NCBI GenBank assembly: GCA_900316795.1
Contig: ONEF01000008.1
Span: forward strand, 1-64,000
Direction: 5' to 3'
Source: an uncultured Bacteroidales bacterium
GTDB lineage: Bacteria; Bacteroidota; Bacteroidia; Bacteroidales; UBA932
DNA length: 64,000 bases
Shown: one piece after another, positions 1-64,000 of the stretch
Layout of the letters: every line of letters starts with the position of its first letter
Position numbering within the stretch: the stretch's first letter is position 1
Made by a program: the position numbers and the translations under genes
Notes under the pieces: model-generated
Told to the model about the DNA's origin: nothing
What the model saw: the letters and a program-made list of their open reading frames with translations, nothing else
Databases searched by the model: none

Positions 1-1
1 C

Positions 2-493
2 GCCATCTTCTACTACGCCAAAACCAAACTGGACTTCTTCCGCCAGGTCATCATCAGTCAGGTACTGGAAAAGCAGGACATCCACCGCAAAGTGAACTAC
101 ACGGAAGGCATGTCCCTCAAGGACTTCATTAAGGCCTACCTGAATGGTATCGTCCGCACCCGGGCCTACTACCTGGATGCCGTCACAGACTCCTTACCCG
201 AGAATCCCACCCACGCCTACCTCCTCCTCGTCCTGCAGATTAAGCGCTACTACCCGGACCTTGGAGAGCGCTATTACGAGATAATGCAGGAAGAAGTGGC
301 GCTCTGGAAGAAGGTTCTCACCGATGCCGTGACCTCCGGTGAAATCGGCCCGCAGCAAGACCTGGACACCGTTGCCGCCACCTTCCAGTCCCTCTTCTAC
401 GGTTACTCCTTCCACGCCGCCGTCGGCAAAGCCTTCGACCCCGCCGCCCTCCAGGCCCAGATGACGGGCTTCTACCGGAGCCTCTGTAAGTAG
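2..493 (+). CDS. TetR/AcrR-family regulator, C-terminal part (5' end outside window)
   Basis: The frame is open from the window edge to a TAG stop, giving 163 visible residues. The first residues (AIFYYAKTKLDFFRQVI) look like the end of a TetR helix-turn-helix (FYYHFKSKEEL type). The all-helical rest fits a TetR ligand-binding domain, with a C-terminal stretch (DTVAATFQSLFYGYSFHAA) typical of that fold. Family knowledge: such proteins are dimeric repressors, often of efflux or envelope genes. The target is unknown because the upstream side is missing. GC content is about 58 percent by my count and codons end mostly in C, unlike the genes that follow. The family call is moderately sure. Confidence 0.68.
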   Translation, partial: AIFYYAKTKLDFFRQVIISQVLEKQDIHRKVNYTEGMSLKDFIKAYLNGIVRTRAYYLDAVTDSLPENPTHAYLLLVLQIKRYYPDLGERYYEIMQEEVALWKKVLTDAVTSGEIGPQQDLDTVAATFQSLFYGYSFHAAVGKAFDPAALQAQMTGFYRSLCK

Positions 494-609
494 TCTTTAA
501 AACCGAATCAAATAAACTGCCGCCACCTCAACCCGAGATAGCGACAGTTTCTCGGAAGAATCTTGCCGCCCTGGACGCCGGAACTGCTGCGGACTTCTCC
601 GGGAAAACT

Positions 610-679
610 CTACAAACTATATTTCAAACCCCTACAAATTGAGTGTAGAAAGCGTTTATGTAGGGTTTTTAACTCTACA
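610..679. promoter_or_regulatory. Cluster of five TGTAG/CTACA half-sites upstream of the DUF47 operon
   Basis: CTACA occurs at 610-614, 632-636 and 675-679, and its complement TGTAG at 644-648 and 659-663. The pair 632-648 forms an inverted repeat CTACA-N7-TGTAG, and ACTCTACAA is directly repeated at 607-615 and 672-680. All sites lie within about 110 bp upstream of the -7 element at 707-714. I infer an operator array, possibly for the LuxR-type domain encoded by the second gene of the operon. There is no direct evidence for the binding protein. Confidence 0.45.
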
Positions 680-706
680 AGATGTATTTTGTTTGTTCTA
701 TTTGCA

Positions 707-714
707 TATATTTG
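707..714 (+). promoter_or_regulatory. Bacteroidota -7 promoter element for the DUF47 operon
   Basis: TATATTTG matches the Bacteroidota primary-sigma -7 consensus TAnnTTTG. The start codon at 743 would leave a leader of roughly 20 nt. No clear TTTG -33 element sits at the usual 19-21 nt spacing, which would fit an activator-dependent promoter. Confidence 0.55.
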
Positions 715-742
715 TACTGCAAAAACCAAAATATAAATAGGT

Positions 743-1402
743 ATGGGTTTGGCAGAAATATTTTCAAGGAAATCGGCAAGGCTGGAAAAGAGCATAGAGG
801 GGTTGATGGAGACGGTGGACCAGTCTCTGCTGGTATTCAAGGAAGGAGTCAAGAACTATCTGTACGGGGATGAGGAGAGTTTTACCGAGAATCTAGGCAA
901 GATGGCCTCCCTGGAGACCGAGGCATCGTCAAGAATCAAGGAAATCGAGAATATCCTGTACTCCAGGGGATATCTGATCCGTTCCAGGGGAGACATCATG
1001 AGGCTTCTGGAGAGGTTCGACCACATTTTCATAATTATCAGCACGGACCTGATCCAGTTTGAGATAGAATCTCCGAAGATTCCTTCAGAACTCAAGAGGG
1101 AGTTTGTAAAGCTCAGCGAACTGGCCGCAATGTCTGCTGAAAGCACCATTTCTGGCACCAATGCCTATTTCACTTCCCCTAAGAGCGTGGCCGAGACTAC
1201 CGCTCAGGTCTATTTCTACGAGAAGGAGGCTGTGAAACTTTCCCAGTCCATAAAGAGAACCGTTTTCCACGATATGGATAATCTCAAGCTCAGCGAAAAG
1301 TTCCACCTCAGGTATTTTGCGCTGCATATCGAGGATCTTTCCAAGGCTGCCGTAAAGGTAGCCGAGCAGCTTTCAGTAATGACAATCAAGCGCGCCCTAT
1401 AA
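743..1402 (+). CDS. DUF47 (PhoU-like) phosphate transport accessory protein
   Basis: The 219-residue product is all-helical, with the arrangement of the DUF47/TIGR00153 family, a PhoU relative: acidic/basic heptads, the segment LERFDHIFIIISTDLIQFEIE, and a C-terminal helix with HLRYFALHIEDLSKAAVKVAE. In many bacteria DUF47 is encoded directly before a PiT phosphate permease and is thought to gate or regulate it. Here the next gene starts on the base after this stop codon (TAA then ATG at 1403), so the two are translationally coupled. That partner is a PiT-like protein carrying a DNA-binding domain, so DUF47 may modulate a sensor rather than a transporter. It is cytoplasmic, with no signal peptide. 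Confidence 0.85.
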   Translation: MGLAEIFSRKSARLEKSIEGLMETVDQSLLVFKEGVKNYLYGDEESFTENLGKMASLETEASSRIKEIENILYSRGYLIRSRGDIMRLLERFDHIFIIISTDLIQFEIESPKIPSELKREFVKLSELAAMSAESTISGTNAYFTSPKSVAETTAQVYFYEKEAVKLSQSIKRTVFHDMDNLKLSEKFHLRYFALHIEDLSKAAVKVAEQLSVMTIKRAL

Positions 1403-3007
1403 ATGGATAGTCTCCTGTACATAATCCTTTCCGTTGTTTTTGCCGGCACGATGCTGATGCTGCTGGACCTGCCTTATGTCAGTGGCAGCATACTGGCTTC
1501 CGGCGCGGGGGAGAGGATTGCTGTCAGGATTCTGGTTCCGGTTCTTCTGCTTGGCGGCATTGTCCTGCCGGTTCTCTCTCCGGAGCATTTCACCCAGATG
1601 ACACAGGGGCTTATGAAGCCGGAGGCTGTCTGCAATGTGCTCCCGGTGGGGATAGCTACTGCTGTTACGGCGGTAATTATCTTGGGATTCAGCCGTTATG
1701 CTGCAGTTCCGTTCGCCTTTGTGGCGGCTGTTGCCGGAATGGGGCTTGCCTGCGGAGGCTCTCTGGCTTTTGCAGATGTGCTGCCTTATGTTTCCTCCTG
1801 GATTGCGGCTCCGCTGATTTGCGCTTTGGCGGCTGCCGGCATTTACAGCATTTTTGCTGCTACGGGGAGAAGGCGTGAGTCTCATTTTGCAGTCACGGAG
1901 GGACGTTTCCTTTCCGCGGCGACAATAGTGGCTTTCTTACTGTCCATTGCCGCGGCTGTGAACAATTCCATTGTGTTTACCTTCCTGCCTTCAGGCCTGG
2001 GGGAAAATTCAATTTGGGTGGTTGCCGGTTCGGCTCTGGCTATTCTGCCTTTCGTTTTCCGTCACGTGACCATGAGCAAATGGTACATCGCGGATTATGA
2101 ACTGGATACTAATCCACAGGCCATCATCAGCCTTATGCTTAGCATGCTGGTCAGCTTTGTCCTTTTCACCAGCCCGGCTCCGCTCCGCCTCGGGCTTGCA
2201 GCAACCCCGCTTCCGGCCGGAACGCTTTATCTGGCCGCCCTGGCTGGGATAAGCCTGCGCAGCAAACGTACCCTGGTGGACGGGCCGATTCTTCTGAAAG
2301 GAATCATATCTTCTTACATATCACCTCTTCTGGCCTTCCTCCTGGCCTTTTCTCTGGGAAGGATAATGGACGGAGAGCTGACCGGAACATTCATCGTCCT
2401 GGGTATCATAATACTGATAGCCGGGGTGATTGTCTATATGAGGGTACAGAGCCAGAGGATAATCAATCAGCAGGTAGCCAGAGCCCACGAGCAGCAGGTA
2501 TATTCCACAAGGAAATCCCTGTCAGCGCTGGAGGTCAGGGCCGAGATGACCGAGAAAGACCTTCTGAACAAGCTGGATATCAAGCGTAAGGAACTTGTAG
2601 ACTTTGCAGTTGGCATCAGCGACCAGAAAGATTTTATGGAAAGCGTGTATGAGCAGCTTAAAGAAGTCAGGGCAACCAGGGAAGGTGCGGAAAAGGATGT
2701 CAGGACAGATGCCCTCCTGCGGTCACTTCGGGAGAGAATGTACTTCACAAGGGAGATGAATGACTTCTACACCCGAAGCGAAGAGCTCCACAAGGACTTC
2801 AACGAGAGATTGGCTGAGAGTTTCCCTAAGCTTACGGAAAACGAGCGTAAGCTGGCTAACCTTCTCAGACAGGGCTTTTCCAGCAAATATATCGCATCGC
2901 TGATGAACATAACCCCTAAAAGCGTGGAAATAAACCGCTACCGCCTGAGGGCCAAGCTTGGTCTGGCGCGCAGCGAAAACCTTATAAATTTCATTAAATC
3001 AATTTAA
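1403..3007 (+). CDS. Degenerate PiT permease fused to coiled coil and LuxR-type HTH (putative membrane phosphate sensor/regulator)
   Basis: The product has 534 residues. Residues 1-150 and 168-322 are two related membrane halves of about five helices each. Their spacing matches PiT/PHO4 permeases: a TQGLMKPE segment after helix 2 (compare TIRKGIIDP) and SSWIAAPL / SSYISPLL before the last helices (compare SWVISPLL). The substrate motifs are lost: GANDVAN is replaced by LDLPYVSG (21-28) and AAVNNSIV (184-191), and PVSTTH by VPFAFV and APLRLG. A further helix (327-346) is followed by a coiled coil (about 352-470) and a LuxR/GerE-type HTH (478-521, TPKSVEINRYRLRAKLGL). The PiT assignment is by eye from motif spacing. 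Family knowledge says the HTH binds DNA. I infer a permease-derived transceptor that reads phosphate and acts on transcription at the membrane, with DUF47 as its partner. Confidence 0.7.
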   Translation: MDSLLYIILSVVFAGTMLMLLDLPYVSGSILASGAGERIAVRILVPVLLLGGIVLPVLSPEHFTQMTQGLMKPEAVCNVLPVGIATAVTAVIILGFSRYAAVPFAFVAAVAGMGLACGGSLAFADVLPYVSSWIAAPLICALAAAGIYSIFAATGRRRESHFAVTEGRFLSAATIVAFLLSIAAAVNNSIVFTFLPSGLGENSIWVVAGSALAILPFVFRHVTMSKWYIADYELDTNPQAIISLMLSMLVSFVLFTSPAPLRLGLAATPLPAGTLYLAALAGISLRSKRTLVDGPILLKGIISSYISPLLAFLLAFSLGRIMDGELTGTFIVLGIIILIAGVIVYMRVQSQRIINQQVARAHEQQVYSTRKSLSALEVRAEMTEKDLLNKLDIKRKELVDFAVGISDQKDFMESVYEQLKEVRATREGAEKDVRTDALLRSLRERMYFTREMNDFYTRSEELHKDFNERLAESFPKLTENERKLANLLRQGFSSKYIASLMNITPKSVEINRYRLRAKLGLARSENLINFIKSI

Positions 3008-3036
3008 TTTTATTAACACACCTTTAATTAACTACT

Positions 3037-4404
3037 ATGCGTAAAACATTATTATTACTGGCGATTTCCCTTCTGGCAGTCCAGACAGTATTCGCCCAGG
3101 AGAAAGTAAAGCGCAACCAGTACGGAGTAGCCGTTAAGTCTGACAGACTCGACGTTGAGGCTCAGGACGGTATTTTGGTTTTTGAATCTCCGACCAGCGC
3201 TTACAAACTCTGGTTTGACACCCGTATCCAGGCTGACGGAGCAGTTTTCTTCGGTCAGGACAAGGACTATGACAACATTGGAAACGGAGTAAGCATACGC
3301 CGTGCCCGTTTTGCCATCAAAGGCCAGATCAACGAAAGTTGGTATGGTGAGTTTGATATGGACCTTGCAGACGGTCTGATTGAACTCAAGGACGCTATCG
3401 TTCGTTACACAGGTGTTCCAAACCTGGATCTTCAGGTAGGTAACTTCAAGGAGAACTTCTCTTTGAACCGCAACACAACTTCCCGTTATCTGCAGTTCAT
3501 GGAAAGGCCTATGGTTACTTCCGCTCTGGCTCCTTCCCGTCATCTTGGTATCAACGCCAAGTATGCAAAGGACTGGTTCTGGGGCTCTCTGGGAGCTTTT
3601 GCCCAGGATGTTGCAGGAGCTGAGGAAATCGGCTATGTCCAGGACAACAACAAGGACTACGGCCGCAACACCGGTTACTCCATTACCGGTAAGGTTGTTT
3701 TCCGTCCTCTCTACAAGATGCATGATGCCAGTCTCCACATCGGTTTTGCCGGATCTTACCGCAGGGCTCTTACCAGCGTAGATCCTAAGGAGTATGGAGC
3801 TTACAGGGCAAGTGCACGTAACTCCACTTCCATCAACCGCAAGAAGTACCTCGACACAGACCTTCTTCCAGGTTATGACCACAACTTCCTGTGGACAGTT
3901 GAGCTTGCAGGTCACTATCAGGGACTCCGCTACGAGGCTGCCTACATCGGTGACAACGTTCATTTCAAGAAGACTGCAGCAGACCCAACCACCAAGAACT
4001 TCGGCGGATGGTATGCACAGGCTGGTTACCTTCTGTTCGGCGGAAGCCAGAACTATGACGCAAACGGCGGCAAGTACACCAAGGTTACCCGTGGCCGCAA
4101 GTGGGGTGACATCGAACTCTGCGCTCGCTACGAGTACTGTGACCTTAACTACAAGAATGTTTATGGCGGTTCAGCCGAGGCTTATACCCTGGGTCTTAAC
4201 TGGCAGGTAAACAACAACGTTAAGATAGTTCTCAACTATCAGTTCAACAACAACGACCGTTATGCAAACGGAAAGAACAAGCTGTTCGTAGGCCACGATG
4301 CAGGCGGCAACCCTACAAAGGATTACTCAAAGGTTGTCGAAGGCAAGAACAAGGCCGGTGTTGACTACCATATGATTGGACTTCGTTTTGAGATTGACTT
4401 CTAA
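3037..4404 (+). CDS. OprP/OprO-type porin (Porin_O_P family)
   Basis: The 455-residue protein has a signal peptide ending VQTVFAQ and a 16-strand-type barrel sequence. Hallmarks of Porin_O_P are visible: RIQADGAVFF, SIRRARFAIKG, the WYGEFDMDLADG turn, and a strand containing LDLQVGNFKENFSLNR. It ends in an aromatic strand with terminal Phe (MIGLRFEIDF), the usual BAM signal. In Pseudomonas the family takes up phosphate or polyphosphate. In Bacteroidota the substrates are less certain, but the position after DUF47 and the PiT-like regulator supports phosphate. The gap to the regulator gene is 29 bp, with no terminator seen. Confidence 0.85.
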   Translation: MRKTLLLLAISLLAVQTVFAQEKVKRNQYGVAVKSDRLDVEAQDGILVFESPTSAYKLWFDTRIQADGAVFFGQDKDYDNIGNGVSIRRARFAIKGQINESWYGEFDMDLADGLIELKDAIVRYTGVPNLDLQVGNFKENFSLNRNTTSRYLQFMERPMVTSALAPSRHLGINAKYAKDWFWGSLGAFAQDVAGAEEIGYVQDNNKDYGRNTGYSITGKVVFRPLYKMHDASLHIGFAGSYRRALTSVDPKEYGAYRASARNSTSINRKKYLDTDLLPGYDHNFLWTVELAGHYQGLRYEAAYIGDNVHFKKTAADPTTKNFGGWYAQAGYLLFGGSQNYDANGGKYTKVTRGRKWGDIELCARYEYCDLNYKNVYGGSAEAYTLGLNWQVNNNVKIVLNYQFNNNDRYANGKNKLFVGHDAGGNPTKDYSKVVEGKNKAGVDYHMIGLRFEIDF

Positions 4405-4418
4405 AATTGACAAAGATT

Positions 4419-5234
4419 ATGAAAAAGTTATTTATAGCAGCATTCGCGATGCTTTTCGCATTCAGTTCATGTGTTGAGGACAAGCTGTATCCTATCCCGA
4501 CCGTTTCTGAATTATCAAATACTATAGCATACGACGAGACAGAAAGCGTGACCGTTACGGCCCTCGTTTCCGCTTTGGTTCCGGTAACTGAGGTTAATCT
4601 TTTCTACAAGGCAGGCGGCGCAGCTGTGGCCAAGGTTAAGATGGAAGGACTCGGGGAGAGTTTTAAGGGAGTCATCCCTGCTCAGCCGATGGGTACCGAG
4701 GTAAAGTACTATGTTGAGGCATCAACTGATGGTGGTTCAGTTACTTCCAAGGAGGCTTCATACACCGTGGGAGTTATTCCTATTGACTTTACCCCTCTGA
4801 AGCTCAACGAACTCAACGGAAACGACAAGTTTATCGAGATTATCAACACAGGCAGTGCTCCAATCAATATCAAGGGAATCAAGATATTGAAGGATACCAA
4901 GGATGTATGGACCGGTCCTAACCGCGACCTTGCTCCTGGCGCATTCCTGCTCCTTTACAGCGAGGATGTTGTTGTTGCCGGTGGCCCTCAGGAAGGCTAT
5001 GATCCTGACCTGGTATTCACTTCAGGTCTTTCTGCAAAGAAGGCCGTTAGGGTACAGCTCAACGACCCTGTAGGTAACAGTCTTGACGATTTCAACCTGG
5101 TAACCGTATCAAAGACCGCTCCTGCATCTTACAGCCGTGTTCCAGACGGAACAGGAAAGTGGTTCTACACTCCAGCAACTCCAGGCGCAAAGAACTCTAC
5201 AGATAACTCCGATCCTGTAACCGGACTTATGTAA
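4419..5234 (+). CDS. Lipoprotein with lamin-tail (LTD) domain
   Basis: I chose the ATG at 4419 because it gives a clean lipoprotein leader (MKKLFIAAFAMLFAFSSC, lipidated Cys18); an upstream TTG is unlikely. The mature protein is 253 residues. Residues about 30-125 form a beta-sandwich-like segment (EVNLFYKAGGAAV, EVKYYVEASTDGG). Residues about 128-260 form an LTD: LKLNELNGNDKFIEIINTG, LAPGAFLLLYSED, SYSRVPDGTGKWFYT and ATPGAKN are typical. LTDs in bacterial surface proteins are thought to mediate binding or anchoring. It sits 14 bp after the porin and is probably co-transcribed. I infer a surface or periplasmic partner of the porin; no enzymatic motif is visible. Confidence 0.78.
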   Translation: MKKLFIAAFAMLFAFSSCVEDKLYPIPTVSELSNTIAYDETESVTVTALVSALVPVTEVNLFYKAGGAAVAKVKMEGLGESFKGVIPAQPMGTEVKYYVEASTDGGSVTSKEASYTVGVIPIDFTPLKLNELNGNDKFIEIINTGSAPINIKGIKILKDTKDVWTGPNRDLAPGAFLLLYSEDVVVAGGPQEGYDPDLVFTSGLSAKKAVRVQLNDPVGNSLDDFNLVTVSKTAPASYSRVPDGTGKWFYTPATPGAKNSTDNSDPVTGLM

Positions 5235-5253
5235 TTTTTAAATATTCAGCGAT

Positions 5254-5892
5254 ATGGCAGAATTAAAAATCGGTGAAATAAGCAAGCCTAGGTTTGAATT
5301 CCGAAGCTTCGGCCAGTGCTTCTGTGAAGCCCACAAGAGAATGGCCCGTCTTTCCGTTCCGGTTCCGGAGAAGGTTTGGGAAAGGCAGAGCGACGAGATA
5401 TACATCATCTCAGCAAAGAACGACATCAACAACACCAAGATCCGTGACAGCAAGATGGACATCAAGACATTTGTCCAGAGCGTTGACGGTCTGGAGCAGT
5501 GGAACCCTCTGATGAAGGGCGAATTCCCTATCAGCCGCGAGGTTCTGGAGAAGGAAGTCTTCCCTGCATTCATGGTTGAGATGCCTGCCCTTACAAAGGA
5601 CACCTACACTTATGAGGAGTTCATCGCTATGGTAAAGGCCAATCCTGACCTTGCCGCCGTGAGGGTTCACAAGCAGAGATTCGGTTATATGGTCAACAAT
5701 ACCATCTGCGAGGTCGGCAATGTTCTGATCAACGGGGCAAAGGTTGTTACCATCAACTCAGAGTCCACTGAGATAGAGGATATCAAGAAGACCATCAAGG
5801 ACGTGGGTCTTGAGGGTGTTGAGAACATCAACTACCTCCAGGCTATCAAGAGAGTTATCGGGATGAGTGACAAACCATTAGCAAACGAATAG
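5254..5892 (+). CDS. Uncharacterised CYTH-like protein
   Basis: The 212-residue protein is cytoplasmic, with no signal peptide or membrane helix. I do not recognise a named family with certainty. The pattern suggests a CYTH/triphosphate-tunnel relative. There is an N-terminal strand FEFRSFG, a strand pair with spaced basic residues (NNTKIRDSKMDIKTFV), then RVHKQRFGYMVNNTICEVGNV followed by INSESTEIED with acidic residues suited to metal binding. It ends just before a clear CYTH gene (2-nt gap), so the two may work together. The function is unknown. Triphosphate or polyphosphate handling is an inference from the fold-like pattern and the neighbours. A structure prediction would settle the fold. 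Confidence 0.5.
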   Translation: MAELKIGEISKPRFEFRSFGQCFCEAHKRMARLSVPVPEKVWERQSDEIYIISAKNDINNTKIRDSKMDIKTFVQSVDGLEQWNPLMKGEFPISREVLEKEVFPAFMVEMPALTKDTYTYEEFIAMVKANPDLAAVRVHKQRFGYMVNNTICEVGNVLINGAKVVTINSESTEIEDIKKTIKDVGLEGVENINYLQAIKRVIGMSDKPLANE

Positions 5893-5894
5893 TT

Positions 5895-6365
5895 ATGGGA
5901 CAGGAAATAGAACGCAAATTCTTGGTCAAGGGCGACTTCAAGGAAGCCGCCTTCAAGGCCACCCGCATTACCCAGGGTTATCTCAGCAGCGTGCCTGAGA
6001 GAACCGTAAGGGTAAGGGTCAAGGGGGACAAGGGCTTCATCACCATCAAGGGCATAGGTTCCGACAGCGGAGCCAGCCGTTTCGAGTGGGAGAAGGAAAT
6101 CCCTGTTCCTGAGGTTCAGGACCTTCTCAAGATCTGTGAGCCTGGCGTCATCGACAAGACCCGCTATCTGGTAAAGGTTGGCGAACATACCTTTGAAGTG
6201 GACGAGTTCTATGGCGACAACGAAGGCCTTACAGTTGCTGAAGTTGAGCTTGGAAGCGAGAACGAGGCTTTTGACAAGCCGGCTTGGCTGGGTGAAGAAG
6301 TCACCGGAGACGTCAAGTACTACAACTCCATGTTGATGAAGAATCCGTACAAGAACTGGAAGTGA
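5895..6365 (+). CDS. CYTH-domain triphosphate tunnel metalloenzyme
   Basis: The 156-residue single-domain protein opens with the CYTH signature EIERKFLV (acidic Glu4 and Glu6, basic Lys8). It continues through ITQGYLS, RTVRVRVKGDKGFITIKG, FEWEKEIP, IDKTRYLVKVGEHTFEVDEF and VAEVELGSE. These are the alternating acidic and basic strand residues that line the tunnel and bind Mg/Mn and triphosphate. Single-domain bacterial CYTH proteins of this length (Clostridium type) hydrolyse tripolyphosphate or nucleoside triphosphates. Its stop overlaps the next start by one base (TGATG at 6363-6367), so translation is coupled to the DASS permease. I infer a polyphosphate role in the phosphate operon. Confidence 0.88.
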   Translation: MGQEIERKFLVKGDFKEAAFKATRITQGYLSSVPERTVRVRVKGDKGFITIKGIGSDSGASRFEWEKEIPVPEVQDLLKICEPGVIDKTRYLVKVGEHTFEVDEFYGDNEGLTVAEVELGSENEAFDKPAWLGEEVTGDVKYYNSMLMKNPYKNWK

Positions 6366-7939
6366 TGGATGTTCTTGACATGAACAACTACAAGATCGAG
6401 AAGCTGCCGAAGATGCAGAAATCCGGCTTCGAGCGGACCATGCAGCGCTTCGGCGGCCCTCTCGCTATCTTGGTGTTCATTCTTTTATACTATGTGGTCA
6501 AGATTCCTTTCCTGGACAATCTTGATACAGATTCACTTACAGGTGCTGCTGCCAAGAGGCTGGGAGAGCTGGGAGCCGGGGATTTCATCAGGGCGAACTA
6601 TGCGATGCTGGCCATTTTCGCGGCCGCTATAGTGCTGTGGATAACGGAAGCCATTCCTAACTATCTGACATCGCTGATAGTGATACTCGCGATAGTTCTG
6701 ACCAACATCACAACCGACAAGACGGCATACGCCCAGCTCGGCCACCCTGTGATGTGGCTGAACATTCTCTCGTTCGTGCTTGCCTCCATGCTTGTGAAGA
6801 CCCAGGCGGCCAAGCGTTTTGCGCTCTGGTTCGTGCTGAAATTCGGCAAGAGTGCAGGCGGAGTGATTTTCAGCTTCATCATAATCAACCTGGTGCTTTC
6901 CGCATTCATTTCGGCCACTACTGCAAAAGCCGCCATCCTGCTCCCTATAATGATGGTGATTTGCGCCATCTACGGGGCGACCGGCGGAACCAACCGCAAC
7001 AACTTCGGCCGGAACCTGATGCTTCAGAACCTTTTCCAGATCAATTTGGGAGCCAATGCCTTCCTTACCGGTTCAGGCGCCACCCTGCTTGCAGGAAGCC
7101 TGATTGCCGGAGCGATGGGCATAGGTTCATTCAGTTATCAGGACTGGTTCAAGGCAGCCTTCCCGATGAGCGTTATACTTATCCTCATCGGATGGTTCGT
7201 TGGCACCAGGATAATCTTCCCGATGAAGAAAGATGAGGCCAAACCTCAGATTCCGGGAGGTATGGAAAGGCTCAGGGAAGAACTCAAGGGTATGGGAAAG
7301 ATGAAAGGCGAGGAATACAAGGCAATTGCCATCTTCCTGTGCGTGCTCATTCTCTGGGCAACTGACAAGCAGCACGGAATCAACCAGACAGCCGTAGCTT
7401 TCATCGGTGCCGTAGTGGCTCTGATGCCGAAGATAGGGGTGGTCAAGTGGAACGAGGTTGATATACCTTGGCATCTTCTGCTCTTCTCGGCCGGAGCCTA
7501 TACACTGGGCGCCGGACTGGATGCCACCGGACTTCCAGGTACTGCGGTCAATGCGGCTTTTGAATCGTTAGGCATTACAGCACAAACTCCATATTGGGCT
7601 CTGTACATGATACTTACAAGTACGATGCTTATTTCTGCCCTGATTTTCCAGAGCAAAACCATGCAAACGCTTATCTTTGTACCGATAGCCATTGGAGTTG
7701 CACAGAGTTTCGGGTATCCGATTATGAGCTTGGCTTTCCCGATCGCGATGCTGGTAGGACACGTTTATGTGCTTCCTTTCAACAGTAAGCCGGCAGCCTT
7801 GCTCTATACTACAAACCAGTACAGCTGGAGCGATACTTTCAAGTTCGGCATCACTATGATGTTTATCAGCTGGCTGATGATACTTCTTTGGGGACAGACC
7901 GTCTTACATTGGTTCGGTTATACCCCAGGGTTATTTTAA
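6365..7939 (+). CDS. SLC13/DASS-family anion permease
   Basis: ATG at 6365 overlaps the previous stop; a GTG at 6362 and an ATG at 6380 are alternatives. The 524-residue protein has about 12 membrane helices. The DASS layout is visible, including LWITEAIPNYLTSLIVILAIVL early on, the first substrate loop ISATTAKAAILLPI, and a second loop QSKTMQTLIFVPIA. In characterised carboxylate/sulfate carriers these loops carry Ser-Asn-Thr motifs. Here both are altered (SATTA and QSKTM), so the substrate may differ. The family includes di- and tricarboxylate, sulfate and phosphate (Pho91-type) carriers driven by Na+ or H+. The context with porin and CYTH proteins favours phosphate, but this is inference. 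Confidence 0.8.
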   Translation: MDVLDMNNYKIEKLPKMQKSGFERTMQRFGGPLAILVFILLYYVVKIPFLDNLDTDSLTGAAAKRLGELGAGDFIRANYAMLAIFAAAIVLWITEAIPNYLTSLIVILAIVLTNITTDKTAYAQLGHPVMWLNILSFVLASMLVKTQAAKRFALWFVLKFGKSAGGVIFSFIIINLVLSAFISATTAKAAILLPIMMVICAIYGATGGTNRNNFGRNLMLQNLFQINLGANAFLTGSGATLLAGSLIAGAMGIGSFSYQDWFKAAFPMSVILILIGWFVGTRIIFPMKKDEAKPQIPGGMERLREELKGMGKMKGEEYKAIAIFLCVLILWATDKQHGINQTAVAFIGAVVALMPKIGVVKWNEVDIPWHLLLFSAGAYTLGAGLDATGLPGTAVNAAFESLGITAQTPYWALYMILTSTMLISALIFQSKTMQTLIFVPIAIGVAQSFGYPIMSLAFPIAMLVGHVYVLPFNSKPAALLYTTNQYSWSDTFKFGITMMFISWLMILLWGQTVLHWFGYTPGLF

Positions 7940-7960
7940 ACAATTAAAAACAACGGCATT

Positions 7961-8581
7961 ATGACAATAGAATGGGATTTTATACTTAGGATTTTTGCGG
8001 CAGGACTTTTAGGTGGAATGATTGGCTTTGAAAGGGAGATGAGAGCAAAGGAGGCTGGCATCCGCACGCACTTTGTGGTTGCGCTTGGCAGTGCTTTGTT
8101 CATGGTTATTTCCCAATTTGCCTTCGAAGGCAATTACGACAGGGCCCGAGTAGCTGCGCAGGTGGTCTCAGGTATAGGTTTCATTGGTGCCGGTGTAATA
8201 ATCTTCCAGAAGAACGCGGTCCGCGGTGTGACAACCGCGGCCGGTCTCTGGGTGGCTGCAGCCATCGGTCTTGCCAGCGGTGCCGGCATGTACACGGTAT
8301 CCATAGCTGCAACTCTTATGACCATTATCTGCCTTGAGGCTATGCATTTCATAACTCACAAGGTAGGAGAGAAGATTCTCACTGTGACCATTTTTTCCGT
8401 AGAGAACGACCGATTGTCTTCCATAATAGAAGCTATAAAGAATATGGAAGCGGACATACACCTGCTTACAGTGACAGGCAGCGAGGCTACATTCGACCTT
8501 CACGTTAAACACAGACTCTACCTTTCCACCGTAGAGAAAATACTTAGCATGACCAAAGGTCTCAAAGTTGAAATCTCATAG
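7961..8581 (+). CDS. MgtC/SapB family membrane protein
   Basis: The 206-residue protein has four or five N-terminal helices with the MgtC signature: GGMIGFEREMRAKEAGIRTH, then VVSGIGFIGAGVII and VRGVTTAAGLWVAAAIGLASG. A soluble C-terminal domain (residues about 140-206) follows, like an ACT-type tail. MgtC proteins are linked to Mg starvation, inhibition of F-type ATPase, and in Salmonella to phosphate uptake and cytosolic ATP/phosphate balance. Placement at the end of this phosphate-themed run therefore makes sense. The gap to the DASS gene is 21 bp with no terminator seen, so co-transcription is likely. Confidence 0.88.
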   Translation: MTIEWDFILRIFAAGLLGGMIGFEREMRAKEAGIRTHFVVALGSALFMVISQFAFEGNYDRARVAAQVVSGIGFIGAGVIIFQKNAVRGVTTAAGLWVAAAIGLASGAGMYTVSIAATLMTIICLEAMHFITHKVGEKILTVTIFSVENDRLSSIIEAIKNMEADIHLLTVTGSEATFDLHVKHRLYLSTVEKILSMTKGLKVEIS

Positions 8582-8597
8582 ACATCGCTGTTGATAT

Positions 8598-9998
8598 ATG
8601 GGATACAGGAAATTTTTATTTCTGCTTTTTACTGTTTTCGCTTCGGCCGGATTGCATGCCCAGGACAGGGAAGATGTCCTGAAGCAGGCTGACGGCTACC
8701 AGTGGCCTTCAGACAAGGCTGTGCTCGAAAAGCTGGACCGGTGGCAAGACCTCAAATTCGGGGTTCTGATGCACTGGGGCATATATTCTGTTCCAGGTAT
8801 CATAGAAAGCTGGAGCATCTGCAACGAGGACTGGATAAAAAGGCCGGAAGGAAGCGTGTATGAAGATTACAAAAGATGGTATTGGGGGCTCAGCGATGAG
8901 TTCAATCCGGTGAAATTCAACCCTGAACAATGGGCTGAGGTATTTTCCCGCGCCGGAATGAAATACATGATTTTCACCACCAAACACCACGACGGCTTCT
9001 GCATGTTCGACTCTCAATACTCAGATTACGGCATTGCGCACGGACCTTTCAAGGATAATCCCAAGAAGGATGTTGCAAAATATGTGTTTGACGCCTTCCG
9101 CAGCAAAGGCTTTATGGTAGGGGCCTATTTCTCCAAACCAGACTGGCATCACCAAGGTTTCTGGAACTCTTACTACGCCACTCCCAACCGTCATCCGAAC
9201 TATGACGTAAAGAAGCATCCTGACTGGTGGCAGAGTTATGTGGAATACACTCAGAACCAGCTCCGGGAACTTACAAGTGGACGTTACGGCAAACTGGACA
9301 TCCTCTGGCTGGACGGCGGATGGATAACAGGAGACGCCGTGGGCATCAACGAGATACTTCCAAAGGCCCGCAAGATAAGTCCCGGGCTCATCTGTGTAGA
9401 TCGCACAATCAAAGGGCCGAACGAGAACTACCAGACTCCGGAGCAGTCCATACCTGAAAAGCAGATCAACTATCCTTGGGAAAGCTGCATCACCCTGACA
9501 GACAGCTGGGGATGGGTTCCGGACGGAAACTTCAAGTCTTCAAGGAAAGTAATCGGCATCCTGGCCGAGATAGTGGCAAAGGGCGGCTGCCTGGTCCTTG
9601 GAGTCGGTCCTACGCCTGAAGGCTTGATAGAAGACAAAGCCATAACAATACTGGACGAAATAGGGGAATGGCTCTCAAGATGCGGAGAAGCCATCTATTC
9701 CACCCGCATCGCTGAGCATTACAATGAAGGGAATCTCTGGTTTTCAAAGTCCAAAGACGGCAAAACTGTTTATGCGGTTTATGCCCTCGGCGATGGAGAG
9801 CAGTTGCCCGATTCCGTTCATTGGAAAGGATATATGGGATATCTTCCAGAGGGTAAGGTCTTGCTTCTCAATACAGGCAAGAGCCTCAGGACAACAATAA
9901 AAGATGGTGTTGTCACCGTAAAACTGCCTAAGGGCCTTCGTCAAGAGCCGCTTGCATTCAAGATAACTACAGTGCGTCAAAGCCGGATTTTGCCTTGA
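8598..9998 (+). CDS. GH29 alpha-L-fucosidase, secreted
   Basis: The 466-residue protein has a signal peptide (cleavage near LHAQ). It shows the GH29 catalytic barrel: LKFGVLMHWGIYSVPG, the His-rich FTTKHHDGFCMFDS, GAYFSKPDWH, and ILWLDGGW, whose Asp (about residue 239) is the expected nucleophile. Family knowledge: GH29 enzymes release terminal alpha-L-fucose from host or plant glycans by a retaining mechanism. The protein probably acts in the periplasm or at the surface. It lies 16 bp after mgtC in the same direction but has no functional link to the phosphate genes and no SusC/SusD pair nearby. It may be an orphan glycan enzyme that shares the transcript by chance. Confidence 0.9.
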   Translation: MGYRKFLFLLFTVFASAGLHAQDREDVLKQADGYQWPSDKAVLEKLDRWQDLKFGVLMHWGIYSVPGIIESWSICNEDWIKRPEGSVYEDYKRWYWGLSDEFNPVKFNPEQWAEVFSRAGMKYMIFTTKHHDGFCMFDSQYSDYGIAHGPFKDNPKKDVAKYVFDAFRSKGFMVGAYFSKPDWHHQGFWNSYYATPNRHPNYDVKKHPDWWQSYVEYTQNQLRELTSGRYGKLDILWLDGGWITGDAVGINEILPKARKISPGLICVDRTIKGPNENYQTPEQSIPEKQINYPWESCITLTDSWGWVPDGNFKSSRKVIGILAEIVAKGGCLVLGVGPTPEGLIEDKAITILDEIGEWLSRCGEAIYSTRIAEHYNEGNLWFSKSKDGKTVYAVYALGDGEQLPDSVHWKGYMGYLPEGKVLLLNTGKSLRTTIKDGVVTVKLPKGLRQEPLAFKITTVRQSRILP

Positions 9999-10032
9999 TG
10001 CGTTCCTTGCAGGCATCAGTCTCAGGGCTGGA

Positions 10033-10683
10033 CTAGAATAGGCTGGTGCCGTGAAACTGAGGGGCTTTTGAATCCTCTGCGATTTGATGGAGGTTGCTCT
10101 TCCTTATGCCTTTTCCCGCTATGATGGTGATTCTTCCTGCGGCCTGTCCTACCAGACGGGCTATATTGTATCTTCCGACAAAGGCATCTTCCATGTTTCC
10201 GGAGGTCAGAAGATGTGTGCAGCCAATGGAGATTATATCCTCAAGCGCTTTCTCAGGATTATTTACACAGTCAAAGGCCCTGTGGAAAGTAATGCCATAG
10301 TGGCGGTTAAGACAGTTCACGGCATCAACAAGTTTTCGCATTGTTGGCATATCTACCTCATTTTCAGAGGTCAAACATCCGAATACAAACCCGTTTACCC
10401 GTTTGCAGTCTATTTCCAGATCGCCGATTAAACGGATATCGGCCAGCATTTTCACAATTTCCTCTTCTGAATAGACAAAGTTCCCTCCTCTGGGGCGGAT
10501 CATCACGTTCACCGGAATCGCTGATGAGGAAAGAACCTCTTTCACAAGGGATAGGGACGGTGTGACTCCTCCAACCGAGATATCCTCGCAGAGTTCTATC
10601 CTGTCTGCGCCAAGCAAGCAGGCATTTTTTACCTCATCAAGGCTTGTGCAGCAGCTTTCCAGATATAGTTTTCCATTACCCAT
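10033..10683 (-). CDS. cutC: CutC family protein
   Basis: I chose the ATG at 10683 (MGNGKLYLESCCTSL). The longer frame to 10746 would run through the divergent promoter region. The 216-residue product has the CutC TIM-barrel motifs: ADRIELCEDISVGGVTPS, VNVMIRPRGGNFVYS, VNGFVFGCLT, ITFHRAFDC and LLTSGNMEDA. The family was first linked to copper homeostasis, but that role is disputed and the biochemical activity is not settled. A -7 element TATTTTTG ends 4 nt before the ATG, so the mRNA may be leaderless. The gene is convergent with the fucosidase gene and divergent from the transglutaminase gene. Confidence 0.9.
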   Translation of the reverse strand: MGNGKLYLESCCTSLDEVKNACLLGADRIELCEDISVGGVTPSLSLVKEVLSSSAIPVNVMIRPRGGNFVYSEEEIVKMLADIRLIGDLEIDCKRVNGFVFGCLTSENEVDMPTMRKLVDAVNCLNRHYGITFHRAFDCVNNPEKALEDIISIGCTHLLTSGNMEDAFVGRYNIARLVGQAAGRITIIAGKGIRKSNLHQIAEDSKAPQFHGTSLF

Positions 10684-10687
10684 ATCA

Positions 10688-10722
10688 CAAAAATAATCAA
10701 ATTCCTTTTTTTGGTAAATTTG
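10688..10722. promoter_or_regulatory. Divergent leaderless-type promoters for cutC and the transglutaminase gene
   Basis: Within a 44-bp intergenic gap there are two outward-facing TAnnTTTG elements. TATTTTTG lies on the minus strand (10695-10688), 4 nt before the cutC ATG. TAAATTTG lies on the plus strand (10715-10722), 5 nt before the ATG at 10728. Because Bacteroidota transcripts start only a few bases after this element, both mRNAs should begin at or next to their start codons. Confidence 0.6.
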
Positions 10723-10727
10723 CAGAT

Positions 10728-13094
10728 ATGAAAAAGATTCTTGCATTTGTTTCAGTTTTAGCTGTTATTTCTGTTCTTCTGGGTTCCTGCTCGCTTTCCA
10801 GGTCTGAGGATTGTTACAAAGACTTCCTTAGGGACAATATGAACAGTGCTGACCGGGTTACTTACAGCGAAGACTTCTGGGAGAGGAATGTACAAAAGAC
10901 TCTTGATGTCAGGAAAAAGATGAAATGGAATATCTCCGAGAGAGATTTCAAGTACTTTGTCCTGCCGCTTAGGGTCAATAACGAGAACCTGGATGATTTC
11001 CGCATCGTGTGGGCTGACAGCCTCTGCTCCAGGGTCCAGGGAATGACGATGGAACAGGCAATACTGGAAATAAACCACTGGTGCCACGAGATGGCCACCT
11101 ACGCCCCGTCAGATGCCAGGACGTCTTCTCCACTGGCTACAATCCGCAAAGGTCTGGGAAGATGCGGGGAAGAATCCGTGCTTACGGTATCTGCTCTGAG
11201 AGCCGTAGGAATACCGGCTCGCCAGGTCTATACTCCGAGGTGGGCGCACACGGATGACAACCACGCCTGGGTGGAAGCCATCTCAGATGACGGCAAATGG
11301 CATTTTATCGGAGCCTGCGAGCCGGAACCTAAGCTGGACATGGCGTGGTTCAACGCTCCTGTCTCAAGGGCTATGCTGCTGCATACCAAGGTCTTCGGGA
11401 AAGACTATGACGGTCCGGAGGAAGTGATCCAAAAGACCCCGGCTTATACGGAAATCAATGTCACAGCTAATTATGTCCCTGTAGCTAAGAGAGTTGTAGC
11501 GGTAGTTGATGAAGCCGGAAAACCTGTTGAAGGCGCTGAGGTATCTTTCAAGATTTACAACTACGCCGAGTTCTACACCGTGGCCACATACAATACAGAC
11601 CGGAAAGGGCAGGCATCTCTTACCACCGGAAAAGGAGATATGCTTGTAATGGCCTCCAACGGCAGTCGGTTCGGGATAGGCAAGGCTTATGCTGACACTA
11701 CCAGGATTGTCTTGGACAAGATTGCCGGCCAACCGTATTCTTTTGATTTTGATATAGTTCCTCCTGCCGAGAACCCGATTCCTTCCTCTGCGACAGAAGA
11801 AGAAATCGCTGAGAACAAGGCAAGGTTTGAAAAAGAGAACCAGATGCGTGAAGCCCGGCCGAAGGGAAACCAGGCTGTGATTGATTCTTTCTGGAATTAT
11901 GCTGACAGCCTCCAACGCATTCCGCTTTATGCGGGCATTATGCAGTCTCTGTCTGCCAAAGACATGAATGACGTTACTTTGGATGTCCTCACCGATGCCT
12001 GCACTCACGCTGAGGAACCTTTCAACGAGTATGTCCATTGCCCGAGAATCGAGATGGAATTCCTTTATCCGTTCTTTGTAGAAATCGGACAGGGACTTGA
12101 GTTCCAGACCCCTGCGGATATTGCCAAATGGACCGACGAGAATATAGCCGTGGACAGCACAGATAATCCCCAAAGACTCAGGATCCCACCTGTTTTCGTC
12201 TGGAGAAGCCGACTGGCGGATCCTCTTTCCAAGGACATTTTCTTTGTCGCCCTGTGCAGGGCCAAGGGATTCGAGGCCAAAATAGACGAGGCTACCTGCA
12301 AGGCCCAGTACAAACAGGGGGATGATTGGATAGACCTTCGCACCGGAAAGCCTGCTCCACAGGGATTTCTCAGTGCCACTTTCTCAGCTGATATGAAGCC
12401 AGGCCTCAAGCCGCAGAAGACAGATCCTCTGTACTACAGGCACTTCTCCATATCCAAGGTTGACGGCAGCAAGGCTGTGCAACTGGCCCTGGATGAAAAC
12501 TCAGACATTCCTTTCAGCAAGATGTTCGCTGAGCCTTATCCTCTTGACTGCGGCTACTATATGCTTACCACCGGGAACCGCATGGCAGACGGCAGCGTGC
12601 TGGCCCATATTGAGTTTTTCCCGATAGAAGAGGGCAAGACTACAGAAACCGCCTTCGTTTTCAGGCAGTCCGACAACAAAATCTCTGTCATAGGCTCAAT
12701 GGATCCGGAAAAGAAGTTCCTCAGGGACGGCAAGGAAGTCTCCATTCTCTCTCAGACAGGAAGGGGATATTTCCTGGTCTGCTGCCTTGGCTACAAGGAT
12801 GAGCCTACCACTCACGCAGTCAGGCAGATGACTTCAATCGCCGATAAAATCAACGACAAAAAGCTTCCGGTAGTTGCCCTTGGACAGGCGCAGCCAAATG
12901 GATTGGACGGCCTTGTAGCCGGTACTGACAAAGATGACTCAGTGAGGAAGATGCTTGCAGAAGGATGCAAGAAGGATGGCAAGACACTCCCTGTCATAGC
13001 GCTCTGCGACAGTTTCGGCCGCATTGTCTATTACTCACAAGGTTACAATACATCACTTGCGGAAGAACTCACAAAGGTTCTTGAAGCGATATGA
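10728..13094 (+). CDS. Transglutaminase-like domain lipoprotein
   Basis: I chose the ATG at 10728, which follows a -7 element and starts a lipoprotein leader (lipobox LLGSC, Cys21). The 788-residue protein has a transglutaminase/protease core near residues 105-205. Cys146 in KGLGRCGEESVL, His179 in DDNHAWVEA and an acidic residue after WHFIGACE form the expected Cys-His-Asp set. A carboxypeptidase-regulatory-like beta domain follows (VVDEAGKPVEGAEVSFKIYN). The C-terminal half, about 400 residues, has no family that I recognise. Such proteins probably act in the periplasm or at the cell surface as cysteine peptidases or cross-linkers. The substrate is unknown. The gene is convergent with the response regulator gene, 12 bp away. 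Confidence 0.82.
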   Translation: MKKILAFVSVLAVISVLLGSCSLSRSEDCYKDFLRDNMNSADRVTYSEDFWERNVQKTLDVRKKMKWNISERDFKYFVLPLRVNNENLDDFRIVWADSLCSRVQGMTMEQAILEINHWCHEMATYAPSDARTSSPLATIRKGLGRCGEESVLTVSALRAVGIPARQVYTPRWAHTDDNHAWVEAISDDGKWHFIGACEPEPKLDMAWFNAPVSRAMLLHTKVFGKDYDGPEEVIQKTPAYTEINVTANYVPVAKRVVAVVDEAGKPVEGAEVSFKIYNYAEFYTVATYNTDRKGQASLTTGKGDMLVMASNGSRFGIGKAYADTTRIVLDKIAGQPYSFDFDIVPPAENPIPSSATEEEIAENKARFEKENQMREARPKGNQAVIDSFWNYADSLQRIPLYAGIMQSLSAKDMNDVTLDVLTDACTHAEEPFNEYVHCPRIEMEFLYPFFVEIGQGLEFQTPADIAKWTDENIAVDSTDNPQRLRIPPVFVWRSRLADPLSKDIFFVALCRAKGFEAKIDEATCKAQYKQGDDWIDLRTGKPAPQGFLSATFSADMKPGLKPQKTDPLYYRHFSISKVDGSKAVQLALDENSDIPFSKMFAEPYPLDCGYYMLTTGNRMADGSVLAHIEFFPIEEGKTTETAFVFRQSDNKISVIGSMDPEKKFLRDGKEVSILSQTGRGYFLVCCLGYKDEPTTHAVRQMTSIADKINDKKLPVVALGQAQPNGLDGLVAGTDKDDSVRKMLAEGCKKDGKTLPVIALCDSFGRIVYYSQGYNTSLAEELTKVLEAI

Positions 13095-13106
13095 CACCGG
13101 ATTGAT

Positions 13107-13763
13107 TCAAACTTTGATGATTCCTCTAGCGACAGCAGAGGCTACACATTCTACGATTGTGTCTAAACCAAATTTTCCCTTGATACGCTCCTTGTATGTT
13201 TCAACGGTGGTTGTGGCAATGTTCAAGGCTGATGCTATCTGGATGTTGCTGTAGCCTGAACTTACAAGTTGGAGCACTTCCAGTTCTTTGGCACTGAGAC
13301 CTATAGGTTTGCGTTTATGCATTTCTTTTTCTCCACCGAACAGGGAGCTCAGGAGTTCCCTTGGGATGGTGTTGCCGAAAAACAGGGTATAGCCGTCTGC
13401 AATCTTCCGTATTGCTTCCAGTATCTCTTCCGGGGAAGAATCTTTGGACAGATAAGCTCCGGCTCCGGCTGTTATGGCAAGCAGTATGTAGCCTGGGTGC
13501 TTGTAGTGGGAGAGTATCATTGTCCGTACATATGGGAAGGCTGCCCTTATGCTTTCCAGAAGCGTAAGGCCGTCTGTCTCTGATTCAAGGGAGATGTCTA
13601 TGACAGCAACCTCTGTATCAGGGTGTTCTATAAGGAAAGATATCGCAGAAGATGGTGTGGTAACATGGTTTACGGATATTCCGTCTGTTCCGATTGCCAG
13701 CCTAAGCCCCATGGCAAAGACGGTGGAGTCTTCCACAAGCAAGATTTTCAGTTGTTTTGTCAT
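13107..13763 (-). CDS. NarL/LuxR-type response regulator
   Basis: The 218-residue protein has a receiver domain (residues 5-120) with acidic EDS at 11-12, phospho-acceptor Asp56 in AVIDISL, a conserved Ser in MILSHY and Lys107 in YLSKDSS. A GerE HTH follows at about 155-215 (LSAKELEVLQLVSSGYSNIQIASALN). Its start overlaps the histidine kinase stop by 4 nt (ATGA at 13760-13763), so the two are translationally coupled. Two-component logic: the upstream kinase phosphorylates Asp56 and the regulator dimerises on palindromic DNA. The 23-bp palindrome at 16628-16650 in front of the kinase gene is a natural candidate site. Confidence 0.93.
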   Translation of the reverse strand: MTKQLKILLVEDSTVFAMGLRLAIGTDGISVNHVTTPSSAISFLIEHPDTEVAVIDISLESETDGLTLLESIRAAFPYVRTMILSHYKHPGYILLAITAGAGAYLSKDSSPEEILEAIRKIADGYTLFFGNTIPRELLSSLFGGEKEMHKRKPIGLSAKELEVLQLVSSGYSNIQIASALNIATTTVETYKERIKGKFGLDTIVECVASAVARGIIKV

Positions 13764-16576
13764 TGCAGTTCTATTGTCATTTCGCAGCCTCCTTCAGGGA
13801 GATTTCTACCTTTCAGACTTCCTCCCATTCTTTCCAGCAGTTCACGTGTGATTACAAGTCCCAGGTGTCCGGGCCTGGACAGAGTCTGAAGGATTTCGGA
13901 ATCCATACCCGGACCTTGGTCGCTGATGGTAATTTCAGCCGGAGTGACATTGATGGTTATGGTTCCTCCCTTTGGAGAACAATGCACTGCATTCTTCAAC
14001 AGGTTTCTCAGGCAGGTTGTCAGCATATTTTTGTCTGTCAGTATGGTGGAGCCGGTATCTCCGGTAATTTGCATTTTTAGGTTCTTCCAGCTTAGGCTGC
14101 TGAGTGCCGCCTCCACGATATCTCCGAGTCTTTCTTCCTTTAACTGGGGCAGGAGGTTCTGCTTCTGGTTCAAAGACCAGAGAAGGAGGTTGTCCAGCAG
14201 ATCGGATGTTCCGGAGGCAGCAGTCCTTATTTCCGAGAGCGCCATCTGTATCTCTTTGGCGGAAAGGACTTCAAAATTCTTGTCGAGCACGTCGGTGAGT
14301 TGTCTGATGTCGGAAACGGGACCTTTCAAATCGTGTGAAATGATGGAGTAGAAAAGGTTCTTCGCGATTTCTTGGCGTGTCTTTCTTTCTCTAAACCTGA
14401 TAACCAGCCAGATGGCAAGCCAAAGCAGGACAGCGTAAAGCAAAAGGGAATGCCATCTCAGAAGCAGAGGCATAGGGACTCTGATTTCCCTTGAAACGGT
14501 TTTTCCGTGTTCCCACCTGCCGAATACATCCGAAGATTGCTCTTCCAAGGTATAGAGCCCGGGCATCATCTTGTCAGGCAATCCCGAGAATTGTTTATAG
14601 ACCCAGTTACCGTTGTTAAGGCGATAGCGGTGCTGAAGGAGAAAACTTAGTGGAAGGCTTCCTTCTGCATTGATGGCAAGCAGGCTGTCGGGATGGAAAA
14701 CAGCAGCGCCTGAAGATCCGCCGAAGGCGAGTGAACCATCCGTCAGTTTGCAGGAAACATGTTCTCCGTATATGTCTGAAGGCAAGCCGAGTCCTTTTCT
14801 TACTATGCCTATACTTTCATCAGTATCAACGAAATACAATCCTTCTTCAGTTCCGGCCCATAACCTTCCTTTGTCATCGGCTTCCACTGACTGTACGAGT
14901 TTTCCTTTCAGGTACACTTCTCCTGATATAGTCCACAAACCGCTGCGGGTAGCTGCCCAGATTTTGCCGTCAGGAGCAATGCAAAGGTCGGTGACGTAAT
15001 TGTCCGGTATTGTGGAGTTGGCTGGCAGATATTTAGTTACAAGGCGGGTGTTGCGGTCAATTACATTGAGGCCGGCCTCGGTGGTTCCGTAAACCAGATT
15101 TCCTTCCTTGTCCTCAATCAGCCGGCTTCCAAGTCTGGAACTGATATATATGCTTGAATCTTTGTCGGGAGTAGGGTATTTGAACGGACTGAGCCATTCA
15201 GGATGAAGCGTCTTGCCGTTCATTCTGTCGAATTCGTTGAGTCCGACACCTTCCCAGGTGGCAATCCAGAATCTTCTGTCAGATGTTTCCAGGAAGTCAG
15301 CTATCCAGTTGGACGTTATGAGGTCCCCTTCTGCAACTGGGTGTTGTTCAACGGGGACAGGTCCGCTTATTTTTCCACGGCTGGTTTTGCCGTCTTTACA
15401 GATATCAAAACCGGTATTGTTCCAGTATCCGATATATACAGTACCGTCTTTGTCTTCATATAGGCAGGAAACGTAACCGTCTTTGGAGCGGCCGGATACA
15501 GGATAGCCGACCGCTTTCCCGTCAACAAAAGCCCCGCGGTCAGCCGTCCCTATCCAGAACTGCCCTCCGGAGGCTTGCATGAGAGCTGTTATCTGTTTTG
15601 AAGGAGATTCGACGGTCTTGACAATCTGCAGCTCCTTGCACAAGACAGACAGTCCGCAGTCTCCACCAATCCAGATATTGCCACGGTTATCTTCAAATAT
15701 GCAGTACAGTTCCCGGGAAGAAACAGAATAAGGATCTTCGGCGATATGTCTGTAAACAACAGAGAGCTCAGGATTCTCTGTATTCACAAGAGCTAGTCCA
15801 TATGAGCCTGCAGCCCAGATTCTTCCTTTGCTGTCGGCAAGAAGTGACGCATGTGCTAATGGCAAACGGCCTAAATTGAGAGGTTCATCTCCTTCAATGA
15901 TGAGAAGCTCTGATGTATAATCGCTGAATCCATACAAGATTCCTCCGGCTTCAGCGTAGCTTCCCATGGCGCATTCTTCTTCAAAGCGGTGCTTTGCAAC
16001 CGGTTTTCTCTTGTCTTCAATATACTGGCAGTGTACGATCCTGCCGCCCGACCAGATACGTCCTGATGAATCTTCATAGAGCTGCTGGTAGGGGTAATCC
16101 CCCTCAAAGTGGACTATGTCATACCTCAGCGATGCCAGAGTCTGGATACTATCCTTGAATTGGAGTTTGAAAATAAGGCTGTCGAGCGTGGCCGCCCACA
16201 CATAACCGTCAGAGTCTGTGAGCAGTGCGCGTATATGTCTGCCTGCCAATTCTCTGTTTTCATTGGAAAAGACAGAGTTCTCCATGACAACAAGCCCCTT
16301 TGCAGTACCGACCCAAAGGCGGTTGTTCCTGTCCATGGTCAGGGATGTCACCCTTAATGCAGGAAGACCTTCGTTGAAAAGCCGGAATCTGTCGCCGTCA
16401 AAACTGAACAATCCTGATCTGCTGCCAAACCACAGCAAGCCTTCGTCATCTTGGGTGATTGCATAAACAGAGGAAGATGCCAGACCATTGTCCGGCCCGT
16501 AGTTGACAAAATGCGCTTTCTGGGCAGAAAGACCCAAAGAAACAAACAGAAGAAATATGGTTACGAAACAGCGCAT
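13760..16576 (-). CDS. Reg_prop/Y_Y_Y sensor histidine kinase
   Basis: The 938-residue protein has a signal peptide (to about residue 18). Two periplasmic seven-bladed propellers follow, built from Reg_prop repeats (LLWFGSRSGLFSFDGD, RLWVGTAKGLV, NIWIGGDCGLSVL, KIWAATRSGLWTI). Then come a Y_Y_Y-like domain, one membrane helix (about 703-727), a HisKA domain with His748 in SIISHDLKGP, and a HATPase (N box NLLKNAV, G1 DQGPG, G2 GHLGL). Unlike many Bacteroidota hybrid sensors, it has no fused receiver or AraC domain; the regulator is the next gene. The signal is unknown. A -7 element at 16592-16585 leaves a short leader. It lies back to back with the secreted-protein genes from 16712, its likely targets. 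Confidence 0.92.
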   Translation of the reverse strand: MRCFVTIFLLFVSLGLSAQKAHFVNYGPDNGLASSSVYAITQDDEGLLWFGSRSGLFSFDGDRFRLFNEGLPALRVTSLTMDRNNRLWVGTAKGLVVMENSVFSNENRELAGRHIRALLTDSDGYVWAATLDSLIFKLQFKDSIQTLASLRYDIVHFEGDYPYQQLYEDSSGRIWSGGRIVHCQYIEDKRKPVAKHRFEEECAMGSYAEAGGILYGFSDYTSELLIIEGDEPLNLGRLPLAHASLLADSKGRIWAAGSYGLALVNTENPELSVVYRHIAEDPYSVSSRELYCIFEDNRGNIWIGGDCGLSVLCKELQIVKTVESPSKQITALMQASGGQFWIGTADRGAFVDGKAVGYPVSGRSKDGYVSCLYEDKDGTVYIGYWNNTGFDICKDGKTSRGKISGPVPVEQHPVAEGDLITSNWIADFLETSDRRFWIATWEGVGLNEFDRMNGKTLHPEWLSPFKYPTPDKDSSIYISSRLGSRLIEDKEGNLVYGTTEAGLNVIDRNTRLVTKYLPANSTIPDNYVTDLCIAPDGKIWAATRSGLWTISGEVYLKGKLVQSVEADDKGRLWAGTEEGLYFVDTDESIGIVRKGLGLPSDIYGEHVSCKLTDGSLAFGGSSGAAVFHPDSLLAINAEGSLPLSFLLQHRYRLNNGNWVYKQFSGLPDKMMPGLYTLEEQSSDVFGRWEHGKTVSREIRVPMPLLLRWHSLLLYAVLLWLAIWLVIRFRERKTRQEIAKNLFYSIISHDLKGPVSDIRQLTDVLDKNFEVLSAKEIQMALSEIRTAASGTSDLLDNLLLWSLNQKQNLLPQLKEERLGDIVEAALSSLSWKNLKMQITGDTGSTILTDKNMLTTCLRNLLKNAVHCSPKGGTITINVTPAEITISDQGPGMDSEILQTLSRPGHLGLVITRELLERMGGSLKGRNLPEGGCEMTIELQ

Positions 16577-16584
16577 TCCGACTT

Positions 16585-16592
16585 CAAATTTA
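16585..16592 (-). promoter_or_regulatory. -7 promoter element for the histidine kinase/response regulator operon
   Basis: CAAATTTA on the plus strand reads TAAATTTG on the minus strand, a full TAnnTTTG match. It ends 8 nt before the kinase ATG at 16576, so the leader is only a few bases. Confidence 0.55.
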
Positions 16593-16627
16593 TCAATTCT
16601 TGAGAAATAAAATCCGTTCCACAGGCC

Positions 16628-16650
16628 TTTGTGGTGGATTCCACCACAAA
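16628..16650. promoter_or_regulatory. 23-bp perfect palindrome, probable response-regulator operator
   Basis: The 11-bp arms TTTGTGGTGGA (16628-16638) and TCCACCACAAA (16640-16650) are exact complements around a single T. The centre at 16639 is about 44 bp upstream of the start site predicted from the -7 element at 16669-16676, the classical position for an activator that touches RNA polymerase. It is about 60 bp from the start of the divergent kinase operon. I infer that it is the binding site of the LuxR-type regulator encoded at 13107-13763. Confidence 0.7.
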
Positions 16651-16668
16651 AAGCACATTACGATTCTC

Positions 16669-16676
16669 TAGTTTTG
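16669..16676 (+). promoter_or_regulatory. -7 promoter element for the secreted-protein genes from 16712
   Basis: TAGTTTTG matches TAnnTTTG. Transcription would start near 16683, giving a leader of about 30 nt before the ATG at 16712. No good TTTG -33 box is visible, as expected for an activated promoter downstream of the palindrome. Confidence 0.55.
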
Positions 16677-16711
16677 CATAAACTGAATTCTATTAACCTA
16701 AAACAACGATT

Positions 16712-18211
16712 ATGTATGGTAAAAGATTTACAAGTTTGGCAGCAGCTCTGTTTCTGGCGTTCTTGTTTTTGTCAGGTCAGGTTGATGCGCAAGTCTATGT
16801 GCCTCCTGTAAGTGCCGCTGCCTGTGCCGAATGCGGTGGTGTGGGGGCTCACAAGCCTTCATGCCCTCATTACAGGTCTTCTCAGGAAGATTCCGATTCC
16901 AAATCAAGCTCCAACAAACCTGTGACCCGGTCTTCCAATCGCGGAGACGAGCCTTATTCAGACAGCAACTTTTTTGGGCTCATCGATGGCAAACCACTGA
17001 CCAACAAGGAATATTGGACAATCTTGATGGATATTTGCCCATATTGCGGAGCCAGTAACAACAAGTCGCACAAATCGGATTGTACCATAGGATATGCATT
17101 CAACAAATGGCACGAGTATTCAAACAGCGGCATGGATAAAGATGCCATAAGGATGCGAGACAACATTGTTGCGCTTAAACTTGCTTCCAGCAGAGGCAAA
17201 GCCACTCTGGCATCCATGCGCAATCCGTCTGGCTCCAGACCTTCAGCTTCAGCATCATCCAGCCAAAAACCTGCCGGTTCCGCTTCTTCCAGCACAAGTC
17301 TGAAAGACTATACCCCGGCACCTGAAAAAAAGAAACCGTCAGTAGGCAATCCCATTATGCCTTGTCCTCTGATGACACAAGCTCCTTTATTCTCCGGCAT
17401 AAACGAACACAGCATCGTCTATGACAAACTCCAAAGCATAGAAGGGGAGCATCCTTGGGGAACTGTGGATATGAATCACTTCCGCCGGAGCCAGAAAGGC
17501 GGATGGGGAGTCTTTGCAGACTATGACATTGAGCGTTACACCAACACTCCGAAGGGAGTTGTAGTACTTGGCAAACGCCAGCAAGACGGGTATATTCTGT
17601 GGATGACGTTGATGTTCGACAAGGATTCCGGAAAATATTTCGCGTATGAGGCTGAGAGCGAAGATGAAGACCGGAGTGGCAAAAAGGTGGCGCTTAAGGA
17701 TATCCGGTTTGAAAGCGAAGGAGAAGTCATCGTGAGGGAATATTCTGAAGGGTACAAAAGAGTTACGGATGTCTTTGGAAAAAGCATCGCCTCAGGTTAC
17801 AACATCAAGGTTCTTCCCTTGAAAGTTGACGGGCACAGGATAATTGCGCATGGCCCTGATCCTCAAGTGAAAGGAAGTCTTGCAAGTCATACCTTCATTT
17901 ACGATGACAAAGGGAAACAGATAGCCCACGGAGAAGTTCTGGAGTACTACGGTGACGCCGTAATCGCCAGGGACAAGAAGGGAACAAAGGCAACGATATA
18001 CAACTGGAATGGTCAGAGTATCCATTTTGACATGGGTGGGTGGCAGTCTGACACCATGAAGGATATACGGTGCTACAAAAGCGATCGGGGACCTTTTTAT
18101 ATAATCAAAATCCAGGAAGGAAGGTATGCGGTTTTCTCCCGCGGCTTCCGCCAGGTAGGAGGAACATACTCGTCAGAGAATGAGGCTCATGAAGCTTGGA
18201 AAAGATTATAA
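16712..18211 (+). CDS. Secreted protein with duplicated Cys-rich motif, unknown function
   Basis: The 499-residue protein has a signal peptide (cleavage near VDAQ). Two related Cys clusters follow: CAECGG ending HKPSCPHY (Cys38, 41, 51) and CPYCGA ending HKSDCTIGYA (Cys109, 112, 124). These look like a duplicated treble-clef-type zinc motif, which is unusual for an exported protein. A Ser/Ala/Pro-rich linker (about 168-210) separates them from a C-terminal beta-rich domain of about 280 residues with repeat-like strands (GWGVFADYDIERY, KGVVVLGKRQQDGY), perhaps a propeller or WG-repeat-like fold. I do not recognise a family. The gene is preceded by the 23-bp palindrome and a -7 element, and is probably the first target of the divergent two-component system. 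Confidence 0.75.
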   Translation: MYGKRFTSLAAALFLAFLFLSGQVDAQVYVPPVSAAACAECGGVGAHKPSCPHYRSSQEDSDSKSSSNKPVTRSSNRGDEPYSDSNFFGLIDGKPLTNKEYWTILMDICPYCGASNNKSHKSDCTIGYAFNKWHEYSNSGMDKDAIRMRDNIVALKLASSRGKATLASMRNPSGSRPSASASSSQKPAGSASSSTSLKDYTPAPEKKKPSVGNPIMPCPLMTQAPLFSGINEHSIVYDKLQSIEGEHPWGTVDMNHFRRSQKGGWGVFADYDIERYTNTPKGVVVLGKRQQDGYILWMTLMFDKDSGKYFAYEAESEDEDRSGKKVALKDIRFESEGEVIVREYSEGYKRVTDVFGKSIASGYNIKVLPLKVDGHRIIAHGPDPQVKGSLASHTFIYDDKGKQIAHGEVLEYYGDAVIARDKKGTKATIYNWNGQSIHFDMGGWQSDTMKDIRCYKSDRGPFYIIKIQEGRYAVFSRGFRQVGGTYSSENEAHEAWKRL

Positions 18212-18223
18212 ATCGCAGGTAGG

Positions 18224-19147
18224 ATGAAAAAGATAATCTTTGTTTTGCTATCAGCCCTTGCAGTTGTTGCTTGCGGCTATGATTCCAAGCCTGCAGACCC
18301 GGGAGACGGTTCCAAGGTCATAGAAATTACTTCCCCGCGCTTGGCTGTAGAAGGCAAGGAAATATTTTTATACTACCTCCGCGACGGTGTGCCGGTCCGT
18401 TCGTTGATGAAGGAAAATATGTCACTTGAACCACCAGTGACAGTGGACCCTCAAAAGTGGGACAGCTATGGTGAAACGCTTGAATCGATCCTTATCGCTT
18501 CCGACAGTGTTAGTTTATATGATTTCAGGGGTACAGAACATCATAGCAATTATGTCCAGTCTCCAGATGGTGTACGTTTGTTCTTTACTGCGTGGAATCC
18601 AACCACTTGTAAAAGGGATTTGTACTGGATCAGAAAGACCGGAGGCTTCCCTGTCCAGATAACATCTGATGACTGGTGGGCTGATTTCAGCGTGCCGTTC
18701 GCCTTTATGGAAGATCGTGGCAACAAGTTCGTGGATGGAAGCAAATCCTGGGTGTTGCTCTGTCTGTCATCCAATCCTGTAAGTCCTCCTGAAATAGTGG
18801 CGCTATGGATGGATGGACGCCGGCAGTATCTGGTATTGTCACACGATAACGACATCTACAAGGAGAACCATGTCAAAGGTTTATGGCAACAGAAAGGAGA
18901 AGTGCGGACATCGGCCGGCAATACAGTCCATTATTATGAACTGTGTTCTTCCAAGAAAGAACCGGGAAAGGAAATGCTTTATTATGCAGCTGGCGGCAAA
19001 AATCCGGCAGCATGGAACGAGGAGGCTGTACTTAAAGCGATTGGCGGAGGCCGGGCATTCAGCATAAGCACTTTGGAACTGGAGCATAACAATGATGAAC
19101 AGGAAGTTGTCGAGCAGCTGCTTCCAGGATTTATGGACTCGAAATAA
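18224..19147 (+). CDS. Lipoprotein of unknown function
   Basis: The 307-residue protein has a clear lipoprotein leader (MKKIIFVLLSALAVVAC, lipidated Cys17). The mature part is beta-rich with many Trp residues and stretches such as SPDGVRLFFTAWNP and RDLYWIRKTGGFPVQIT, reminiscent of propeller blades of TolB or DPP-IV type. No catalytic motif is visible. It starts 12 bp after the Cys-motif protein and is followed 8 bp later by another exported protein, so the three probably form one unit controlled from 16669. The function is unknown. Confidence 0.78.
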   Translation: MKKIIFVLLSALAVVACGYDSKPADPGDGSKVIEITSPRLAVEGKEIFLYYLRDGVPVRSLMKENMSLEPPVTVDPQKWDSYGETLESILIASDSVSLYDFRGTEHHSNYVQSPDGVRLFFTAWNPTTCKRDLYWIRKTGGFPVQITSDDWWADFSVPFAFMEDRGNKFVDGSKSWVLLCLSSNPVSPPEIVALWMDGRRQYLVLSHDNDIYKENHVKGLWQQKGEVRTSAGNTVHYYELCSSKKEPGKEMLYYAAGGKNPAAWNEEAVLKAIGGGRAFSISTLELEHNNDEQEVVEQLLPGFMDSK

Positions 19148-19155
19148 CCTGCAAA

Positions 19156-19680
19156 ATGACTTACATGAAGAACATAATAATCATCAGCCTTTTGGCTGCC
19201 ATTCTGCTATCGGGAGCGAGCCTCAAGGCTCAGGATAGCAATTCTGAATATCTTAAACAGCTTGAGGAAATCTACGGCAATGACGAGTACAGAGAAATGA
19301 AGGAGAAATTCGATTCCTTTGAACAGTCTATCGCCCAACACGAGGAAGAAGAACGCAAAAGCAGGAATTGGAGAATCCTGATTTCAGTGATTGTAGGTCT
19401 TTTGCCGGCGGCCGTTGTGCTCATCAGGGTTTTCACCGGTAAAATTAAACCGGCAGGCGGAAGAGCAGTCATCCAAGCCTCATTCATCCTGCTTCTGGGC
19501 GGAGCTGCCTTGGGCGCAGTCAACTACCTTATCCTTTGGCTCAGGCACACCGGAAACCAGGCAATCTTTATATATGTCGTCTTCATCGCCCTTGTAGCAG
19601 GAGCTATTTATCTGTACACCAAGAAAAACCTTGAAAAACCTGAAGAAAGTAAAATAACAAAGGAGCCTGAAAAAAACTGA
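19156..19680 (+). CDS. Small membrane protein with coiled coil and two to three helices
   Basis: The product is 174 residues from ATG 19156; an ATG at 19165 (MKNIIIISLLAAILL) is equally possible and gives a cleaner signal sequence ending SLKAQ. A charged, probably coiled segment follows (about 27-70, YLKQLEEIYGNDEYREMKEK), then two hydrophobic helices (about 75-95 and 108-160) and a Lys/Glu-rich cytoplasmic tail. No known family is evident. It is the third gene of the run from 16712 and may anchor or accompany the preceding exported proteins. Confidence 0.7.
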   Translation: MTYMKNIIIISLLAAILLSGASLKAQDSNSEYLKQLEEIYGNDEYREMKEKFDSFEQSIAQHEEEERKSRNWRILISVIVGLLPAAVVLIRVFTGKIKPAGGRAVIQASFILLLGGAALGAVNYLILWLRHTGNQAIFIYVVFIALVAGAIYLYTKKNLEKPEESKITKEPEKN

Positions 19681-19741
19681 AAAACCTGAAGAACGCAGAA
19701 CCCTTTGACCTTTGAATCATAAACACTAAAATTAAATAGTT

Positions 19742-20659
19742 ATGAAACGCTCAATACTTATATTGTTTGGGTTGCTGGCAACAAGTCTCAGCTGCGCCCA
19801 GAACCTGCGCTTCAAAGAAAACCGTATCAAAGTGCAGGCAGATGCCGATCGCGACGGAAAAGTATCGGAACAGGAAGCCAAAGCTGTTATCAGCCTTTCG
19901 CTCATGGCAAACAGAAGCGATATGTTCCAAATTTCCAGTTATGATGATCTCCGCTATTTCCCTAACCTTGAGTACCTCTATACCGGTTATACAGATGTGG
20001 ATACCATCGATCTGAGGAACAATCCGAAAATAAGGGAAGTGGATTACACAGGTGCAAGGTCCAAGAATCTGACAATACTGTTTGCCCCAGGCGTGAATAT
20101 GGTCAAACCAACTTCAGATGATATTTGGACAAGCAGCAAAAAATACATCCGTAAGGAAACTGATGACGCTTGCAAGGTCTCTGTCACGGATAAGGACGGC
20201 AATGATGTTTTCATCACCATAGAAGAAGGCAACTTTTTCTCCCGTTGCTTCACAGGATGTGACGCCAATCAGAACGGAAAGGTTACCTATGCGGAAGCAG
20301 CTGAGGCAACAACACTCTCGCTTCACTTCGGGGGGCGGTCCAACGTCATAGACAATTATGATTTCCTGAGGTTTTTCCCTAAGCTTGTCCGTTTGCATTT
20401 AGGCAATACAACCGTTGAAGGAATCGACCTGAGCCATAACATACTTCTGGAGGAAGTGAACATGGAAGAGGCTCTGTGGCTGAGAGTTGTGAAGGTTGCA
20501 GGCCCGGTTCTTCCAAAGTTCTATTGCCCTGCAGATGTCAAGATAATGACCATTCTTGTCGGCGACAGCGTTAAAATGCCATCCAATCCTGACCAGTTGA
20601 ACCTTGAGAAGTATCTGGAATTCTCGGAAGAAGGTATTGTCTCTGAGAAGAAAGATTAA
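19742..20659 (+). CDS. Exported protein with two EF-hand loops and leucine-rich-like repeats
   Basis: The 305-residue protein has an export leader; Cys18 in TSLSCAQ could be a lipobox. Two EF-hand-like calcium loops are visible: DADRDGKVSEQE (34-45) and DANQNGKVTYAE (174-185). Each is followed by an Ala-rich helix and then a leucine-rich-repeat-like stretch (LRYFPNLEYLYTGYT, TIDLRNNPKIREVDY; LRFFPKLVRLHLGNT, GIDLSHNILLEEVNM). The protein is therefore an internal duplication of an EF-hand plus LRR module of about 140 residues. This resembles Bacteroidota surface LRR proteins. The partner is unknown. It ends the run that may be controlled by the two-component system and is followed by a strong terminator. 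Confidence 0.78.
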   Translation: MKRSILILFGLLATSLSCAQNLRFKENRIKVQADADRDGKVSEQEAKAVISLSLMANRSDMFQISSYDDLRYFPNLEYLYTGYTDVDTIDLRNNPKIREVDYTGARSKNLTILFAPGVNMVKPTSDDIWTSSKKYIRKETDDACKVSVTDKDGNDVFITIEEGNFFSRCFTGCDANQNGKVTYAEAAEATTLSLHFGGRSNVIDNYDFLRFFPKLVRLHLGNTTVEGIDLSHNILLEEVNMEEALWLRVVKVAGPVLPKFYCPADVKIMTILVGDSVKMPSNPDQLNLEKYLEFSEEGIVSEKKD

Positions 20660-20734
20660 TCAGGGAGAAAGAAGACTGTTTCTCAGAACAGGCTGGCCCT
20701 TTGCGCTGAGTGCGAAAAGTGGAGTGGAAGGGTG

Positions 20735-20769
20735 CAAAAAAAGAGGTGAAACAATCACCTCTTTTTTTT
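20735..20769. terminator. Rho-independent terminator (works in both directions)
   Basis: AAGAGGTGA (20741-20749) pairs with TCACCTCTT (20755-20763) around a 5-nt loop. The stem is preceded by an A-run and followed by eight T residues. It closes the secreted-protein run and can also terminate the tRNA-Leu transcript on the minus strand. Confidence 0.9.
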
Positions 20770-20772
20770 GAG

Positions 20773-20855
20773 TGCCCAGGACAAGAGTCGAACTTGCACA
20801 CCATTGCTGGCACTAGTCCCTGAAACTAGCGTGTCTACCATTCCACCACCTGGGC
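20773..20855 (-). tRNA. tRNA-Leu (anticodon CAG)
   Basis: The minus strand folds into a class II tRNA. The acceptor stem is GCCCAGG with CCTGGGC. The D arm is GTGG..AGACAC, the anticodon stem CTAGT/ACTAG with loop TTCAGGG (anticodon CAG, codon CUG). A long variable arm and a T arm containing TTCGACT follow. The CCA end is not encoded. The length is 83 nt. Confidence 0.95.
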
Positions 20856-20910
20856 AATCAGGGAGTGCAAATATACAACTTTTGCTGAAATAACAATGAC
20901 TTTATTGAGA

Positions 20911-20942
20911 TTTTGGTTTGGGCTGTGCATTTTGTAACTTCG
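20911..20942 (+). promoter_or_regulatory. Promoter of the ubiE/menG - cls operon
   Basis: TTTTG (20911-20915) lies 19 nt before TAACTTCG (20935-20942), one mismatch from the TAnnTTTG consensus. The ATG at 20952 is only 9 nt downstream of the element, so the leader is a few bases. Confidence 0.5.
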
Positions 20943-20951
20943 CACACAGTT

Positions 20952-21698
20952 ATGGATACATCTCCAATTTTCAACGATATATCAGGGAACTACGACCGTT
21001 TCAACCATCTTTTCTCCATGAACATAGACAAAAGCTGGAGGAAAAGCTGTGCCCGTACGGCTTCAGGCGTAGCTTCTGAACTCGCCTTGAGGCGTGGTAC
21101 AGATTTATCAGCGATAAAGGTGCTGGACCTTGCCTGCGGAACAGGGGATCTCAGCATTGCTCTTGCGAAGAAGGGGCTTAAGGTCTCGGGAGCGGACATT
21201 TCCGAAGGGATGCTGGAGGTAGGAAAGAAGAAGATAGATGCGCTTTGGGGTGGCAAGTATTCCAAGTACCCCAAGCCGGTGCTTGAGATGGGAGACGGGG
21301 CCAGCCTCCCGTTTGAAGACGGTTCTATAGACATTGTCACAATCGGTTATGGCATAAGGAACTTTGACAACAGGCCAGCGTCGCTGAGGGAAATACTTAG
21401 AGTCCTCTCTCCTGGAGGAGTGCTTCTTATACTGGAGTTCGGGGAACCACGCAATGCACTGATGCGTCTTTTTTACAAGCCATATTTCAAGTATATGATT
21501 CCCCGCCTGGCTTCTGCCCTTACCAAGGGGAAGGACAGGGGCGCTTATGAGTACTTCATAAGGTCTGTGGAAAAATTTCCTAAATTTGAAATGTTTTGCA
21601 AAGAACTCACCGAAGCGGGGTTCCAAAATGCAGGATACAAGAGCCAGACAGGAGGCATTTCTGTCTTGTACAAAGCTTTCAAACCAATGGGTGAATGA
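20952..21698 (+). CDS. ubiE: Demethylmenaquinone methyltransferase (UbiE/MenG)
   Basis: I chose the ATG at 20952, just after the promoter; the product is 248 residues. UbiE/COQ5 marks are visible: N-terminal IFNDISGNYDRFNHLFSM, SAM-binding VLDLACGTGDLSIAL, GADISEGMLEVGK, and the C-terminal IGYGIRNFDNRPASLREILR and RVLSPGGVLLILEFGEP. It adds the final ring methyl of menaquinone, the anaerobic quinone of Bacteroidota, on the cytoplasmic side. Its stop overlaps the cardiolipin synthase start by 4 nt (ATGA), so both are translated from one message. Confidence 0.95.
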   Translation: MDTSPIFNDISGNYDRFNHLFSMNIDKSWRKSCARTASGVASELALRRGTDLSAIKVLDLACGTGDLSIALAKKGLKVSGADISEGMLEVGKKKIDALWGGKYSKYPKPVLEMGDGASLPFEDGSIDIVTIGYGIRNFDNRPASLREILRVLSPGGVLLILEFGEPRNALMRLFYKPYFKYMIPRLASALTKGKDRGAYEYFIRSVEKFPKFEMFCKELTEAGFQNAGYKSQTGGISVLYKAFKPMGE

Positions 21699-23188
21699 TA
21701 CTTTTTTCTTGGCATACTTTCTGGCCGATTCTGTCTGCTGTTCTCTATGCAATGAACTTTTGCATAGCGATTTACGCTTCCGTCGCAATGATTCTCAGAA
21801 GGCAGAACCCGGTCAAGACACTTTCCTGGATTGCCGTGATGGTCCTTCTGCCGTATTTGGGTATCCTGCTGTACTTCACGTTCGGGCAGAATTTCAGGAA
21901 AAAGAAATTGTTCTCCAGAAAGGGGCTGGCCGACATCAAGGTAAGGAAGGACCTTTGTGCAGACCAGAGCCTGGAACTTGATAGTGCTCCCGAGTTCCTT
22001 ACGGGGGATATGAAACCGTTCAAAAAACTCATTTACCAGAACCTCAAGAACAGTTATTCCCTTGTTGATTTCAACAACGACATCGAGTTCTACTATAATG
22101 GTCGCGATGCTCTCAATGCAATGTATGCCAGCATACAGGGAGCAGAAAACCACATTCATCTCCAGACATACATACTTGAAAATGACCGCATAGGCAACAA
22201 GTTCATCTCTCTTCTGATGGAGAAGGCCAAGTCCGGTGTGGAAGTCAGGCTTATGTATGACGATGTAGGCAGTCCGAAGATATCCAGGAAACTGCGGCGC
22301 CAGATGGAAAACGCCGGCATTGAAGTGATGGTTTTCTCCCCGGTGCACCTGTTTATGCCAATGTCCAAGATCAATTACCGCAACCACAGGAAAATACTGG
22401 TAGTGGACGGGGATACCGGTTTTTTGGGAGGAGTCAATATAGCGGACAGGTACTATTACGGCATGAACGGCGGGCTTTGGCACGATACCCAGGTGAAGAT
22501 TACCGGAGAGAGCGTATTCTCCCTGCAGGCCAGTTTTATGCTGGACCGCTATTTCGTCGTCCAGCATAAGATGTTTCTGTCCAGGCGGTATTTCCCTCAT
22601 ATAAAAGTTGGCAAGAAGGTCCTGTCCGGAAAGAACAGCAACGTTTATTCCCAGATCATATCATCAGGGCCTGACAGCGATTGGGCGGGCATCATGCAAT
22701 GCTATTTTACTGCAATAACCTCAGCTACAGACCATATTTACATAGTTACTCCATATTTCACTCCAAACGAGACTATTCTGGATGCCATAAAAGTTGCGGC
22801 CCTGGGAAGGATAGATGTCAGGCTTATGATTCCATACAAGGGAGACAGCCAGATGGCTCATTACTGTACACGGTCATACATAACCGAGCTTCTGGAAGCT
22901 GGAGTCAAGGTCTATCTGTTCAAAGACGGGTTCAACCACTCAAAAGTAATAAGCGTGGATTCCAAGATGGCTATCATCGGTTCCGCCAATATGGATGAGA
23001 GGAGCTTTGAGCACAATTTTGAGATAATGTCCGTGATGTATGACCGAGGATGCGCTTCTTCCGTGGAAGCACGCTTTGTCCGGGATATTTCATTGTGTGA
23101 AGAGGTTTCCCTTGACAGTTGGAAAAAGAGGAGCAAAGTCCAGAAGGTCAAGGAAAGTTTCTTCCGTCTCCTGTCTCCTTTAATATAA
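21695..23188 (+). CDS. cls: Cardiolipin synthase (PLD family)
   Basis: The 497-residue protein has two N-terminal membrane helices (about 5-28 and 36-57). These are followed by two HKD phospholipase-D domains: NHRKILVVDGDTGFLGGVN in the first half and NHSKVISVDSKMAIIGSAN in the second. The length and order fit bacterial ClsA-type synthases, which join two phosphatidylglycerol molecules, or phosphatidylglycerol plus phosphatidylethanolamine, into cardiolipin at the inner membrane. It is coupled to ubiE by a 4-nt overlap. A 37-bp gap with two palindromes separates it from the ROK kinase. Confidence 0.95.
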   Translation: MILFSWHTFWPILSAVLYAMNFCIAIYASVAMILRRQNPVKTLSWIAVMVLLPYLGILLYFTFGQNFRKKKLFSRKGLADIKVRKDLCADQSLELDSAPEFLTGDMKPFKKLIYQNLKNSYSLVDFNNDIEFYYNGRDALNAMYASIQGAENHIHLQTYILENDRIGNKFISLLMEKAKSGVEVRLMYDDVGSPKISRKLRRQMENAGIEVMVFSPVHLFMPMSKINYRNHRKILVVDGDTGFLGGVNIADRYYYGMNGGLWHDTQVKITGESVFSLQASFMLDRYFVVQHKMFLSRRYFPHIKVGKKVLSGKNSNVYSQIISSGPDSDWAGIMQCYFTAITSATDHIYIVTPYFTPNETILDAIKVAALGRIDVRLMIPYKGDSQMAHYCTRSYITELLEAGVKVYLFKDGFNHSKVISVDSKMAIIGSANMDERSFEHNFEIMSVMYDRGCASSVEARFVRDISLCEEVSLDSWKKRSKVQKVKESFFRLLSPLI

Positions 23189-23213
23189 TCGCGATTAAAA
23201 TTATTGACAATAA
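23186..23213. promoter_or_regulatory. Two adjacent palindromes before the ROK kinase gene
   Basis: TAATCGCGATTA (23186-23197) is a 12-bp perfect palindrome overlapping the end of cls. TTATTG-A-CAATAA (23201-23213) is a second, 13-bp palindrome. Both lie in the 37-bp gap before the ATG at 23226. They could be operators for the sugar-kinase gene; no cognate repressor is in the window. Confidence 0.4.
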
Positions 23214-23225
23214 ATAAGTTGCACT

Positions 23226-24170
23226 ATGAAAAAGAATTATGTGGCCGGTGTGGATATCGGCGGTCAGACAGCCAAGATCGGTATTGTTGACAGAAAAGGA
23301 AACATCCTTGCCAGAAAAGTTATCAGCACCAAATACAAGGAGGCTGACAAGTTTATAACTCTTCTCAGCGATGCCATCAAGGAACTGACTGTTGACATCG
23401 GGCTGGACAACCTCAACGGGATTGGTGTAGGAGCTCCTGACGGAAACTACTATACCGGAGACATCGTTGAACCTACCAATCTTATGTGGGCCAAAGGCAA
23501 GACAATCCATTTTGCAAACGAACTGTCCAAGAAGCTGAGCGGAATGAGGGTGATAGTGACCAACGATGCCAATGCAGCTGCAATAGGAGAGATGAAGTAC
23601 GGGGCCGCCAAGGGAATGAAAGACTTTATAGTAATCACTTTGGGCACTGGAGTAGGCAGCGGGATAGTTGTTGACGGAAGGCTGGTAAACGGCCACGACG
23701 GCCATGCCGGTGAGCTTGGGCACACTTGTGCTGTAAAGAACGGCAGAGAATGTCCTTGCGGCCAGAAGGGATGTCTTGAAACCTACTGCTCGGCTACCGG
23801 AGTAGCCAGAACAGCTGTGGAAATGCTGGAGAAGACAAATACTCCCAGCCTTCTGCGCAAGGTGAAAGACATAACCTCCAAGGATGTGTTTGACGCGGCA
23901 GAAAAAGGGGATAAGCTGGCAATCAAGATCTTCGAATACACCGGAAAGATTATGGGAGAAAAGTTTGCAGACTTCATTCCTTTCACTGCTCCGGAAGCTA
24001 TCATTCTCTTTGGTGGACTGACTCACGCGAGGAAGTATTTTATGGAGCAGCTTGTGGATTCGATGAACGAGAATGTGGTCTTCCTTTGGAAGGGTAAGGT
24101 TAAGGTCCTTGTCAGTGCTCTCAACGAGTCTGATGCCGCAATCCTTGGAGCCTCAGCTCTCGCTTGGTAA
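23226..24170 (+). CDS. ROK-family glucokinase
   Basis: The 314-residue protein shows the ROK features in order: ATP-binding GVDIGGQTAKIGIVD at the N-terminus, VTNDANAAAIGE, LGTGVGSGIVVDGRLV, then GHDGHAGELGHTCAV and the zinc-binding CPCGQKGCLETYCS. The catalytic Asp is in NDAN. Family members phosphorylate glucose or other hexoses, sometimes N-acetylhexosamines. The GHDGHAGELGH sugar loop is typical of glucokinases. There is no HTH, so it is an enzyme and not an NagC-type repressor. It is probably co-transcribed with the dehydrogenase that starts 12 bp later. Confidence 0.92.
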   Translation: MKKNYVAGVDIGGQTAKIGIVDRKGNILARKVISTKYKEADKFITLLSDAIKELTVDIGLDNLNGIGVGAPDGNYYTGDIVEPTNLMWAKGKTIHFANELSKKLSGMRVIVTNDANAAAIGEMKYGAAKGMKDFIVITLGTGVGSGIVVDGRLVNGHDGHAGELGHTCAVKNGRECPCGQKGCLETYCSATGVARTAVEMLEKTNTPSLLRKVKDITSKDVFDAAEKGDKLAIKIFEYTGKIMGEKFADFIPFTAPEAIILFGGLTHARKYFMEQLVDSMNENVVFLWKGKVKVLVSALNESDAAILGASALAW

Positions 24171-24182
24171 ATATTCAGAGAT

Positions 24183-25118
24183 ATGAAGATAGTGTTTCTT
24201 GATGCGGCTTCAATAGGGGAAGATGTTTCCCTGGAGCCAATAGCTTCTCTTGGAGAACTTGTAACATACCCGTTCACCTCTCCGGATCAGGTAGAGGAGA
24301 GAATAGGTGATTGTGATGTCTTGATAATCAACAAGGTGCAGTTAGGCCGCCAGCAGATTGACTGGGGCCGTAAGCTTAAGCTCATCTGCATAGCCGCTAC
24401 CGGAACAAACAATGTGGACCTCGGCTATGCCGCTTCCAAGGGTATTCCGGTAAAGAATGTGGCAGGCTATTCCACAGAAAGCGTGGCACAGGTTACAATG
24501 GCTATGCTGCTCGGGCTTTCCTGCCATACCGCATATTATGACAACAAGGTGAAAAGCGGGGAATACACAAAAGGAAATCTCGTCTCCGATGTTACCAGAA
24601 AGTGGGGGGAGCTCAAAGGCCAAAGGCTCGGAATCATAGGCCTGGGAACAATAGGTAGCCGTGTGGCCGCCCTGGCGGAATGCTTCGGGATGGAGGTCGT
24701 CTATTACGCTACCAGCGGTAAGCCTCATTCCGACAAGTATCATAGTTTGAGTCTGGAAGAACTCCTCAAAATCTCAGACTTCATTTCCGTACATGCTCCG
24801 CTCAATGACAGGACACTCAATCTTGTCACATACGAAAAGTTAAAGCTCTGCAAGCCAACCGCAAAGGTCATCAACATCGGACGAGGCGGAATCATCAACG
24901 AGGCTGACCTTGTGAAAGCCTTAAACGACAACCTGATAGAGGGGATTGGAATAGATGTCTTTTCAAAGGAACCCATTCCTGAAACATCTCCTTACCTGAA
25001 GATTGAGGACAAGACAAAAGCCATCCTCCTTCCTCACATAGGCTGGACAAGCAAAGAAGCCCGCACGCTCCTTGTCTCCAAAATCGCTGAGAATATAAAA
25101 ACCGAGGGGATAGGATAG
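24183..25118 (+). CDS. D-isomer 2-hydroxyacid dehydrogenase
   Basis: The 311-residue protein has the family fold. The NAD-binding motif LGIIGLGTIGSRVAALA is followed after about 18 residues by the expected second site. Active-site residues lie in NIGRGGIINEADL (Arg), GIGIDVFSKEP (Glu nearby) and LLPHIGWTSKEA (catalytic His). Overall it is closest to glycerate or hydroxypyruvate dehydrogenases (HprA-like). The exact substrate (hydroxypyruvate, glyoxylate, or another 2-keto acid) cannot be read from the sequence. It follows the ROK kinase by 12 bp. The 17-nt leader before the ATG nearly repeats that of the gene at 5254. Confidence 0.88.
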   Translation: MKIVFLDAASIGEDVSLEPIASLGELVTYPFTSPDQVEERIGDCDVLIINKVQLGRQQIDWGRKLKLICIAATGTNNVDLGYAASKGIPVKNVAGYSTESVAQVTMAMLLGLSCHTAYYDNKVKSGEYTKGNLVSDVTRKWGELKGQRLGIIGLGTIGSRVAALAECFGMEVVYYATSGKPHSDKYHSLSLEELLKISDFISVHAPLNDRTLNLVTYEKLKLCKPTAKVINIGRGGIINEADLVKALNDNLIEGIGIDVFSKEPIPETSPYLKIEDKTKAILLPHIGWTSKEARTLLVSKIAENIKTEGIG

Positions 25119-25129
25119 TTTCATTCAGA

Positions 25130-25200
25130 AAGGTTGAGGGTCAAAGCCTTTGCAGATAGCTCTAATATCTGCGGTAATGGGCTTTGACCTTCTCAACCTT
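25130..25200. repeat. 71-nt compound hairpin at the 3' end of the small basic ORF
   Basis: AAGGTTGAG-GGTCAAAGCC (25130-25148) is complementary to GGCTTTGACC-TT-CTCAACCTT (25180-25200), a 19-bp helix with a 2-nt bulge. Its loop holds a second helix, GCAGATA with TATCTGC. The right arm is coding sequence (codons for KVEKVKA) of the ORF at 25162-25302, so the left arm looks like an inverted copy of it. No T-run follows on either strand, so it is not a standard terminator. Confidence 0.7.
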
Positions 25201-25302
25201 GCCATTGCGAAAGCGCTTGAACGCCCTCACCTTGACCAGTCTGATTTTCTCCATCCTAATGGAGATGCAGACAATTCTTGCTTGAGTTCTCTGTTTTGAC
25301 AT
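25162..25302 (-). CDS. Small basic protein, 46 residues, unknown function
   Basis: From the ATG at 25302 the product is 46 residues, very rich in Lys and Arg, ending VKVRAFKRFRNGKVEKVKAH and then YRRY. The Phe/Tyr-Arg-Asn-Gly-Lys-Val pattern resembles short basic tails in phage and plasmid proteins, but I do not recognise a family. Reading on to a TTG at 25440 gives 92 residues, but that extension is made of hairpin sequence and is rejected. The ATG lies inside a 17-bp inverted repeat and the stop inside a second hairpin, so both ends are structured. A -7 element (TATATTTG, minus strand, 25445-25438) may drive it. Whether it is translated is uncertain. Confidence 0.45.
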   Translation of the reverse strand: MSKQRTQARIVCISIRMEKIRLVKVRAFKRFRNGKVEKVKAHYRRY

Positions 25303-25428
25303 ATATGTGATTTTAAGACTTGAAAGAACTTCAGGCTCCTTGTTCAGCACTTCCCCTCGGTAAAAAATGAAAAACCAGATGTCCTTTAGAGCAAAGACAC
25401 CTGGCTTATCGCTTAAAATCACATATAT
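25301..25428 (-). ncRNA. Structured leader: 17-bp long-range helix enclosing a terminator-like hairpin
   Basis: ATATATGTGATTTTAAG (25301-25317) and CTTAAAATCACATATAT (25412-25428) are perfect complements 94 nt apart. Read on the minus strand, the RNA would start a few bases after TATATTTG (25445-25438). It would meet the first arm and then a hairpin (CCAGGTGTC with GACATCTGG, 25404-25375, one G-U pair) followed by a T-rich tract (25374-25361), like an intrinsic terminator. The second arm contains the ATG of the small ORF. I infer an attenuator or start-codon-masking leader. A MITE-like mobile repeat with 17-bp terminal inverted repeats is the alternative. Confidence 0.5.
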
Positions 25429-25506
25429 TTTCTGTTGCAAATATATTCAAAATTGTGTTCCATACAAATGTCGTTGAAATATTTTCTTCGGCAAATGTAA
25501 AATGAA

Positions 25507-25533
25507 ACCGGATGGTCTTCCAAACCATCCGGT
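25507..25533 (-). terminator. Terminator hairpin after the SDR gene
   Basis: ACCGGATGGT (25507-25516) pairs with ACCATCCGGT (25524-25533), a perfect 10-bp stem. On the minus strand it lies about 25 nt past the SDR stop and is followed by a T-rich tract (TTTCATTTTACATTT). Confidence 0.75.
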
Positions 25534-25557
25534 ACAATTGACTCTGTCCGCCCTGGA

Positions 25558-26382
25558 TTATTTGAGCGGGGAGTCCGGTTCTTTCTTCATGTAGTTGTAT
25601 TCCAGGCGGTCAACCAGTCTTGGAACAAACTTGTTGAGGAACACTGTCAGTTTCCCGATAGGGGTGAGTATGACCTGGGACTTTCTCTTGTAAACTGCTT
25701 TGGTGAGTTTCTTTGCGCAGGTTTCAGCGCTCATCATCTTTCCCTCTTCCCTCGGAGTCTGGCCCTGAGGCGTGCCGTCTGCGGTAAGAGCGGCAAACCT
25801 GACGTTGGAAGCTGTGAAACCGGGAGCGAAGACCAGCACGTTAAGGTTGTCTTTCAGATGCTCGACTCTGAGAGTGTCCAGGAAACCGTAGATGGCAAAC
25901 TTTGAGGAAGAATATCCGGTTCTGGCTGGGAGCCCTTTGAAACCTGCGATGGAGATTACCCCCACGACAGTTCCCTTGCTCTCCAGAAGGTATGGGAGGG
26001 CATATTTGGTGCAATAGACAGTTCCCCAGAAGTTCACGTCCATCAGCCGTCTGATCACGTCCAGCTCAAGGTCTTTGAACATTGCTCTCATGGATATGCC
26101 AGCATTGTTTACCAGAACGTCTATCTTGCCGAACTTTTCCACGGTGCAACGTACCAGCTTCTTGCAGTCTTCTTCTTTTGTCACGTCTGTAGGAACGGCA
26201 AGGAAACGGTCTCCATATTTGCCTTTTTCAGACAGTTCGCAGAATGTCTGCTTGAGTTTGTCAGCGCTTCTGGCTGCAAGCACCACGCTTGCTCCTTCAG
26301 ATGCGAACTGACGTGCAGCGGCCAGTCCGATACCCGAACTGGCCCCTGTAATTATAACCACTTTATTGTCAAAACGTCCCAT
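25558..26382 (-). CDS. Short-chain dehydrogenase/reductase, probable 3-ketosphinganine/3-ketocapnine reductase
   Basis: I chose the ATG at 26382 (MGRFDNKVVIITGASSGIG); the longer frame starts with TTG. The 274-residue product is a classical SDR: NAD(P)-binding TGASSGIG, NNAGIS, catalytic Ser in VISIAGFKG, and YSSSK (Tyr and Lys). The C-terminus has a hydrophobic/basic stretch (VFLNKFVPRLVDRLEYNY) that suggests membrane association. It lies 49 bp downstream of an AOS-family acyl transferase. Enzymes of this pair make sphingoid or sulfonolipid long-chain bases: the transferase makes the 3-keto base and the SDR reduces it. I infer that role here. Confidence 0.75.
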   Translation of the reverse strand: MGRFDNKVVIITGASSGIGLAAARQFASEGASVVLAARSADKLKQTFCELSEKGKYGDRFLAVPTDVTKEEDCKKLVRCTVEKFGKIDVLVNNAGISMRAMFKDLELDVIRRLMDVNFWGTVYCTKYALPYLLESKGTVVGVISIAGFKGLPARTGYSSSKFAIYGFLDTLRVEHLKDNLNVLVFAPGFTASNVRFAALTADGTPQGQTPREEGKMMSAETCAKKLTKAVYKRKSQVILTPIGKLTVFLNKFVPRLVDRLEYNYMKKEPDSPLK

Positions 26383-26431
26383 TAGATAAGCTTTGATTGT
26401 CTGGTTTGACTTTGACGGCAAGTTTTCCGTA

Positions 26432-27688
26432 CTAGTCAATAGCTTTGTCCTGGATGTCAGTGCTTCCGCTATAGTAGCCTGCCTCGTGCTTCTTCTTTAT
26501 TTCAGCCCAGGCCTTTAAGGTGTACTCCACGTGCTCCATCTGGTGCATCTGGGTGCAGATCAGGCGGAACATTATGACTCCCTGAGGAACTACAGGGTAA
26601 ACAACCACTGAGCAGAAGATGTTGTAGTTCTCCCTGAGGTCAACAAGCATGTTGGTTGCTTCAGGAACGGTTCCGTGGACGAATACCGGAGTGATACAAG
26701 CCTCTGCAGGGCCAACGTCGAAACCGAGGTTTCTGAGTCCGCTCTGGAGAGCTCTGGCTATCTTGAACAGATGCTTTCTTCTGTCGTCTCCTTTCCTTAT
26801 CATGTCAAGCCTCTTGAGGTTTCCTTCAACGAAAGGCATAGGAAGGCTCTTGGCGTAGATCTGGCTTCTCAGGTTGTATCTGAGGTAGTTGATAATGTCT
26901 TTCGGACCTGCGATGAAACCTCCGATGGATGCCATGGCCTTGGCAAACGCTCCAAAGTAAAGGTCAATGCCGTCCATGCAGTGGAGTTCCTCGGAAGTTC
27001 CTCTTCCGTGCTCTCCCATCACGCCGAATCCGTGGGCATCGTCGATGAGTATCCTGAAACTGTATTTCTTTTTGAGTTCAACGATTTTGTCGAGGATACC
27101 CATTGCACCTGTCATTCCGTAAACGCCCTCGGTAACGAGCAATACGCCTCCGCCCTGCTCCTGTGCTCTCTTGGATGCTCGGTTGAGGACTTTTTCGCAG
27201 TCTGCTATGTCATTGTGGGCATATTTCATGCGGTATCCCATGTGGAGTCTCAGACCGTCCATGATGCAGGCATGGCATTCCTCGTCATACACGACAACAT
27301 CTCTTCTTGTTAGAAGGGCGTCAAGGGTGGAAATCATTCCCTGATATCCGAAGTTGAACAGGAAAGCGTCCTCCTTGCATTCAAACTCGGCGAGTTCTCT
27401 CTCCAGCTGTTCGTGAAGAGAAGTGTGGCCGCTCATCATCCTGGCTCCCATAGGGTAAGCCAGACCCCACTTTGCAGCAGCTTCTGCATCAACCTTTCTC
27501 ACTTCAGGATCATTTGCCAGGCCAAGATAGTTGTTGAATGTCCAAGCCAGCATCTTTTTGCCCTGGAATGTCATATATGGCTGGATTTCTCCCTCCAGTT
27601 TCGGGAACATGAAGTAACCTTTCGCTCTTTTGCGGTATTGTCCTAAAGGTCCGCCTTCATTCTGTTGTATTCTTTCAAAAATATCCAT
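26432..27688 (-). CDS. AOS-family PLP acyltransferase: cysteate (sulfonolipid) or serine (sphingolipid) C-acyltransferase
   Basis: The 418-residue protein is an alpha-oxoamine synthase: TFNNYLGLANDPEV, GARMMSGHTSLHEQLE, PLP-stacking EECHACIMDG, LIDDAHGFGVMGEHGRG, and GAFAKAMASIGGFIAGP, whose Lys should carry PLP. The N-terminus (GQYRKRAKGYFMFPKLEGE) and 418-residue length differ from the roughly 395-residue Bacteroides serine palmitoyltransferase. They resemble the clade found in sulfonolipid makers (Alistipes, Capnocytophaga, Flavobacterium), where it joins cysteate with an acyl thioester to make 3-ketocapnine. That assignment is from memory of the clade and is not proven. The SDR downstream is the expected next step. 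Confidence 0.75.
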   Translation of the reverse strand: MDIFERIQQNEGGPLGQYRKRAKGYFMFPKLEGEIQPYMTFQGKKMLAWTFNNYLGLANDPEVRKVDAEAAAKWGLAYPMGARMMSGHTSLHEQLERELAEFECKEDAFLFNFGYQGMISTLDALLTRRDVVVYDEECHACIMDGLRLHMGYRMKYAHNDIADCEKVLNRASKRAQEQGGGVLLVTEGVYGMTGAMGILDKIVELKKKYSFRILIDDAHGFGVMGEHGRGTSEELHCMDGIDLYFGAFAKAMASIGGFIAGPKDIINYLRYNLRSQIYAKSLPMPFVEGNLKRLDMIRKGDDRRKHLFKIARALQSGLRNLGFDVGPAEACITPVFVHGTVPEATNMLVDLRENYNIFCSVVVYPVVPQGVIMFRLICTQMHQMEHVEYTLKAWAEIKKKHEAGYYSGSTDIQDKAID

Positions 27689-27721
27689 TGTGTGTTGTAT
27701 TTGTTTTGTCGTAGTCAGTAC

Positions 27722-30906
<3,185 letters not shown>

Positions 30907-32751
30907 TCAGAACTTAACCAAGACTCCGACGCCAACATTTATGCCTCTTTCCACATACATACCGTAATTGATGCGGCGGGCATTGAGAAGATTTCCTCCG
31001 TTTATGTACGCAGTAAAGTGATTGTCAATAACATACTGAGCATAGACACCCAGGTCTGCATAGCCCTTGTACTTGGTTTTGCTGCCTCCGGAAAGGAAAG
31101 GGGATGCAGGTGTAGCTGAACGTGCATAAAGGGTAGCTCCTATGAACAGCTTTTCATCAAAATTGGCTTCCGCATAGATGTTGGCCTCAAATGGAGGGTA
31201 GCCGGCTGGCTTTCCCTTTACCGCATAGTCTTCCGGGGCGGGAGTTATGATCAAAGTTCCGTCCAGAGCCTGGATTGCACCGCTGTATTTCTTGCCTTCC
31301 GTGTAGAAAGAGTATTTGGCATCTGCTCCGGCGGCAAAGCCGTCAGTCTTGTAGTTGAGTCTGGCTCCTATGAATCCTTCAACGTGGTTGGAGTAGGTGG
31401 CGTTCAGCGGATTGCCGCTAAGCTGGAGCATTCCCTTGCGGTAGGCCCCTCCGGCATAGACGTCATAGTCCAGTCCCTGAGCGGCGATTCCCTTTATTCC
31501 CGCCTTGGCATAGAGCGGCGTTCCGCTTTCCCTGATATCGGCCAGGGGAGAGACATAAGGGAATCTCTCAAGCAAAGACGCATAGCTGTTTATCACGTTT
31601 CCTCCGTCTGCAACCGCATAGGCCCAGGTCTTGTTGTCGTCGAACCTGTAAGTGATCCTGACCTTCGGGGATATGAAGTTATGGTACTTGTCGCTTCCGT
31701 CTTTGTTGTTGAAGCTGAAACTTATCCTGGCGCCCAGGTCCATCGTCAGCCTGTCTCTTCTGAGCTTGTAAACAAGTGTTCCTTCCAGAAGGCTCAGATG
31801 ATAGTCTTGGGCGTCCTTGTATATGGCTGTCTGTGAGCTGATGCCGGCAGTGAGCATGGAGTACTTGCCTACGGTAGGGCCAGCTTCTATACTGGCCTTG
31901 AGAAGATTCTCTTTCAGTTTGAACTTGTTGGCTGTAGCGGAAACAAGTCCGAATTTGGCATCATCCGCAGTGGTTGTGAATGACAGGTTGCCGCTGTAGT
32001 GGAACTTTCCGCTGTAATTGTCAGATTCGATTGAATTTGCCCCTAAAGAAACTTCAAACTGGTTGTAATCGTGGCTGAGGTTGTCTTTCATGTATTTCTT
32101 GCTGTTCAGCATTTCGGCATCTGCCGGCCAGCCGGCCAGCCTGTATCTTGCCAGATCTATTCCGTAGTATGTATTGTGGCCGTTGCGGAAATTGAGGTCT
32201 GCGTTTAGCTGAGCCTCTTCCCAAAGATGGGTGTATGATGCACCGACGGTATTCTTCCACTCCTTAGCCTGGACCTTGTCGGATGTTGCGAACACTTTTC
32301 CGTCTGGCTTTATGTCTGCAAGTCTTGCCTTGCCGTGGTAAGAGTCGTGAGAAGCTTTGATAGTTACAATGTCTGTATTTACATTAAAGTCAGGCTGATA
32401 CCAGAGGGCAAAAGTAGGGGAGAATGGAAATGAAATACCTGCTTTGCCGAAGAAGGAAGCAACTTCTTCCTTGGTTTTTGCAGAAATCTTGGCGGAAGGC
32501 ATCGGCGAGAATGCATAAAGGTCTCTGAGCTGCCTGTCCTGGATCTGGTAATCCATGTTCAGGTCAAACTTCTTCAAGGTATCGGAGAAATCCACTTTAA
32601 GAGTGCCTTTCTTTGCTCCGGTAAGGTCTGTCTCATAGTCTTTCTTCACCTCCACCCTTCCCGTAGGGTTCTGGGCATGAACACTGTTTACGATGCTGCC
32701 GGCAACAACTGCCAGGGCAACCGCCAAAAGTCCTTTCCTTATTTTTGTCAT
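30907..32751 (-). CDS. Outer-membrane beta-barrel protein (plug-less, TonB-receptor-like)
   Basis: The 614-residue protein has a signal peptide (cleavage near SVHAQ). A short periplasmic part contains TLKVDFSDTLKKFDLNMDYQ, and long alternating amphipathic strands and turns follow to the end. Strand pairs such as FHYSGNLSFTT, AGISSQTAIY and KVRITYRFDD are typical. It ends with NVGVGVLVKF (terminal Phe for BAM). No TonB box or plug domain is visible. In Bacteroidota this barrel is often encoded with a giant TPR protein and ftsE, as here; the role of that set is not known. It starts 30 bp after the TPR stop and is probably co-transcribed with it. Confidence 0.8.
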   Translation of the reverse strand: MTKIRKGLLAVALAVVAGSIVNSVHAQNPTGRVEVKKDYETDLTGAKKGTLKVDFSDTLKKFDLNMDYQIQDRQLRDLYAFSPMPSAKISAKTKEEVASFFGKAGISFPFSPTFALWYQPDFNVNTDIVTIKASHDSYHGKARLADIKPDGKVFATSDKVQAKEWKNTVGASYTHLWEEAQLNADLNFRNGHNTYYGIDLARYRLAGWPADAEMLNSKKYMKDNLSHDYNQFEVSLGANSIESDNYSGKFHYSGNLSFTTTADDAKFGLVSATANKFKLKENLLKASIEAGPTVGKYSMLTAGISSQTAIYKDAQDYHLSLLEGTLVYKLRRDRLTMDLGARISFSFNNKDGSDKYHNFISPKVRITYRFDDNKTWAYAVADGGNVINSYASLLERFPYVSPLADIRESGTPLYAKAGIKGIAAQGLDYDVYAGGAYRKGMLQLSGNPLNATYSNHVEGFIGARLNYKTDGFAAGADAKYSFYTEGKKYSGAIQALDGTLIITPAPEDYAVKGKPAGYPPFEANIYAEANFDEKLFIGATLYARSATPASPFLSGGSKTKYKGYADLGVYAQYVIDNHFTAYINGGNLLNARRINYGMYVERGINVGVGVLVKF

Positions 32752-32781
32752 ATCGTTGTTTTGTTAATCGTCAATGATCTG

Positions 32782-35700
32782 TCAAATCTTTTTGACCTGT
32801 TTCTTTAACTGTTCCTCGGCCTCTTTTTTCTTGGCAAGGGCCGTATCCTTAATTTGGGCATCACCTTGGTAGGAAGTATAGATGCTGTTGTAAACGGCGC
32901 TTGCCTGCTCATAGTCTTCCTGCTCAAAGTAGGAATCGCCGAGAAGCAGATAGCACTTTGCCAGATAATACATCTGAGGTGTATTCTGCTCAGCGATTGA
33001 GAATACCAGCCGTTCCACCTTCTCGTATTTTCCTCTGTCATAGGCGTCTTTGACAAGCAGATAGGCAGACTCAGCTCCGATTTCATCCTGAATGTCCTCG
33101 GCCACGTCCAGCAGAAGGTCCACAGCCTTGTCCGCATCTCCTTCCGCCAGGAGAGATTTTGCCTTGTAGTAGGAAATCAACCTGGCCTGCTCTTCTGCAA
33201 AGTCCAGTTTCTCCATATAAGAAGACGATTTAAGAATCAGTTTGTTGTATTCCTTCCCTTTGAAAAGCATCCCCAGTTCGCTGAGCGCATACTGTTTGGT
33301 CTGGTTCTGCCCCTGGGAGATGGAAGCCAGGTGAGAATAAGCTTCTGCAGCACCGGAGAAGTCTGAAACCATGGAGCGTGCCTCGGCCAGGTAGTACCAT
33401 GTCTTGTCAGGGTTGTAATCCGGATACTCAGCGATGAAACTTTCAAACGCCTTTGCGGCGGCATCATATTTTTCCGCAAGGAACACCTGCTCTGCGGAAT
33501 TGAACAGAAGCCGTATCCTGTCTTCCTTGCTTCCGGGCATATTCCTGGCATCAGAAGGAAGTGAAGAAACCCACTTGTGGAATTCGTCAGGATTGCCTTC
33601 CTGGATGCAGATGTTCTGGTAGGCGTTCATGGCTGTCTGGGTCTCTTCTTCAGACGGTGCGAATTCAGCCGCTTTCCTAAGATACATCTTGGCCTTTGGG
33701 CTGTCTGACATATTTGCATACAACATTCCGAGTTCTATGAGGGCCTTGCCGTAGAACAGACTGTCTGAAGGGTTTTCCACGAGGCGGCGGAAAGTCTTTT
33801 CGGCTGATTTGCTGTCTGCCAGCTGTACCTGGGTGCGCCCAAGTTCGTAGAGGGCTTCGCTGAACTTCTCGCTGTTGCGGTAAGTGTCTGAAGTATATTT
33901 CTTGAGAATCTCAACCTTCTTTTTGGCGTTTCCCATAAGCCCTTGTGAAACAGCTTCCTGCAGTGGCGCGTAGAGGGTTCCTTTTGCGGTAAGGGGTGTT
34001 ATGGATGAATACAGGGAGGAGGCTGCAGGAAAATCCCTCTGCATGAACTTGCAGTCAGCTTGTCTAAGACGCGCTTCCAGGACATATTCTCCACCGTCAG
34101 ATGCGAGTGACAAATACTTCCCGAAATCTCTATATGCTCCTTCAACATCCTTGAGCCTGAGGCGGTCATACCCGCTGTTGAAATAAGAAACGGCATATTC
34201 TGATGTGCCTTTGAAACCTGGATCCTGCTGAAGATCAGAAAGAATGTCGAGGGATTCCTGGAACTTGCCCTGGCGGAACAGGCTTTCAGCCAGCCAGTAA
34301 GAAGAAAGATTCCCGATAGTGGCGTTCCCGTCTGAGGATGCGTCTTCCAGATACTTGACAGAAGGGAGGTAGCGCCCCTGCCTGAGCAGGTCTATACCCT
34401 GGAAGAAGTTGGCTTTTTGTAGATTAGCCTTGTCTTTGTCTGATGGAGAAGATATCATCTGCAAAGACTTTATGGCTTCTTCGTAATTGTTTTCTTCAAG
34501 ACATTTGGCTGCTATGTATCCGTAGGTCTCGTCTTTTTTCCTGGTATCCGGTCTATATTGCTCCAGATACTTGTAGAGATTGTCTGCATTGCCCCAAAGG
34601 TCGAAGCTCAGTTTGGCATAGTTGAAGAATGCGTCCTCTTTGACCTGAGGGTTGAAATCCATCTGGGACGCTTTCTGGAAAGCATCAGCAGCGGCAACCT
34701 TGTCTTTTTCCTCTATCTTGCATCTGGCCAGGCGGTAGAGTGCGTTCTGGGTAAGAGAATCCGAATCCCTGAATCCTATACATTCCTCGAACAGGGAAGC
34801 GGCTTTCCTCCAGTTACCCTGTGAGTAGGCTATCTGTCCGGCATAAAAGGCGTCTGTCTTGGTAAGCTCTTTCTGCCGGGAGTATAATTCAAACCATCTC
34901 TCTGCTTCCTGGTTGGATCCCAAGGCAAAGGCAGACTCGGAGATTATTCTGGCAAAACGCGCTCTTTCTGAGCCTTCATACAGGTTGGCATCGTCTGAAT
35001 GAGCCCTGACATAAGGATAGTCCTTCAGCATGAAGTGGCATTCAGCCAGCATGAGCTTGGCCTTCGGGTGGCTTTCCTTTACATTGTTGAAATATTCGAT
35101 GGCCTGAGCGAAACGGCCTTCCTGATACTCGATGAAACCGAGATAATACTGGGCCTGACCGTGCAGCTTGCTCTTGTCTTGGACCTCCATGAAGTGGTTC
35201 TGGGCTTCTATCATCCTGCCTTCATTCATCAGGCAGATTCCCTTTTCAAGGAGATAACGGTCTCTTTCATTTGCTTCTATGTCAGCCGGTTTTAAGCCAT
35301 CAAGGAGCATAAGCGCACGGCCGTAGTTTTCTTCCCTGAAATAAGAGGACGCTGCTTCAAACCTGATGCTCTTCCCAAGAGAGGATACGGGATATTTCCT
35401 GACATAGTTGACGGCCTGTCTGCCGGAGCCCTCCAGCCCCAGTTTGAGGGCGCACAGCAGCTTGTACCCTTCGGCCTCCTCAACCTCTTTGGAATACGCG
35501 CTTCCCTGGGCCTCCAATTGGCTTGCCGTCTTTTGGAATACCTGCATCGCGTTCTGGTACATGCCGTTTATGTACAATTGTCTGGCTTCCTTCATGTTCT
35601 CCTGCCAGGACTGGGCAGATGCGGGCAATTGAAACATTAGCAAGACGGCTCCCAGGCACATCGCCGAGTATAATTTCCTATATATGGTCATAACATTCAT
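32782..35700 (-). CDS. Giant exported TPR-repeat protein
   Basis: The 972-residue protein (ATG 35700; ATG 35691 gives 969) has a signal peptide ending LPASAQ. Nearly all the rest is TPR-type helical pairs, for example ARQLYINGMYQNAMQVFQKT, AQYYLGFIEYQEGRFAQAIE, YWLAESLFRQGKFQESLDIL and LGDSYFEQEDYEQASAVYN. I estimate over 20 repeats. It is periplasmic or outer-membrane associated and should serve as a scaffold. The barrel gene follows directly. The promoter is a minus-strand TATCTTTG (35722-35715) that forms a mirror pair with the ftsE promoter, so both operons compete for the same DNA. Confidence 0.88.
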   Translation of the reverse strand: MNVMTIYRKLYSAMCLGAVLLMFQLPASAQSWQENMKEARQLYINGMYQNAMQVFQKTASQLEAQGSAYSKEVEEAEGYKLLCALKLGLEGSGRQAVNYVRKYPVSSLGKSIRFEAASSYFREENYGRALMLLDGLKPADIEANERDRYLLEKGICLMNEGRMIEAQNHFMEVQDKSKLHGQAQYYLGFIEYQEGRFAQAIEYFNNVKESHPKAKLMLAECHFMLKDYPYVRAHSDDANLYEGSERARFARIISESAFALGSNQEAERWFELYSRQKELTKTDAFYAGQIAYSQGNWRKAASLFEECIGFRDSDSLTQNALYRLARCKIEEKDKVAAADAFQKASQMDFNPQVKEDAFFNYAKLSFDLWGNADNLYKYLEQYRPDTRKKDETYGYIAAKCLEENNYEEAIKSLQMISSPSDKDKANLQKANFFQGIDLLRQGRYLPSVKYLEDASSDGNATIGNLSSYWLAESLFRQGKFQESLDILSDLQQDPGFKGTSEYAVSYFNSGYDRLRLKDVEGAYRDFGKYLSLASDGGEYVLEARLRQADCKFMQRDFPAASSLYSSITPLTAKGTLYAPLQEAVSQGLMGNAKKKVEILKKYTSDTYRNSEKFSEALYELGRTQVQLADSKSAEKTFRRLVENPSDSLFYGKALIELGMLYANMSDSPKAKMYLRKAAEFAPSEEETQTAMNAYQNICIQEGNPDEFHKWVSSLPSDARNMPGSKEDRIRLLFNSAEQVFLAEKYDAAAKAFESFIAEYPDYNPDKTWYYLAEARSMVSDFSGAAEAYSHLASISQGQNQTKQYALSELGMLFKGKEYNKLILKSSSYMEKLDFAEEQARLISYYKAKSLLAEGDADKAVDLLLDVAEDIQDEIGAESAYLLVKDAYDRGKYEKVERLVFSIAEQNTPQMYYLAKCYLLLGDSYFEQEDYEQASAVYNSIYTSYQGDAQIKDTALAKKKEAEEQLKKQVKKI

Positions 35701-35714
35701 CCTTTTCGTAAAAC

Positions 35715-35743
35715 CAAAGATAACTCAATTTGCATTATCTTTG
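35715..35743. promoter_or_regulatory. Mirror-image divergent promoters of the TPR gene and ftsE
   Basis: CAAAGATA (35715-35722) and TATCTTTG (35736-35743) are identical TAnnTTTG elements on opposite strands, 13 nt apart. They form an inverted repeat. Polymerase bound at one would cover the other, so the two promoters should be mutually exclusive. Confidence 0.6.
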
Positions 35744-35771
35744 TAAAAACGTTATTTACGCTGAGAAAATT

Positions 35772-36533
35772 ATGCCACAAACTCTTTCAAAAGGATTTAT
35801 TACCGGAGAAACTCTCCCTCTTGTCAAGCTGGAGGGGGCGGATATTGTCACCGAAGGAAACCTCGTGTTGTCTGATGTGACCTTCCAGGTCAACAGGGGA
35901 GAACTTGTCTATCTTGTCGGGAAGGTGGGAAGCGGAAAGAGCTCCATCCTCAAGACCCTTGACGCCGAACTGCCGGTGACAAAAGGCAAGGTGAGAGTTG
36001 GCGACTATGACCTCTCCGGCATCAAAAGGAGCCAGGTTCCGCTGCTCAGGAGGAATATCGGAGTGGTTTTCCAGGATTTCCAGCTTCTTACAGACAGGAA
36101 TGTGGAAGAGAACCTTATGTTTGTCCTAAAGGCAACAGGCTGGAAAGATCCGGAAAAGATGAATGAGAGGTGCTCAGAAGTCCTGGAAATGGTAGGCCTG
36201 AAGACGAAGGCCCACAAGATTCCATATCAGCTTTCCGGAGGTGAGCAGCAGAGAGTTGCCATAGCAAGGGCGCTTTTGAACAGTCCTGACATTATCCTGG
36301 CGGATGAACCCACCGGCAACTTGGATTCAGAGACTGCAGACGGCATCATGGCACTGATGATGAAGATCCATCACGAGTACAAGCCGGCCATAATCATAGT
36401 AACCCACAACCGCACCATCATAGACCGTTATCCGGGGAGGATAATTCTCTGCAAGGACGGAAAATGCCGGGAGGTAACTGAAGAAGTGAATACTTCTGCG
36501 GCCGAGAGTCTCAGCGATGATATGCCCGCCTAA
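35772..36533 (+). CDS. ftsE: FtsE-like ABC transporter ATPase
   Basis: I chose the ATG at 35772 ([20 protein letters not shown]), which lies 28 nt after the -7 element; the upstream frame would run through the promoter. The 253-residue product is an ABC ATPase: Walker [11 protein letters not shown]-loop [19 protein letters not shown], signature [16 protein letters not shown], Walker [19 protein letters not shown] and His in TH(N). The sequence is close to the FtsE/LolD/MacB group, and the [12 protein letters not shown] segment fits FtsE, which with FtsX controls peptidoglycan amidases at the septum. No ftsX lies beside it, as is common in Bacteroidota. Confidence 0.85.
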
Positions 36534-36548
36534 GGCAGGAGGGTGTGG

Positions 36549-36603
36549 CCGCAGACAAGACCAAGAATTGCATTATTACCGCAGACAAGCACCAAGAATT
36601 GCA
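36549..36603 (+). repeat. Tandem duplication of a 30-nt unit before nth
   Basis: CCGCAGACAAGACCAAGAATTGCA at 36549-36572 returns at 36579-36603 with a single inserted C, a period of 30 nt. The second copy ends 2 nt before the nth ATG at 36606. With only two copies it is not a CRISPR. It could be a recent slippage duplication of a ribosome-binding leader. Confidence 0.8.
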
Positions 36604-36605
36604 GC

Positions 36606-37262
36606 ATGACCAGAAAATACAGCAGACGCAACAGGGAAATCATAGACTGGTTCCGCCAGAACGCCATTTCCGAGAAAAGCGAGCTCCACTATGGCAGCCC
36701 GTTTGAACTTATCGTTGCTGTAATTCTTTCCGCACAGTGCACAGACAAGCGGGTAAATATGGTAACGCCGGCTCTTCTGGCCGCTTACCCGGATCCTCAG
36801 ACAATGTCAAAAGCAACTGCGGAAGACATTTACAGATATATAAAGTCGGTGTCCTATCCTAACAGCAAGGCAGACCATCTGGTCAAGATGAGCAGTATGC
36901 TTATCAGCGATTTCGGAGGCCGGGTCCCGGACAGTATCGAGGATCTGATGAAACTGCCCGGGGTAGGGCGCAAGACAGCCAATGTAGTGGCTTCAATCTG
37001 CTACAACTCCCCTGTGATTGCCGTTGATACCCATGTGTTCAGGGTGGCTCACCGTATGGGGCTTTCTCAGGGCAAGACACCTTTTGACGTTGAGCAGGAT
37101 CTTGAGGCCCAGATACCTGAAGAAGACCGTGCGAGAGCCCATCACTGGCTTATCCTGCATGGCAGATATGTCTGCAAGGCCACCAAGCCGGACTGCGAAG
37201 GATGTGGCGTAGCCCATCTCTGTCCCAAGATTCTGGAGGGAAGCAAGCTTTCCCGAAAGTAA
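36606..37262 (+). CDS. nth: Endonuclease III
   Basis: I chose the ATG at 36606 (MTRKYSRRNREIIDWFRQN); 36543 is an alternative but lies in the repeat region. The 218-residue product has the HhH-GPD fold: LIVAVILSAQCTDKRVN, helix-hairpin-helix LPGVGRKTANVV with the catalytic Lys, and AVDTHVFRVAHR with the catalytic Asp. The [4Fe-4S] ligands (C-x6-C-x2-C-x5-C) lie in CKATKPDCEGCGVAHLC. It removes oxidised pyrimidines in base-excision repair. It stands 72 bp after ftsE. xerD follows after 35 bp. Confidence 0.96.
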   Translation: MTRKYSRRNREIIDWFRQNAISEKSELHYGSPFELIVAVILSAQCTDKRVNMVTPALLAAYPDPQTMSKATAEDIYRYIKSVSYPNSKADHLVKMSSMLISDFGGRVPDSIEDLMKLPGVGRKTANVVASICYNSPVIAVDTHVFRVAHRMGLSQGKTPFDVEQDLEAQIPEEDRARAHHWLILHGRYVCKATKPDCEGCGVAHLCPKILEGSKLSRK

Positions 37263-37297
37263 ACAGTCAGGTTTATTTGCTGAATACTATAACATTT

Positions 37298-38293
37298 ATG
37301 GCCAACAATGATTTCCAGATAAAAGCAAGGGAGTTTGCAGACCATCTGCGGCTTGAGAGGTCGCTGAGCAAAAACACCATATCGTCTTATTGCTCAGACC
37401 TCAGGATTTTTGCTTCTTTCCTCGAGGCCAGGGGAAAGTCATCCTTTTCGGATGCTTCTTCAGAGGATGTGGATGACTTCATCTCTGAAAAGTTTTCCAC
37501 CGGTACATCTCCCCGTTCCCAGAGCCGTATGCTCAGCACCCTCAAGGCTTTCTACAAGTTTCTGAAAATGGAGGGCGGAATTCCGGAAAGCCCGATGGAA
37601 AGTATTGATACTCCTAAAATAACCCGCAGGCTTCCGGATGTACTCAGTGTAGAGGAGATAACCAGGATTCTTTCCACCTGCAACCTCTCCACTTATGAAG
37701 GCATACGCAACCGTGCCATCCTGGAAATGCTCTACAGTTGCGGGTTGCGGGTAAGTGAACTGACAGGTCTCCGTCTTTCAGACCTGTTTTTCAATGAACA
37801 GTTCGTCAGAATCACCGGAAAGGGTAACAAGCAACGTCTGGTGCCGGTGGGGGAATATGCCGTAGATGCCGTGAAGCGCTATATTCCGGAAAGATGGGCT
37901 TGTCTCCAGCATGCCAAGGACCTTGCACGGCAGACTGGCCTGAAAACCTCTCCCGGAGCCCTGACCGGTGCAACACTTGGAAAAAGCAGGAACTTCACCA
38001 GGATCTCTGAAAGTGAAGACACGCTGTTTCTCAATCGCCGAGGAGGAAAAATGACAAGGGTGATGGTTTTCAAGATCGTGAAGGATGCAGCCATGGCTGC
38101 CGGAATCAAGAAAGATGTGCATCCGCATACATTCCGCCACAGCTTTGCCACCCACCTTGTGGAAAACGGTGCAGACCTGAGGGCAGTCCAGGATATGCTT
38201 GGCCACGAAAGTATCCTTACAACTGAAATCTACACTCACGTATCTTCTCAGCAGTGGATGAAGAACATACTGGAGCATCATCCTCAGCGATAG
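37298..38293 (+). CDS. xerD: Tyrosine recombinase XerD
   Basis: I chose the ATG at 37298 (MANNDFQIKAREFADHLRL). The 331-residue product has a SAM-like N-terminal core-binding domain (LRLERSLSKNTISSYCSDL) and a catalytic domain: Arg in YSCGLRVSELTGLRL, Lys in RITGKGNKQRLVPVG, HTFRHSFATHLVENG (His-x-x-Arg), His in LGHESILTT and Tyr in IYTHVSS. It resolves chromosome dimers at dif together with XerC. Relative to usual XerD (about 298 residues), it has an extra 25 to 30 residues between VPVGEYAV and FLNRRGGKM (QHAKDLARQTGLKTS and onwards). The chromosomal neighbours and lack of phage genes argue against a mobile integrase. Confidence 0.9.
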   Translation: MANNDFQIKAREFADHLRLERSLSKNTISSYCSDLRIFASFLEARGKSSFSDASSEDVDDFISEKFSTGTSPRSQSRMLSTLKAFYKFLKMEGGIPESPMESIDTPKITRRLPDVLSVEEITRILSTCNLSTYEGIRNRAILEMLYSCGLRVSELTGLRLSDLFFNEQFVRITGKGNKQRLVPVGEYAVDAVKRYIPERWACLQHAKDLARQTGLKTSPGALTGATLGKSRNFTRISESEDTLFLNRRGGKMTRVMVFKIVKDAAMAAGIKKDVHPHTFRHSFATHLVENGADLRAVQDMLGHESILTTEIYTHVSSQQWMKNILEHHPQR

Positions 38294-38336
38294 GCTACCC
38301 TTTGACCTCTTACACTTCCTTCACTTCTCTCGCTTC

Positions 38337-39191
38337 TTACATCTCTTTGACCTTGCCGCCTATAAGGACTCTTTCTTCGGATACTGTAAGGTGGAGGATT
38401 CCGCCTCTATCAGAAGCTTGGTAAGCCGTCAGTTCGGTTTTGCCAAGCTTCTTGGCCCAAAGTGGCCCGAGCGTGCAGTGTGCGCTTCCGGTAACTGGAT
38501 CTTCATCAATGGCTTCTTTAGGGAAGAAGCATCGCGATACAAAATCTGTCTGCTTGCCGTGCATGGTGTCTTCGCGGCATCCGGAGGCCTTGGCAGTTAC
38601 AAGGAGGTTGTAGCTTCCGGGAAGAGCCTTGATCTTCTCAAAATCAGGCTTGAATCTGATCACATCCTGGGCGTCTTCAAGAACTGCCACATAGTCAATC
38701 CCTTTCCAGATTTCTTTTACATTGTTTCTTTCCAAACCACATCCCCTGCACGCAATGGCCTGCAACACAGCTTCAGATTCAGAAGGTTCGGTGACTTTCT
38801 CCAGTCCGTAGGCGGGGAAATCCATCACGACGATAAGGTCATCACCGGAGCCTTTCCTTGTCACGTGAAGATCTCCGCTCCGAGAAGAAAAGTGCAGGAC
38901 AGAGGCTTCTTTGAAAAAGTGCCGGAACAATACAAACGATGTTGCCAGGGTGGCGTGTCCGCAAAGGTCAACCTCGCAGCCGGGAGTGAACCAGCGGATA
39001 TGGAACCGCGGCTCCTGTCTGTCCTCTTCGGAGCAAAGGCAGAAGGCGGTTTCCGAGAGATTGTTGTCCTTTGCAATCTGCTGCATCTGAGCATCTGAAG
39101 GCCAGCTGTCCACAATGCAGACGGCGGCAGGATTCCCTTCAAAGCCTCCTTCCGCAAATGAGTTCAAAAGATATTGTCTGATCATTCCCAT
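38337..39191 (-). CDS. PhzF-family isomerase/epimerase
   Basis: The 284-residue protein (ATG 39191; ATG 39185 also possible) has the PhzF diaminopimelate-epimerase-like fold in two halves: YLLNSFAEGGFEGNPAAVC, the acid/base segment DNNLSETAFC, RWFTPGCEVDLCGHATLAT, then SRCFFPKEAIDEDPVTGSAHC in the second half. The catalytic Glu is the one in LSETAF. The family covers phenazine-type isomerases and many uncharacterised members, so the substrate is unknown. It is convergent with xerD and lies 29 bp downstream of the LolA-like gene. Confidence 0.9.
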   Translation of the reverse strand: MGMIRQYLLNSFAEGGFEGNPAAVCIVDSWPSDAQMQQIAKDNNLSETAFCLCSEEDRQEPRFHIRWFTPGCEVDLCGHATLATSFVLFRHFFKEASVLHFSSRSGDLHVTRKGSGDDLIVVMDFPAYGLEKVTEPSESEAVLQAIACRGCGLERNNVKEIWKGIDYVAVLEDAQDVIRFKPDFEKIKALPGSYNLLVTAKASGCREDTMHGKQTDFVSRCFFPKEAIDEDPVTGSAHCTLGPLWAKKLGKTELTAYQASDRGGILHLTVSEERVLIGGKVKEM

Positions 39192-39220
39192 TTTATCTAT
39201 GGCAGAAGTTGTTCATTAAG

Positions 39221-39841
39221 CTATCTTTTGTCGTTTATCTTGGCGCCCGGGAAGTCGTTGATGTTGAATGTCACCTTTTTTTCAGGCACACCAAAGGAGA
39301 TATCCTTCATTGTTATTGTGATGCCGGACATTTTCGTTCTGAGTACCAATGGAAGAAATGAACCTTTTGCCACAATAAGGTCAATTGTCTTTGGAGCGTC
39401 TTTGTCTGCGTTGTTTCTGGATTTTTTGCACTCCATCTGCCAAGCCTCTCCGGTTTCTTCCTTTATGTAGATGTCGTAGCCGTCAGTTGCTTTGCTGAAC
39501 AGTTCCATATCTCCGCTTTCAGCTTTGGGCTTGCCGTCATTCTTTCTGATTTCGACTTCGTTTGTCTCGGAGTTGTATGCCCATACACTTTCCTCGTCCG
39601 CCCATACCATTACCTTGGTCCCTTTGACGGTTGTCTCCCAATATCCCTTTTTTCCCAGCACATAGGTCCTTGAAGAAAAAGCTCCCAGGACAGGCACCTT
39701 GATTTCAATTGTCATGGCTATACCCTTGCGGGAGAGGGAATCGACTTTTTTCTCCATATTGGAGACAATCTGCTTTGGAGTCTGGGCAAAAACTGCAGCA
39801 GAGATACTCAGGGCCGCAAATAAACAGAATAGATACTTCAT
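39221..39841 (-). CDS. LolA-like outer-membrane lipoprotein carrier
   Basis: I chose the ATG at 39841 (MKYLFCLFAALSISAAVFAQ), which gives a tidy signal peptide; the frame extends to 39859. The 206-residue product is a LolA/LolB-type half-barrel: KQIVSNMEKKVDSLSRKGIAMTI, then strands VKGTKVMVWADEESVWAYN, and the C-terminal strands PLVLRTKMSGITITMKDI. LolA ferries lipoproteins from LolCDE to the outer membrane through the periplasm. Sequence drift is high, so it may be a paralogue. The guaA stop lies 18 bp upstream, so co-transcription with guaA is likely. Confidence 0.75.
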   Translation of the reverse strand: MKYLFCLFAALSISAAVFAQTPKQIVSNMEKKVDSLSRKGIAMTIEIKVPVLGAFSSRTYVLGKKGYWETTVKGTKVMVWADEESVWAYNSETNEVEIRKNDGKPKAESGDMELFSKATDGYDIYIKEETGEAWQMECKKSRNNADKDAPKTIDLIVAKGSFLPLVLRTKMSGITITMKDISFGVPEKKVTFNINDFPGAKINDKR

Positions 39842-39859
39842 GCTGCAAATTTTAAACAT

Positions 39860-41509
39860 TTATTCCCATTCAATTGTTGCAGGTGGTTTGGAGGAGATGT
39901 CATAGCAGACTCTGTTCACTCCCTTTACCTTGTTGATGATTTCATTGGATACTTTTGCAAGGAATTCATAAGGGATGTGTACCCAGTCTGCAGTCATCCC
40001 GTCATTGGAAACCACTGCCCTTAGGGCTATTGTGTATTCGTAGGTTCTCTCGTCTCCCATCACGCCTACGCTTCTTACAGGAAGGAGTATCGTACCTGCC
40101 TGCCAGATTGAATCATAGAGAGGACGCATCTTTTTTCCGTTCACGACTGTTTCAGCCTCTTCTGCGGCAAAGCCGTTGGATGCCGGAGGAAGTTCAGTCA
40201 TGTAGGTCCTTAGGTTGGATATGAAGATATGGTCTGCTTCCTTCAGGATGCGTAGCTTTTCTTCCGTGACTTCTCCCAGCACTCTGATTCCAAGGCCCGG
40301 ACCGGGGAACGGATGCCTTGAGATGAGTTCTCTCTTGATGCCGAGAGCCCTTCCGGTGCGTCTTACCTCGTCTTTGAAGAGGGAGCGGAGCGGTTCAACG
40401 ATCTTGAGGTTCATCTTCTCGGGCAGACCGCCCACATTGTGGTGTGACTTGATGGTGGCAGACGGGCCCTTGACGCTGCTGGACTCTATCACATCAGGGT
40501 AGATGGTGCCTTGGGCCAACCACTTGGCGTTAGTAATCTTCTGGGCTTCAGAATCAAAGACATCTATGAAAGTCTTGCCTATGGCTTTGCGTTTGCCTTC
40601 AGGGTCCGAGATGCCTTTAAGGGCCGCAAGAAAGCGGTCTGCTGCTCTGACTCCCACCACGTTGAGCCCCATGTCCTTGTACTGCTCAAGCACGTCCTCG
40701 AACTCGTTCTTCCTGAGAAGGCCGTTGTCCACGAATATGCAGTGCAGGCGGCTGCCTATGGCCTTGTTGAGAAGTACGGCCGCCACGGAGGAATCTACTC
40801 CGCCGCTAAGGCCCAGAATCACCTCGTCACTGCCGAGCTTTTCTTTCAGGTCCTTGACGGTTGCCTCTATGAAAGACTCTGTTGTCCAGTCTCCCTTGCA
40901 GCCGCAGATACCTTTCACGAAGTTTCGGAGCATCGTGCCCCCATACTGGGTGTGGAACACCTCCGGGTGGTACTGGAAAGCATAGATGTTCTTTGAAGGT
41001 ATCTTGTATGCAGCGTTTTTTACGGTAGGGGTGGAGGCTATGAGTTCAGCCCCGTCCGGAAGCTCAGTGATGGAGTCCCCGTGGCTCATCCACACCTGGG
41101 AAGTCTTTGGCACATCTTTGAATATAGGCTCGTCTTCTTCAGCGACGGTTAGCTCTGCTCTTCCATATTCCCTTGTTTGTGAGGCTTCTACCATCCCGCC
41201 TCCATTCTGTGCTATTAACTGGGCACCGTAACAGATTCCCAGTACGGGCACTTTGCCGACATAATCGCTGAGGCATATCTTGGGGCTTTTCTCGTCTCTG
41301 ACAGAGAAGGGGCTCCCTGAAAAGATGATACCCTTCACGTCTGACGGGATTTTCTTTACTGAAGCCTCCGCACCGCTTTCTGCAGCAGAATTTTCAAAAG
41401 GAAACTTGTTGAAGGGGTGGATTTCGCAATAGACATTGAGTTCTCTGACTCTTCTACCGATCACTTGTGTCACCTGTGACCCGAAATCGAGTATGATTAT
41501 TCTCTCCAT
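39860..41509 (-). CDS. guaA: GMP synthase (glutamine-hydrolysing)
   Basis: I chose the ATG at 41509 ([20 protein letters not shown]); the longer frame to 41758 would run through the typA start. The 549-residue product has a class I glutamine amidotransferase part ([12 protein letters not shown] with the catalytic Cys, EVFHTQYGG with His), the ATP-pyrophosphatase P-loop [14 protein letters not shown], and the C-terminal dimerisation domain ending KPPATIEWE. It converts XMP to GMP. A minus-strand -7 element TATCTTTG (41521-41514) ends only 4 nt before the ATG, so the mRNA should be leaderless. Confidence 0.97.
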
Positions 41510-41513
41510 ACTG

Positions 41514-41582
41514 CAAAGATAAAAATATGCCCAACTTTTTGGTGTGCGGCACATACTTTTTTTACCTTTTTTCTTACTTTTG
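41514..41582. promoter_or_regulatory. Divergent guaA and typA promoters
   Basis: A minus-strand TATCTTTG (41521-41514) lies 4 nt before the guaA ATG. A plus-strand TACTTTTG (41575-41582) lies 9 nt before the typA ATG at 41592. Both match TAnnTTTG and predict leaderless or nearly leaderless messages. Confidence 0.6.
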
Positions 41583-41591
41583 TCTTCAGTT

Positions 41592-43400
41592 ATGCAAAAC
41601 ATCAGGAATATCGCGATTGTGGCACACGTTGACCACGGGAAAACCACTCTGGTGGACAAAATGATTTCACAGGCCAAAATCACCAGGGAAAGCGAAAAAA
41701 GCAACGGCCAGCTTCTGTTAGACAACAACGACCTTGAAAGGGAAAGGGGTATAACCATTCTGTCAAAGAATGTGAGTATTCCTTATAAGGGTTACAAGAT
41801 CAACATCATAGATACTCCGGGCCACGCTGATTTCGGCGGAGAGGTAGAGAGGGTGCTGAATATGGCGGACGGAGTACTGCTGCTGGTTGACGCCTTTGAG
41901 GGCTGTATGCCTCAGACAAGGTTTGTGCTTCAGAAGGCGCTGGAGATGGGCAAGAAGCCGCTTGTGGTCATCAACAAGATAGACAAGCAGAACTGCCGTC
42001 CCGAGGAGGTGAGAGACCAGGTGTTTGAGCTTATGTTCAACCTCAACGCAACAGACGACCAGTTGGATTTCAAAACGGTCTATGGATGCGCCAAGCAGGG
42101 CTGGATGAGTCTTGACTGGAAGACTCCAACCGCAGACCTGACTCCTCTTATGGATCTTATCATCAGTGAAATACCAGGTCCTGAGCAGGATCTTGAAGGG
42201 ACACCTCAGATGCTGATATCATCTTTGGAATATTCTCCTTATGTAGGGCGCATAGCTATAGGAAGAGTAAAGAGAGGCATACTTAAGGCCGGGCAGGAGA
42301 TAACCCTTTGCCACCATGAAGGTACGATGGTAAAGCAGCGCATCAAAGACCTTATGGTGTTTACCGGAATGGAAAAGACGCGGGTGGACAGTGTCGGAAG
42401 CGGAGATATTTGCGCCGTGGTTGGAATTGAGGGGTTTGAAATCGGAGACACCATCGCAGACAACGAGAATCCGGAGCCGCTGCCTACCATAAGCGTAGAT
42501 GAGCCTACGATGAGTATGCTTTTCTGCATCAACGATTCTCCTTTCTTCGGGAAAGACGGAAAATATGTCACCTCCCGCCACCTGAAGGAAAGGCTTGAGA
42601 AAGAGCTGGAGAAGAACCTGGCATTGAGGATGAAACCGGGAAAGACCTCAGACTCCTTCATAGTATATGGAAGAGGCGTGCTTCATCTTTCTATCCTCAT
42701 CGAGACGATGAGAAGAGAGGGTTTCGAGCTTCAGATAGGCCAGCCGAAAGTTATCGACAAGAACATAGACGGAAGGCGCTGCGAGCCAATTGAGCACCTT
42801 ATCATAGACGTGCCTGAAGAGTTTGTGGGAAGAGCCATCGAGATGACAACCAGAAGGAAGGGCGCCCTTTTGCACATGGATCATCGCGGAGACAGGGTGC
42901 ACCTTGACTTTGACATACCTTCCAGAGGCATCATAGGTCTGAGAAGCAACCTGATAACAGCTACATCCGGTGAAGCCATAATGGCCCACAGGTTCAAAGG
43001 ATACGAGCCATACAAGGGCGAGATAGAAAAGAGGACCAACGGCTCGCTGGTGGCCCTGGAAACCGGAACCGCCGTTGCCTACTCGATGTGGAAGCTTCTT
43101 GACAGAGGGAAATGGATAATAAGTCCGGGAGAAGAAGTCTATGCAGGAGAAGTTGTGGGAGAATATACAAGAGCGATGGACCTTAATGTAAACGTCTGCA
43201 TCAAGAAGAAACTTACCAATGTAAGAGCTTCAGGGTCAGACGAAAAGGCTATACTCCCGCCACCAATGCAGTTTACTCTGGAGGAAATGCTGGAATACAT
43301 CCAGGATGATGAACTGGTGGAAGTTACACCTCACCATCTCCGTATCCGCAAGATATATCTTGACGAAAACGAAAGGAAGCGTCACAAGATGCAGGGCTAA
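41592..43400 (+). CDS. typA: Translational GTPase TypA/BipA
   Basis: I chose the ATG at 41592 ([20 protein letters not shown]); the longer frame from 41544 crosses the promoter. The 602-residue product has G1 AHVDHGKT, G2 ERERGITI, G3 [13 protein letters not shown]4 INKIDKQ, then the EF-G-like domains II, III and V. The BipA-specific C-terminal domain ([40 protein letters not shown]) is complete. It is a ribosome-binding GTPase needed for ribosome assembly and growth under stress or at low temperature. It sits divergently from guaA. Confidence 0.97.
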
Positions 43401-43403
43401 AAC

Positions 43404-43433
43404 TTGCATTTTGTAAAAAAGTTAGTATATTTG
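43404..43433 (+). promoter_or_regulatory. Promoter of the DUF177-rpmF-fabH operon
   Basis: TTG (43404-43406) lies 19 nt before TATATTTG (43426-43433), a full -7 match. The ATG at 43442 is 8 nt beyond, so the leader is at most a few bases. Confidence 0.65.
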
Positions 43434-43441
43434 CGCCCCCT

Positions 43442-43969
43442 ATGGATTACAAGATTCACATAAGCGGACTTGCCCAAGGGCAATATGAATATGAGTTTCC
43501 GGTAGATGGAACTTTGTTCAGAGAATTTGAAAATCAGCAGATTATAGATGCTGATCTGAAGGTGAGAGTTGTGCTTGAGAAGGGCAGCGGATGGATCAAT
43601 GCGGCGGTTGAAGGGAAGGGATCTGTAAATGTAGAATGTGACCGGTGCCTGGATGAACTCTCTCTCCCGGTAGAATTCAACCAGTCTCTGGCAATCCGTT
43701 CCGCAAAACTTGGGGAAGAAGCTGAGGTTTCCGACGAATACATAATCGTTGATCCTTCTGAGACGGAGGTGGACCTCAAGCAGTTCATATATGATTATAT
43801 ATGTGTGAATCTGCCTCTGGTGACAGTTCATCCGGAAGGCGAATGTAATCCCCAGATGCTTGCAAAGCTGGAATCCCTGCAGGCGGAAGAAGGGAAAGGG
43901 CAGGAAGACAAAGACATTTATTCTCCGTTCAGCGGACTTAAGGATCTTCTGGACAGCAAGGAGGAATAA
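43442..43969 (+). CDS. DUF177 (YceD) protein
   Basis: The 175-residue protein is the YceD/DUF177 family, usually encoded directly before ribosomal protein L32 as here. The paired Cys segment VECDRCLDELSLPVEF and the DPSETEVDLKQFIYDYICVNLPL block are the family hallmarks. It lacks a signal peptide and is cytoplasmic. In plants and bacteria the family is needed for 23S rRNA maturation or accumulation. The sequence shows no catalytic motif. It is separated from rpmF by 32 bp and is transcribed from the promoter at 43404-43433. Confidence 0.92.
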   Translation: MDYKIHISGLAQGQYEYEFPVDGTLFREFENQQIIDADLKVRVVLEKGSGWINAAVEGKGSVNVECDRCLDELSLPVEFNQSLAIRSAKLGEEAEVSDEYIIVDPSETEVDLKQFIYDYICVNLPLVTVHPEGECNPQMLAKLESLQAEEGKGQEDKDIYSPFSGLKDLLDSKEE

Positions 43970-44001
43970 AATAGATTATTAGAATTTTAAAAGTATAAGA
44001 A

Positions 44002-44187
44002 ATGGCACATCCTAAACACAAGATCTCCAAGCAGAGGAGAGACAAGAGGAGAACTCACGACAAGGCAGAGCTGCCTACACTGGCTACATGCTCAAACTGC
44101 GGTGCTACTGTAATGTATCACCATGTATGCCCTGAGTGCGGCTACTATCGTGGACGTCTCGTTATTGCCAAGGAAAATGCTCAGTAA
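44002..44187 (+). CDS. rpmF: 50S ribosomal protein L32
   Basis: The 61-residue protein starts MAHPKHKISKQRRDKRRTH, the typical L32 opening. It has the zinc-ribbon type Cys pairs CSNC (positions 31-34) and CPEC (44-47). It is part of the large ribosomal subunit near the peptidyl-transferase exit side. The zinc-binding form suggests that any zinc-free paralogue would be elsewhere. The fabH start lies inside its 3' end (11-nt overlap), which couples ribosome and lipid synthesis genes in one operon; plsX is absent between them. Confidence 0.98.
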   Translation: MAHPKHKISKQRRDKRRTHDKAELPTLATCSNCGATVMYHHVCPECGYYRGRLVIAKENAQ

Positions 44188-45172
44188 GCCTAAGGCTATA
44201 ATTACTGGTATTGAGGCATATATCCCTGAATATGTGCTGACCAACGATGAGTTGTCCACTATGGTGGATACTTCCGACGAATGGATAATGTCCAGAGTCG
44301 GCATCAAGGAAAGGCACATACTGAAGGAAGACGGTCTCGGTACATCCTTTATGGGTTCCATAGCAGTCCAGAGGCTGCTGGAGGCTACAAAGACAGACCC
44401 TTCTGAAGTTCAGATGCTGGTTTGCCACACTGTGACGCCCGATATGGTGTTTACCGCCACCTCCAACATCATCTGCGACAAGTGCGGAATCAAGAATGCC
44501 TGGGGTTTTGATACCAATGCAGGCTGCAGCGGATTCCTCTTCACCTTTGAAACAGTACGCCGTTTCATTGAGACAGGGGAATACAAGAAGATAGTCTTGG
44601 TATGCGGCGAGAGAATGAGCAGCATCGTTGACTATTCAGACCGCTCAACGTGTCCTCTGTTCGGCGATGCAGCTGTTGCACTGATGATTGAGCCGAGCGA
44701 GGACGACACCCTGGGATTCCAGGACTCCATCCTCCATGTGGACGGTATAGGAAGAAGGTATCTCTACCAGACTGCTGGAGGAAGCCTCTATCCTGCAAGC
44801 CACGAGAACGTGGACAGGCACATGCACTTCATTCATCAGGAAGGGCAGGGAGTTTTCAAGCACGCGGTTGTAAGTATGGCTGACGTGTCTGAAGAAATGA
44901 TGAAACGACACAACCTTGTTGCAGACGACATAGCATATCTGGTTCCTCATCAGGCAAATTTGAGGATCATAGACGCCACTGCCAGAAGAATGGGGTTGAA
45001 GAAGGAAAAGGTCCTTATTAACATTGACCGCTTCGGAAACACAGCCGGCACATCAATCCCTCTCACCCTGTGGGACTTCAAATCGAGGTTCAAGAAGGGG
45101 GATAACCTGATTCTGAGTGCATTTGGGGCCGGATTTACCTGGGGAAGCATATTCTACAGGTGGGCATACTAA
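44177..45172 (+). CDS. fabH: Beta-ketoacyl-ACP synthase III (FabH)
   Basis: I chose the ATG at 44177 (MLSKPKAIITGIEAYIPEYV), inside rpmF. The 331-residue product has the KAS III active site: Cys in DTNAGCSGFLFTFE, His in LVPHQANLRIIDATA, Asn in DRFGNTAGTSIPL. It starts fatty acid synthesis by condensing acetyl-CoA or branched acyl-CoA with malonyl-ACP. It is the last gene before the tRNA-Arg and shares an operon with DUF177 and L32, a common arrangement that usually includes plsX. Confidence 0.96.
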   Translation: MLSKPKAIITGIEAYIPEYVLTNDELSTMVDTSDEWIMSRVGIKERHILKEDGLGTSFMGSIAVQRLLEATKTDPSEVQMLVCHTVTPDMVFTATSNIICDKCGIKNAWGFDTNAGCSGFLFTFETVRRFIETGEYKKIVLVCGERMSSIVDYSDRSTCPLFGDAAVALMIEPSEDDTLGFQDSILHVDGIGRRYLYQTAGGSLYPASHENVDRHMHFIHQEGQGVFKHAVVSMADVSEEMMKRHNLVADDIAYLVPHQANLRIIDATARRMGLKKEKVLINIDRFGNTAGTSIPLTLWDFKSRFKKGDNLILSAFGAGFTWGSIFYRWAY

Positions 45173-45202
45173 GCAAAACGGAGCAATAACAAAAGAAGGT
45201 TT

Positions 45203-45274
45203 GGTCCTATAGTTCAACGGATAGAACGGAAGTTTCCTAAACTTCAAATCTGGGTTCGATTCCCGGTGGGACTA
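45203..45274 (+). tRNA. tRNA-Arg (anticodon CCT)
   Basis: The plus strand folds as a class I tRNA. The acceptor is GGTCCTA with TGGGACT (first pair G-U). The D stem is GTTC/GAAC, the anticodon stem GAAGT/ACTTC with loop TTCCTAA (anticodon CCT, codon AGG). The T arm is CTGGG TTCGATT CCCGG. The CCA end is not encoded. The length is 72 nt. Confidence 0.93.
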
Positions 45275-45275
45275 C

Positions 45276-45316
45276 AAAACACCTGCATGACACAAGTTAT
45301 GCAGGTGTTTTTTGTT
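45276..45316. terminator. Terminator after tRNA-Arg, shared with the opposite gene
   Basis: AAAACACCTGCAT (45276-45288) pairs with ATGCAGGTGTTTT (45299-45311), a 13-bp stem followed by a T-run. It ends tRNA-Arg on the plus strand. With its A-run arm it can also end the minus-strand gene at 45317-45544. Confidence 0.9.
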
Positions 45317-45544
45317 TTACCGGCTCTGGTTCAGGCCATCGTTGAAGCCTTGTAGAAATGCAGTCCAGTTGGAGATGATTTCCAGTATGAACCATGTCAG
45401 TACCGCTATGACGGCAAGAAGGATAAGGCGTTTCCTGTTTTCCTTGATGAATGATTTTATCTTCTGCGATGTTGAATCTGCTGGAGAAGATTCTGGGCCT
45501 CTTGGGTTGATTGTGCCATTTGTTTTCTGGTTGTTTGTTTCCAT
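45317..45544 (-). CDS. Small single-helix membrane protein, unknown function
   Basis: From ATG 45544 the product is 75 residues; the frame could extend to 45631 (104 residues) but the extra part is charged and low-complexity. Residues 1-35 are polar (METNNQKTNGTINPRGP), followed by a basic stretch (SFIKENRKR) and one hydrophobic helix (LILLAVIAVLTWFILEII) and a short tail. I do not recognise a family. It is convergent with tRNA-Arg and divergent from hydF. I consider it probable but not certain. Confidence 0.5.
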   Translation of the reverse strand: METNNQKTNGTINPRGPESSPADSTSQKIKSFIKENRKRLILLAVIAVLTWFILEIISNWTAFLQGFNDGLNQSR

Positions 45545-45720
45545 TGTCTTATATGTTTCAGTTATCTTTATGATTGTTTTTTTCTCTTCTTCCTGTTCTT
45601 CGTTATTCCGTATTTTTCTTCTTGGATGCAATATATGGCGTGATATCTGGCGGAGTATGCAAAAACGTCAATAATTTGGAGTACATTTGTAGAAATTGTT
45701 AATCCCGGATTTTTGCCGGG

Positions 45721-45728
45721 TAAATTTG
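45721..45728 (+). promoter_or_regulatory. -7 promoter element for hydF
   Basis: TAAATTTG matches TAnnTTTG and lies 11 nt before the ATG at 45740. A small hairpin CCCGG-N7-CCGGG (45704-45720) precedes it directly. A second -7-like TACATTTG is at 45682-45689. Confidence 0.5.
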
Positions 45729-45739
45729 ATGTTTTTGCT

Positions 45740-46966
45740 ATGGCTGAGATAAGGAATATAGTTGTTCTGGGGCGCCGTAACGCGGGAAAAAGCTCTCTTG
45801 TGAACCTTCTTACCGGGCAGCAGGTGTCTATTGTTTCTCCGGTGAAGGGGACTACCACGGACCCTGTCAGAAAGCGTATGGAACTACCGGGAATCGGACC
45901 GTGCAACATTATTGACACTGCCGGAGTTGACGACAGCGGAGATGTTGGACTTCTGCGCTCTTCCAGGAGTCTCAGCGAAGCCGCCGTGGCCGATCTGGCC
46001 TTGCTGCTTTTTACCGCAAACAGTTTTCTCGGCTACGAGAGAAACCTTGCCAAATTGCTGGAAGATAACAAAGTGCCATTTATCATAGTACATAATCAGG
46101 AGGATCTGGATCCGTTGGAAGAAGAAGTCCGTTTGGGACTCGTCGGAGAATACAAGTGCCCTGTGCTCAGGTTTACATGCCTGAAAAAACTCAGCGGTGT
46201 ATATATGACGGAACTTCAGAGAGTTATGGCTGAAACTCTGGAAAAAAGCAAACCTGCAGACATTGAGCTGGTTCCGGAGTCTCTGGCAAAGGCCGGGGAC
46301 CGTGTCCTTCTGGTTTGCCCGATAGATCAAGGGGCTCCTGAGGGCCGCCTTATCCTGCCTCAAGTGATGACACTTAGGGCTTTGCTGGATAGGGGAGCGG
46401 TCGTGACGGTCATCCAGCCTTCCCGGCTCAAGGATATTTTCCGCGCTGAAAGCTGTTCAAGTCCTTTTGACTTGGTACTTACAGACAGCCAGGCATTTGC
46501 TGAAGTGGCTGCTGCCGTGCCCGAAGGCATTCCGGTGGGGAGTTTCAGCATTCTGATGGCCCGGCTCAAAGGCCCTTTCAGGTATTATCTGGATTCTGTT
46601 TCAGCGATAAGCTCTCTGAAAGACGGAGACCGTGTCCTGATTCTGGAAAGTTGCACGCATAGGACAAGCTGCGATGACATAGGCAGGGTGAAACTACCTG
46701 GAATGCTCAGCAAATACACCGGGAAATCGCTGTCGTTTGACTTTGTCAGCGGTATGGATCCAATTCCTCTGGCAGAGCCGCTATATGCTCTTGCCATCCA
46801 ATGCGGCGGATGTATGGCCACATCCCGTCAGATAATCTCCAGAGTCAGTTCAATCGCCGAGAAAGGCATTCCCGCCACCAATTACGGGATGGCTATTGCA
46901 TATATGAAAGGTCTTTTTGAGAGTGGCGGTTTTAAAGCGTTTCTGCAATTAATCGGTGATTATTAG
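45740..46966 (+). CDS. hydF: [FeFe]-hydrogenase maturation GTPase HydF
   Basis: I chose the ATG at 45740 (MAEIRNIVVLGRRNAGKSSL). The 408-residue product has a small GTPase domain (G1 GRRNAGKSS, G3 DTAGVDDSG, G4 NQED), a dimerisation region, and a C-terminal domain with cluster ligands in LESCTHRTSCDDIGRVKLPG and CGGCMATSRQ. HydF is the scaffold that receives the 2Fe subcluster from HydE and HydG and passes it to the [FeFe] hydrogenase. HydE, HydG and the hydrogenase are not in this window. Its presence implies hydrogen metabolism. It is followed by ppdK. Confidence 0.93.
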   Translation: MAEIRNIVVLGRRNAGKSSLVNLLTGQQVSIVSPVKGTTTDPVRKRMELPGIGPCNIIDTAGVDDSGDVGLLRSSRSLSEAAVADLALLLFTANSFLGYERNLAKLLEDNKVPFIIVHNQEDLDPLEEEVRLGLVGEYKCPVLRFTCLKKLSGVYMTELQRVMAETLEKSKPADIELVPESLAKAGDRVLLVCPIDQGAPEGRLILPQVMTLRALLDRGAVVTVIQPSRLKDIFRAESCSSPFDLVLTDSQAFAEVAAAVPEGIPVGSFSILMARLKGPFRYYLDSVSAISSLKDGDRVLILESCTHRTSCDDIGRVKLPGMLSKYTGKSLSFDFVSGMDPIPLAEPLYALAIQCGGCMATSRQIISRVSSIAEKGIPATNYGMAIAYMKGLFESGGFKAFLQLIGDY

Positions 46967-46987
46967 GAAAATTCGGAAAATTTTCTA

Positions 46988-46995
46988 TATTTTTG
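46988..46995 (+). promoter_or_regulatory. -7 promoter element for ppdK
   Basis: TATTTTTG matches TAnnTTTG. Transcription would start near 47002, leaving about 60 nt of leader before the ATG at 47063, longer than most leaders in the window. AT-rich palindromic sequence (GAAAATTTTC) lies just upstream. Confidence 0.5.
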
Positions 46996-47062
46996 TGATG
47001 GTCTCTGGAAAAGAGGCCGGTTTGTTTGTGCAAATCATATTTAACAATTAAAATACACAACG

Positions 47063-49780
47063 ATGTCAGACGTTAAAAGAGTTTACCGCTTTGGCGGTGT
47101 AAATGCCGATGGTGACGGCTCTATGCGTAACCTCCTGGGAGGTAAGGGTGCTAACCTTGCAGAAATGTGCAAGCTCGGAATTCCTGTACCAGCTGGTTTC
47201 ACTATCACCACAGACACTTGCAACGAATATTATGATCTTGGATGCAAAATGCCGGAAGGTCTTGAGGCTGAAGTAAATGAAGCTCTCAAAGCTACTGAGG
47301 CCATCATGGGCCGCAAATTCGGTGACCCTAAGAACCCTCTGCTTGTTTCTTGCCGTAGCGGTGCAAGAAGTTCAATGCCTGGTATGATGGAGACCGTCCT
47401 CAACATCGGCCTCTGCTCGGAGACCATTCCCGGCCTGATCGAGGCAACCAAGAACCCGAGATTCGTTTACGATGCATACAGGCGTCTGATTATGATGTAC
47501 TCTGATGTCGTTATGGAGAAAGCTGAAGGCATTGAGCCTGAGGACGGAAACGGAATCCGTCAGCAGCTGGACCGTATGCTTGCAAAGGTAAAGACCGAGA
47601 AAGGTTATGCTTCAGATACAGACCTTACCGAGGAAGATCTGAAAGCTCTCTGCGAGGACTTCAAGATCAGGGTAAAGCAGGAACTCGGCAAACCATTCCC
47701 GGACAACGCTATGGATCAGCTTTGGGGCGGTATCGCAGCTGTGTTCAAGTCATGGAACGGAAAAAGAGCTGTTGCATACAGAAAGATTGAAGGCATTCCT
47801 GACACTTGGGGAACAGCCGTTTCCGTACAGTCAATGGTATTCGGAAACATGGGCGAGAATTCAGCAACCGGAGTTGCATTCTCCCGTAACCCTGCAACCG
47901 GAGAGAACAAGTTCTATGGTGAGTGGCTGATCAACGCCCAGGGTGAGGATGTTGTGGCTGGTATCCGCACCCCTAACCCTCTGAACGACGCTACCAAGAG
48001 CGAGCATAACCAGCATCTGCTTTCTCTTGAGAAGGCTATGCCTGACGTATATGAGCAGCTGAACACAATCCAGCATAATCTGGAGCAGCACTTCCACGAT
48101 ATGCAGGACCTCGAGTTCACAATCCAGGACGGCAAACTCTGGATGCTCCAGTGCCGTGTAGGAAAGAGAACCGGTCTGGCCGCTCTGAATATGGCTATGG
48201 ACATGCTGGCTGAAGGCCTCATCGATGAGAAGACAGCAGTTATGAGAGTTGCTCCTAAGCAGCTTGACGAGATTCTGCACCCGATTCTGGATGCTACCCA
48301 GGAGAAGAAGTTCACTCCTGTGGCTCACGGACTTCCGGCAGGCCCTGGAGGATCTGTAGGAAGAATCGTCTTCACTCCTGAAGCTGCAGTTGAGGCTGCA
48401 AAGAGAAAGGAGAAGGTTATTCTCGTCCGCGAGGAGACCAACCCTGAGGACGTTGAGGGTATGAGGGCTGCAGACGGCCTTCTGACCGCAAGAGGAGGTA
48501 TGACTTCCCACGCCGCCCTCGTGGCAAGAGGATGGGGCAAGTGCTGCATCGTAGGTTGCGACGCTGTACATATCAACATGCTCACCAGGACAATGACCAT
48601 CGGCGACAAGGCGTACAAGGAAGGAGATGTATTCTCCCTCAACGGAATCCGCGGACTCGTTTATGATGAGCCGGTACCTACAATCAACGCTTCCGAGAAC
48701 AAGAGCTTCATAGATTACATGAAGATTGTTGACAAGTACCGCGTACTGGGTGTAAGAACCAATGCAGATAACCCTGACGATGCTCAGACCGCTCTCAACT
48801 TTGGCGCAGAGGGAATCGGACTGTTCCGTATCGAGCACATGTTCTACGGCAAGAACTCCGAGGAGCCACTTGCCAAACTCCGCAAGATGATCCTTTCCAA
48901 CACTCCTGCAGAGAGAAAGATGGCTCTGGCAGAACTGGAACCATACGTTACTGCTTCAGTAAGAGCTACTATGAAGGTTATGGACGGCAAGCCGGTTACC
49001 TTCCGTCTGCTTGACCCGCCATTGCACGAGTTCGTTCCTCAGTCTGTGGAGAAGAGGCAGGAACTTGCAAACTCACTCAACATCACCCTTGAGGATGTGG
49101 CAAAGAGAGGAGAGGCTCTCCATGAGGTAAACCCTATGATGGGACATCGCGGAGTAAGACTTGGTATCTCTTATCCTGAGATTTCAGAGATGCAGTTCAG
49201 GGCAATCTTCACCGCAACTGCCCAGCTGATCAACGAGGGCTACCATCCGCAGCCAGAGATCATGATTCCTGTAACCATCTCCTATAAGGAGCTCAACGAC
49301 CAGAAGGCAATTTGCCAGAAGGCTTACGACCAGGTTTATGAGCAGACCGGCATTGAGATCAAGTATCTGTTCGGAACAATGATCGAGATTCCTCGTGCTG
49401 CCATCATGGCAGACCGCATGGCAAGAACAGCACAGTTCTTCTCATTCGGAACCAACGACCTCACACAGATGACATTCGGCTTCTCAAGAGACGATGTCGG
49501 AGGATTCATGCAGGACTACATCGACAAGAAGATCATCGCTGCCGATCCGTTCCAGTCAATTGACCCTCTTTCTGTTGGAAAACTCGTTGAAATGGGTGTA
49601 CAGAAAGGACGTTCAACCAAGCCGGATCTGAAGTGCGGTGTCTGCGGCGAGCACGGTGGAGACCCTGCTTCTGTAGAACTCTTCCACAAGTTCGGCATGA
49701 ACTACGTATCCTGCTCACCGTTCCGCGTACCTATCGCGCGCCTTGCCGCCGCGCAGGCAGCCATCAAGAACAGCAAGTAA
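47063..49780 (+). CDS. ppdK: Pyruvate phosphate dikinase
   Basis: The 905-residue protein has the full PPDK plan: nucleotide-binding domain (LLGGKGANLAEMCKLGIPVP, SGARSSMPGMMETVLNIG), the phosphohistidine domain (LLTARGGMTSHAALVARGWG), and the PEP/pyruvate barrel (FGTNDLTQMTFGFSRDD, catalytic Cys in KCGVCGEHGG). It interconverts pyruvate, ATP and phosphate with PEP, AMP and PPi, a key reversible step of PPi-linked glycolysis in anaerobes. Codon use is strongly biased toward common codons, suggesting high expression. It has its own promoter and a strong terminator at 49843-49877. Confidence 0.98.
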   Translation: MSDVKRVYRFGGVNADGDGSMRNLLGGKGANLAEMCKLGIPVPAGFTITTDTCNEYYDLGCKMPEGLEAEVNEALKATEAIMGRKFGDPKNPLLVSCRSGARSSMPGMMETVLNIGLCSETIPGLIEATKNPRFVYDAYRRLIMMYSDVVMEKAEGIEPEDGNGIRQQLDRMLAKVKTEKGYASDTDLTEEDLKALCEDFKIRVKQELGKPFPDNAMDQLWGGIAAVFKSWNGKRAVAYRKIEGIPDTWGTAVSVQSMVFGNMGENSATGVAFSRNPATGENKFYGEWLINAQGEDVVAGIRTPNPLNDATKSEHNQHLLSLEKAMPDVYEQLNTIQHNLEQHFHDMQDLEFTIQDGKLWMLQCRVGKRTGLAALNMAMDMLAEGLIDEKTAVMRVAPKQLDEILHPILDATQEKKFTPVAHGLPAGPGGSVGRIVFTPEAAVEAAKRKEKVILVREETNPEDVEGMRAADGLLTARGGMTSHAALVARGWGKCCIVGCDAVHINMLTRTMTIGDKAYKEGDVFSLNGIRGLVYDEPVPTINASENKSFIDYMKIVDKYRVLGVRTNADNPDDAQTALNFGAEGIGLFRIEHMFYGKNSEEPLAKLRKMILSNTPAERKMALAELEPYVTASVRATMKVMDGKPVTFRLLDPPLHEFVPQSVEKRQELANSLNITLEDVAKRGEALHEVNPMMGHRGVRLGISYPEISEMQFRAIFTATAQLINEGYHPQPEIMIPVTISYKELNDQKAICQKAYDQVYEQTGIEIKYLFGTMIEIPRAAIMADRMARTAQFFSFGTNDLTQMTFGFSRDDVGGFMQDYIDKKIIAADPFQSIDPLSVGKLVEMGVQKGRSTKPDLKCGVCGEHGGDPASVELFHKFGMNYVSCSPFRVPIARLAAAQAAIKNSK

Positions 49781-49842
49781 GAACTCGCGCTGTAAGAAGC
49801 AGATATACAACAGCCTGAGAGTTTTGCTCAGCGATTAGACAA

Positions 49843-49877
49843 GAAACGGCCTGGAATCCTCCGGGCCGTTTTCTTTT
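49843..49877 (+). terminator. Rho-independent terminator of ppdK
   Basis: GAAACGGCC (49843-49851) pairs with GGCCGTTTTC (49864-49873) around a 12-nt loop, followed by a T-rich tract. A weaker hairpin CTGAG/CTCAG lies just upstream (49815-49831). Confidence 0.88.
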
Positions 49878-49906
49878 TACCTATTTGCCTTTTACGAAGC
49901 CCCTAA

Positions 49907-50188
49907 TACCATAATAGCTACCGGCAAAGAAAGCGGCTTAGGGAGATAACTGGTGCGGTACTGGCTCATCGTGACAAGAATGTCAGTATAAATGCGATTA
50001 TGGGGAGTGGAATAGATGTAAGGAAGCTGAGGAGCTGTATGAGTCTTTTCAATCAGGTTGCTCCGAATGATATATTCCAGGAGGTGCTGGATGCTTTTTT
50101 CCCGATGAATGAGAAAGGGCAAAACTATAACCGTGACCATGACCGAAATCGAGGTCACAGACGCAGCGGATTTAACAAATTTAGATAG
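49907..50188 (+). pseudogene. DUF1810-family remnant (5'-truncated)
   Basis: No start-to-stop gene is present, but an open frame on the plus strand reads RLREITGAVLAHRDK, then AIMGSGIDVRKLRSCMSLF and NQVAPNDIFQEVLDAFF. This matches the C-terminal half of DUF1810 proteins (RLxEC...LL, IFGSPDDLKxRSCMTLF, FQxxLDKFF). Upstream of about 49920 the match dies away, and a stop lies at 49904. The end (NYNRDHDRNRGHRRSGF) no longer fits the family either. I infer a decayed gene between the ppdK terminator and the DUF4153 gene. An ATG at 50000 could still give a 62-residue peptide, but this is unlikely to be functional. Confidence 0.65.
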
Positions 50189-50190
50189 GA

Positions 50191-51924
50191 CTACTTGCCG
50201 CTCTTTTTGAACAGCTCGAAATCAGACCAGTAGCCTGTGACACTGGCGGAATCTATATTCAACGAGGCGAATCTTCCCAGGTAAGTGTCATTGCTGTAAA
50301 CTGTCATGAACTGAATATCACCAGGAGATAGGGCGGCAACAGTATCTATTGTCTTCCACCGTTCTCTTACGTTGCATTTCAGTATTGTATCATTATTCTT
50401 AATAACTGCTATGATATCCTTTTGGCTGTCAATACTGTAATCCGAATTCGGAATGTAGGTGTTGTATTCTCCGAGATTCAGTTCCTGGTTATTGTTGAAG
50501 TGATATTTCTTTTGTATGTCCGCGGCTTTTTCTATGATATCGTCAATAGTATCTCCTGTTTCAAGTCGCCAATAACTGAAATCTAGCTTTCCATACTCGC
50601 CGTATTTGTTTTGGAAATCGGTTTCATTCATTTCAGACTTCAGGAAATCGTAAGCCCCTTGGGCTGAGATGTATTTCTTTGACAGTTCTTTGTTTTTGCT
50701 GAGTTCGGAGTAGTTGAAATGGGTCGGGAATTGTCCGTCGGTCAGAACATCTGGCAGAAGGCTGTTAAGCCTTGACATCTGGCTTCTCAGGCCGAAGTCC
50801 TTGGCCGTGATGCCCGGGATGAAAGTGAAAACAGCCAATACCACACCCAGCATAATTACCATCCACTGGGCTTTGCGGGTTTTTCTGAAGGCTGTCATCG
50901 CGATGAAAACGGTGAGGAGTATGGCGAAGATGACAAGATAAGCCCTGACTGTGGTAACTCCGTATTCAGACAGTCTTCTTGTTATTCCAATCCATAGAAG
51001 TATGATTGGAGGAATGGCTATTGCCGGAAAGAATCTGTAAAACCAGTTGAAAGTCTTCTTTTCCAGGGCGGGCCTGACTAGCATGCACAACAGGGCAAGC
51101 GTGCAGAAAGTGCCTACCATATATGCCACGCCGCCTTGCGGAAGCTCCCAGTTGATCAGAATCTTGAATATGTATATATACAGTATTATGGCGTAGACTA
51201 TAAGGGCAGGGGTAAAGATATAGTTTACGCAAGTGTTTACAAATCTCTTGAGTTTCAGGTCGCTGTCTTGTTCTGAAAAGAAATGCAGGCACATCATAGG
51301 TATCACGATATACGTGACAAGATGCATCGGGATTAAATAAAGACGGCTGCTGTTAGACTTGAGAAGCAGAAGATCCAGAGATACTATGATAAGCTCCAGC
51401 ATACCCAACACCAGATAGCCGATAATGTAGGTAAAAACAAACTTGACGGCAGTGTTGGAAGTATATACGGCGAACGGCTTGTTGTCCATAATTCTGTCGC
51501 CGGCAAACAGAAAGACAAAAGCAATTACAAAGCAGACATAAATCCAAGTAGAGGGCAGGCCCCAGCTGTGCGTGATTATATTGCGGGGGACAAGCAAGGT
51601 TGCCCATACGAGCAGGTAGCTGGCAACATACAGTTCATACCAGATGGTCTTGTTCCTGGATGATTTGAGGGCAAATCTGTGAATGCAGAAAGACACCAGC
51701 AGAACAGGGAAAAAGAGAATTGGCAAATGAATAGCAGAGTCGTTCGGGTTCGCCTCGAGGGCATCTAAAAAGTTGTTTCTGGGGTCAACGAAGGCATAAA
51801 AAACGAAATAGGTCAGGCAAATCAAGGCTTCAACCGGAAACCTTTTGAAGCTGCTTGAGAATCCTTTCCATAGGCGTTTGAAAAAGCCTTCCTTCTTAAT
51901 TGCGGTTACAGTTTGCTCGTCCAT
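50191..51924 (-). CDS. DUF4153 family polytopic membrane protein
   Basis: The 577-residue protein has about 10 to 12 membrane helices in residues 30-400. The DUF4153 hallmark is visible (YRFFPAIAIPPIILLWIGIT, then RLSEYGVTTVRAYLVIFAIL). The C-terminal 170 residues form a soluble domain (about 405-577: AQGAYDFLKSEMNETDFQNK and onwards). The function of the family is unknown. It is encoded between phoH and the DUF1810 remnant. The gap to the phoH-like stop is 26 bp, so they may share a transcript. Confidence 0.85.
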   Translation of the reverse strand: MDEQTVTAIKKEGFFKRLWKGFSSSFKRFPVEALICLTYFVFYAFVDPRNNFLDALEANPNDSAIHLPILFFPVLLVSFCIHRFALKSSRNKTIWYELYVASYLLVWATLLVPRNIITHSWGLPSTWIYVCFVIAFVFLFAGDRIMDNKPFAVYTSNTAVKFVFTYIIGYLVLGMLELIIVSLDLLLLKSNSSRLYLIPMHLVTYIVIPMMCLHFFSEQDSDLKLKRFVNTCVNYIFTPALIVYAIILYIYIFKILINWELPQGGVAYMVGTFCTLALLCMLVRPALEKKTFNWFYRFFPAIAIPPIILLWIGITRRLSEYGVTTVRAYLVIFAILLTVFIAMTAFRKTRKAQWMVIMLGVVLAVFTFIPGITAKDFGLRSQMSRLNSLLPDVLTDGQFPTHFNYSELSKNKELSKKYISAQGAYDFLKSEMNETDFQNKYGEYGKLDFSYWRLETGDTIDDIIEKAADIQKKYHFNNNQELNLGEYNTYIPNSDYSIDSQKDIIAVIKNNDTILKCNVRERWKTIDTVAALSPGDIQFMTVYSNDTYLGRFASLNIDSASVTGYWSDFELFKKSGK

Positions 51925-51950
51925 GTTCTGCTGGTATTATGGCTGTTGCG

Positions 51951-53465
51951 TTACAGTTTCTTGCCGGCAAGTTCGCTCAGGCGGCTTCTTTCTCCCATAA
52001 TCAGGTTCACGTGCTCAAAGAGTTTTTCCCCGTAGAGCTTGTCGCTGATGTGGGTCAGGCCGTTGGAGTATTTGTCCAGGTATGGCTGGTCTATCTGCTG
52101 TACGTCTCCAGTAAAGACAATCTTGGTGCCTTCCCCGGCACGGGTGATGATGGTCTTCACTTCGTGAGGTGTCAGGTTCTGTGCCTCATCGATGATGAAG
52201 AAAGTATTCTGGAGACTTCTTCCTCTGATATATGCCAGAGGGGCGATCTCCAGTTTCTTGGTCCTGAGCATCTCCTCAATCTTTATGTTCTCCTTGGATG
52301 AGATGCCGAAGTTTTTCTTGATGACTGCTATGTTGTCGTAAAGTGGCTGCATGAAAGGTGCAAGCTTGTCTTCCACGGTACCCGGAATGAAACCGAGTTC
52401 CTCGTTCTGCAGGGTGATGACAGGTCTTGCCACCAGGATCTGTTCATAATAGTCTGCCTGGGCAAGGGCTCCGGCCACGGCAATGAGTGTCTTTCCGGTT
52501 CCGGCAGTTCCTGTGAGGGAAACCAGCTCAACGTCTTTGTTCATTACGGCATCCATCGCAAACACCTGCTCCTCGTTTCTTGGAGAAACTCCGTACTGGG
52601 TCTGCGGAAGCACTCTTACTACTTTGCCTGTAGTGGCATCGAATCTGGCGAGAATGATGTTGTCGCGTATAGGATCGCGGTCAGCTCCTCCCATCTGAAG
52701 GAACTCGCTTTCTCCCTCGCTTGTATCAACATCAACGTGCTTGGTCGGGATTCTGTAGAGCTGGTTGTATGCAGGTTTTGTCTTTATGATAAGGTCTTTG
52801 TAATCAACCTCCTCTCCGTCAACAAGAGCGTTGATGGTTTTCAGAGGAACATTGGCAAGCTGTATTACACGGTCATAGTCCTGGGTGAATTTCTCCTCTC
52901 TGATATGGTCGCTCAGATAATCCTGGGTGAACATTCCCAGAGCTTTGGCCTTTAGTCTGAGGTTCACGTCTTTTGTAACCAGGCATACAGTGCGGTCAGG
53001 ATATTGTTTCTTGTACCAGATTGCTGTTGCAAGTATCCTGTGGTCAGGAACATCGCTTGTGAAACAATCTTTGAGTTCATCCGGGAACGGGCGGTTAAGA
53101 GAAACCTTTATGGTGCCCAATCCCGGCCCCAGCGGGTAGCCTTTTTCCGGATCATAGAGCCTCTGCTCTGAAATCTCGTCAGCTTTGCGCACAAACTCCC
53201 TGGCGTTGTAGTTGATGGTTCCGTCTCCTTTCTTGAATTTGTCCAGCTCTTCTACAACAGCCAACGGAATGACAAGGTCATTCTCCTGGAACTTGAATAT
53301 GCATCTCCAGTCGTGGAGCAAAACGTTGGTGTCGAGTACAAAAATCTTGGGTTGGCGTGTCTTGACTTTGATAACTTCTTCCAATCCGCCGAGGCTTTTC
53401 TTTGACCTGCTTCTCGTGGTTTTAGTTGCCGTAGTCCTTTTCTTTTCGGTCTTTTTCTCTCTCAT
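51951..53465 (-). CDS. PhoH-family ATPase with N-terminal PIN domain
   Basis: The 504-residue protein has a basic N-terminal tail, then a PIN ribonuclease domain (FVLDTNVLLHDWRCIFKF, LVIPLAVVEELDKFK, LVTKDVNLRLKAKALG; acidic metal ligands visible). A PhoH RecA-like ATPase follows (LTGTAGTGKTLIAVAGAL Walker A, FFIIDEAQNLTPHEVKTI Walker B, TKIVFTGDVQQIDQPY). This is the PhoH2 arrangement, which in mycobacteria unwinds and cuts RNA. In Bacteroidota it is a single common gene and the role is not settled. A link to the phosphate locus at 743-8581 is not implied. Confidence 0.92.
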   Translation of the reverse strand: MREKKTEKKRTTATKTTRSRSKKSLGGLEEVIKVKTRQPKIFVLDTNVLLHDWRCIFKFQENDLVIPLAVVEELDKFKKGDGTINYNAREFVRKADEISEQRLYDPEKGYPLGPGLGTIKVSLNRPFPDELKDCFTSDVPDHRILATAIWYKKQYPDRTVCLVTKDVNLRLKAKALGMFTQDYLSDHIREEKFTQDYDRVIQLANVPLKTINALVDGEEVDYKDLIIKTKPAYNQLYRIPTKHVDVDTSEGESEFLQMGGADRDPIRDNIILARFDATTGKVVRVLPQTQYGVSPRNEEQVFAMDAVMNKDVELVSLTGTAGTGKTLIAVAGALAQADYYEQILVARPVITLQNEELGFIPGTVEDKLAPFMQPLYDNIAVIKKNFGISSKENIKIEEMLRTKKLEIAPLAYIRGRSLQNTFFIIDEAQNLTPHEVKTIITRAGEGTKIVFTGDVQQIDQPYLDKYSNGLTHISDKLYGEKLFEHVNLIMGERSRLSELAGKKL

Positions 53466-53521
53466 ATCTTGTTTGATGTTTTTTTCTCAGCGATTCAGTT
53501 GCTTCAAATACTGTTCCCTGA

Positions 53522-56500
53522 TTACTGTTTTCTGTTCTCCTTGCACCAGCTAAGGCCTGATGTGAACATCTTTATCCAAGGGGTTACCTGGTCAATGTCC
53601 TTTCTTGTAGTGGGGTAATGAGCCCAGTTCCAAGGTCTTATGCATCTTTCAGGGTGAGGCATCATGGCAAGGTGCCTTCCGTCCGGCGAACATACTCCAG
53701 CTATTGCAAATGGTGAGCCGTTAGGGTTGGCCGGGTACTGGTCGTATGAATAACGCAGAGCAACTTCCATATCCGTGGTCTTTCCGTCAGAAGTGATTGC
53801 AAAGCACCCGTTGGTTTTCTTTATGGCTTTTGATATGCCTGAAGGTGATGTCAGGTGCTGGGCCGGGAACGAGAATCTTCCTTCTCCGTGTGCCACCCAG
53901 ATACCCAGGCTGCTGCCCTGTAGGCCCTTGAGGAGGATGGAACTGCTCTTGGGAACTTCTACGCCCACGAATCCGCTCTCGAACTTGCGTGAGGTGTTGT
54001 GTAGCATCTTCGGCGATTTCTCCGGATTCTCAGGAGTCACCAGCCCGAGTTCCGCCATAAGCTGGCATCCGTTGCAGATGCCAAGAGAAAGGGTGTCTTT
54101 CCTTGCATAGAAGTCTTTGAGAGCCTTGTTGGCCTTTTCGTTGTATAGGAACGCTCCGGCCCATCCCTTGGCGCTTCCGAGCGTGTCTGCGTTGGAGAAA
54201 CCGCCTACGAATACAATCATCTGCACGTCTTTGAGGTTTTCTCTTCCGCTGGTAAGGTCTGTCATGTGGACATCCTTTACCCTGAATCCGGCCATATAGA
54301 GGCACCAGGCCATCTCGCGGTCTCCGTTGCTGCCTTTTTCGCGGATGATTGCAGCTACGGGAGCCTTCTTCCTTTCAGCTTCAGTTATGGAAGCAGGAGC
54401 CTTTCCGTCAAATCCCTTAGGGAATTTGAACTCCAGAGGCTGTTTCTTGAAGTTGGCGGCTCTCTGTCTTGCGCTTTGAGAGTTTGTCTGCCTGAGCTCC
54501 ATCTGATATGAGGTCGAATACCAGGTATCTCTTGCCTGGTCTATGTCTATCTTTATGGAGTTCAGTATGTTGATATATCTCTTTCTGCCGGTTTGAGTCT
54601 TGGTGTAGTGGCCGATGACCATCATGCCAACTCCTTCTGGATGAGATTCGTCAGCAAAGCTTTCCAGTATCTTGTCAACGGCTTTGAGCTTGCTGTCTGC
54701 AACCTGTATCAGGACTCCAGGCTTTTCGCTGAAGAAGAATTCTGTCATCGGCAGGCTTATGCCCTTGATATCTATTCCGCCTGAGCGGTTTGCAAAGCAC
54801 ATTTCAAGAAGGGAGGTAATCATTCCTCCGGAAGATATGTCGTGGCCTGAAAGGATGAGTTTATCCTTGACAAGCCTTTGCAGGGCATTGAAGCAGAGCT
54901 TGAAGTATGCTGCGTCTTCCACGTCAGGTGCCTTGTCGCCGATTTGACCGAGGACCTGGGCAAAGGCACTTCCGCCAAGTTCCGGGGCACTCTGGCTGAA
55001 CGGTATGAACACGATGGAACTCTTCTCCACTGGCTTCAGGGCAGGGGAGACTGTATTGTTTACATCTTCCACAGGCGCTGCCGCTGAAATGATCACCGTA
55101 CCCGGTGCCAGGACTTTCTCGCCGTCAGGATATGTCTGAGTCATACTCATCGAGTCTTTGCCGGTAGGAACGTTGATTCCCAGGTCAATAGCGAAGTCGC
55201 TGACCGCCTTGACCGCCTTGTAGAGCCTTGCGTCTTCTCCTTTGTTACGGCTTGGCCACATCCAGTTTGCGGACAGGGAAACTCCCTTGAGGCCATCCTT
55301 GATAGGTGCCCATACTATATTTGTGAGAGCCTCGGCGATGGCCAGACGGCTGCCTGCCGCTGAATCTATAAGCCCGGCTACAGGTGCATGGCCCAGTGAT
55401 GTGGCGATGCCTTCCTTGTTGTCATATCCGATGGCTGTAACCGCCAGGTTGTTAAGCGGAAGCTGGATTTCTCCGCAGCACTGCTGCAACGCAATCAGTC
55501 CGGTAACCGAACGGTCCACCTTGTCCGTGAGCCAGTCTTTGCAGGCCACGCTTTCAAGGCGGAGAACCTGACTTAGATAATCGGAGAACTTCTCTGTGCT
55601 GAATTTCAGAGGATTGAATTTGTACTCGCAGGTAGTACCTTCCATTATCGTCTTGGGAGCGCTGCCGAACATATCTTTCATTTCCAGGTCTATGGCGCTC
55701 TCTCCTTTCTTTTCGTCGCGGAGGACGAACCTGTGGTCTTCTGTTACCTCACCAATCTCATAGAAAGGTGCCCTTTCTCTCTCGGCGATTGTCTTAAGAA
55801 GGGCCACGTCCTTGTCTTTGAGTGCCAGCCCCATTCTCTCCTGGCTCTCGTTGCCGATGATTTCCTTGAGGCTGAGGGTAGGGTCGCCAACCGGGAGTTT
55901 GCTGATGTCCACCTTTCCTCCAGTCTCTTCCACAAGCTCGGAAAGGCAGTTCAGATGTCCTCCGGCACCGTGGTCGTGAACGGAGATGATAGGGTTGTGG
56001 TCCATCTCACTGAGTGCACGGATGGCGTTGTAGTCTCTTTTCTGCATCTCGGCGTTAGCCCTCTGAATGGCATTGAGCTCAATCTCGTTGCCATACTGGC
56101 CTGTGTTGACCGAACTTACAGCTCCACCGCCCATTCCGATGCGGTAGTTGTCTCCGCCCAGCAGAACGAGCTTGTCTCCTTTTTCAGGCACTTCCTTGGC
56201 GGCATCGGCCTTCTTTGCGAAACCAACTCCGCCGGCCAGCATTATGACTTTGTCGTAGCCGAACTTAGGGTTGTCTTTCTCTACGCCTTTCTGCTTTGCC
56301 GCATGCTCAAATGTAAGAAGCGAGCCGCAGATTATCGTCTGGCCGAACTTGTTGCCAAAGTCGCTGGCTCCGTTGGATGCCTTTGTCAGTATCTCTTCTG
56401 GGCTCTGGTACAGCCATTTGCGTGGCTTGTCCTTCTGCCAAGGCCTCTCGACGGGCTTTGCATTACCGGCGTCAAACCTCGGATAGCTGGTCATATAGAC

Positions 56501-57442
56501 AGCGGTTCCGGCAATCGGGAAGCTTCCCTTGCCGCCAGCCATACGGTCGCGGATTTCTCCGCCGGTTCCGGTTGCCGCTCCGTTGAACGGCTCCACGGTT
56601 GTCGGGAAGTTGTGAGTCTCGGCCTTGAGGCTTATGACTGTCTCTCTCTCCTTTGTCTTGAAGAAAGAAGGTTTCTCCGGCTTTTCCGGATAGAACATCT
56701 TTACCTTTGGCCCCTGGAGGAAGGCGCAGTTGTCTTTGTAGGCGCTTATAATAAGGTTCGGATTGGTCTTAGACGTCTTCTTTATCATCTGGAACAAAGA
56801 CGATTCCATCTGTTTTCCGTCTATGATGAAAGTTCCGTTGAAAATCTTGTGGCGGCAGTGCTCACTGTTTACCTGGCTGAAGCCGAACACTTCGCTGTCT
56901 GTCAGCGGACGGCCTATCTTCTTTGCGATTCCGTTCAGATACTCTATCTCGTCTGTGCTCAGAGCCAGTCCCTCTTTCTTGTTGTAAGAAGCCAGATTCT
57001 TGATGTAAACCACCTTGTCAGGCTTCTTGTTTACCGTGAATATCTCCTGGTCCAGCCCCTCGTAGAGCCTCTGGAGCATCTTGTCATATACAGGAACTCC
57101 GGCGGCCTTCTTTCCTTCAGCCACGCCCTTTACCTTCATCCCGGTCCCGGCCTTGTTTACAGAACCGCTCTCTCCAGTTTTCAGATAAACAGTAGGGAAG
57201 TATTCCTCCATACGCTCTATGCCCTGGATATTCATGTTCTGGGTTATTTCCACGGCCGTTGTGCTCCAAGGAGTTATCATTTCCCTTCTCGGGCCGGTGA
57301 AATTGCCGGAAACGCTGTCTCCTTTGAGGAGAGTTGCGTCGCCCAGAAGCCATTTTAGTGCATTGATATTATCGTCAGAGAGTTGCTTTGAACTCTTTAC
57401 GGCAACGATGCTGCCAGCTTTAGATTTGAAGAAAAGAATCAT
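53522..57442 (-). CDS. purL: Phosphoribosylformylglycinamidine synthase, large single-chain form
   Basis: The 1306-residue protein is the long PurL type with synthase and glutaminase in one chain. The N-terminal PurS-like part, two synthase repeats (KAETHNFPTTVEPFNGAATG; DHGAGGHLNCLSELVEE) and a C-terminal glutamine amidotransferase (LSLGICNGCQLMAELGL with the catalytic Cys, MPHPERCIRPWNW with His) are all present. It converts FGAR to FGAM in purine synthesis. A TAAATTCG sequence on the minus strand (57500-57493) is a possible -7 element. The gene is divergent from folC. Confidence 0.97.
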   Translation of the reverse strand: MILFFKSKAGSIVAVKSSKQLSDDNINALKWLLGDATLLKGDSVSGNFTGPRREMITPWSTTAVEITQNMNIQGIERMEEYFPTVYLKTGESGSVNKAGTGMKVKGVAEGKKAAGVPVYDKMLQRLYEGLDQEIFTVNKKPDKVVYIKNLASYNKKEGLALSTDEIEYLNGIAKKIGRPLTDSEVFGFSQVNSEHCRHKIFNGTFIIDGKQMESSLFQMIKKTSKTNPNLIISAYKDNCAFLQGPKVKMFYPEKPEKPSFFKTKERETVISLKAETHNFPTTVEPFNGAATGTGGEIRDRMAGGKGSFPIAGTAVYMTSYPRFDAGNAKPVERPWQKDKPRKWLYQSPEEILTKASNGASDFGNKFGQTIICGSLLTFEHAAKQKGVEKDNPKFGYDKVIMLAGGVGFAKKADAAKEVPEKGDKLVLLGGDNYRIGMGGGAVSSVNTGQYGNEIELNAIQRANAEMQKRDYNAIRALSEMDHNPIISVHDHGAGGHLNCLSELVEETGGKVDISKLPVGDPTLSLKEIIGNESQERMGLALKDKDVALLKTIAERERAPFYEIGEVTEDHRFVLRDEKKGESAIDLEMKDMFGSAPKTIMEGTTCEYKFNPLKFSTEKFSDYLSQVLRLESVACKDWLTDKVDRSVTGLIALQQCCGEIQLPLNNLAVTAIGYDNKEGIATSLGHAPVAGLIDSAAGSRLAIAEALTNIVWAPIKDGLKGVSLSANWMWPSRNKGEDARLYKAVKAVSDFAIDLGINVPTGKDSMSMTQTYPDGEKVLAPGTVIISAAAPVEDVNNTVSPALKPVEKSSIVFIPFSQSAPELGGSAFAQVLGQIGDKAPDVEDAAYFKLCFNALQRLVKDKLILSGHDISSGGMITSLLEMCFANRSGGIDIKGISLPMTEFFFSEKPGVLIQVADSKLKAVDKILESFADESHPEGVGMMVIGHYTKTQTGRKRYINILNSIKIDIDQARDTWYSTSYQMELRQTNSQSARQRAANFKKQPLEFKFPKGFDGKAPASITEAERKKAPVAAIIREKGSNGDREMAWCLYMAGFRVKDVHMTDLTSGRENLKDVQMIVFVGGFSNADTLGSAKGWAGAFLYNEKANKALKDFYARKDTLSLGICNGCQLMAELGLVTPENPEKSPKMLHNTSRKFESGFVGVEVPKSSSILLKGLQGSSLGIWVAHGEGRFSFPAQHLTSPSGISKAIKKTNGCFAITSDGKTTDMEVALRYSYDQYPANPNGSPFAIAGVCSPDGRHLAMMPHPERCIRPWNWAHYPTTRKDIDQVTPWIKMFTSGLSWCKENRKQ

Positions 57443-57603
57443 CTTTCTCTAAACTTAATATTCGTAATTAGAATATAGAAACAATATCCTTGCGAATTTA
57501 CGCATAAAACTTGTTAGTTGTGCATACGGATAACCTTCAGGGAAGGTTAATTTATCAACCGACGGGTGTTGAAAAATATTCGGCCGCTTTTGACTAAATT
57601 GTT

Positions 57604-57611
57604 TAAATTTG
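57604..57611 (+). promoter_or_regulatory. -7 promoter element for folC
   Basis: TAAATTTG matches TAnnTTTG and ends one base before the first possible ATG at 57613. That ATG would therefore not be on the message. The next in-frame ATG at 57637 is the likelier start, leaving a leader of about 20 nt. Confidence 0.6.
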
Positions 57612-57636
57612 GATGTGTTTAGTTATTCTCACCGAT

Positions 57637-59046
57637 ATGACTGAAAAAGAATACAATCAGATGCTGGAGGAAATCTACCAGAGGTTTCCGTCTTTCCAGG
57701 TGGTAGGTGACAGGGCTTTCAAGCCTGGCCTTGGCAATATGATGGCTCTGGAAGAGGCTCTTGGCCATCCGTCCAGGGACTTCCGGGCTGTACACATAGC
57801 CGGAACCAACGGCAAAGGCTCTGTCAGCCATATGATTGCCTCGGCACTGATGTCTTTTCCAGGCCAGTCAGGAAATCTGCGGGTAGGGCTTTACACTTCG
57901 CCTCATCTGGTGGATTTCAGGGAGAGGATCAAGGTGGACGGCCAGATGGTGGAAAAGGAATGGGTGTTCAACTTCCTCAAAGACCACAAGGACCTGTTCG
58001 AGAAGACCGACGCTTCTTTCTTCGAGATTACCACCGCAATGGCTTTCAGCTACTTCTCATACCGTAAAGTTGATGTGGCAGTTATAGAGTGCGGACTCGG
58101 CGGAAGGCTGGATTCCACCAACATCATCAGTCCTTTGGCCAGCGTCATAACCAACATCGGCTTCGACCACATGCAGTATCTGGGCAACAGCCTGGAGGAA
58201 ATCGCAGCGGAAAAGGCCGGCATCATCAAGCCTGGCATCCCGGCCATCATCGGGGAAACTTCCGGTGTGGAGAGAGTCTTCATAGACAAGGCATCTAACT
58301 GCTGTACAGATATATACTTCGCAGAGAAACTTAATCCTTACAACCTCTCTCCGGACGGAGCCTTCCGCAGTTTTTCCCATCGGGAGATAGATGTGAGGGA
58401 GGAGGCTCTGAAATCCACCATAAGCCTTGCAACCTGCCTTCTGGCAAGCGTGGACCCAGGCCGGATGGACCTCAAGGGAGACTGCCAGAAAAAGAACATC
58501 AAGACTGTATGCACTGCCCTGTCTGTCATCCTTCGCAAGATGCTGGACGAAAGCCAGAAAGACCTCTCTGAAAGCACCCTCGCCGATATGGTGGAGGCCA
58601 TAGAGAACGCCGCTCATATAACCGGTCTGAGGGGCAGATGGGAGAAACTCGGTGACGCTCCTCTTGTCATCTGCGATATCGGTCACAATTCCCACGGTAT
58701 GAAGGTTCTGATGCCTCAGGTGGAGCGAACCTATAAAGAGCATAATAACGGCAGGCTGATTATGTTTTTCGGAGTAATGAAAGACAAGGATCTTGCCGCA
58801 GAAGTTGGATTTCTGCCGAAAGACGCCCACTACCTGTATGTAAACGCATCCACTCCACGAGCTCTTCCAGCCTCTGATCTCAAGGTCAAAATGGATGAAT
58901 TCGGTTTCACGGGAGAAATCCCCGTAGACGGCAGTATCTCTTCTGGCTTGCAGTGGATTAAGGAAAACACCAAGCCGGAAGACTTTGTTTTCATAGGCGG
59001 CAGTTCATACGTGGTGGCTGAGGTTTTGGCTAAAATCGACGAATAG
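57637..59046 (+). CDS. folC: Folylpolyglutamate synthase / dihydrofolate synthase
   Basis: I chose the ATG at 57637 (MTEKEYNQMLEEIYQRFP) because the -7 element abuts the upstream ATG. The 469-residue product is of the Mur ligase superfamily: P-loop HIAGTNGKGSVSHMIAS, TSPHLVDFRERIKVDG, the GLGGRLDSTN motif, NIGFDHMQYLG, and the C-terminal LRGRWEKLG and DIGHNSHGM. It adds glutamate to (dihydro)folates. The stop is 2 bp before the next gene, so the two are probably co-transcribed. There is no obvious link to purL apart from the folate dependence of purine synthesis. Confidence 0.94.
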   Translation: MTEKEYNQMLEEIYQRFPSFQVVGDRAFKPGLGNMMALEEALGHPSRDFRAVHIAGTNGKGSVSHMIASALMSFPGQSGNLRVGLYTSPHLVDFRERIKVDGQMVEKEWVFNFLKDHKDLFEKTDASFFEITTAMAFSYFSYRKVDVAVIECGLGGRLDSTNIISPLASVITNIGFDHMQYLGNSLEEIAAEKAGIIKPGIPAIIGETSGVERVFIDKASNCCTDIYFAEKLNPYNLSPDGAFRSFSHREIDVREEALKSTISLATCLLASVDPGRMDLKGDCQKKNIKTVCTALSVILRKMLDESQKDLSESTLADMVEAIENAAHITGLRGRWEKLGDAPLVICDIGHNSHGMKVLMPQVERTYKEHNNGRLIMFFGVMKDKDLAAEVGFLPKDAHYLYVNASTPRALPASDLKVKMDEFGFTGEIPVDGSISSGLQWIKENTKPEDFVFIGGSSYVVAEVLAKIDE

Positions 59047-59048
59047 CA

Positions 59049-62000
59049 ATGAAACGGTTCCTTTCCATATTGATCTTGCTCTTGTTTCCGGTATTGTCAG
59101 ACGCGGGTTCATTTGACTTGCCAACCGGAACTTCCGCCAGCGACACTTTGAAGAGTCGTTTGGAGGAGATTTTCCTGAATCCGCCTGTTTACGGGAACTC
59201 AAAGGGCAGAAGTGAAAAGGAAAGGCGAAAGATCAACAGCCGTCTGGAAGAGCTTTGGGACAAATATAAAGATGCGGAAACCCTGGTTCAAGAGAGAGCT
59301 GCCTTGAATGACATATTAGACTTTAGTTCCAAGAACCGTCTGGACAGTTCCCTCCTTGAGGCTTACAAGGAATTGTATGACAGTTATGTTGACCAGAATT
59401 ACAAGTGGGAAGATTCTATCAGAAACGTTGTTGCCGGCAAAATTGAGGATTACGGCAACAATCTGATTACCTGCCTTTTCTACTTGTATGATAATTTTCC
59501 GTCAGCGCTGTTGGATAAGAAAAAATATATCAGGACCCATAAGGAAGAACTGATGAAAACCAGGACAGCTTCCCTGTATGACAAGTCGTCTGTAGGACGT
59601 TGCCTAGGCGGCTTGGATTTGCCCGTAATCCCTTATATACAGAATGATTACGAATATCTGCTGTGGTTTGATTTCTTTGAAAACGACATAGATAATCGTC
59701 TTCGTGAATATATCTCTGGCATGCATCCCCAGACTGAGTTGTATGAAGTGGCAAAGTTTCTTAACAGCGATATGCTGGAATCTATAGACTGCACCAGTAT
59801 TCTTGAGAAATATAGAGGCACACTTCTGGAGTTTTATATACGCTCTATTCCTTTCATTTCCTCACGTTATGACAGATATTTTCTGGATCCATCCCTGAAT
59901 CTGAGCAAGTTGTATCCAGATTGCTGCACTCTTATTGAAGATGTGGAAACTGCTGAAAACAAATACACTGCCCACAAAGATTGTCTGAGAGACTTGAGAT
60001 TGAAGCTCCAGCTTGAGAAGTCTAAAATGGAGGCCAAGAGGGCAAGTTGCTACATAGAAAACGGAAAGGTATATGTGGTGATGTTAAATACAGACAAAGC
60101 CGTTTTTTCTATTAGCCGGCCAGCCAAAAGAAACAAAGAGCCCGAGGTAATCTTCAAAAAGGAGGTAAGGGGCAATAAAAGGGGTGTAGGCATCAAGGAT
60201 ACTGTTAGTTTTGACTGCCCTTCCTTCGCCGATGGACGGTATGAACTGAATTTGGACTACGAGGGGAAAAGGCTTTCTGAAACAAGTAGGGGATACAGTC
60301 AGAAAACTATCTCGGCGATGATTGTAAGAGCTCCGGAGGGTTACTGGTTCCTGGCATCTGACTATAAGACAGGAAAACCTTTGCAGAACTATTATCTGAC
60401 TCTATATCAGGCAGACGAGACTATACTGGAGGGGGCAAAAAATTCTTTCGTTACTAGATTATGTTCTTCTGAAATCAAAGCTGATACTTCCGGTTTTATT
60501 CTTCTGGATGGTGAGATCGGGGAAAGGATTGCAGAGTTTGAAAAGTCAGTGGAATCTATGTACAATAAAGCCAGGGGGCAGATTCTTGCTCTGGAGGCTT
60601 CATATACAGATGAGAATGGAATCCTTCGCAGAAGCCAGTATGTAGGTGTTGACAGGCCGTATGGCGAGCGGTATGTGAATAAGCCTCAAGCTCTTGTGAT
60701 GACGGACAATGTTATTTACCACCCTAAGGATTCCCTAAAGTTTAAAGTAGTAGTGTATGAAGGCAGCCAGTACACTTCTTTCAAAACATCTGATTCTGGC
60801 GATACCATCAAAGTGAGACTGCTGGATCAGGAAGAAACTGTTGTTGACAGTACATTTCTGACCCTTAACTCTTTTGGCTCCGCCTCAGCTGCTTTCCTGA
60901 TTCCGGAAGGCAAGAAGAACGGACGCTGGTCTTTAATTGTTGGCAAAGGTCAATCATTCTATATTGGCGGTATAGTGGTTCGCGTGGATGACTACGCGCT
61001 TCCTACATATTCAGTAGAATTAGACCGGTGCTATACTATGCTGAATGTGGGTGACACAATAAGGGTTACAGGCCGGATTACAGGTTACTCAGGTCATCCT
61101 GTTACGGATGCCAAGGTCAAGATGGCTGTGGAACTGTATGATCCAGAAGAGGGCTATACGGTGCTGTCAGAGAGAGCAATCCATCCGCTTGAAGGAGGAA
61201 GGATAGAAGAAAAGTTTGTGGCTGATGCCTCCGGAAAGTATTTCATTGCTATTCTTGTAACGGACAAAAGCGGGGAGACTGTAGGATCATCTACGAACTG
61301 TTTTGTCAACACAAAAGATGTCCGTTGCAGTTTACATCTTGTCAACAATACGGCCGGGGCCAGTTATCCTACCCTGGCAAAAATCCTATGTTCTGATACC
61401 GCCATATTCGAAGTTCATACGTGTCCGAATGAAACCAGATGGAACGAATCCTGGGACATCCCTTACAAGTTCAGAATCTGGGATATGGAAGGGAATGTGG
61501 TTTTCAGCCGCGACAATATACATGAACACAGACTCAAACTGGACCTCTCTGCTTTTGAAGACGGATACTATAGGGCTGAAGCCTTTTATGATAAACCGAA
61601 ATATTATAAAACTGATTATTTCCTGCTGATCAGAGATACTCTTCCGAAAGGCGTTGATGCCGTTTTCATTTATCCGGACTCCCGGGTTTCTGAAAATGAC
61701 AGCATCAGGATATTGATAGGCATCAGGGAAGAGGTCTATCTCACGGCCGCCGTAACTGCAGGACCGGCTGTTACTGACTGGCGTTTCATTCATTTCAAGC
61801 CAAATGCCGGGAACAGGCTTCAGAAGATTTCATTTGCATATAAGGACAGTTATCCCGATGCCGTTACCGCAAGCATTCATTATTCCAGGAACGGGCATTT
61901 GCAGTCTTGGGAGAGGGTATTTACAAAATCTTCAAGGACACTTGACATGAAAGTGCAGTCGGTTGAGTTCAAGGATGAACTCTCCCCGTCTGAAGAGTAC

Positions 62001-64000
62001 CGGTTCTCTTTCAAATTATCGTCATCTGAGGATGCAGAGGCAGTTGCGTCTGCGTACGACATTGCGGCGGATGCTTTGCTTGGCTATGATTCAAAATGGG
62101 AGACGGTTTCTCTGTCAGTGCCGTCTGCCCGCAGTTTTGTTTCTGCCTATTCGGGGGCAGGCGATTTAAACCGCGGATTCGAGGCTTACCGCACGGGAAT
62201 CCTGAGAAGTGTCCAATCTGCTGTTGGATCTGCGGTAAAATATGTAGGAGGTGCCCTAAGAAGCGACTTCAAGGATGCGCTGTTCTTCATTCCTCACATC
62301 GTGAGCAAAGACAGTACTATTTCCTTCACATTCAAGACATCAGACAAGCTGTCAACTTACCATCTGAACCTGTTTGCACATACCAGGGATATGCATAACG
62401 CATTCTTCCGGAGAGACTTTACAGTTACGTTGCCGTTGAAGGTTTCCATTTCTCAGCCGAGGTATCTGTATCGCGGAGACAAATACGAGATTTCAGCCAC
62501 CGTGAGTGCAAAAGAGGAGAATGCGGAAGGTGCTAAGGACGGCAAGGTAGTTGAGGTTTATGACGGGCAGGCGGCTATTCAGGCTTATTGCAGAGACAGT
62601 CTGCTGCTTTCATATACGGATAATTTGAAGTTGAGTTCTGGAACTTCATCTTCTTTCAACGATGTTGTGGCAGTTGGGAACGGGGTTGACACAATAGGAC
62701 TGAAAGTTTCGTATCTGTCTGACAAACACTCAGATGTGGTGTTAGTGAAGATACCGGTATTTGACAATACTCAGAAGATAACAGAGGCCCATTCTGCGGT
62801 TTTGCTGCACAATTCAGACAGGACTGCTTCGGTTGCCCATCTGAAAGACCGTTTTACTGCGATGAATCCGGATGGGGCATCGGAAAAGGAAGAGACATAT
62901 TCGGATATTCTTGCTGGATTATTGGACAAGCATTCCACGGCAAAAGACCTTGATGTCATTTCCGTTATGGATGCCTTCTGCTTCAGCAAGATGGCTTCTT
63001 CAGACCTTAAGGGAATGGATCTTCCGGATACTCTCTGGAACAATTTGCTGTCATTCCGGAATTTGGATGGAGGATTTGGGTGGTTCAAGCAGATGCGCTC
63101 CAGCCAGGCCATTACCGCTGCCGTGCTTGAGAGATTTGCTCTTCTCCGCGACTCTGGATACGAGATTCCGGATCTGACTCAAACATTGAAGTATTTGGAT
63201 TCCACTCAGTTTGAAATAGAATGGCCTTGGTGGTTTGGATTGGTAAACAGCCAGTATGTTTATGTGAGGTCGCTTTATCCGGAAGTTCCGTTTAAAGCCG
63301 GCAGAACAGCGTCATCTGTCAACAATTACGGCCGATTCAGGACGTGGATCCGCAACTACCTCAATCCGCCAAAAGATAACGGCAAGCGAGCAGTATCTCG
63401 TAAAGCAGGAAAGCAAGCCGGATTTATAGACTTTGACAAGTCAAATGTCTTAGAAAAAGCTAGCCGAACCGTTGTTTTGAGAAATCTGATGAGTTCAGAA
63501 GCAGGCAGGTCGCTGATAAAATCCTGGGCCGGAAAGAGTTACTCTCAGAAGGCTTTGCAGAATACCATAGACAAGGATGTTTTCCAGATAACGGATTATG
63601 CGGTCCATCATCCAGACGGAGGAACATATTATCCTAATGCTGCAATGCCTTTCAAGGGCCAGATTGAGAACGAAGCGTATACCCATTCCATGATCTCGGA
63701 TGCCCTTTCTGGCTATGCCGGCGCTAATAATTCAGACCTTGGCCAAACGGCTTCACGGATAGCGGACCAAGTTCGTCTATGGCTTATGCTTCAAGCCCAG
63801 ACTCAGGACTGGGACAAGAATTTCTATTTCATAAATGCCGTAAGGAGTATGTCGATGGCCTCTGACAGCATAAGGAAAACGTCAGTGCTAACCCTTTCCA
63901 AGACAGAGGAGATGCCTTTCAGCCAGATTAAGGCCAGCCAGAACGGTATGACAGTCGAGAGAGTCTTTTATCGTGACAATGAAATCCTCAAGCCTGGAGA
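59049..64000 (+). CDS. Alpha-2-macroglobulin-like (MG2) protein, 3' end outside window
   Basis: The frame is open from ATG 59049 to the window edge (about 1650 residues). A signal peptide (MKRFLSILILLLFPVLSDAG) is followed by a helical region. MG-type beta domains come next (VVVYEGSQYTSF, GRITGYSGHPVTDAKVKMAV, PLKVSISQPRYLYRGDKYEI). A thioester-domain-like alpha-toroid is at the end (LRNLDGGFGWFKQMRSSQAI). No CLEQ/GCGEQ thioester motif is visible in the part seen. Bacterial A2M proteins guard the envelope against proteases. The Bacteroidota forms often lack the thioester. Start 2 bp after folC implies translational coupling. Confidence 0.85.
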   Translation, partial: MKRFLSILILLLFPVLSDAGSFDLPTGTSASDTLKSRLEEIFLNPPVYGNSKGRSEKERRKINSRLEELWDKYKDAETLVQERAALNDILDFSSKNRLDSSLLEAYKELYDSYVDQNYKWEDSIRNVVAGKIEDYGNNLITCLFYLYDNFPSALLDKKKYIRTHKEELMKTRTASLYDKSSVGRCLGGLDLPVIPYIQNDYEYLLWFDFFENDIDNRLREYISGMHPQTELYEVAKFLNSDMLESIDCTSILEKYRGTLLEFYIRSIPFISSRYDRYFLDPSLNLSKLYPDCCTLIEDVETAENKYTAHKDCLRDLRLKLQLEKSKMEAKRASCYIENGKVYVVMLNTDKAVFSISRPAKRNKEPEVIFKKEVRGNKRGVGIKDTVSFDCPSFADGRYELNLDYEGKRLSETSRGYSQKTISAMIVRAPEGYWFLASDYKTGKPLQNYYLTLYQADETILEGAKNSFVTRLCSSEIKADTSGFILLDGEIGERIAEFEKSVESMYNKARGQILALEASYTDENGILRRSQYVGVDRPYGERYVNKPQALVMTDNVIYHPKDSLKFKVVVYEGSQYTSFKTSDSGDTIKVRLLDQEETVVDSTFLTLNSFGSASAAFLIPEGKKNGRWSLIVGKGQSFYIGGIVVRVDDYALPTYSVELDRCYTMLNVGDTIRVTGRITGYSGHPVTDAKVKMAVELYDPEEGYTVLSERAIHPLEGGRIEEKFVADASGKYFIAILVTDKSGETVGSSTNCFVNTKDVRCSLHLVNNTAGASYPTLAKILCSDTAIFEVHTCPNETRWNESWDIPYKFRIWDMEGNVVFSRDNIHEHRLKLDLSAFEDGYYRAEAFYDKPKYYKTDYFLLIRDTLPKGVDAVFIYPDSRVSENDSIRILIGIREEVYLTAAVTAGPAVTDWRFIHFKPNAGNRLQKISFAYKDSYPDAVTASIHYSRNGHLQSWERVFTKSSRTLDMKVQSVEFKDELSPSEEYRFSFKLSSSEDAEAVASAYDIAADALLGYDSKWETVSLSVPSARSFVSAYSGAGDLNRGFEAYRTGILRSVQSAVGSAVKYVGGALRSDFKDALFFIPHIVSKDSTISFTFKTSDKLSTYHLNLFAHTRDMHNAFFRRDFTVTLPLKVSISQPRYLYRGDKYEISATVSAKEENAEGAKDGKVVEVYDGQAAIQAYCRDSLLLSYTDNLKLSSGTSSSFNDVVAVGNGVDTIGLKVSYLSDKHSDVVLVKIPVFDNTQKITEAHSAVLLHNSDRTASVAHLKDRFTAMNPDGASEKEETYSDILAGLLDKHSTAKDLDVISVMDAFCFSKMASSDLKGMDLPDTLWNNLLSFRNLDGGFGWFKQMRSSQAITAAVLERFALLRDSGYEIPDLTQTLKYLDSTQFEIEWPWWFGLVNSQYVYVRSLYPEVPFKAGRTASSVNNYGRFRTWIRNYLNPPKDNGKRAVSRKAGKQAGFIDFDKSNVLEKASRTVVLRNLMSSEAGRSLIKSWAGKSYSQKALQNTIDKDVFQITDYAVHHPDGGTYYPNAAMPFKGQIENEAYTHSMISDALSGYAGANNSDLGQTASRIADQVRLWLMLQAQTQDWDKNFYFINAVRSMSMASDSIRKTSVLTLSKTEEMPFSQIKASQNGMTVERVFYRDNEILKPG

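Follow-up and report, generated by a model that had tools for sequence, protein, structure and literature searches.

What has become of the phosphate permease at a locus where a DUF47 gene is followed by something other than a recognizable PiT protein? The window, by which we mean the whole 64,000-nucleotide stretch analysed, comes from an uncultured Bacteroidales bacterium (draft assembly GCA_900316795.1, here G000; 2.32 Mb, 92.75% complete) and carries an ORF for a 534-aa protein (1403–3007, + strand) that begins on the base right after the stop codon of a DUF47/PhoU_div gene (743–1402, +; PF01865, E 3.6e-6). A phosphate-selective porin O/P family gene (Porin_O_P; 3037–4404, +; Pfam E 9.6e-43) lies 29 bp 3' of it and is a probable member of the same operon. 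A sequence-only reading had taken this protein, in the usual PiT position, for a dead permease joined to a LuxR-type helix-turn-helix (HTH) that senses phosphate and acts on DNA at the membrane; the position is borne out by the PF01865 gene, which ends at the base before the ORF. An assembly artefact is ruled out by an ORF that is open in many assemblies and by purifying selection. Our preferred reading, to which we assign a probability of about 0.72, is that the gene encodes a membrane-tethered autoregulatory one-component phosphate sensor, derived from a PiT permease, that would regulate its own DUF47-porin operon.

PiT ancestry of the membrane half

Searched by itself, the window protein has GerE as its sole Pfam match over cut-off; it does not reach the PF01384 (PHO4) gathering score and yields no PHO4 match up to E 10, so that its PiT homology needs relatives to show. 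PHO4 matches at E <= 0.01 were found in 13 of 28 alignment members (best 1.8e-11), the window protein not among them. When membrane domains were compared as profiles (HH comparison, for which pairwise E-values are not database E-values), the window clade (29 rows) matched intact PiT permeases (19 rows) at 98.7% over 314 columns, the intermediates L006–L010 (loci are denoted L, genomes G) matched intact PiT at 99.7% and the window clade matched the intermediates at 99.9%, against 0.1% for the controls (reversed PiT, DASS and a single MgtC sequence). A membrane profile of the window clade without intact members found TmPiT, the Thermotoga PiT transporter of solved structure (6L85), as the only PDB sequence at E <= 1 (E 1.9e-4), and the full-length window-clade profile found it at E 7.1e-5. 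An AF2 model of the membrane domain, built from the same rows as the profile (pTM 0.85), matched only the two chains of 6L85 at E <= 0.001 in a fold search (prob 1.00; TMq 0.67 and 0.63) and had no match at E <= 0.001 in a viral fold library.

Profile comparison and superposition (TM-score 0.67 to 6L85, with no competing fold) both bear out the PiT-like membrane repeats of the earlier reading, and support the prediction that the N-terminal 350 residues (1403–2452, +) form a degenerate, PHO4-like membrane domain of the PiT fold. An unrelated 7TM-type sensor is ruled out by the HH comparison, the PDB profile and the fold search. By far the weakest alternative, that an unrelated membrane protein replaced the PiT gene at this locus by chance, could appeal to the missing PHO4 match of the window sequence alone and to a BLASTP identity of 25% with an intact fusion (E 2e-42 over 57–534, tail included), but is refuted by the concurrence of HH comparison, PDB profile, fold search and the relatives' direct PHO4 matches.

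The helix list of the model reads as five helices per half plus an eleventh, predicted to be an extra transmembrane helix (residues 326–349; 2378–2449, +), ahead of the coiled coil. From there, long helices (H326–424 and H429–473) run through residues 350–473 (2450–2821, +), presumably as a linker of the coiled-coil type, to a GerE/LuxR-type HTH at residues 476–527 (2828–2983, +; PF00196, E 6.8e-7; 29.3 bits, cut-off 23.5), which is matched in 28 of 28 alignment members. The C-terminal LuxR-type HTH proposed earlier is thus present over cut-off; the proposed run of the membrane repeats into a coiled coil stands as regards the long helices but not as a direct continuation, the predicted extra helix intervening. 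With this helix, the C-terminus would come to lie in the cytoplasm, and K/R sums average ~13.3 in the presumed cytoplasmic loops versus ~2.1 in the periplasmic ones, so that we infer a cytoplasmic HTH on which model and K/R counts agree.

Distribution and history of the fusion

The fusion is real: proteins over both the PHO4 and the GerE cut-offs stand at the same locus in other genomes. L001–L012 and L013 all occupy this locus, with DUF47 before and the porin after; L001–L010 have the degenerate permease half, and L011 and L012 are intact permeases with the same LuxR tail (PHO4 E 2.9e-54 and 3.8e-55, GerE 3e-9 and 2.4e-10, respectively). Among the intermediates, L006 (36.4 bits) and L009 (42.7 bits) exceed the PHO4 cut-off of 33.7 and also that of GerE, and L010, at 26.7, falls under the former. 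G111 and G012, which encode intact fusions, also encode an unfused canonical PiT.

Because the wide genome searches score few candidates per genome, their counts are lower bounds: within the family, a match at E <= 0.001 occurs in at least 65 of the 149 genomes, often via the tail alone; at least 18 of 344 genomes of the order had one across nearly all 583 residues (L062–L079); and at least 12 of 395 genomes from across the phylum had a match at E <= 1e-40, none extending past residue 350 and all thus confined to the permease. In one of the order loci, L066, the fusion ORF has an in-frame stop (TAA), and it was excluded from protein sets; two more loci, L080 and L082, encode PHO4 and GerE in a single ORF whose linker before the extra helix is longer. 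DUF47 lies upstream in 20 of 20 of these order loci (L062–L079, L080 and L082) and in every listed same-locus relative whose flank extends that far. The porin lies downstream in 17 of the 20, the others being L062 (contig end), L080 (flank of 650 bases) and L075 (a CYTH gene instead). The search for the fusion in other genomes that the sequence-only reading had suggested was therefore successful (L011, L012, the 18 order genomes, L080 and L082). The 31 named loci at which a relative occurs all belong to MAGs of Bacteroidales or Bacteroidia, and in 28 of them a word match on record titles found the rumen, a different fore-stomach compartment, a set of rumen genomes or reindeer. Eleven plasmid records had partial matches, 0 of them covering 80%, and a search of the open-access literature by PMC titles and abstract openings, with subscription papers outside its scope, found no PiT-LuxR fusion.

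Several other arrangements were seen in the same searches. Many family genomes have a canonical short PiT beside its own DUF47 (L092–L111; PF01865 in 5 of 5 neighbours tested), and the unfused PiT of other Bacteroidota can have a similar-looking C-terminal extension of ~150 residues that is not HTH-like (L137 and L139–L146). L081 and L083, in which a PiT is followed by one helix and a shortened tail, have no CTACA upstream and are possibly broken fusions; an in-frame TGA is reported for L081. Three frames of 154–170 aa (G087:C8, G141:C33 and G046:C5) weakly match window residues 133–227 (E 3.6e-5 to 7.1e-4). At L013 (928–1908), a DUF47 domain with masked bases within it runs directly into the LuxR HTH at the same locus, giving 327 aa without a membrane domain; it could represent a soluble end form or stem from the assembly.

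The order of events was read from a tree of the tail, i.e. the last 175–185 residues, with the membrane domain excluded. All 26 degenerate rows, L013 included, form one group (99/97), nested in a 32-row group (96/87) that holds six intact fusions and is itself nested in 44 fusion rows (94/92), in a tree whose root is not clean, 2 of 12 outgroup rows falling on the wrong side. This nesting of the degenerate clade within intact fusions shows, at the level of the tail sequences, that the fusion came first and the signature losses later. As far as sampled, the fusion would have arisen in an ancestor within Bacteroidales, where the same helix-coiled-coil-LuxR output module also stands behind TPR domains. 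The fusions L077, L080 and L082 lie apart from the main fusion group, separated from it by two TPR proteins on a weak branch (81/58), so that the tail may have been acquired or swapped on more than one occasion. L076 (GAQGASN) and L078 (GSKDTVN) have motif changes yet still score as PHO4, and look like separate partial losses. We give about even odds to reading the PiT-LuxR family as a series, from an intact carrier that also binds DNA, through partly decayed forms (L076, L078) and a transport-dead sensor (the window protein), to a membrane-less form (L013); the intact forms would then carry phosphate and bind DNA, the state of uptake being read directly at the promoter.

Signature residues of the former pocket

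Aligned with intact homologues, the window protein has MLLDLPY and AVNNSIV in the columns of the GANDVANA-type signatures and YAAVPF and PLPAGT in those of the PVSTTH-type loops, with neither signature and neither loop present, and the Ser of both PVSS/T motifs is replaced by Ala/Pro/Ala. The claimed loss of the substrate motifs therefore holds on this alignment but is incomplete, as D22 (the GAND acid), N187 and N188 (second signature), W133 and P269 (second PVSS) remain. Across 34 degenerate rows, which are related and so overstate independence, and in which L003 and L038 are the same contig counted twice, the GAND acid is kept as D or E in 34 and the first Asn of GANN in the second signature likewise in 34, followed by the SW Trp (33), the Pro of the second PVSS (32) and the second Asn (25). 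S97 is kept in 9 of the 34 and S285 in 11, and lost in every row are four first-signature residues (the Gly, the first Ala and the two Asn), the final Asn of the second signature, S286 (0/34) and Gln 100. These counts leave out L013, L056 and L061 as well as the near-copies L002, L032, L033, L037 and L040.

Within the window clade, conservation is higher in the former pocket columns than elsewhere in the membrane domain (permutation p 0.009; three columns in the analysis are invariant, with entropy 0), and the pocket follows its own consensus (DLPxxxG, AVPFAF and TPLPAG). Membrane-half dN/dS (Nei-Gojobori) is 0.07–0.21 in pairs with the window, where dS is saturated in distant pairs and sound only for L031–L034 with the window and L038/L039. 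Judged from these alignments, the former pocket is re-specified under selection and not in decay.

This conservation is what tells against the best of the alternatives, itself unlikely, in which the membrane domain is only an anchor or scaffold, the signal comes from the cytoplasmic, PhoU-like DUF47 protein and the permease half itself binds no ligand. Such a division of labour draws support from the DUF47 gene that adjoins the fusion and shows higher conservation than the membrane domain does (85% versus 55% in L037), and from L013, where DUF47 is joined to the HTH without a membrane domain; it does not, however, sit well with pocket columns that exceed the rest in conservation and follow a consensus of their own.

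We are more doubtful still of a working transporter whose substrate is phosphate or some other anion and whose regulatory tail would combine uptake and regulation in one chain. The fold is retained and under purifying selection, the GAND acid and the first Asn of the second signature are never lost and the second Asn is mostly kept, and the draft genome (92.75% complete) provisionally has no PHO4, PstC or PstB over cut-off, the PstB search returning general ABC matches only (best 148.7 bits, cut-off 343.2). The serines argue the other way, being Ala/Pro/Ala in the window protein and kept in few or none of the degenerate rows, and phosphate can be supplied by the two Na/Pi cotransporters that the same genome encodes. 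In human PiT2, the serines S113 and S593 are critical and the D506 position matters (PMC3126765); the match of S113 and S593 to the PVSS/T Ser columns is our own reading. The 'intact' DUF47-linked permeases themselves have GANN where GAND stands elsewhere, and since this is the position important in PiT2 (D506), transport by them is only putative. For the window protein we retain the sensor reading, in which the permease half is likely transport-dead.

Upstream repeats and the proposed sensor

Ahead of DUF47, the window has an array of CTACA copies that is a candidate operator (609–680; copies at 610, 632 and 675 on the + strand and at 644 and 659 on the − strand), and then a promoter-like element, TATATTTG (707–714, +), which lies 33 bp downstream of the last TCTACA, counted from start to start, and which, like its general form TAnnTTT[G/A], we take to be an element of the promoter -7 type. 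This is the only 220-bp stretch of the 64-kb window with at least 4 CTACA. No 5-mer is more enriched than CTACA in the 220 bp preceding DUF47 (100 copies versus 12.8 in a thinned set of 41 loci). The 56 HTH-fused loci, among which L002/L033 and L003/L038 are pairs from the same contigs, have 165 CTACA on both strands (mean 23.5 and maximum 35 in 200 shuffles), with at least one copy in 54 loci and at least two in 49. Enrichment is seen in the window clade (100 in 30 loci, 14.2 expected, L003 and L038 being counted twice), the intermediates (7 in 4 loci, 1.5 expected) and the intact fusions (47 in 19 loci, 7.7 expected). Unfused DUF47-PiT operons are at chance level (9 in 37 loci, 9.3 expected), both overall and by subset (5 in 18, 3 in 12 and 1 in 7 loci, with 5.0, 3.0 and 1.3 expected), as are two control regions of the same locus, those preceding the porin gene (10 in 29, 8.0 expected) and DASS (6 in 23, 6.7 expected). 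The upstream counts are without L010–L012, L044 and L074, with L013 removed and the upstream region of L066 counted; the nine unfused loci in the companion set of the 56-locus count include L081 and L083 with their apparently shortened tails, and among ten unfused controls tested for the gene before PiT, 9 had DUF47 by Pfam and L145 had no match.

The copies are phased, with spacing peaks at 11, 22, 43 and 54–55 bp, and in 25 of 33 window-clade loci YCTACA starts 33 bp before TAnnTTT[G/A]. Other distances are 34 (L052), 43 and 54 (L057), 54 (L054 and L055), 55 (L005 and L058) and 20 bp (L060); L004 has no TAnnTTT[G/A] element, CTACA without YCTACA is seen in L007 and L009 and neither motif in L008 and L075, and the distance is not conserved among intact fusions. 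PhoB sites are likewise built of similar direct repeats about 11 bp apart, which counts for an alternative in which PhoB binds the array as its Pho box and the fusion protein has another target. We hold this to be about as doubtful as the working transporter: the unfused DUF47-PiT operons, which are likelier PhoB targets, do not exceed chance, and it is in the HTH-fused operons that the motif is present.

Scanning the genome for YCTACA with the promoter element gave 2 occurrences, one of them here, versus 5 for the backward control, and the 11-bp CTCTACA pair occurred 17 times versus 17, i.e. without excess in either case; neither Na/Pi cotransporter gene of this genome has CTACA in the 220 bp upstream. 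No wider phosphate regulon is therefore seen, and, given that the combined pattern has no genome-wide excess, the regulatory target may be this operon alone. At L113, two CTACA lie ~700 bp upstream of a Na/Pi cotransporter, inside another ORF.

We propose that the fused permease half, most of its transport signatures lost, is now probably a membrane sensor acting directly on its own operon, phosphate sensing and action on DNA being suggested by gene context and by the HTH-associated upstream repeats. A PiT gene behind its DUF47 partner became fused to a helix-coiled-coil-LuxR output module, and in the window lineage the permease half then shed most substrate-signature residues, keeping the fold and some pocket residues under purifying selection; it would no longer move phosphate in bulk. 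It may instead bind phosphate, the ligand suggested by the neighbouring genes, or a related oxyanion, or read the state of DUF47, which could assist the re-specified permease half in sensing. A dimeric HTH would receive the signal via the extra helix and the coiled coil, bind the phased CTACA repeats just upstream of the operon and regulate DUF47, its own gene and the outer-membrane porin. Activation seems the more likely mode because of the fixed phase of CTACA to the promoter-like element in the window clade, and the main output would be the outer-membrane phosphate-type porin.

Compared with PiT/PHO4 permeases (PF01384; TmPiT 6L85), the window protein shares the fold, the DUF47 partner gene and part of the signature residues, but has an extra helix, a coiled coil and an HTH and has lost most of the signature. 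With its relatives, it combines a transporter-derived domain and an output domain in one chain. In CbrA-type SLC5 transporter-kinase fusions a transporter domain is likewise the sensor, with a kinase as output and a fold other than PiT. Membrane-bound one-component regulators of the CadC/ToxR/BcrR type have a DNA-binding domain tethered to the membrane, as proposed here; to our knowledge, none has a transporter-derived sensor. Similar C-terminal tails occur in Bacteroidales TPR-LuxR proteins (L018 and L023, GerE over cut-off) and in the Reg_prop/Y_Y_Y proteins L014 and L019 (GerE below cut-off in L019, no match in L014), whose sensors are TPR and propeller domains, respectively, and not transporters. 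By analogy, the nearest working parallel is Ks-Amt5, an ammonium transporter fold fused to a histidine kinase, which binds the ion without moving it and drives the kinase (PMC5764959). In Ks-Amt5 a nutrient transporter fold gave up transport to serve as the sensor of a fused output, and the window protein probably did likewise; the fold of Ks-Amt5 is that of Amt and its kinase depends on a response regulator, whereas here a PiT fold and a DNA-binding domain share one chain. Mammalian PiT1 and PiT2 are possible phosphate transceptors, proposed to signal without transport, and signal to ERK1/2, with no fused DNA-binding domain (PMC7033257), in contrast to the HTH fusion seen here. Conversion of a transporter to a sensor is thus already known from kinase fusions such as Ks-Amt5; here a transporter fold is linked straight to a DNA-binding domain. 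Living relatives preserve steps before and after the signature loss, so that the change from permease to receptor can be traced protein by protein, and the locus points to a route of phosphate control in a bacterium whose draft genome shows no PiT and no Pst system.

Beyond the porin, the window continues with a Lamin-tail-domain (LTD) protein gene (4407–5234, +; PF00932, E 1.6e-9), its product with a lipoprotein-like N-terminus as judged by eye, a gene for a 212-aa protein without a Pfam match at E <= 0.001 (5254–5892), a CYTH-domain gene (5895–6365), a Na:sulfate-type symporter gene and then MgtC. The region upstream of the 212-aa gene also has an excess of CTACA, with 23 in 29 loci (10.1 expected, largest shuffle 17), which counts against the proposed reading. 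Where fully aligned, the 212-aa protein is 92–99% identical, the sensor gene of the same relatives only 41–98%. In several lineages (the window, L075, L085, L086, L089 and L090) a CYTH gene adjoins a DUF47-PiT locus or lies close to it, which perhaps links this neighbourhood to polyphosphate metabolism.
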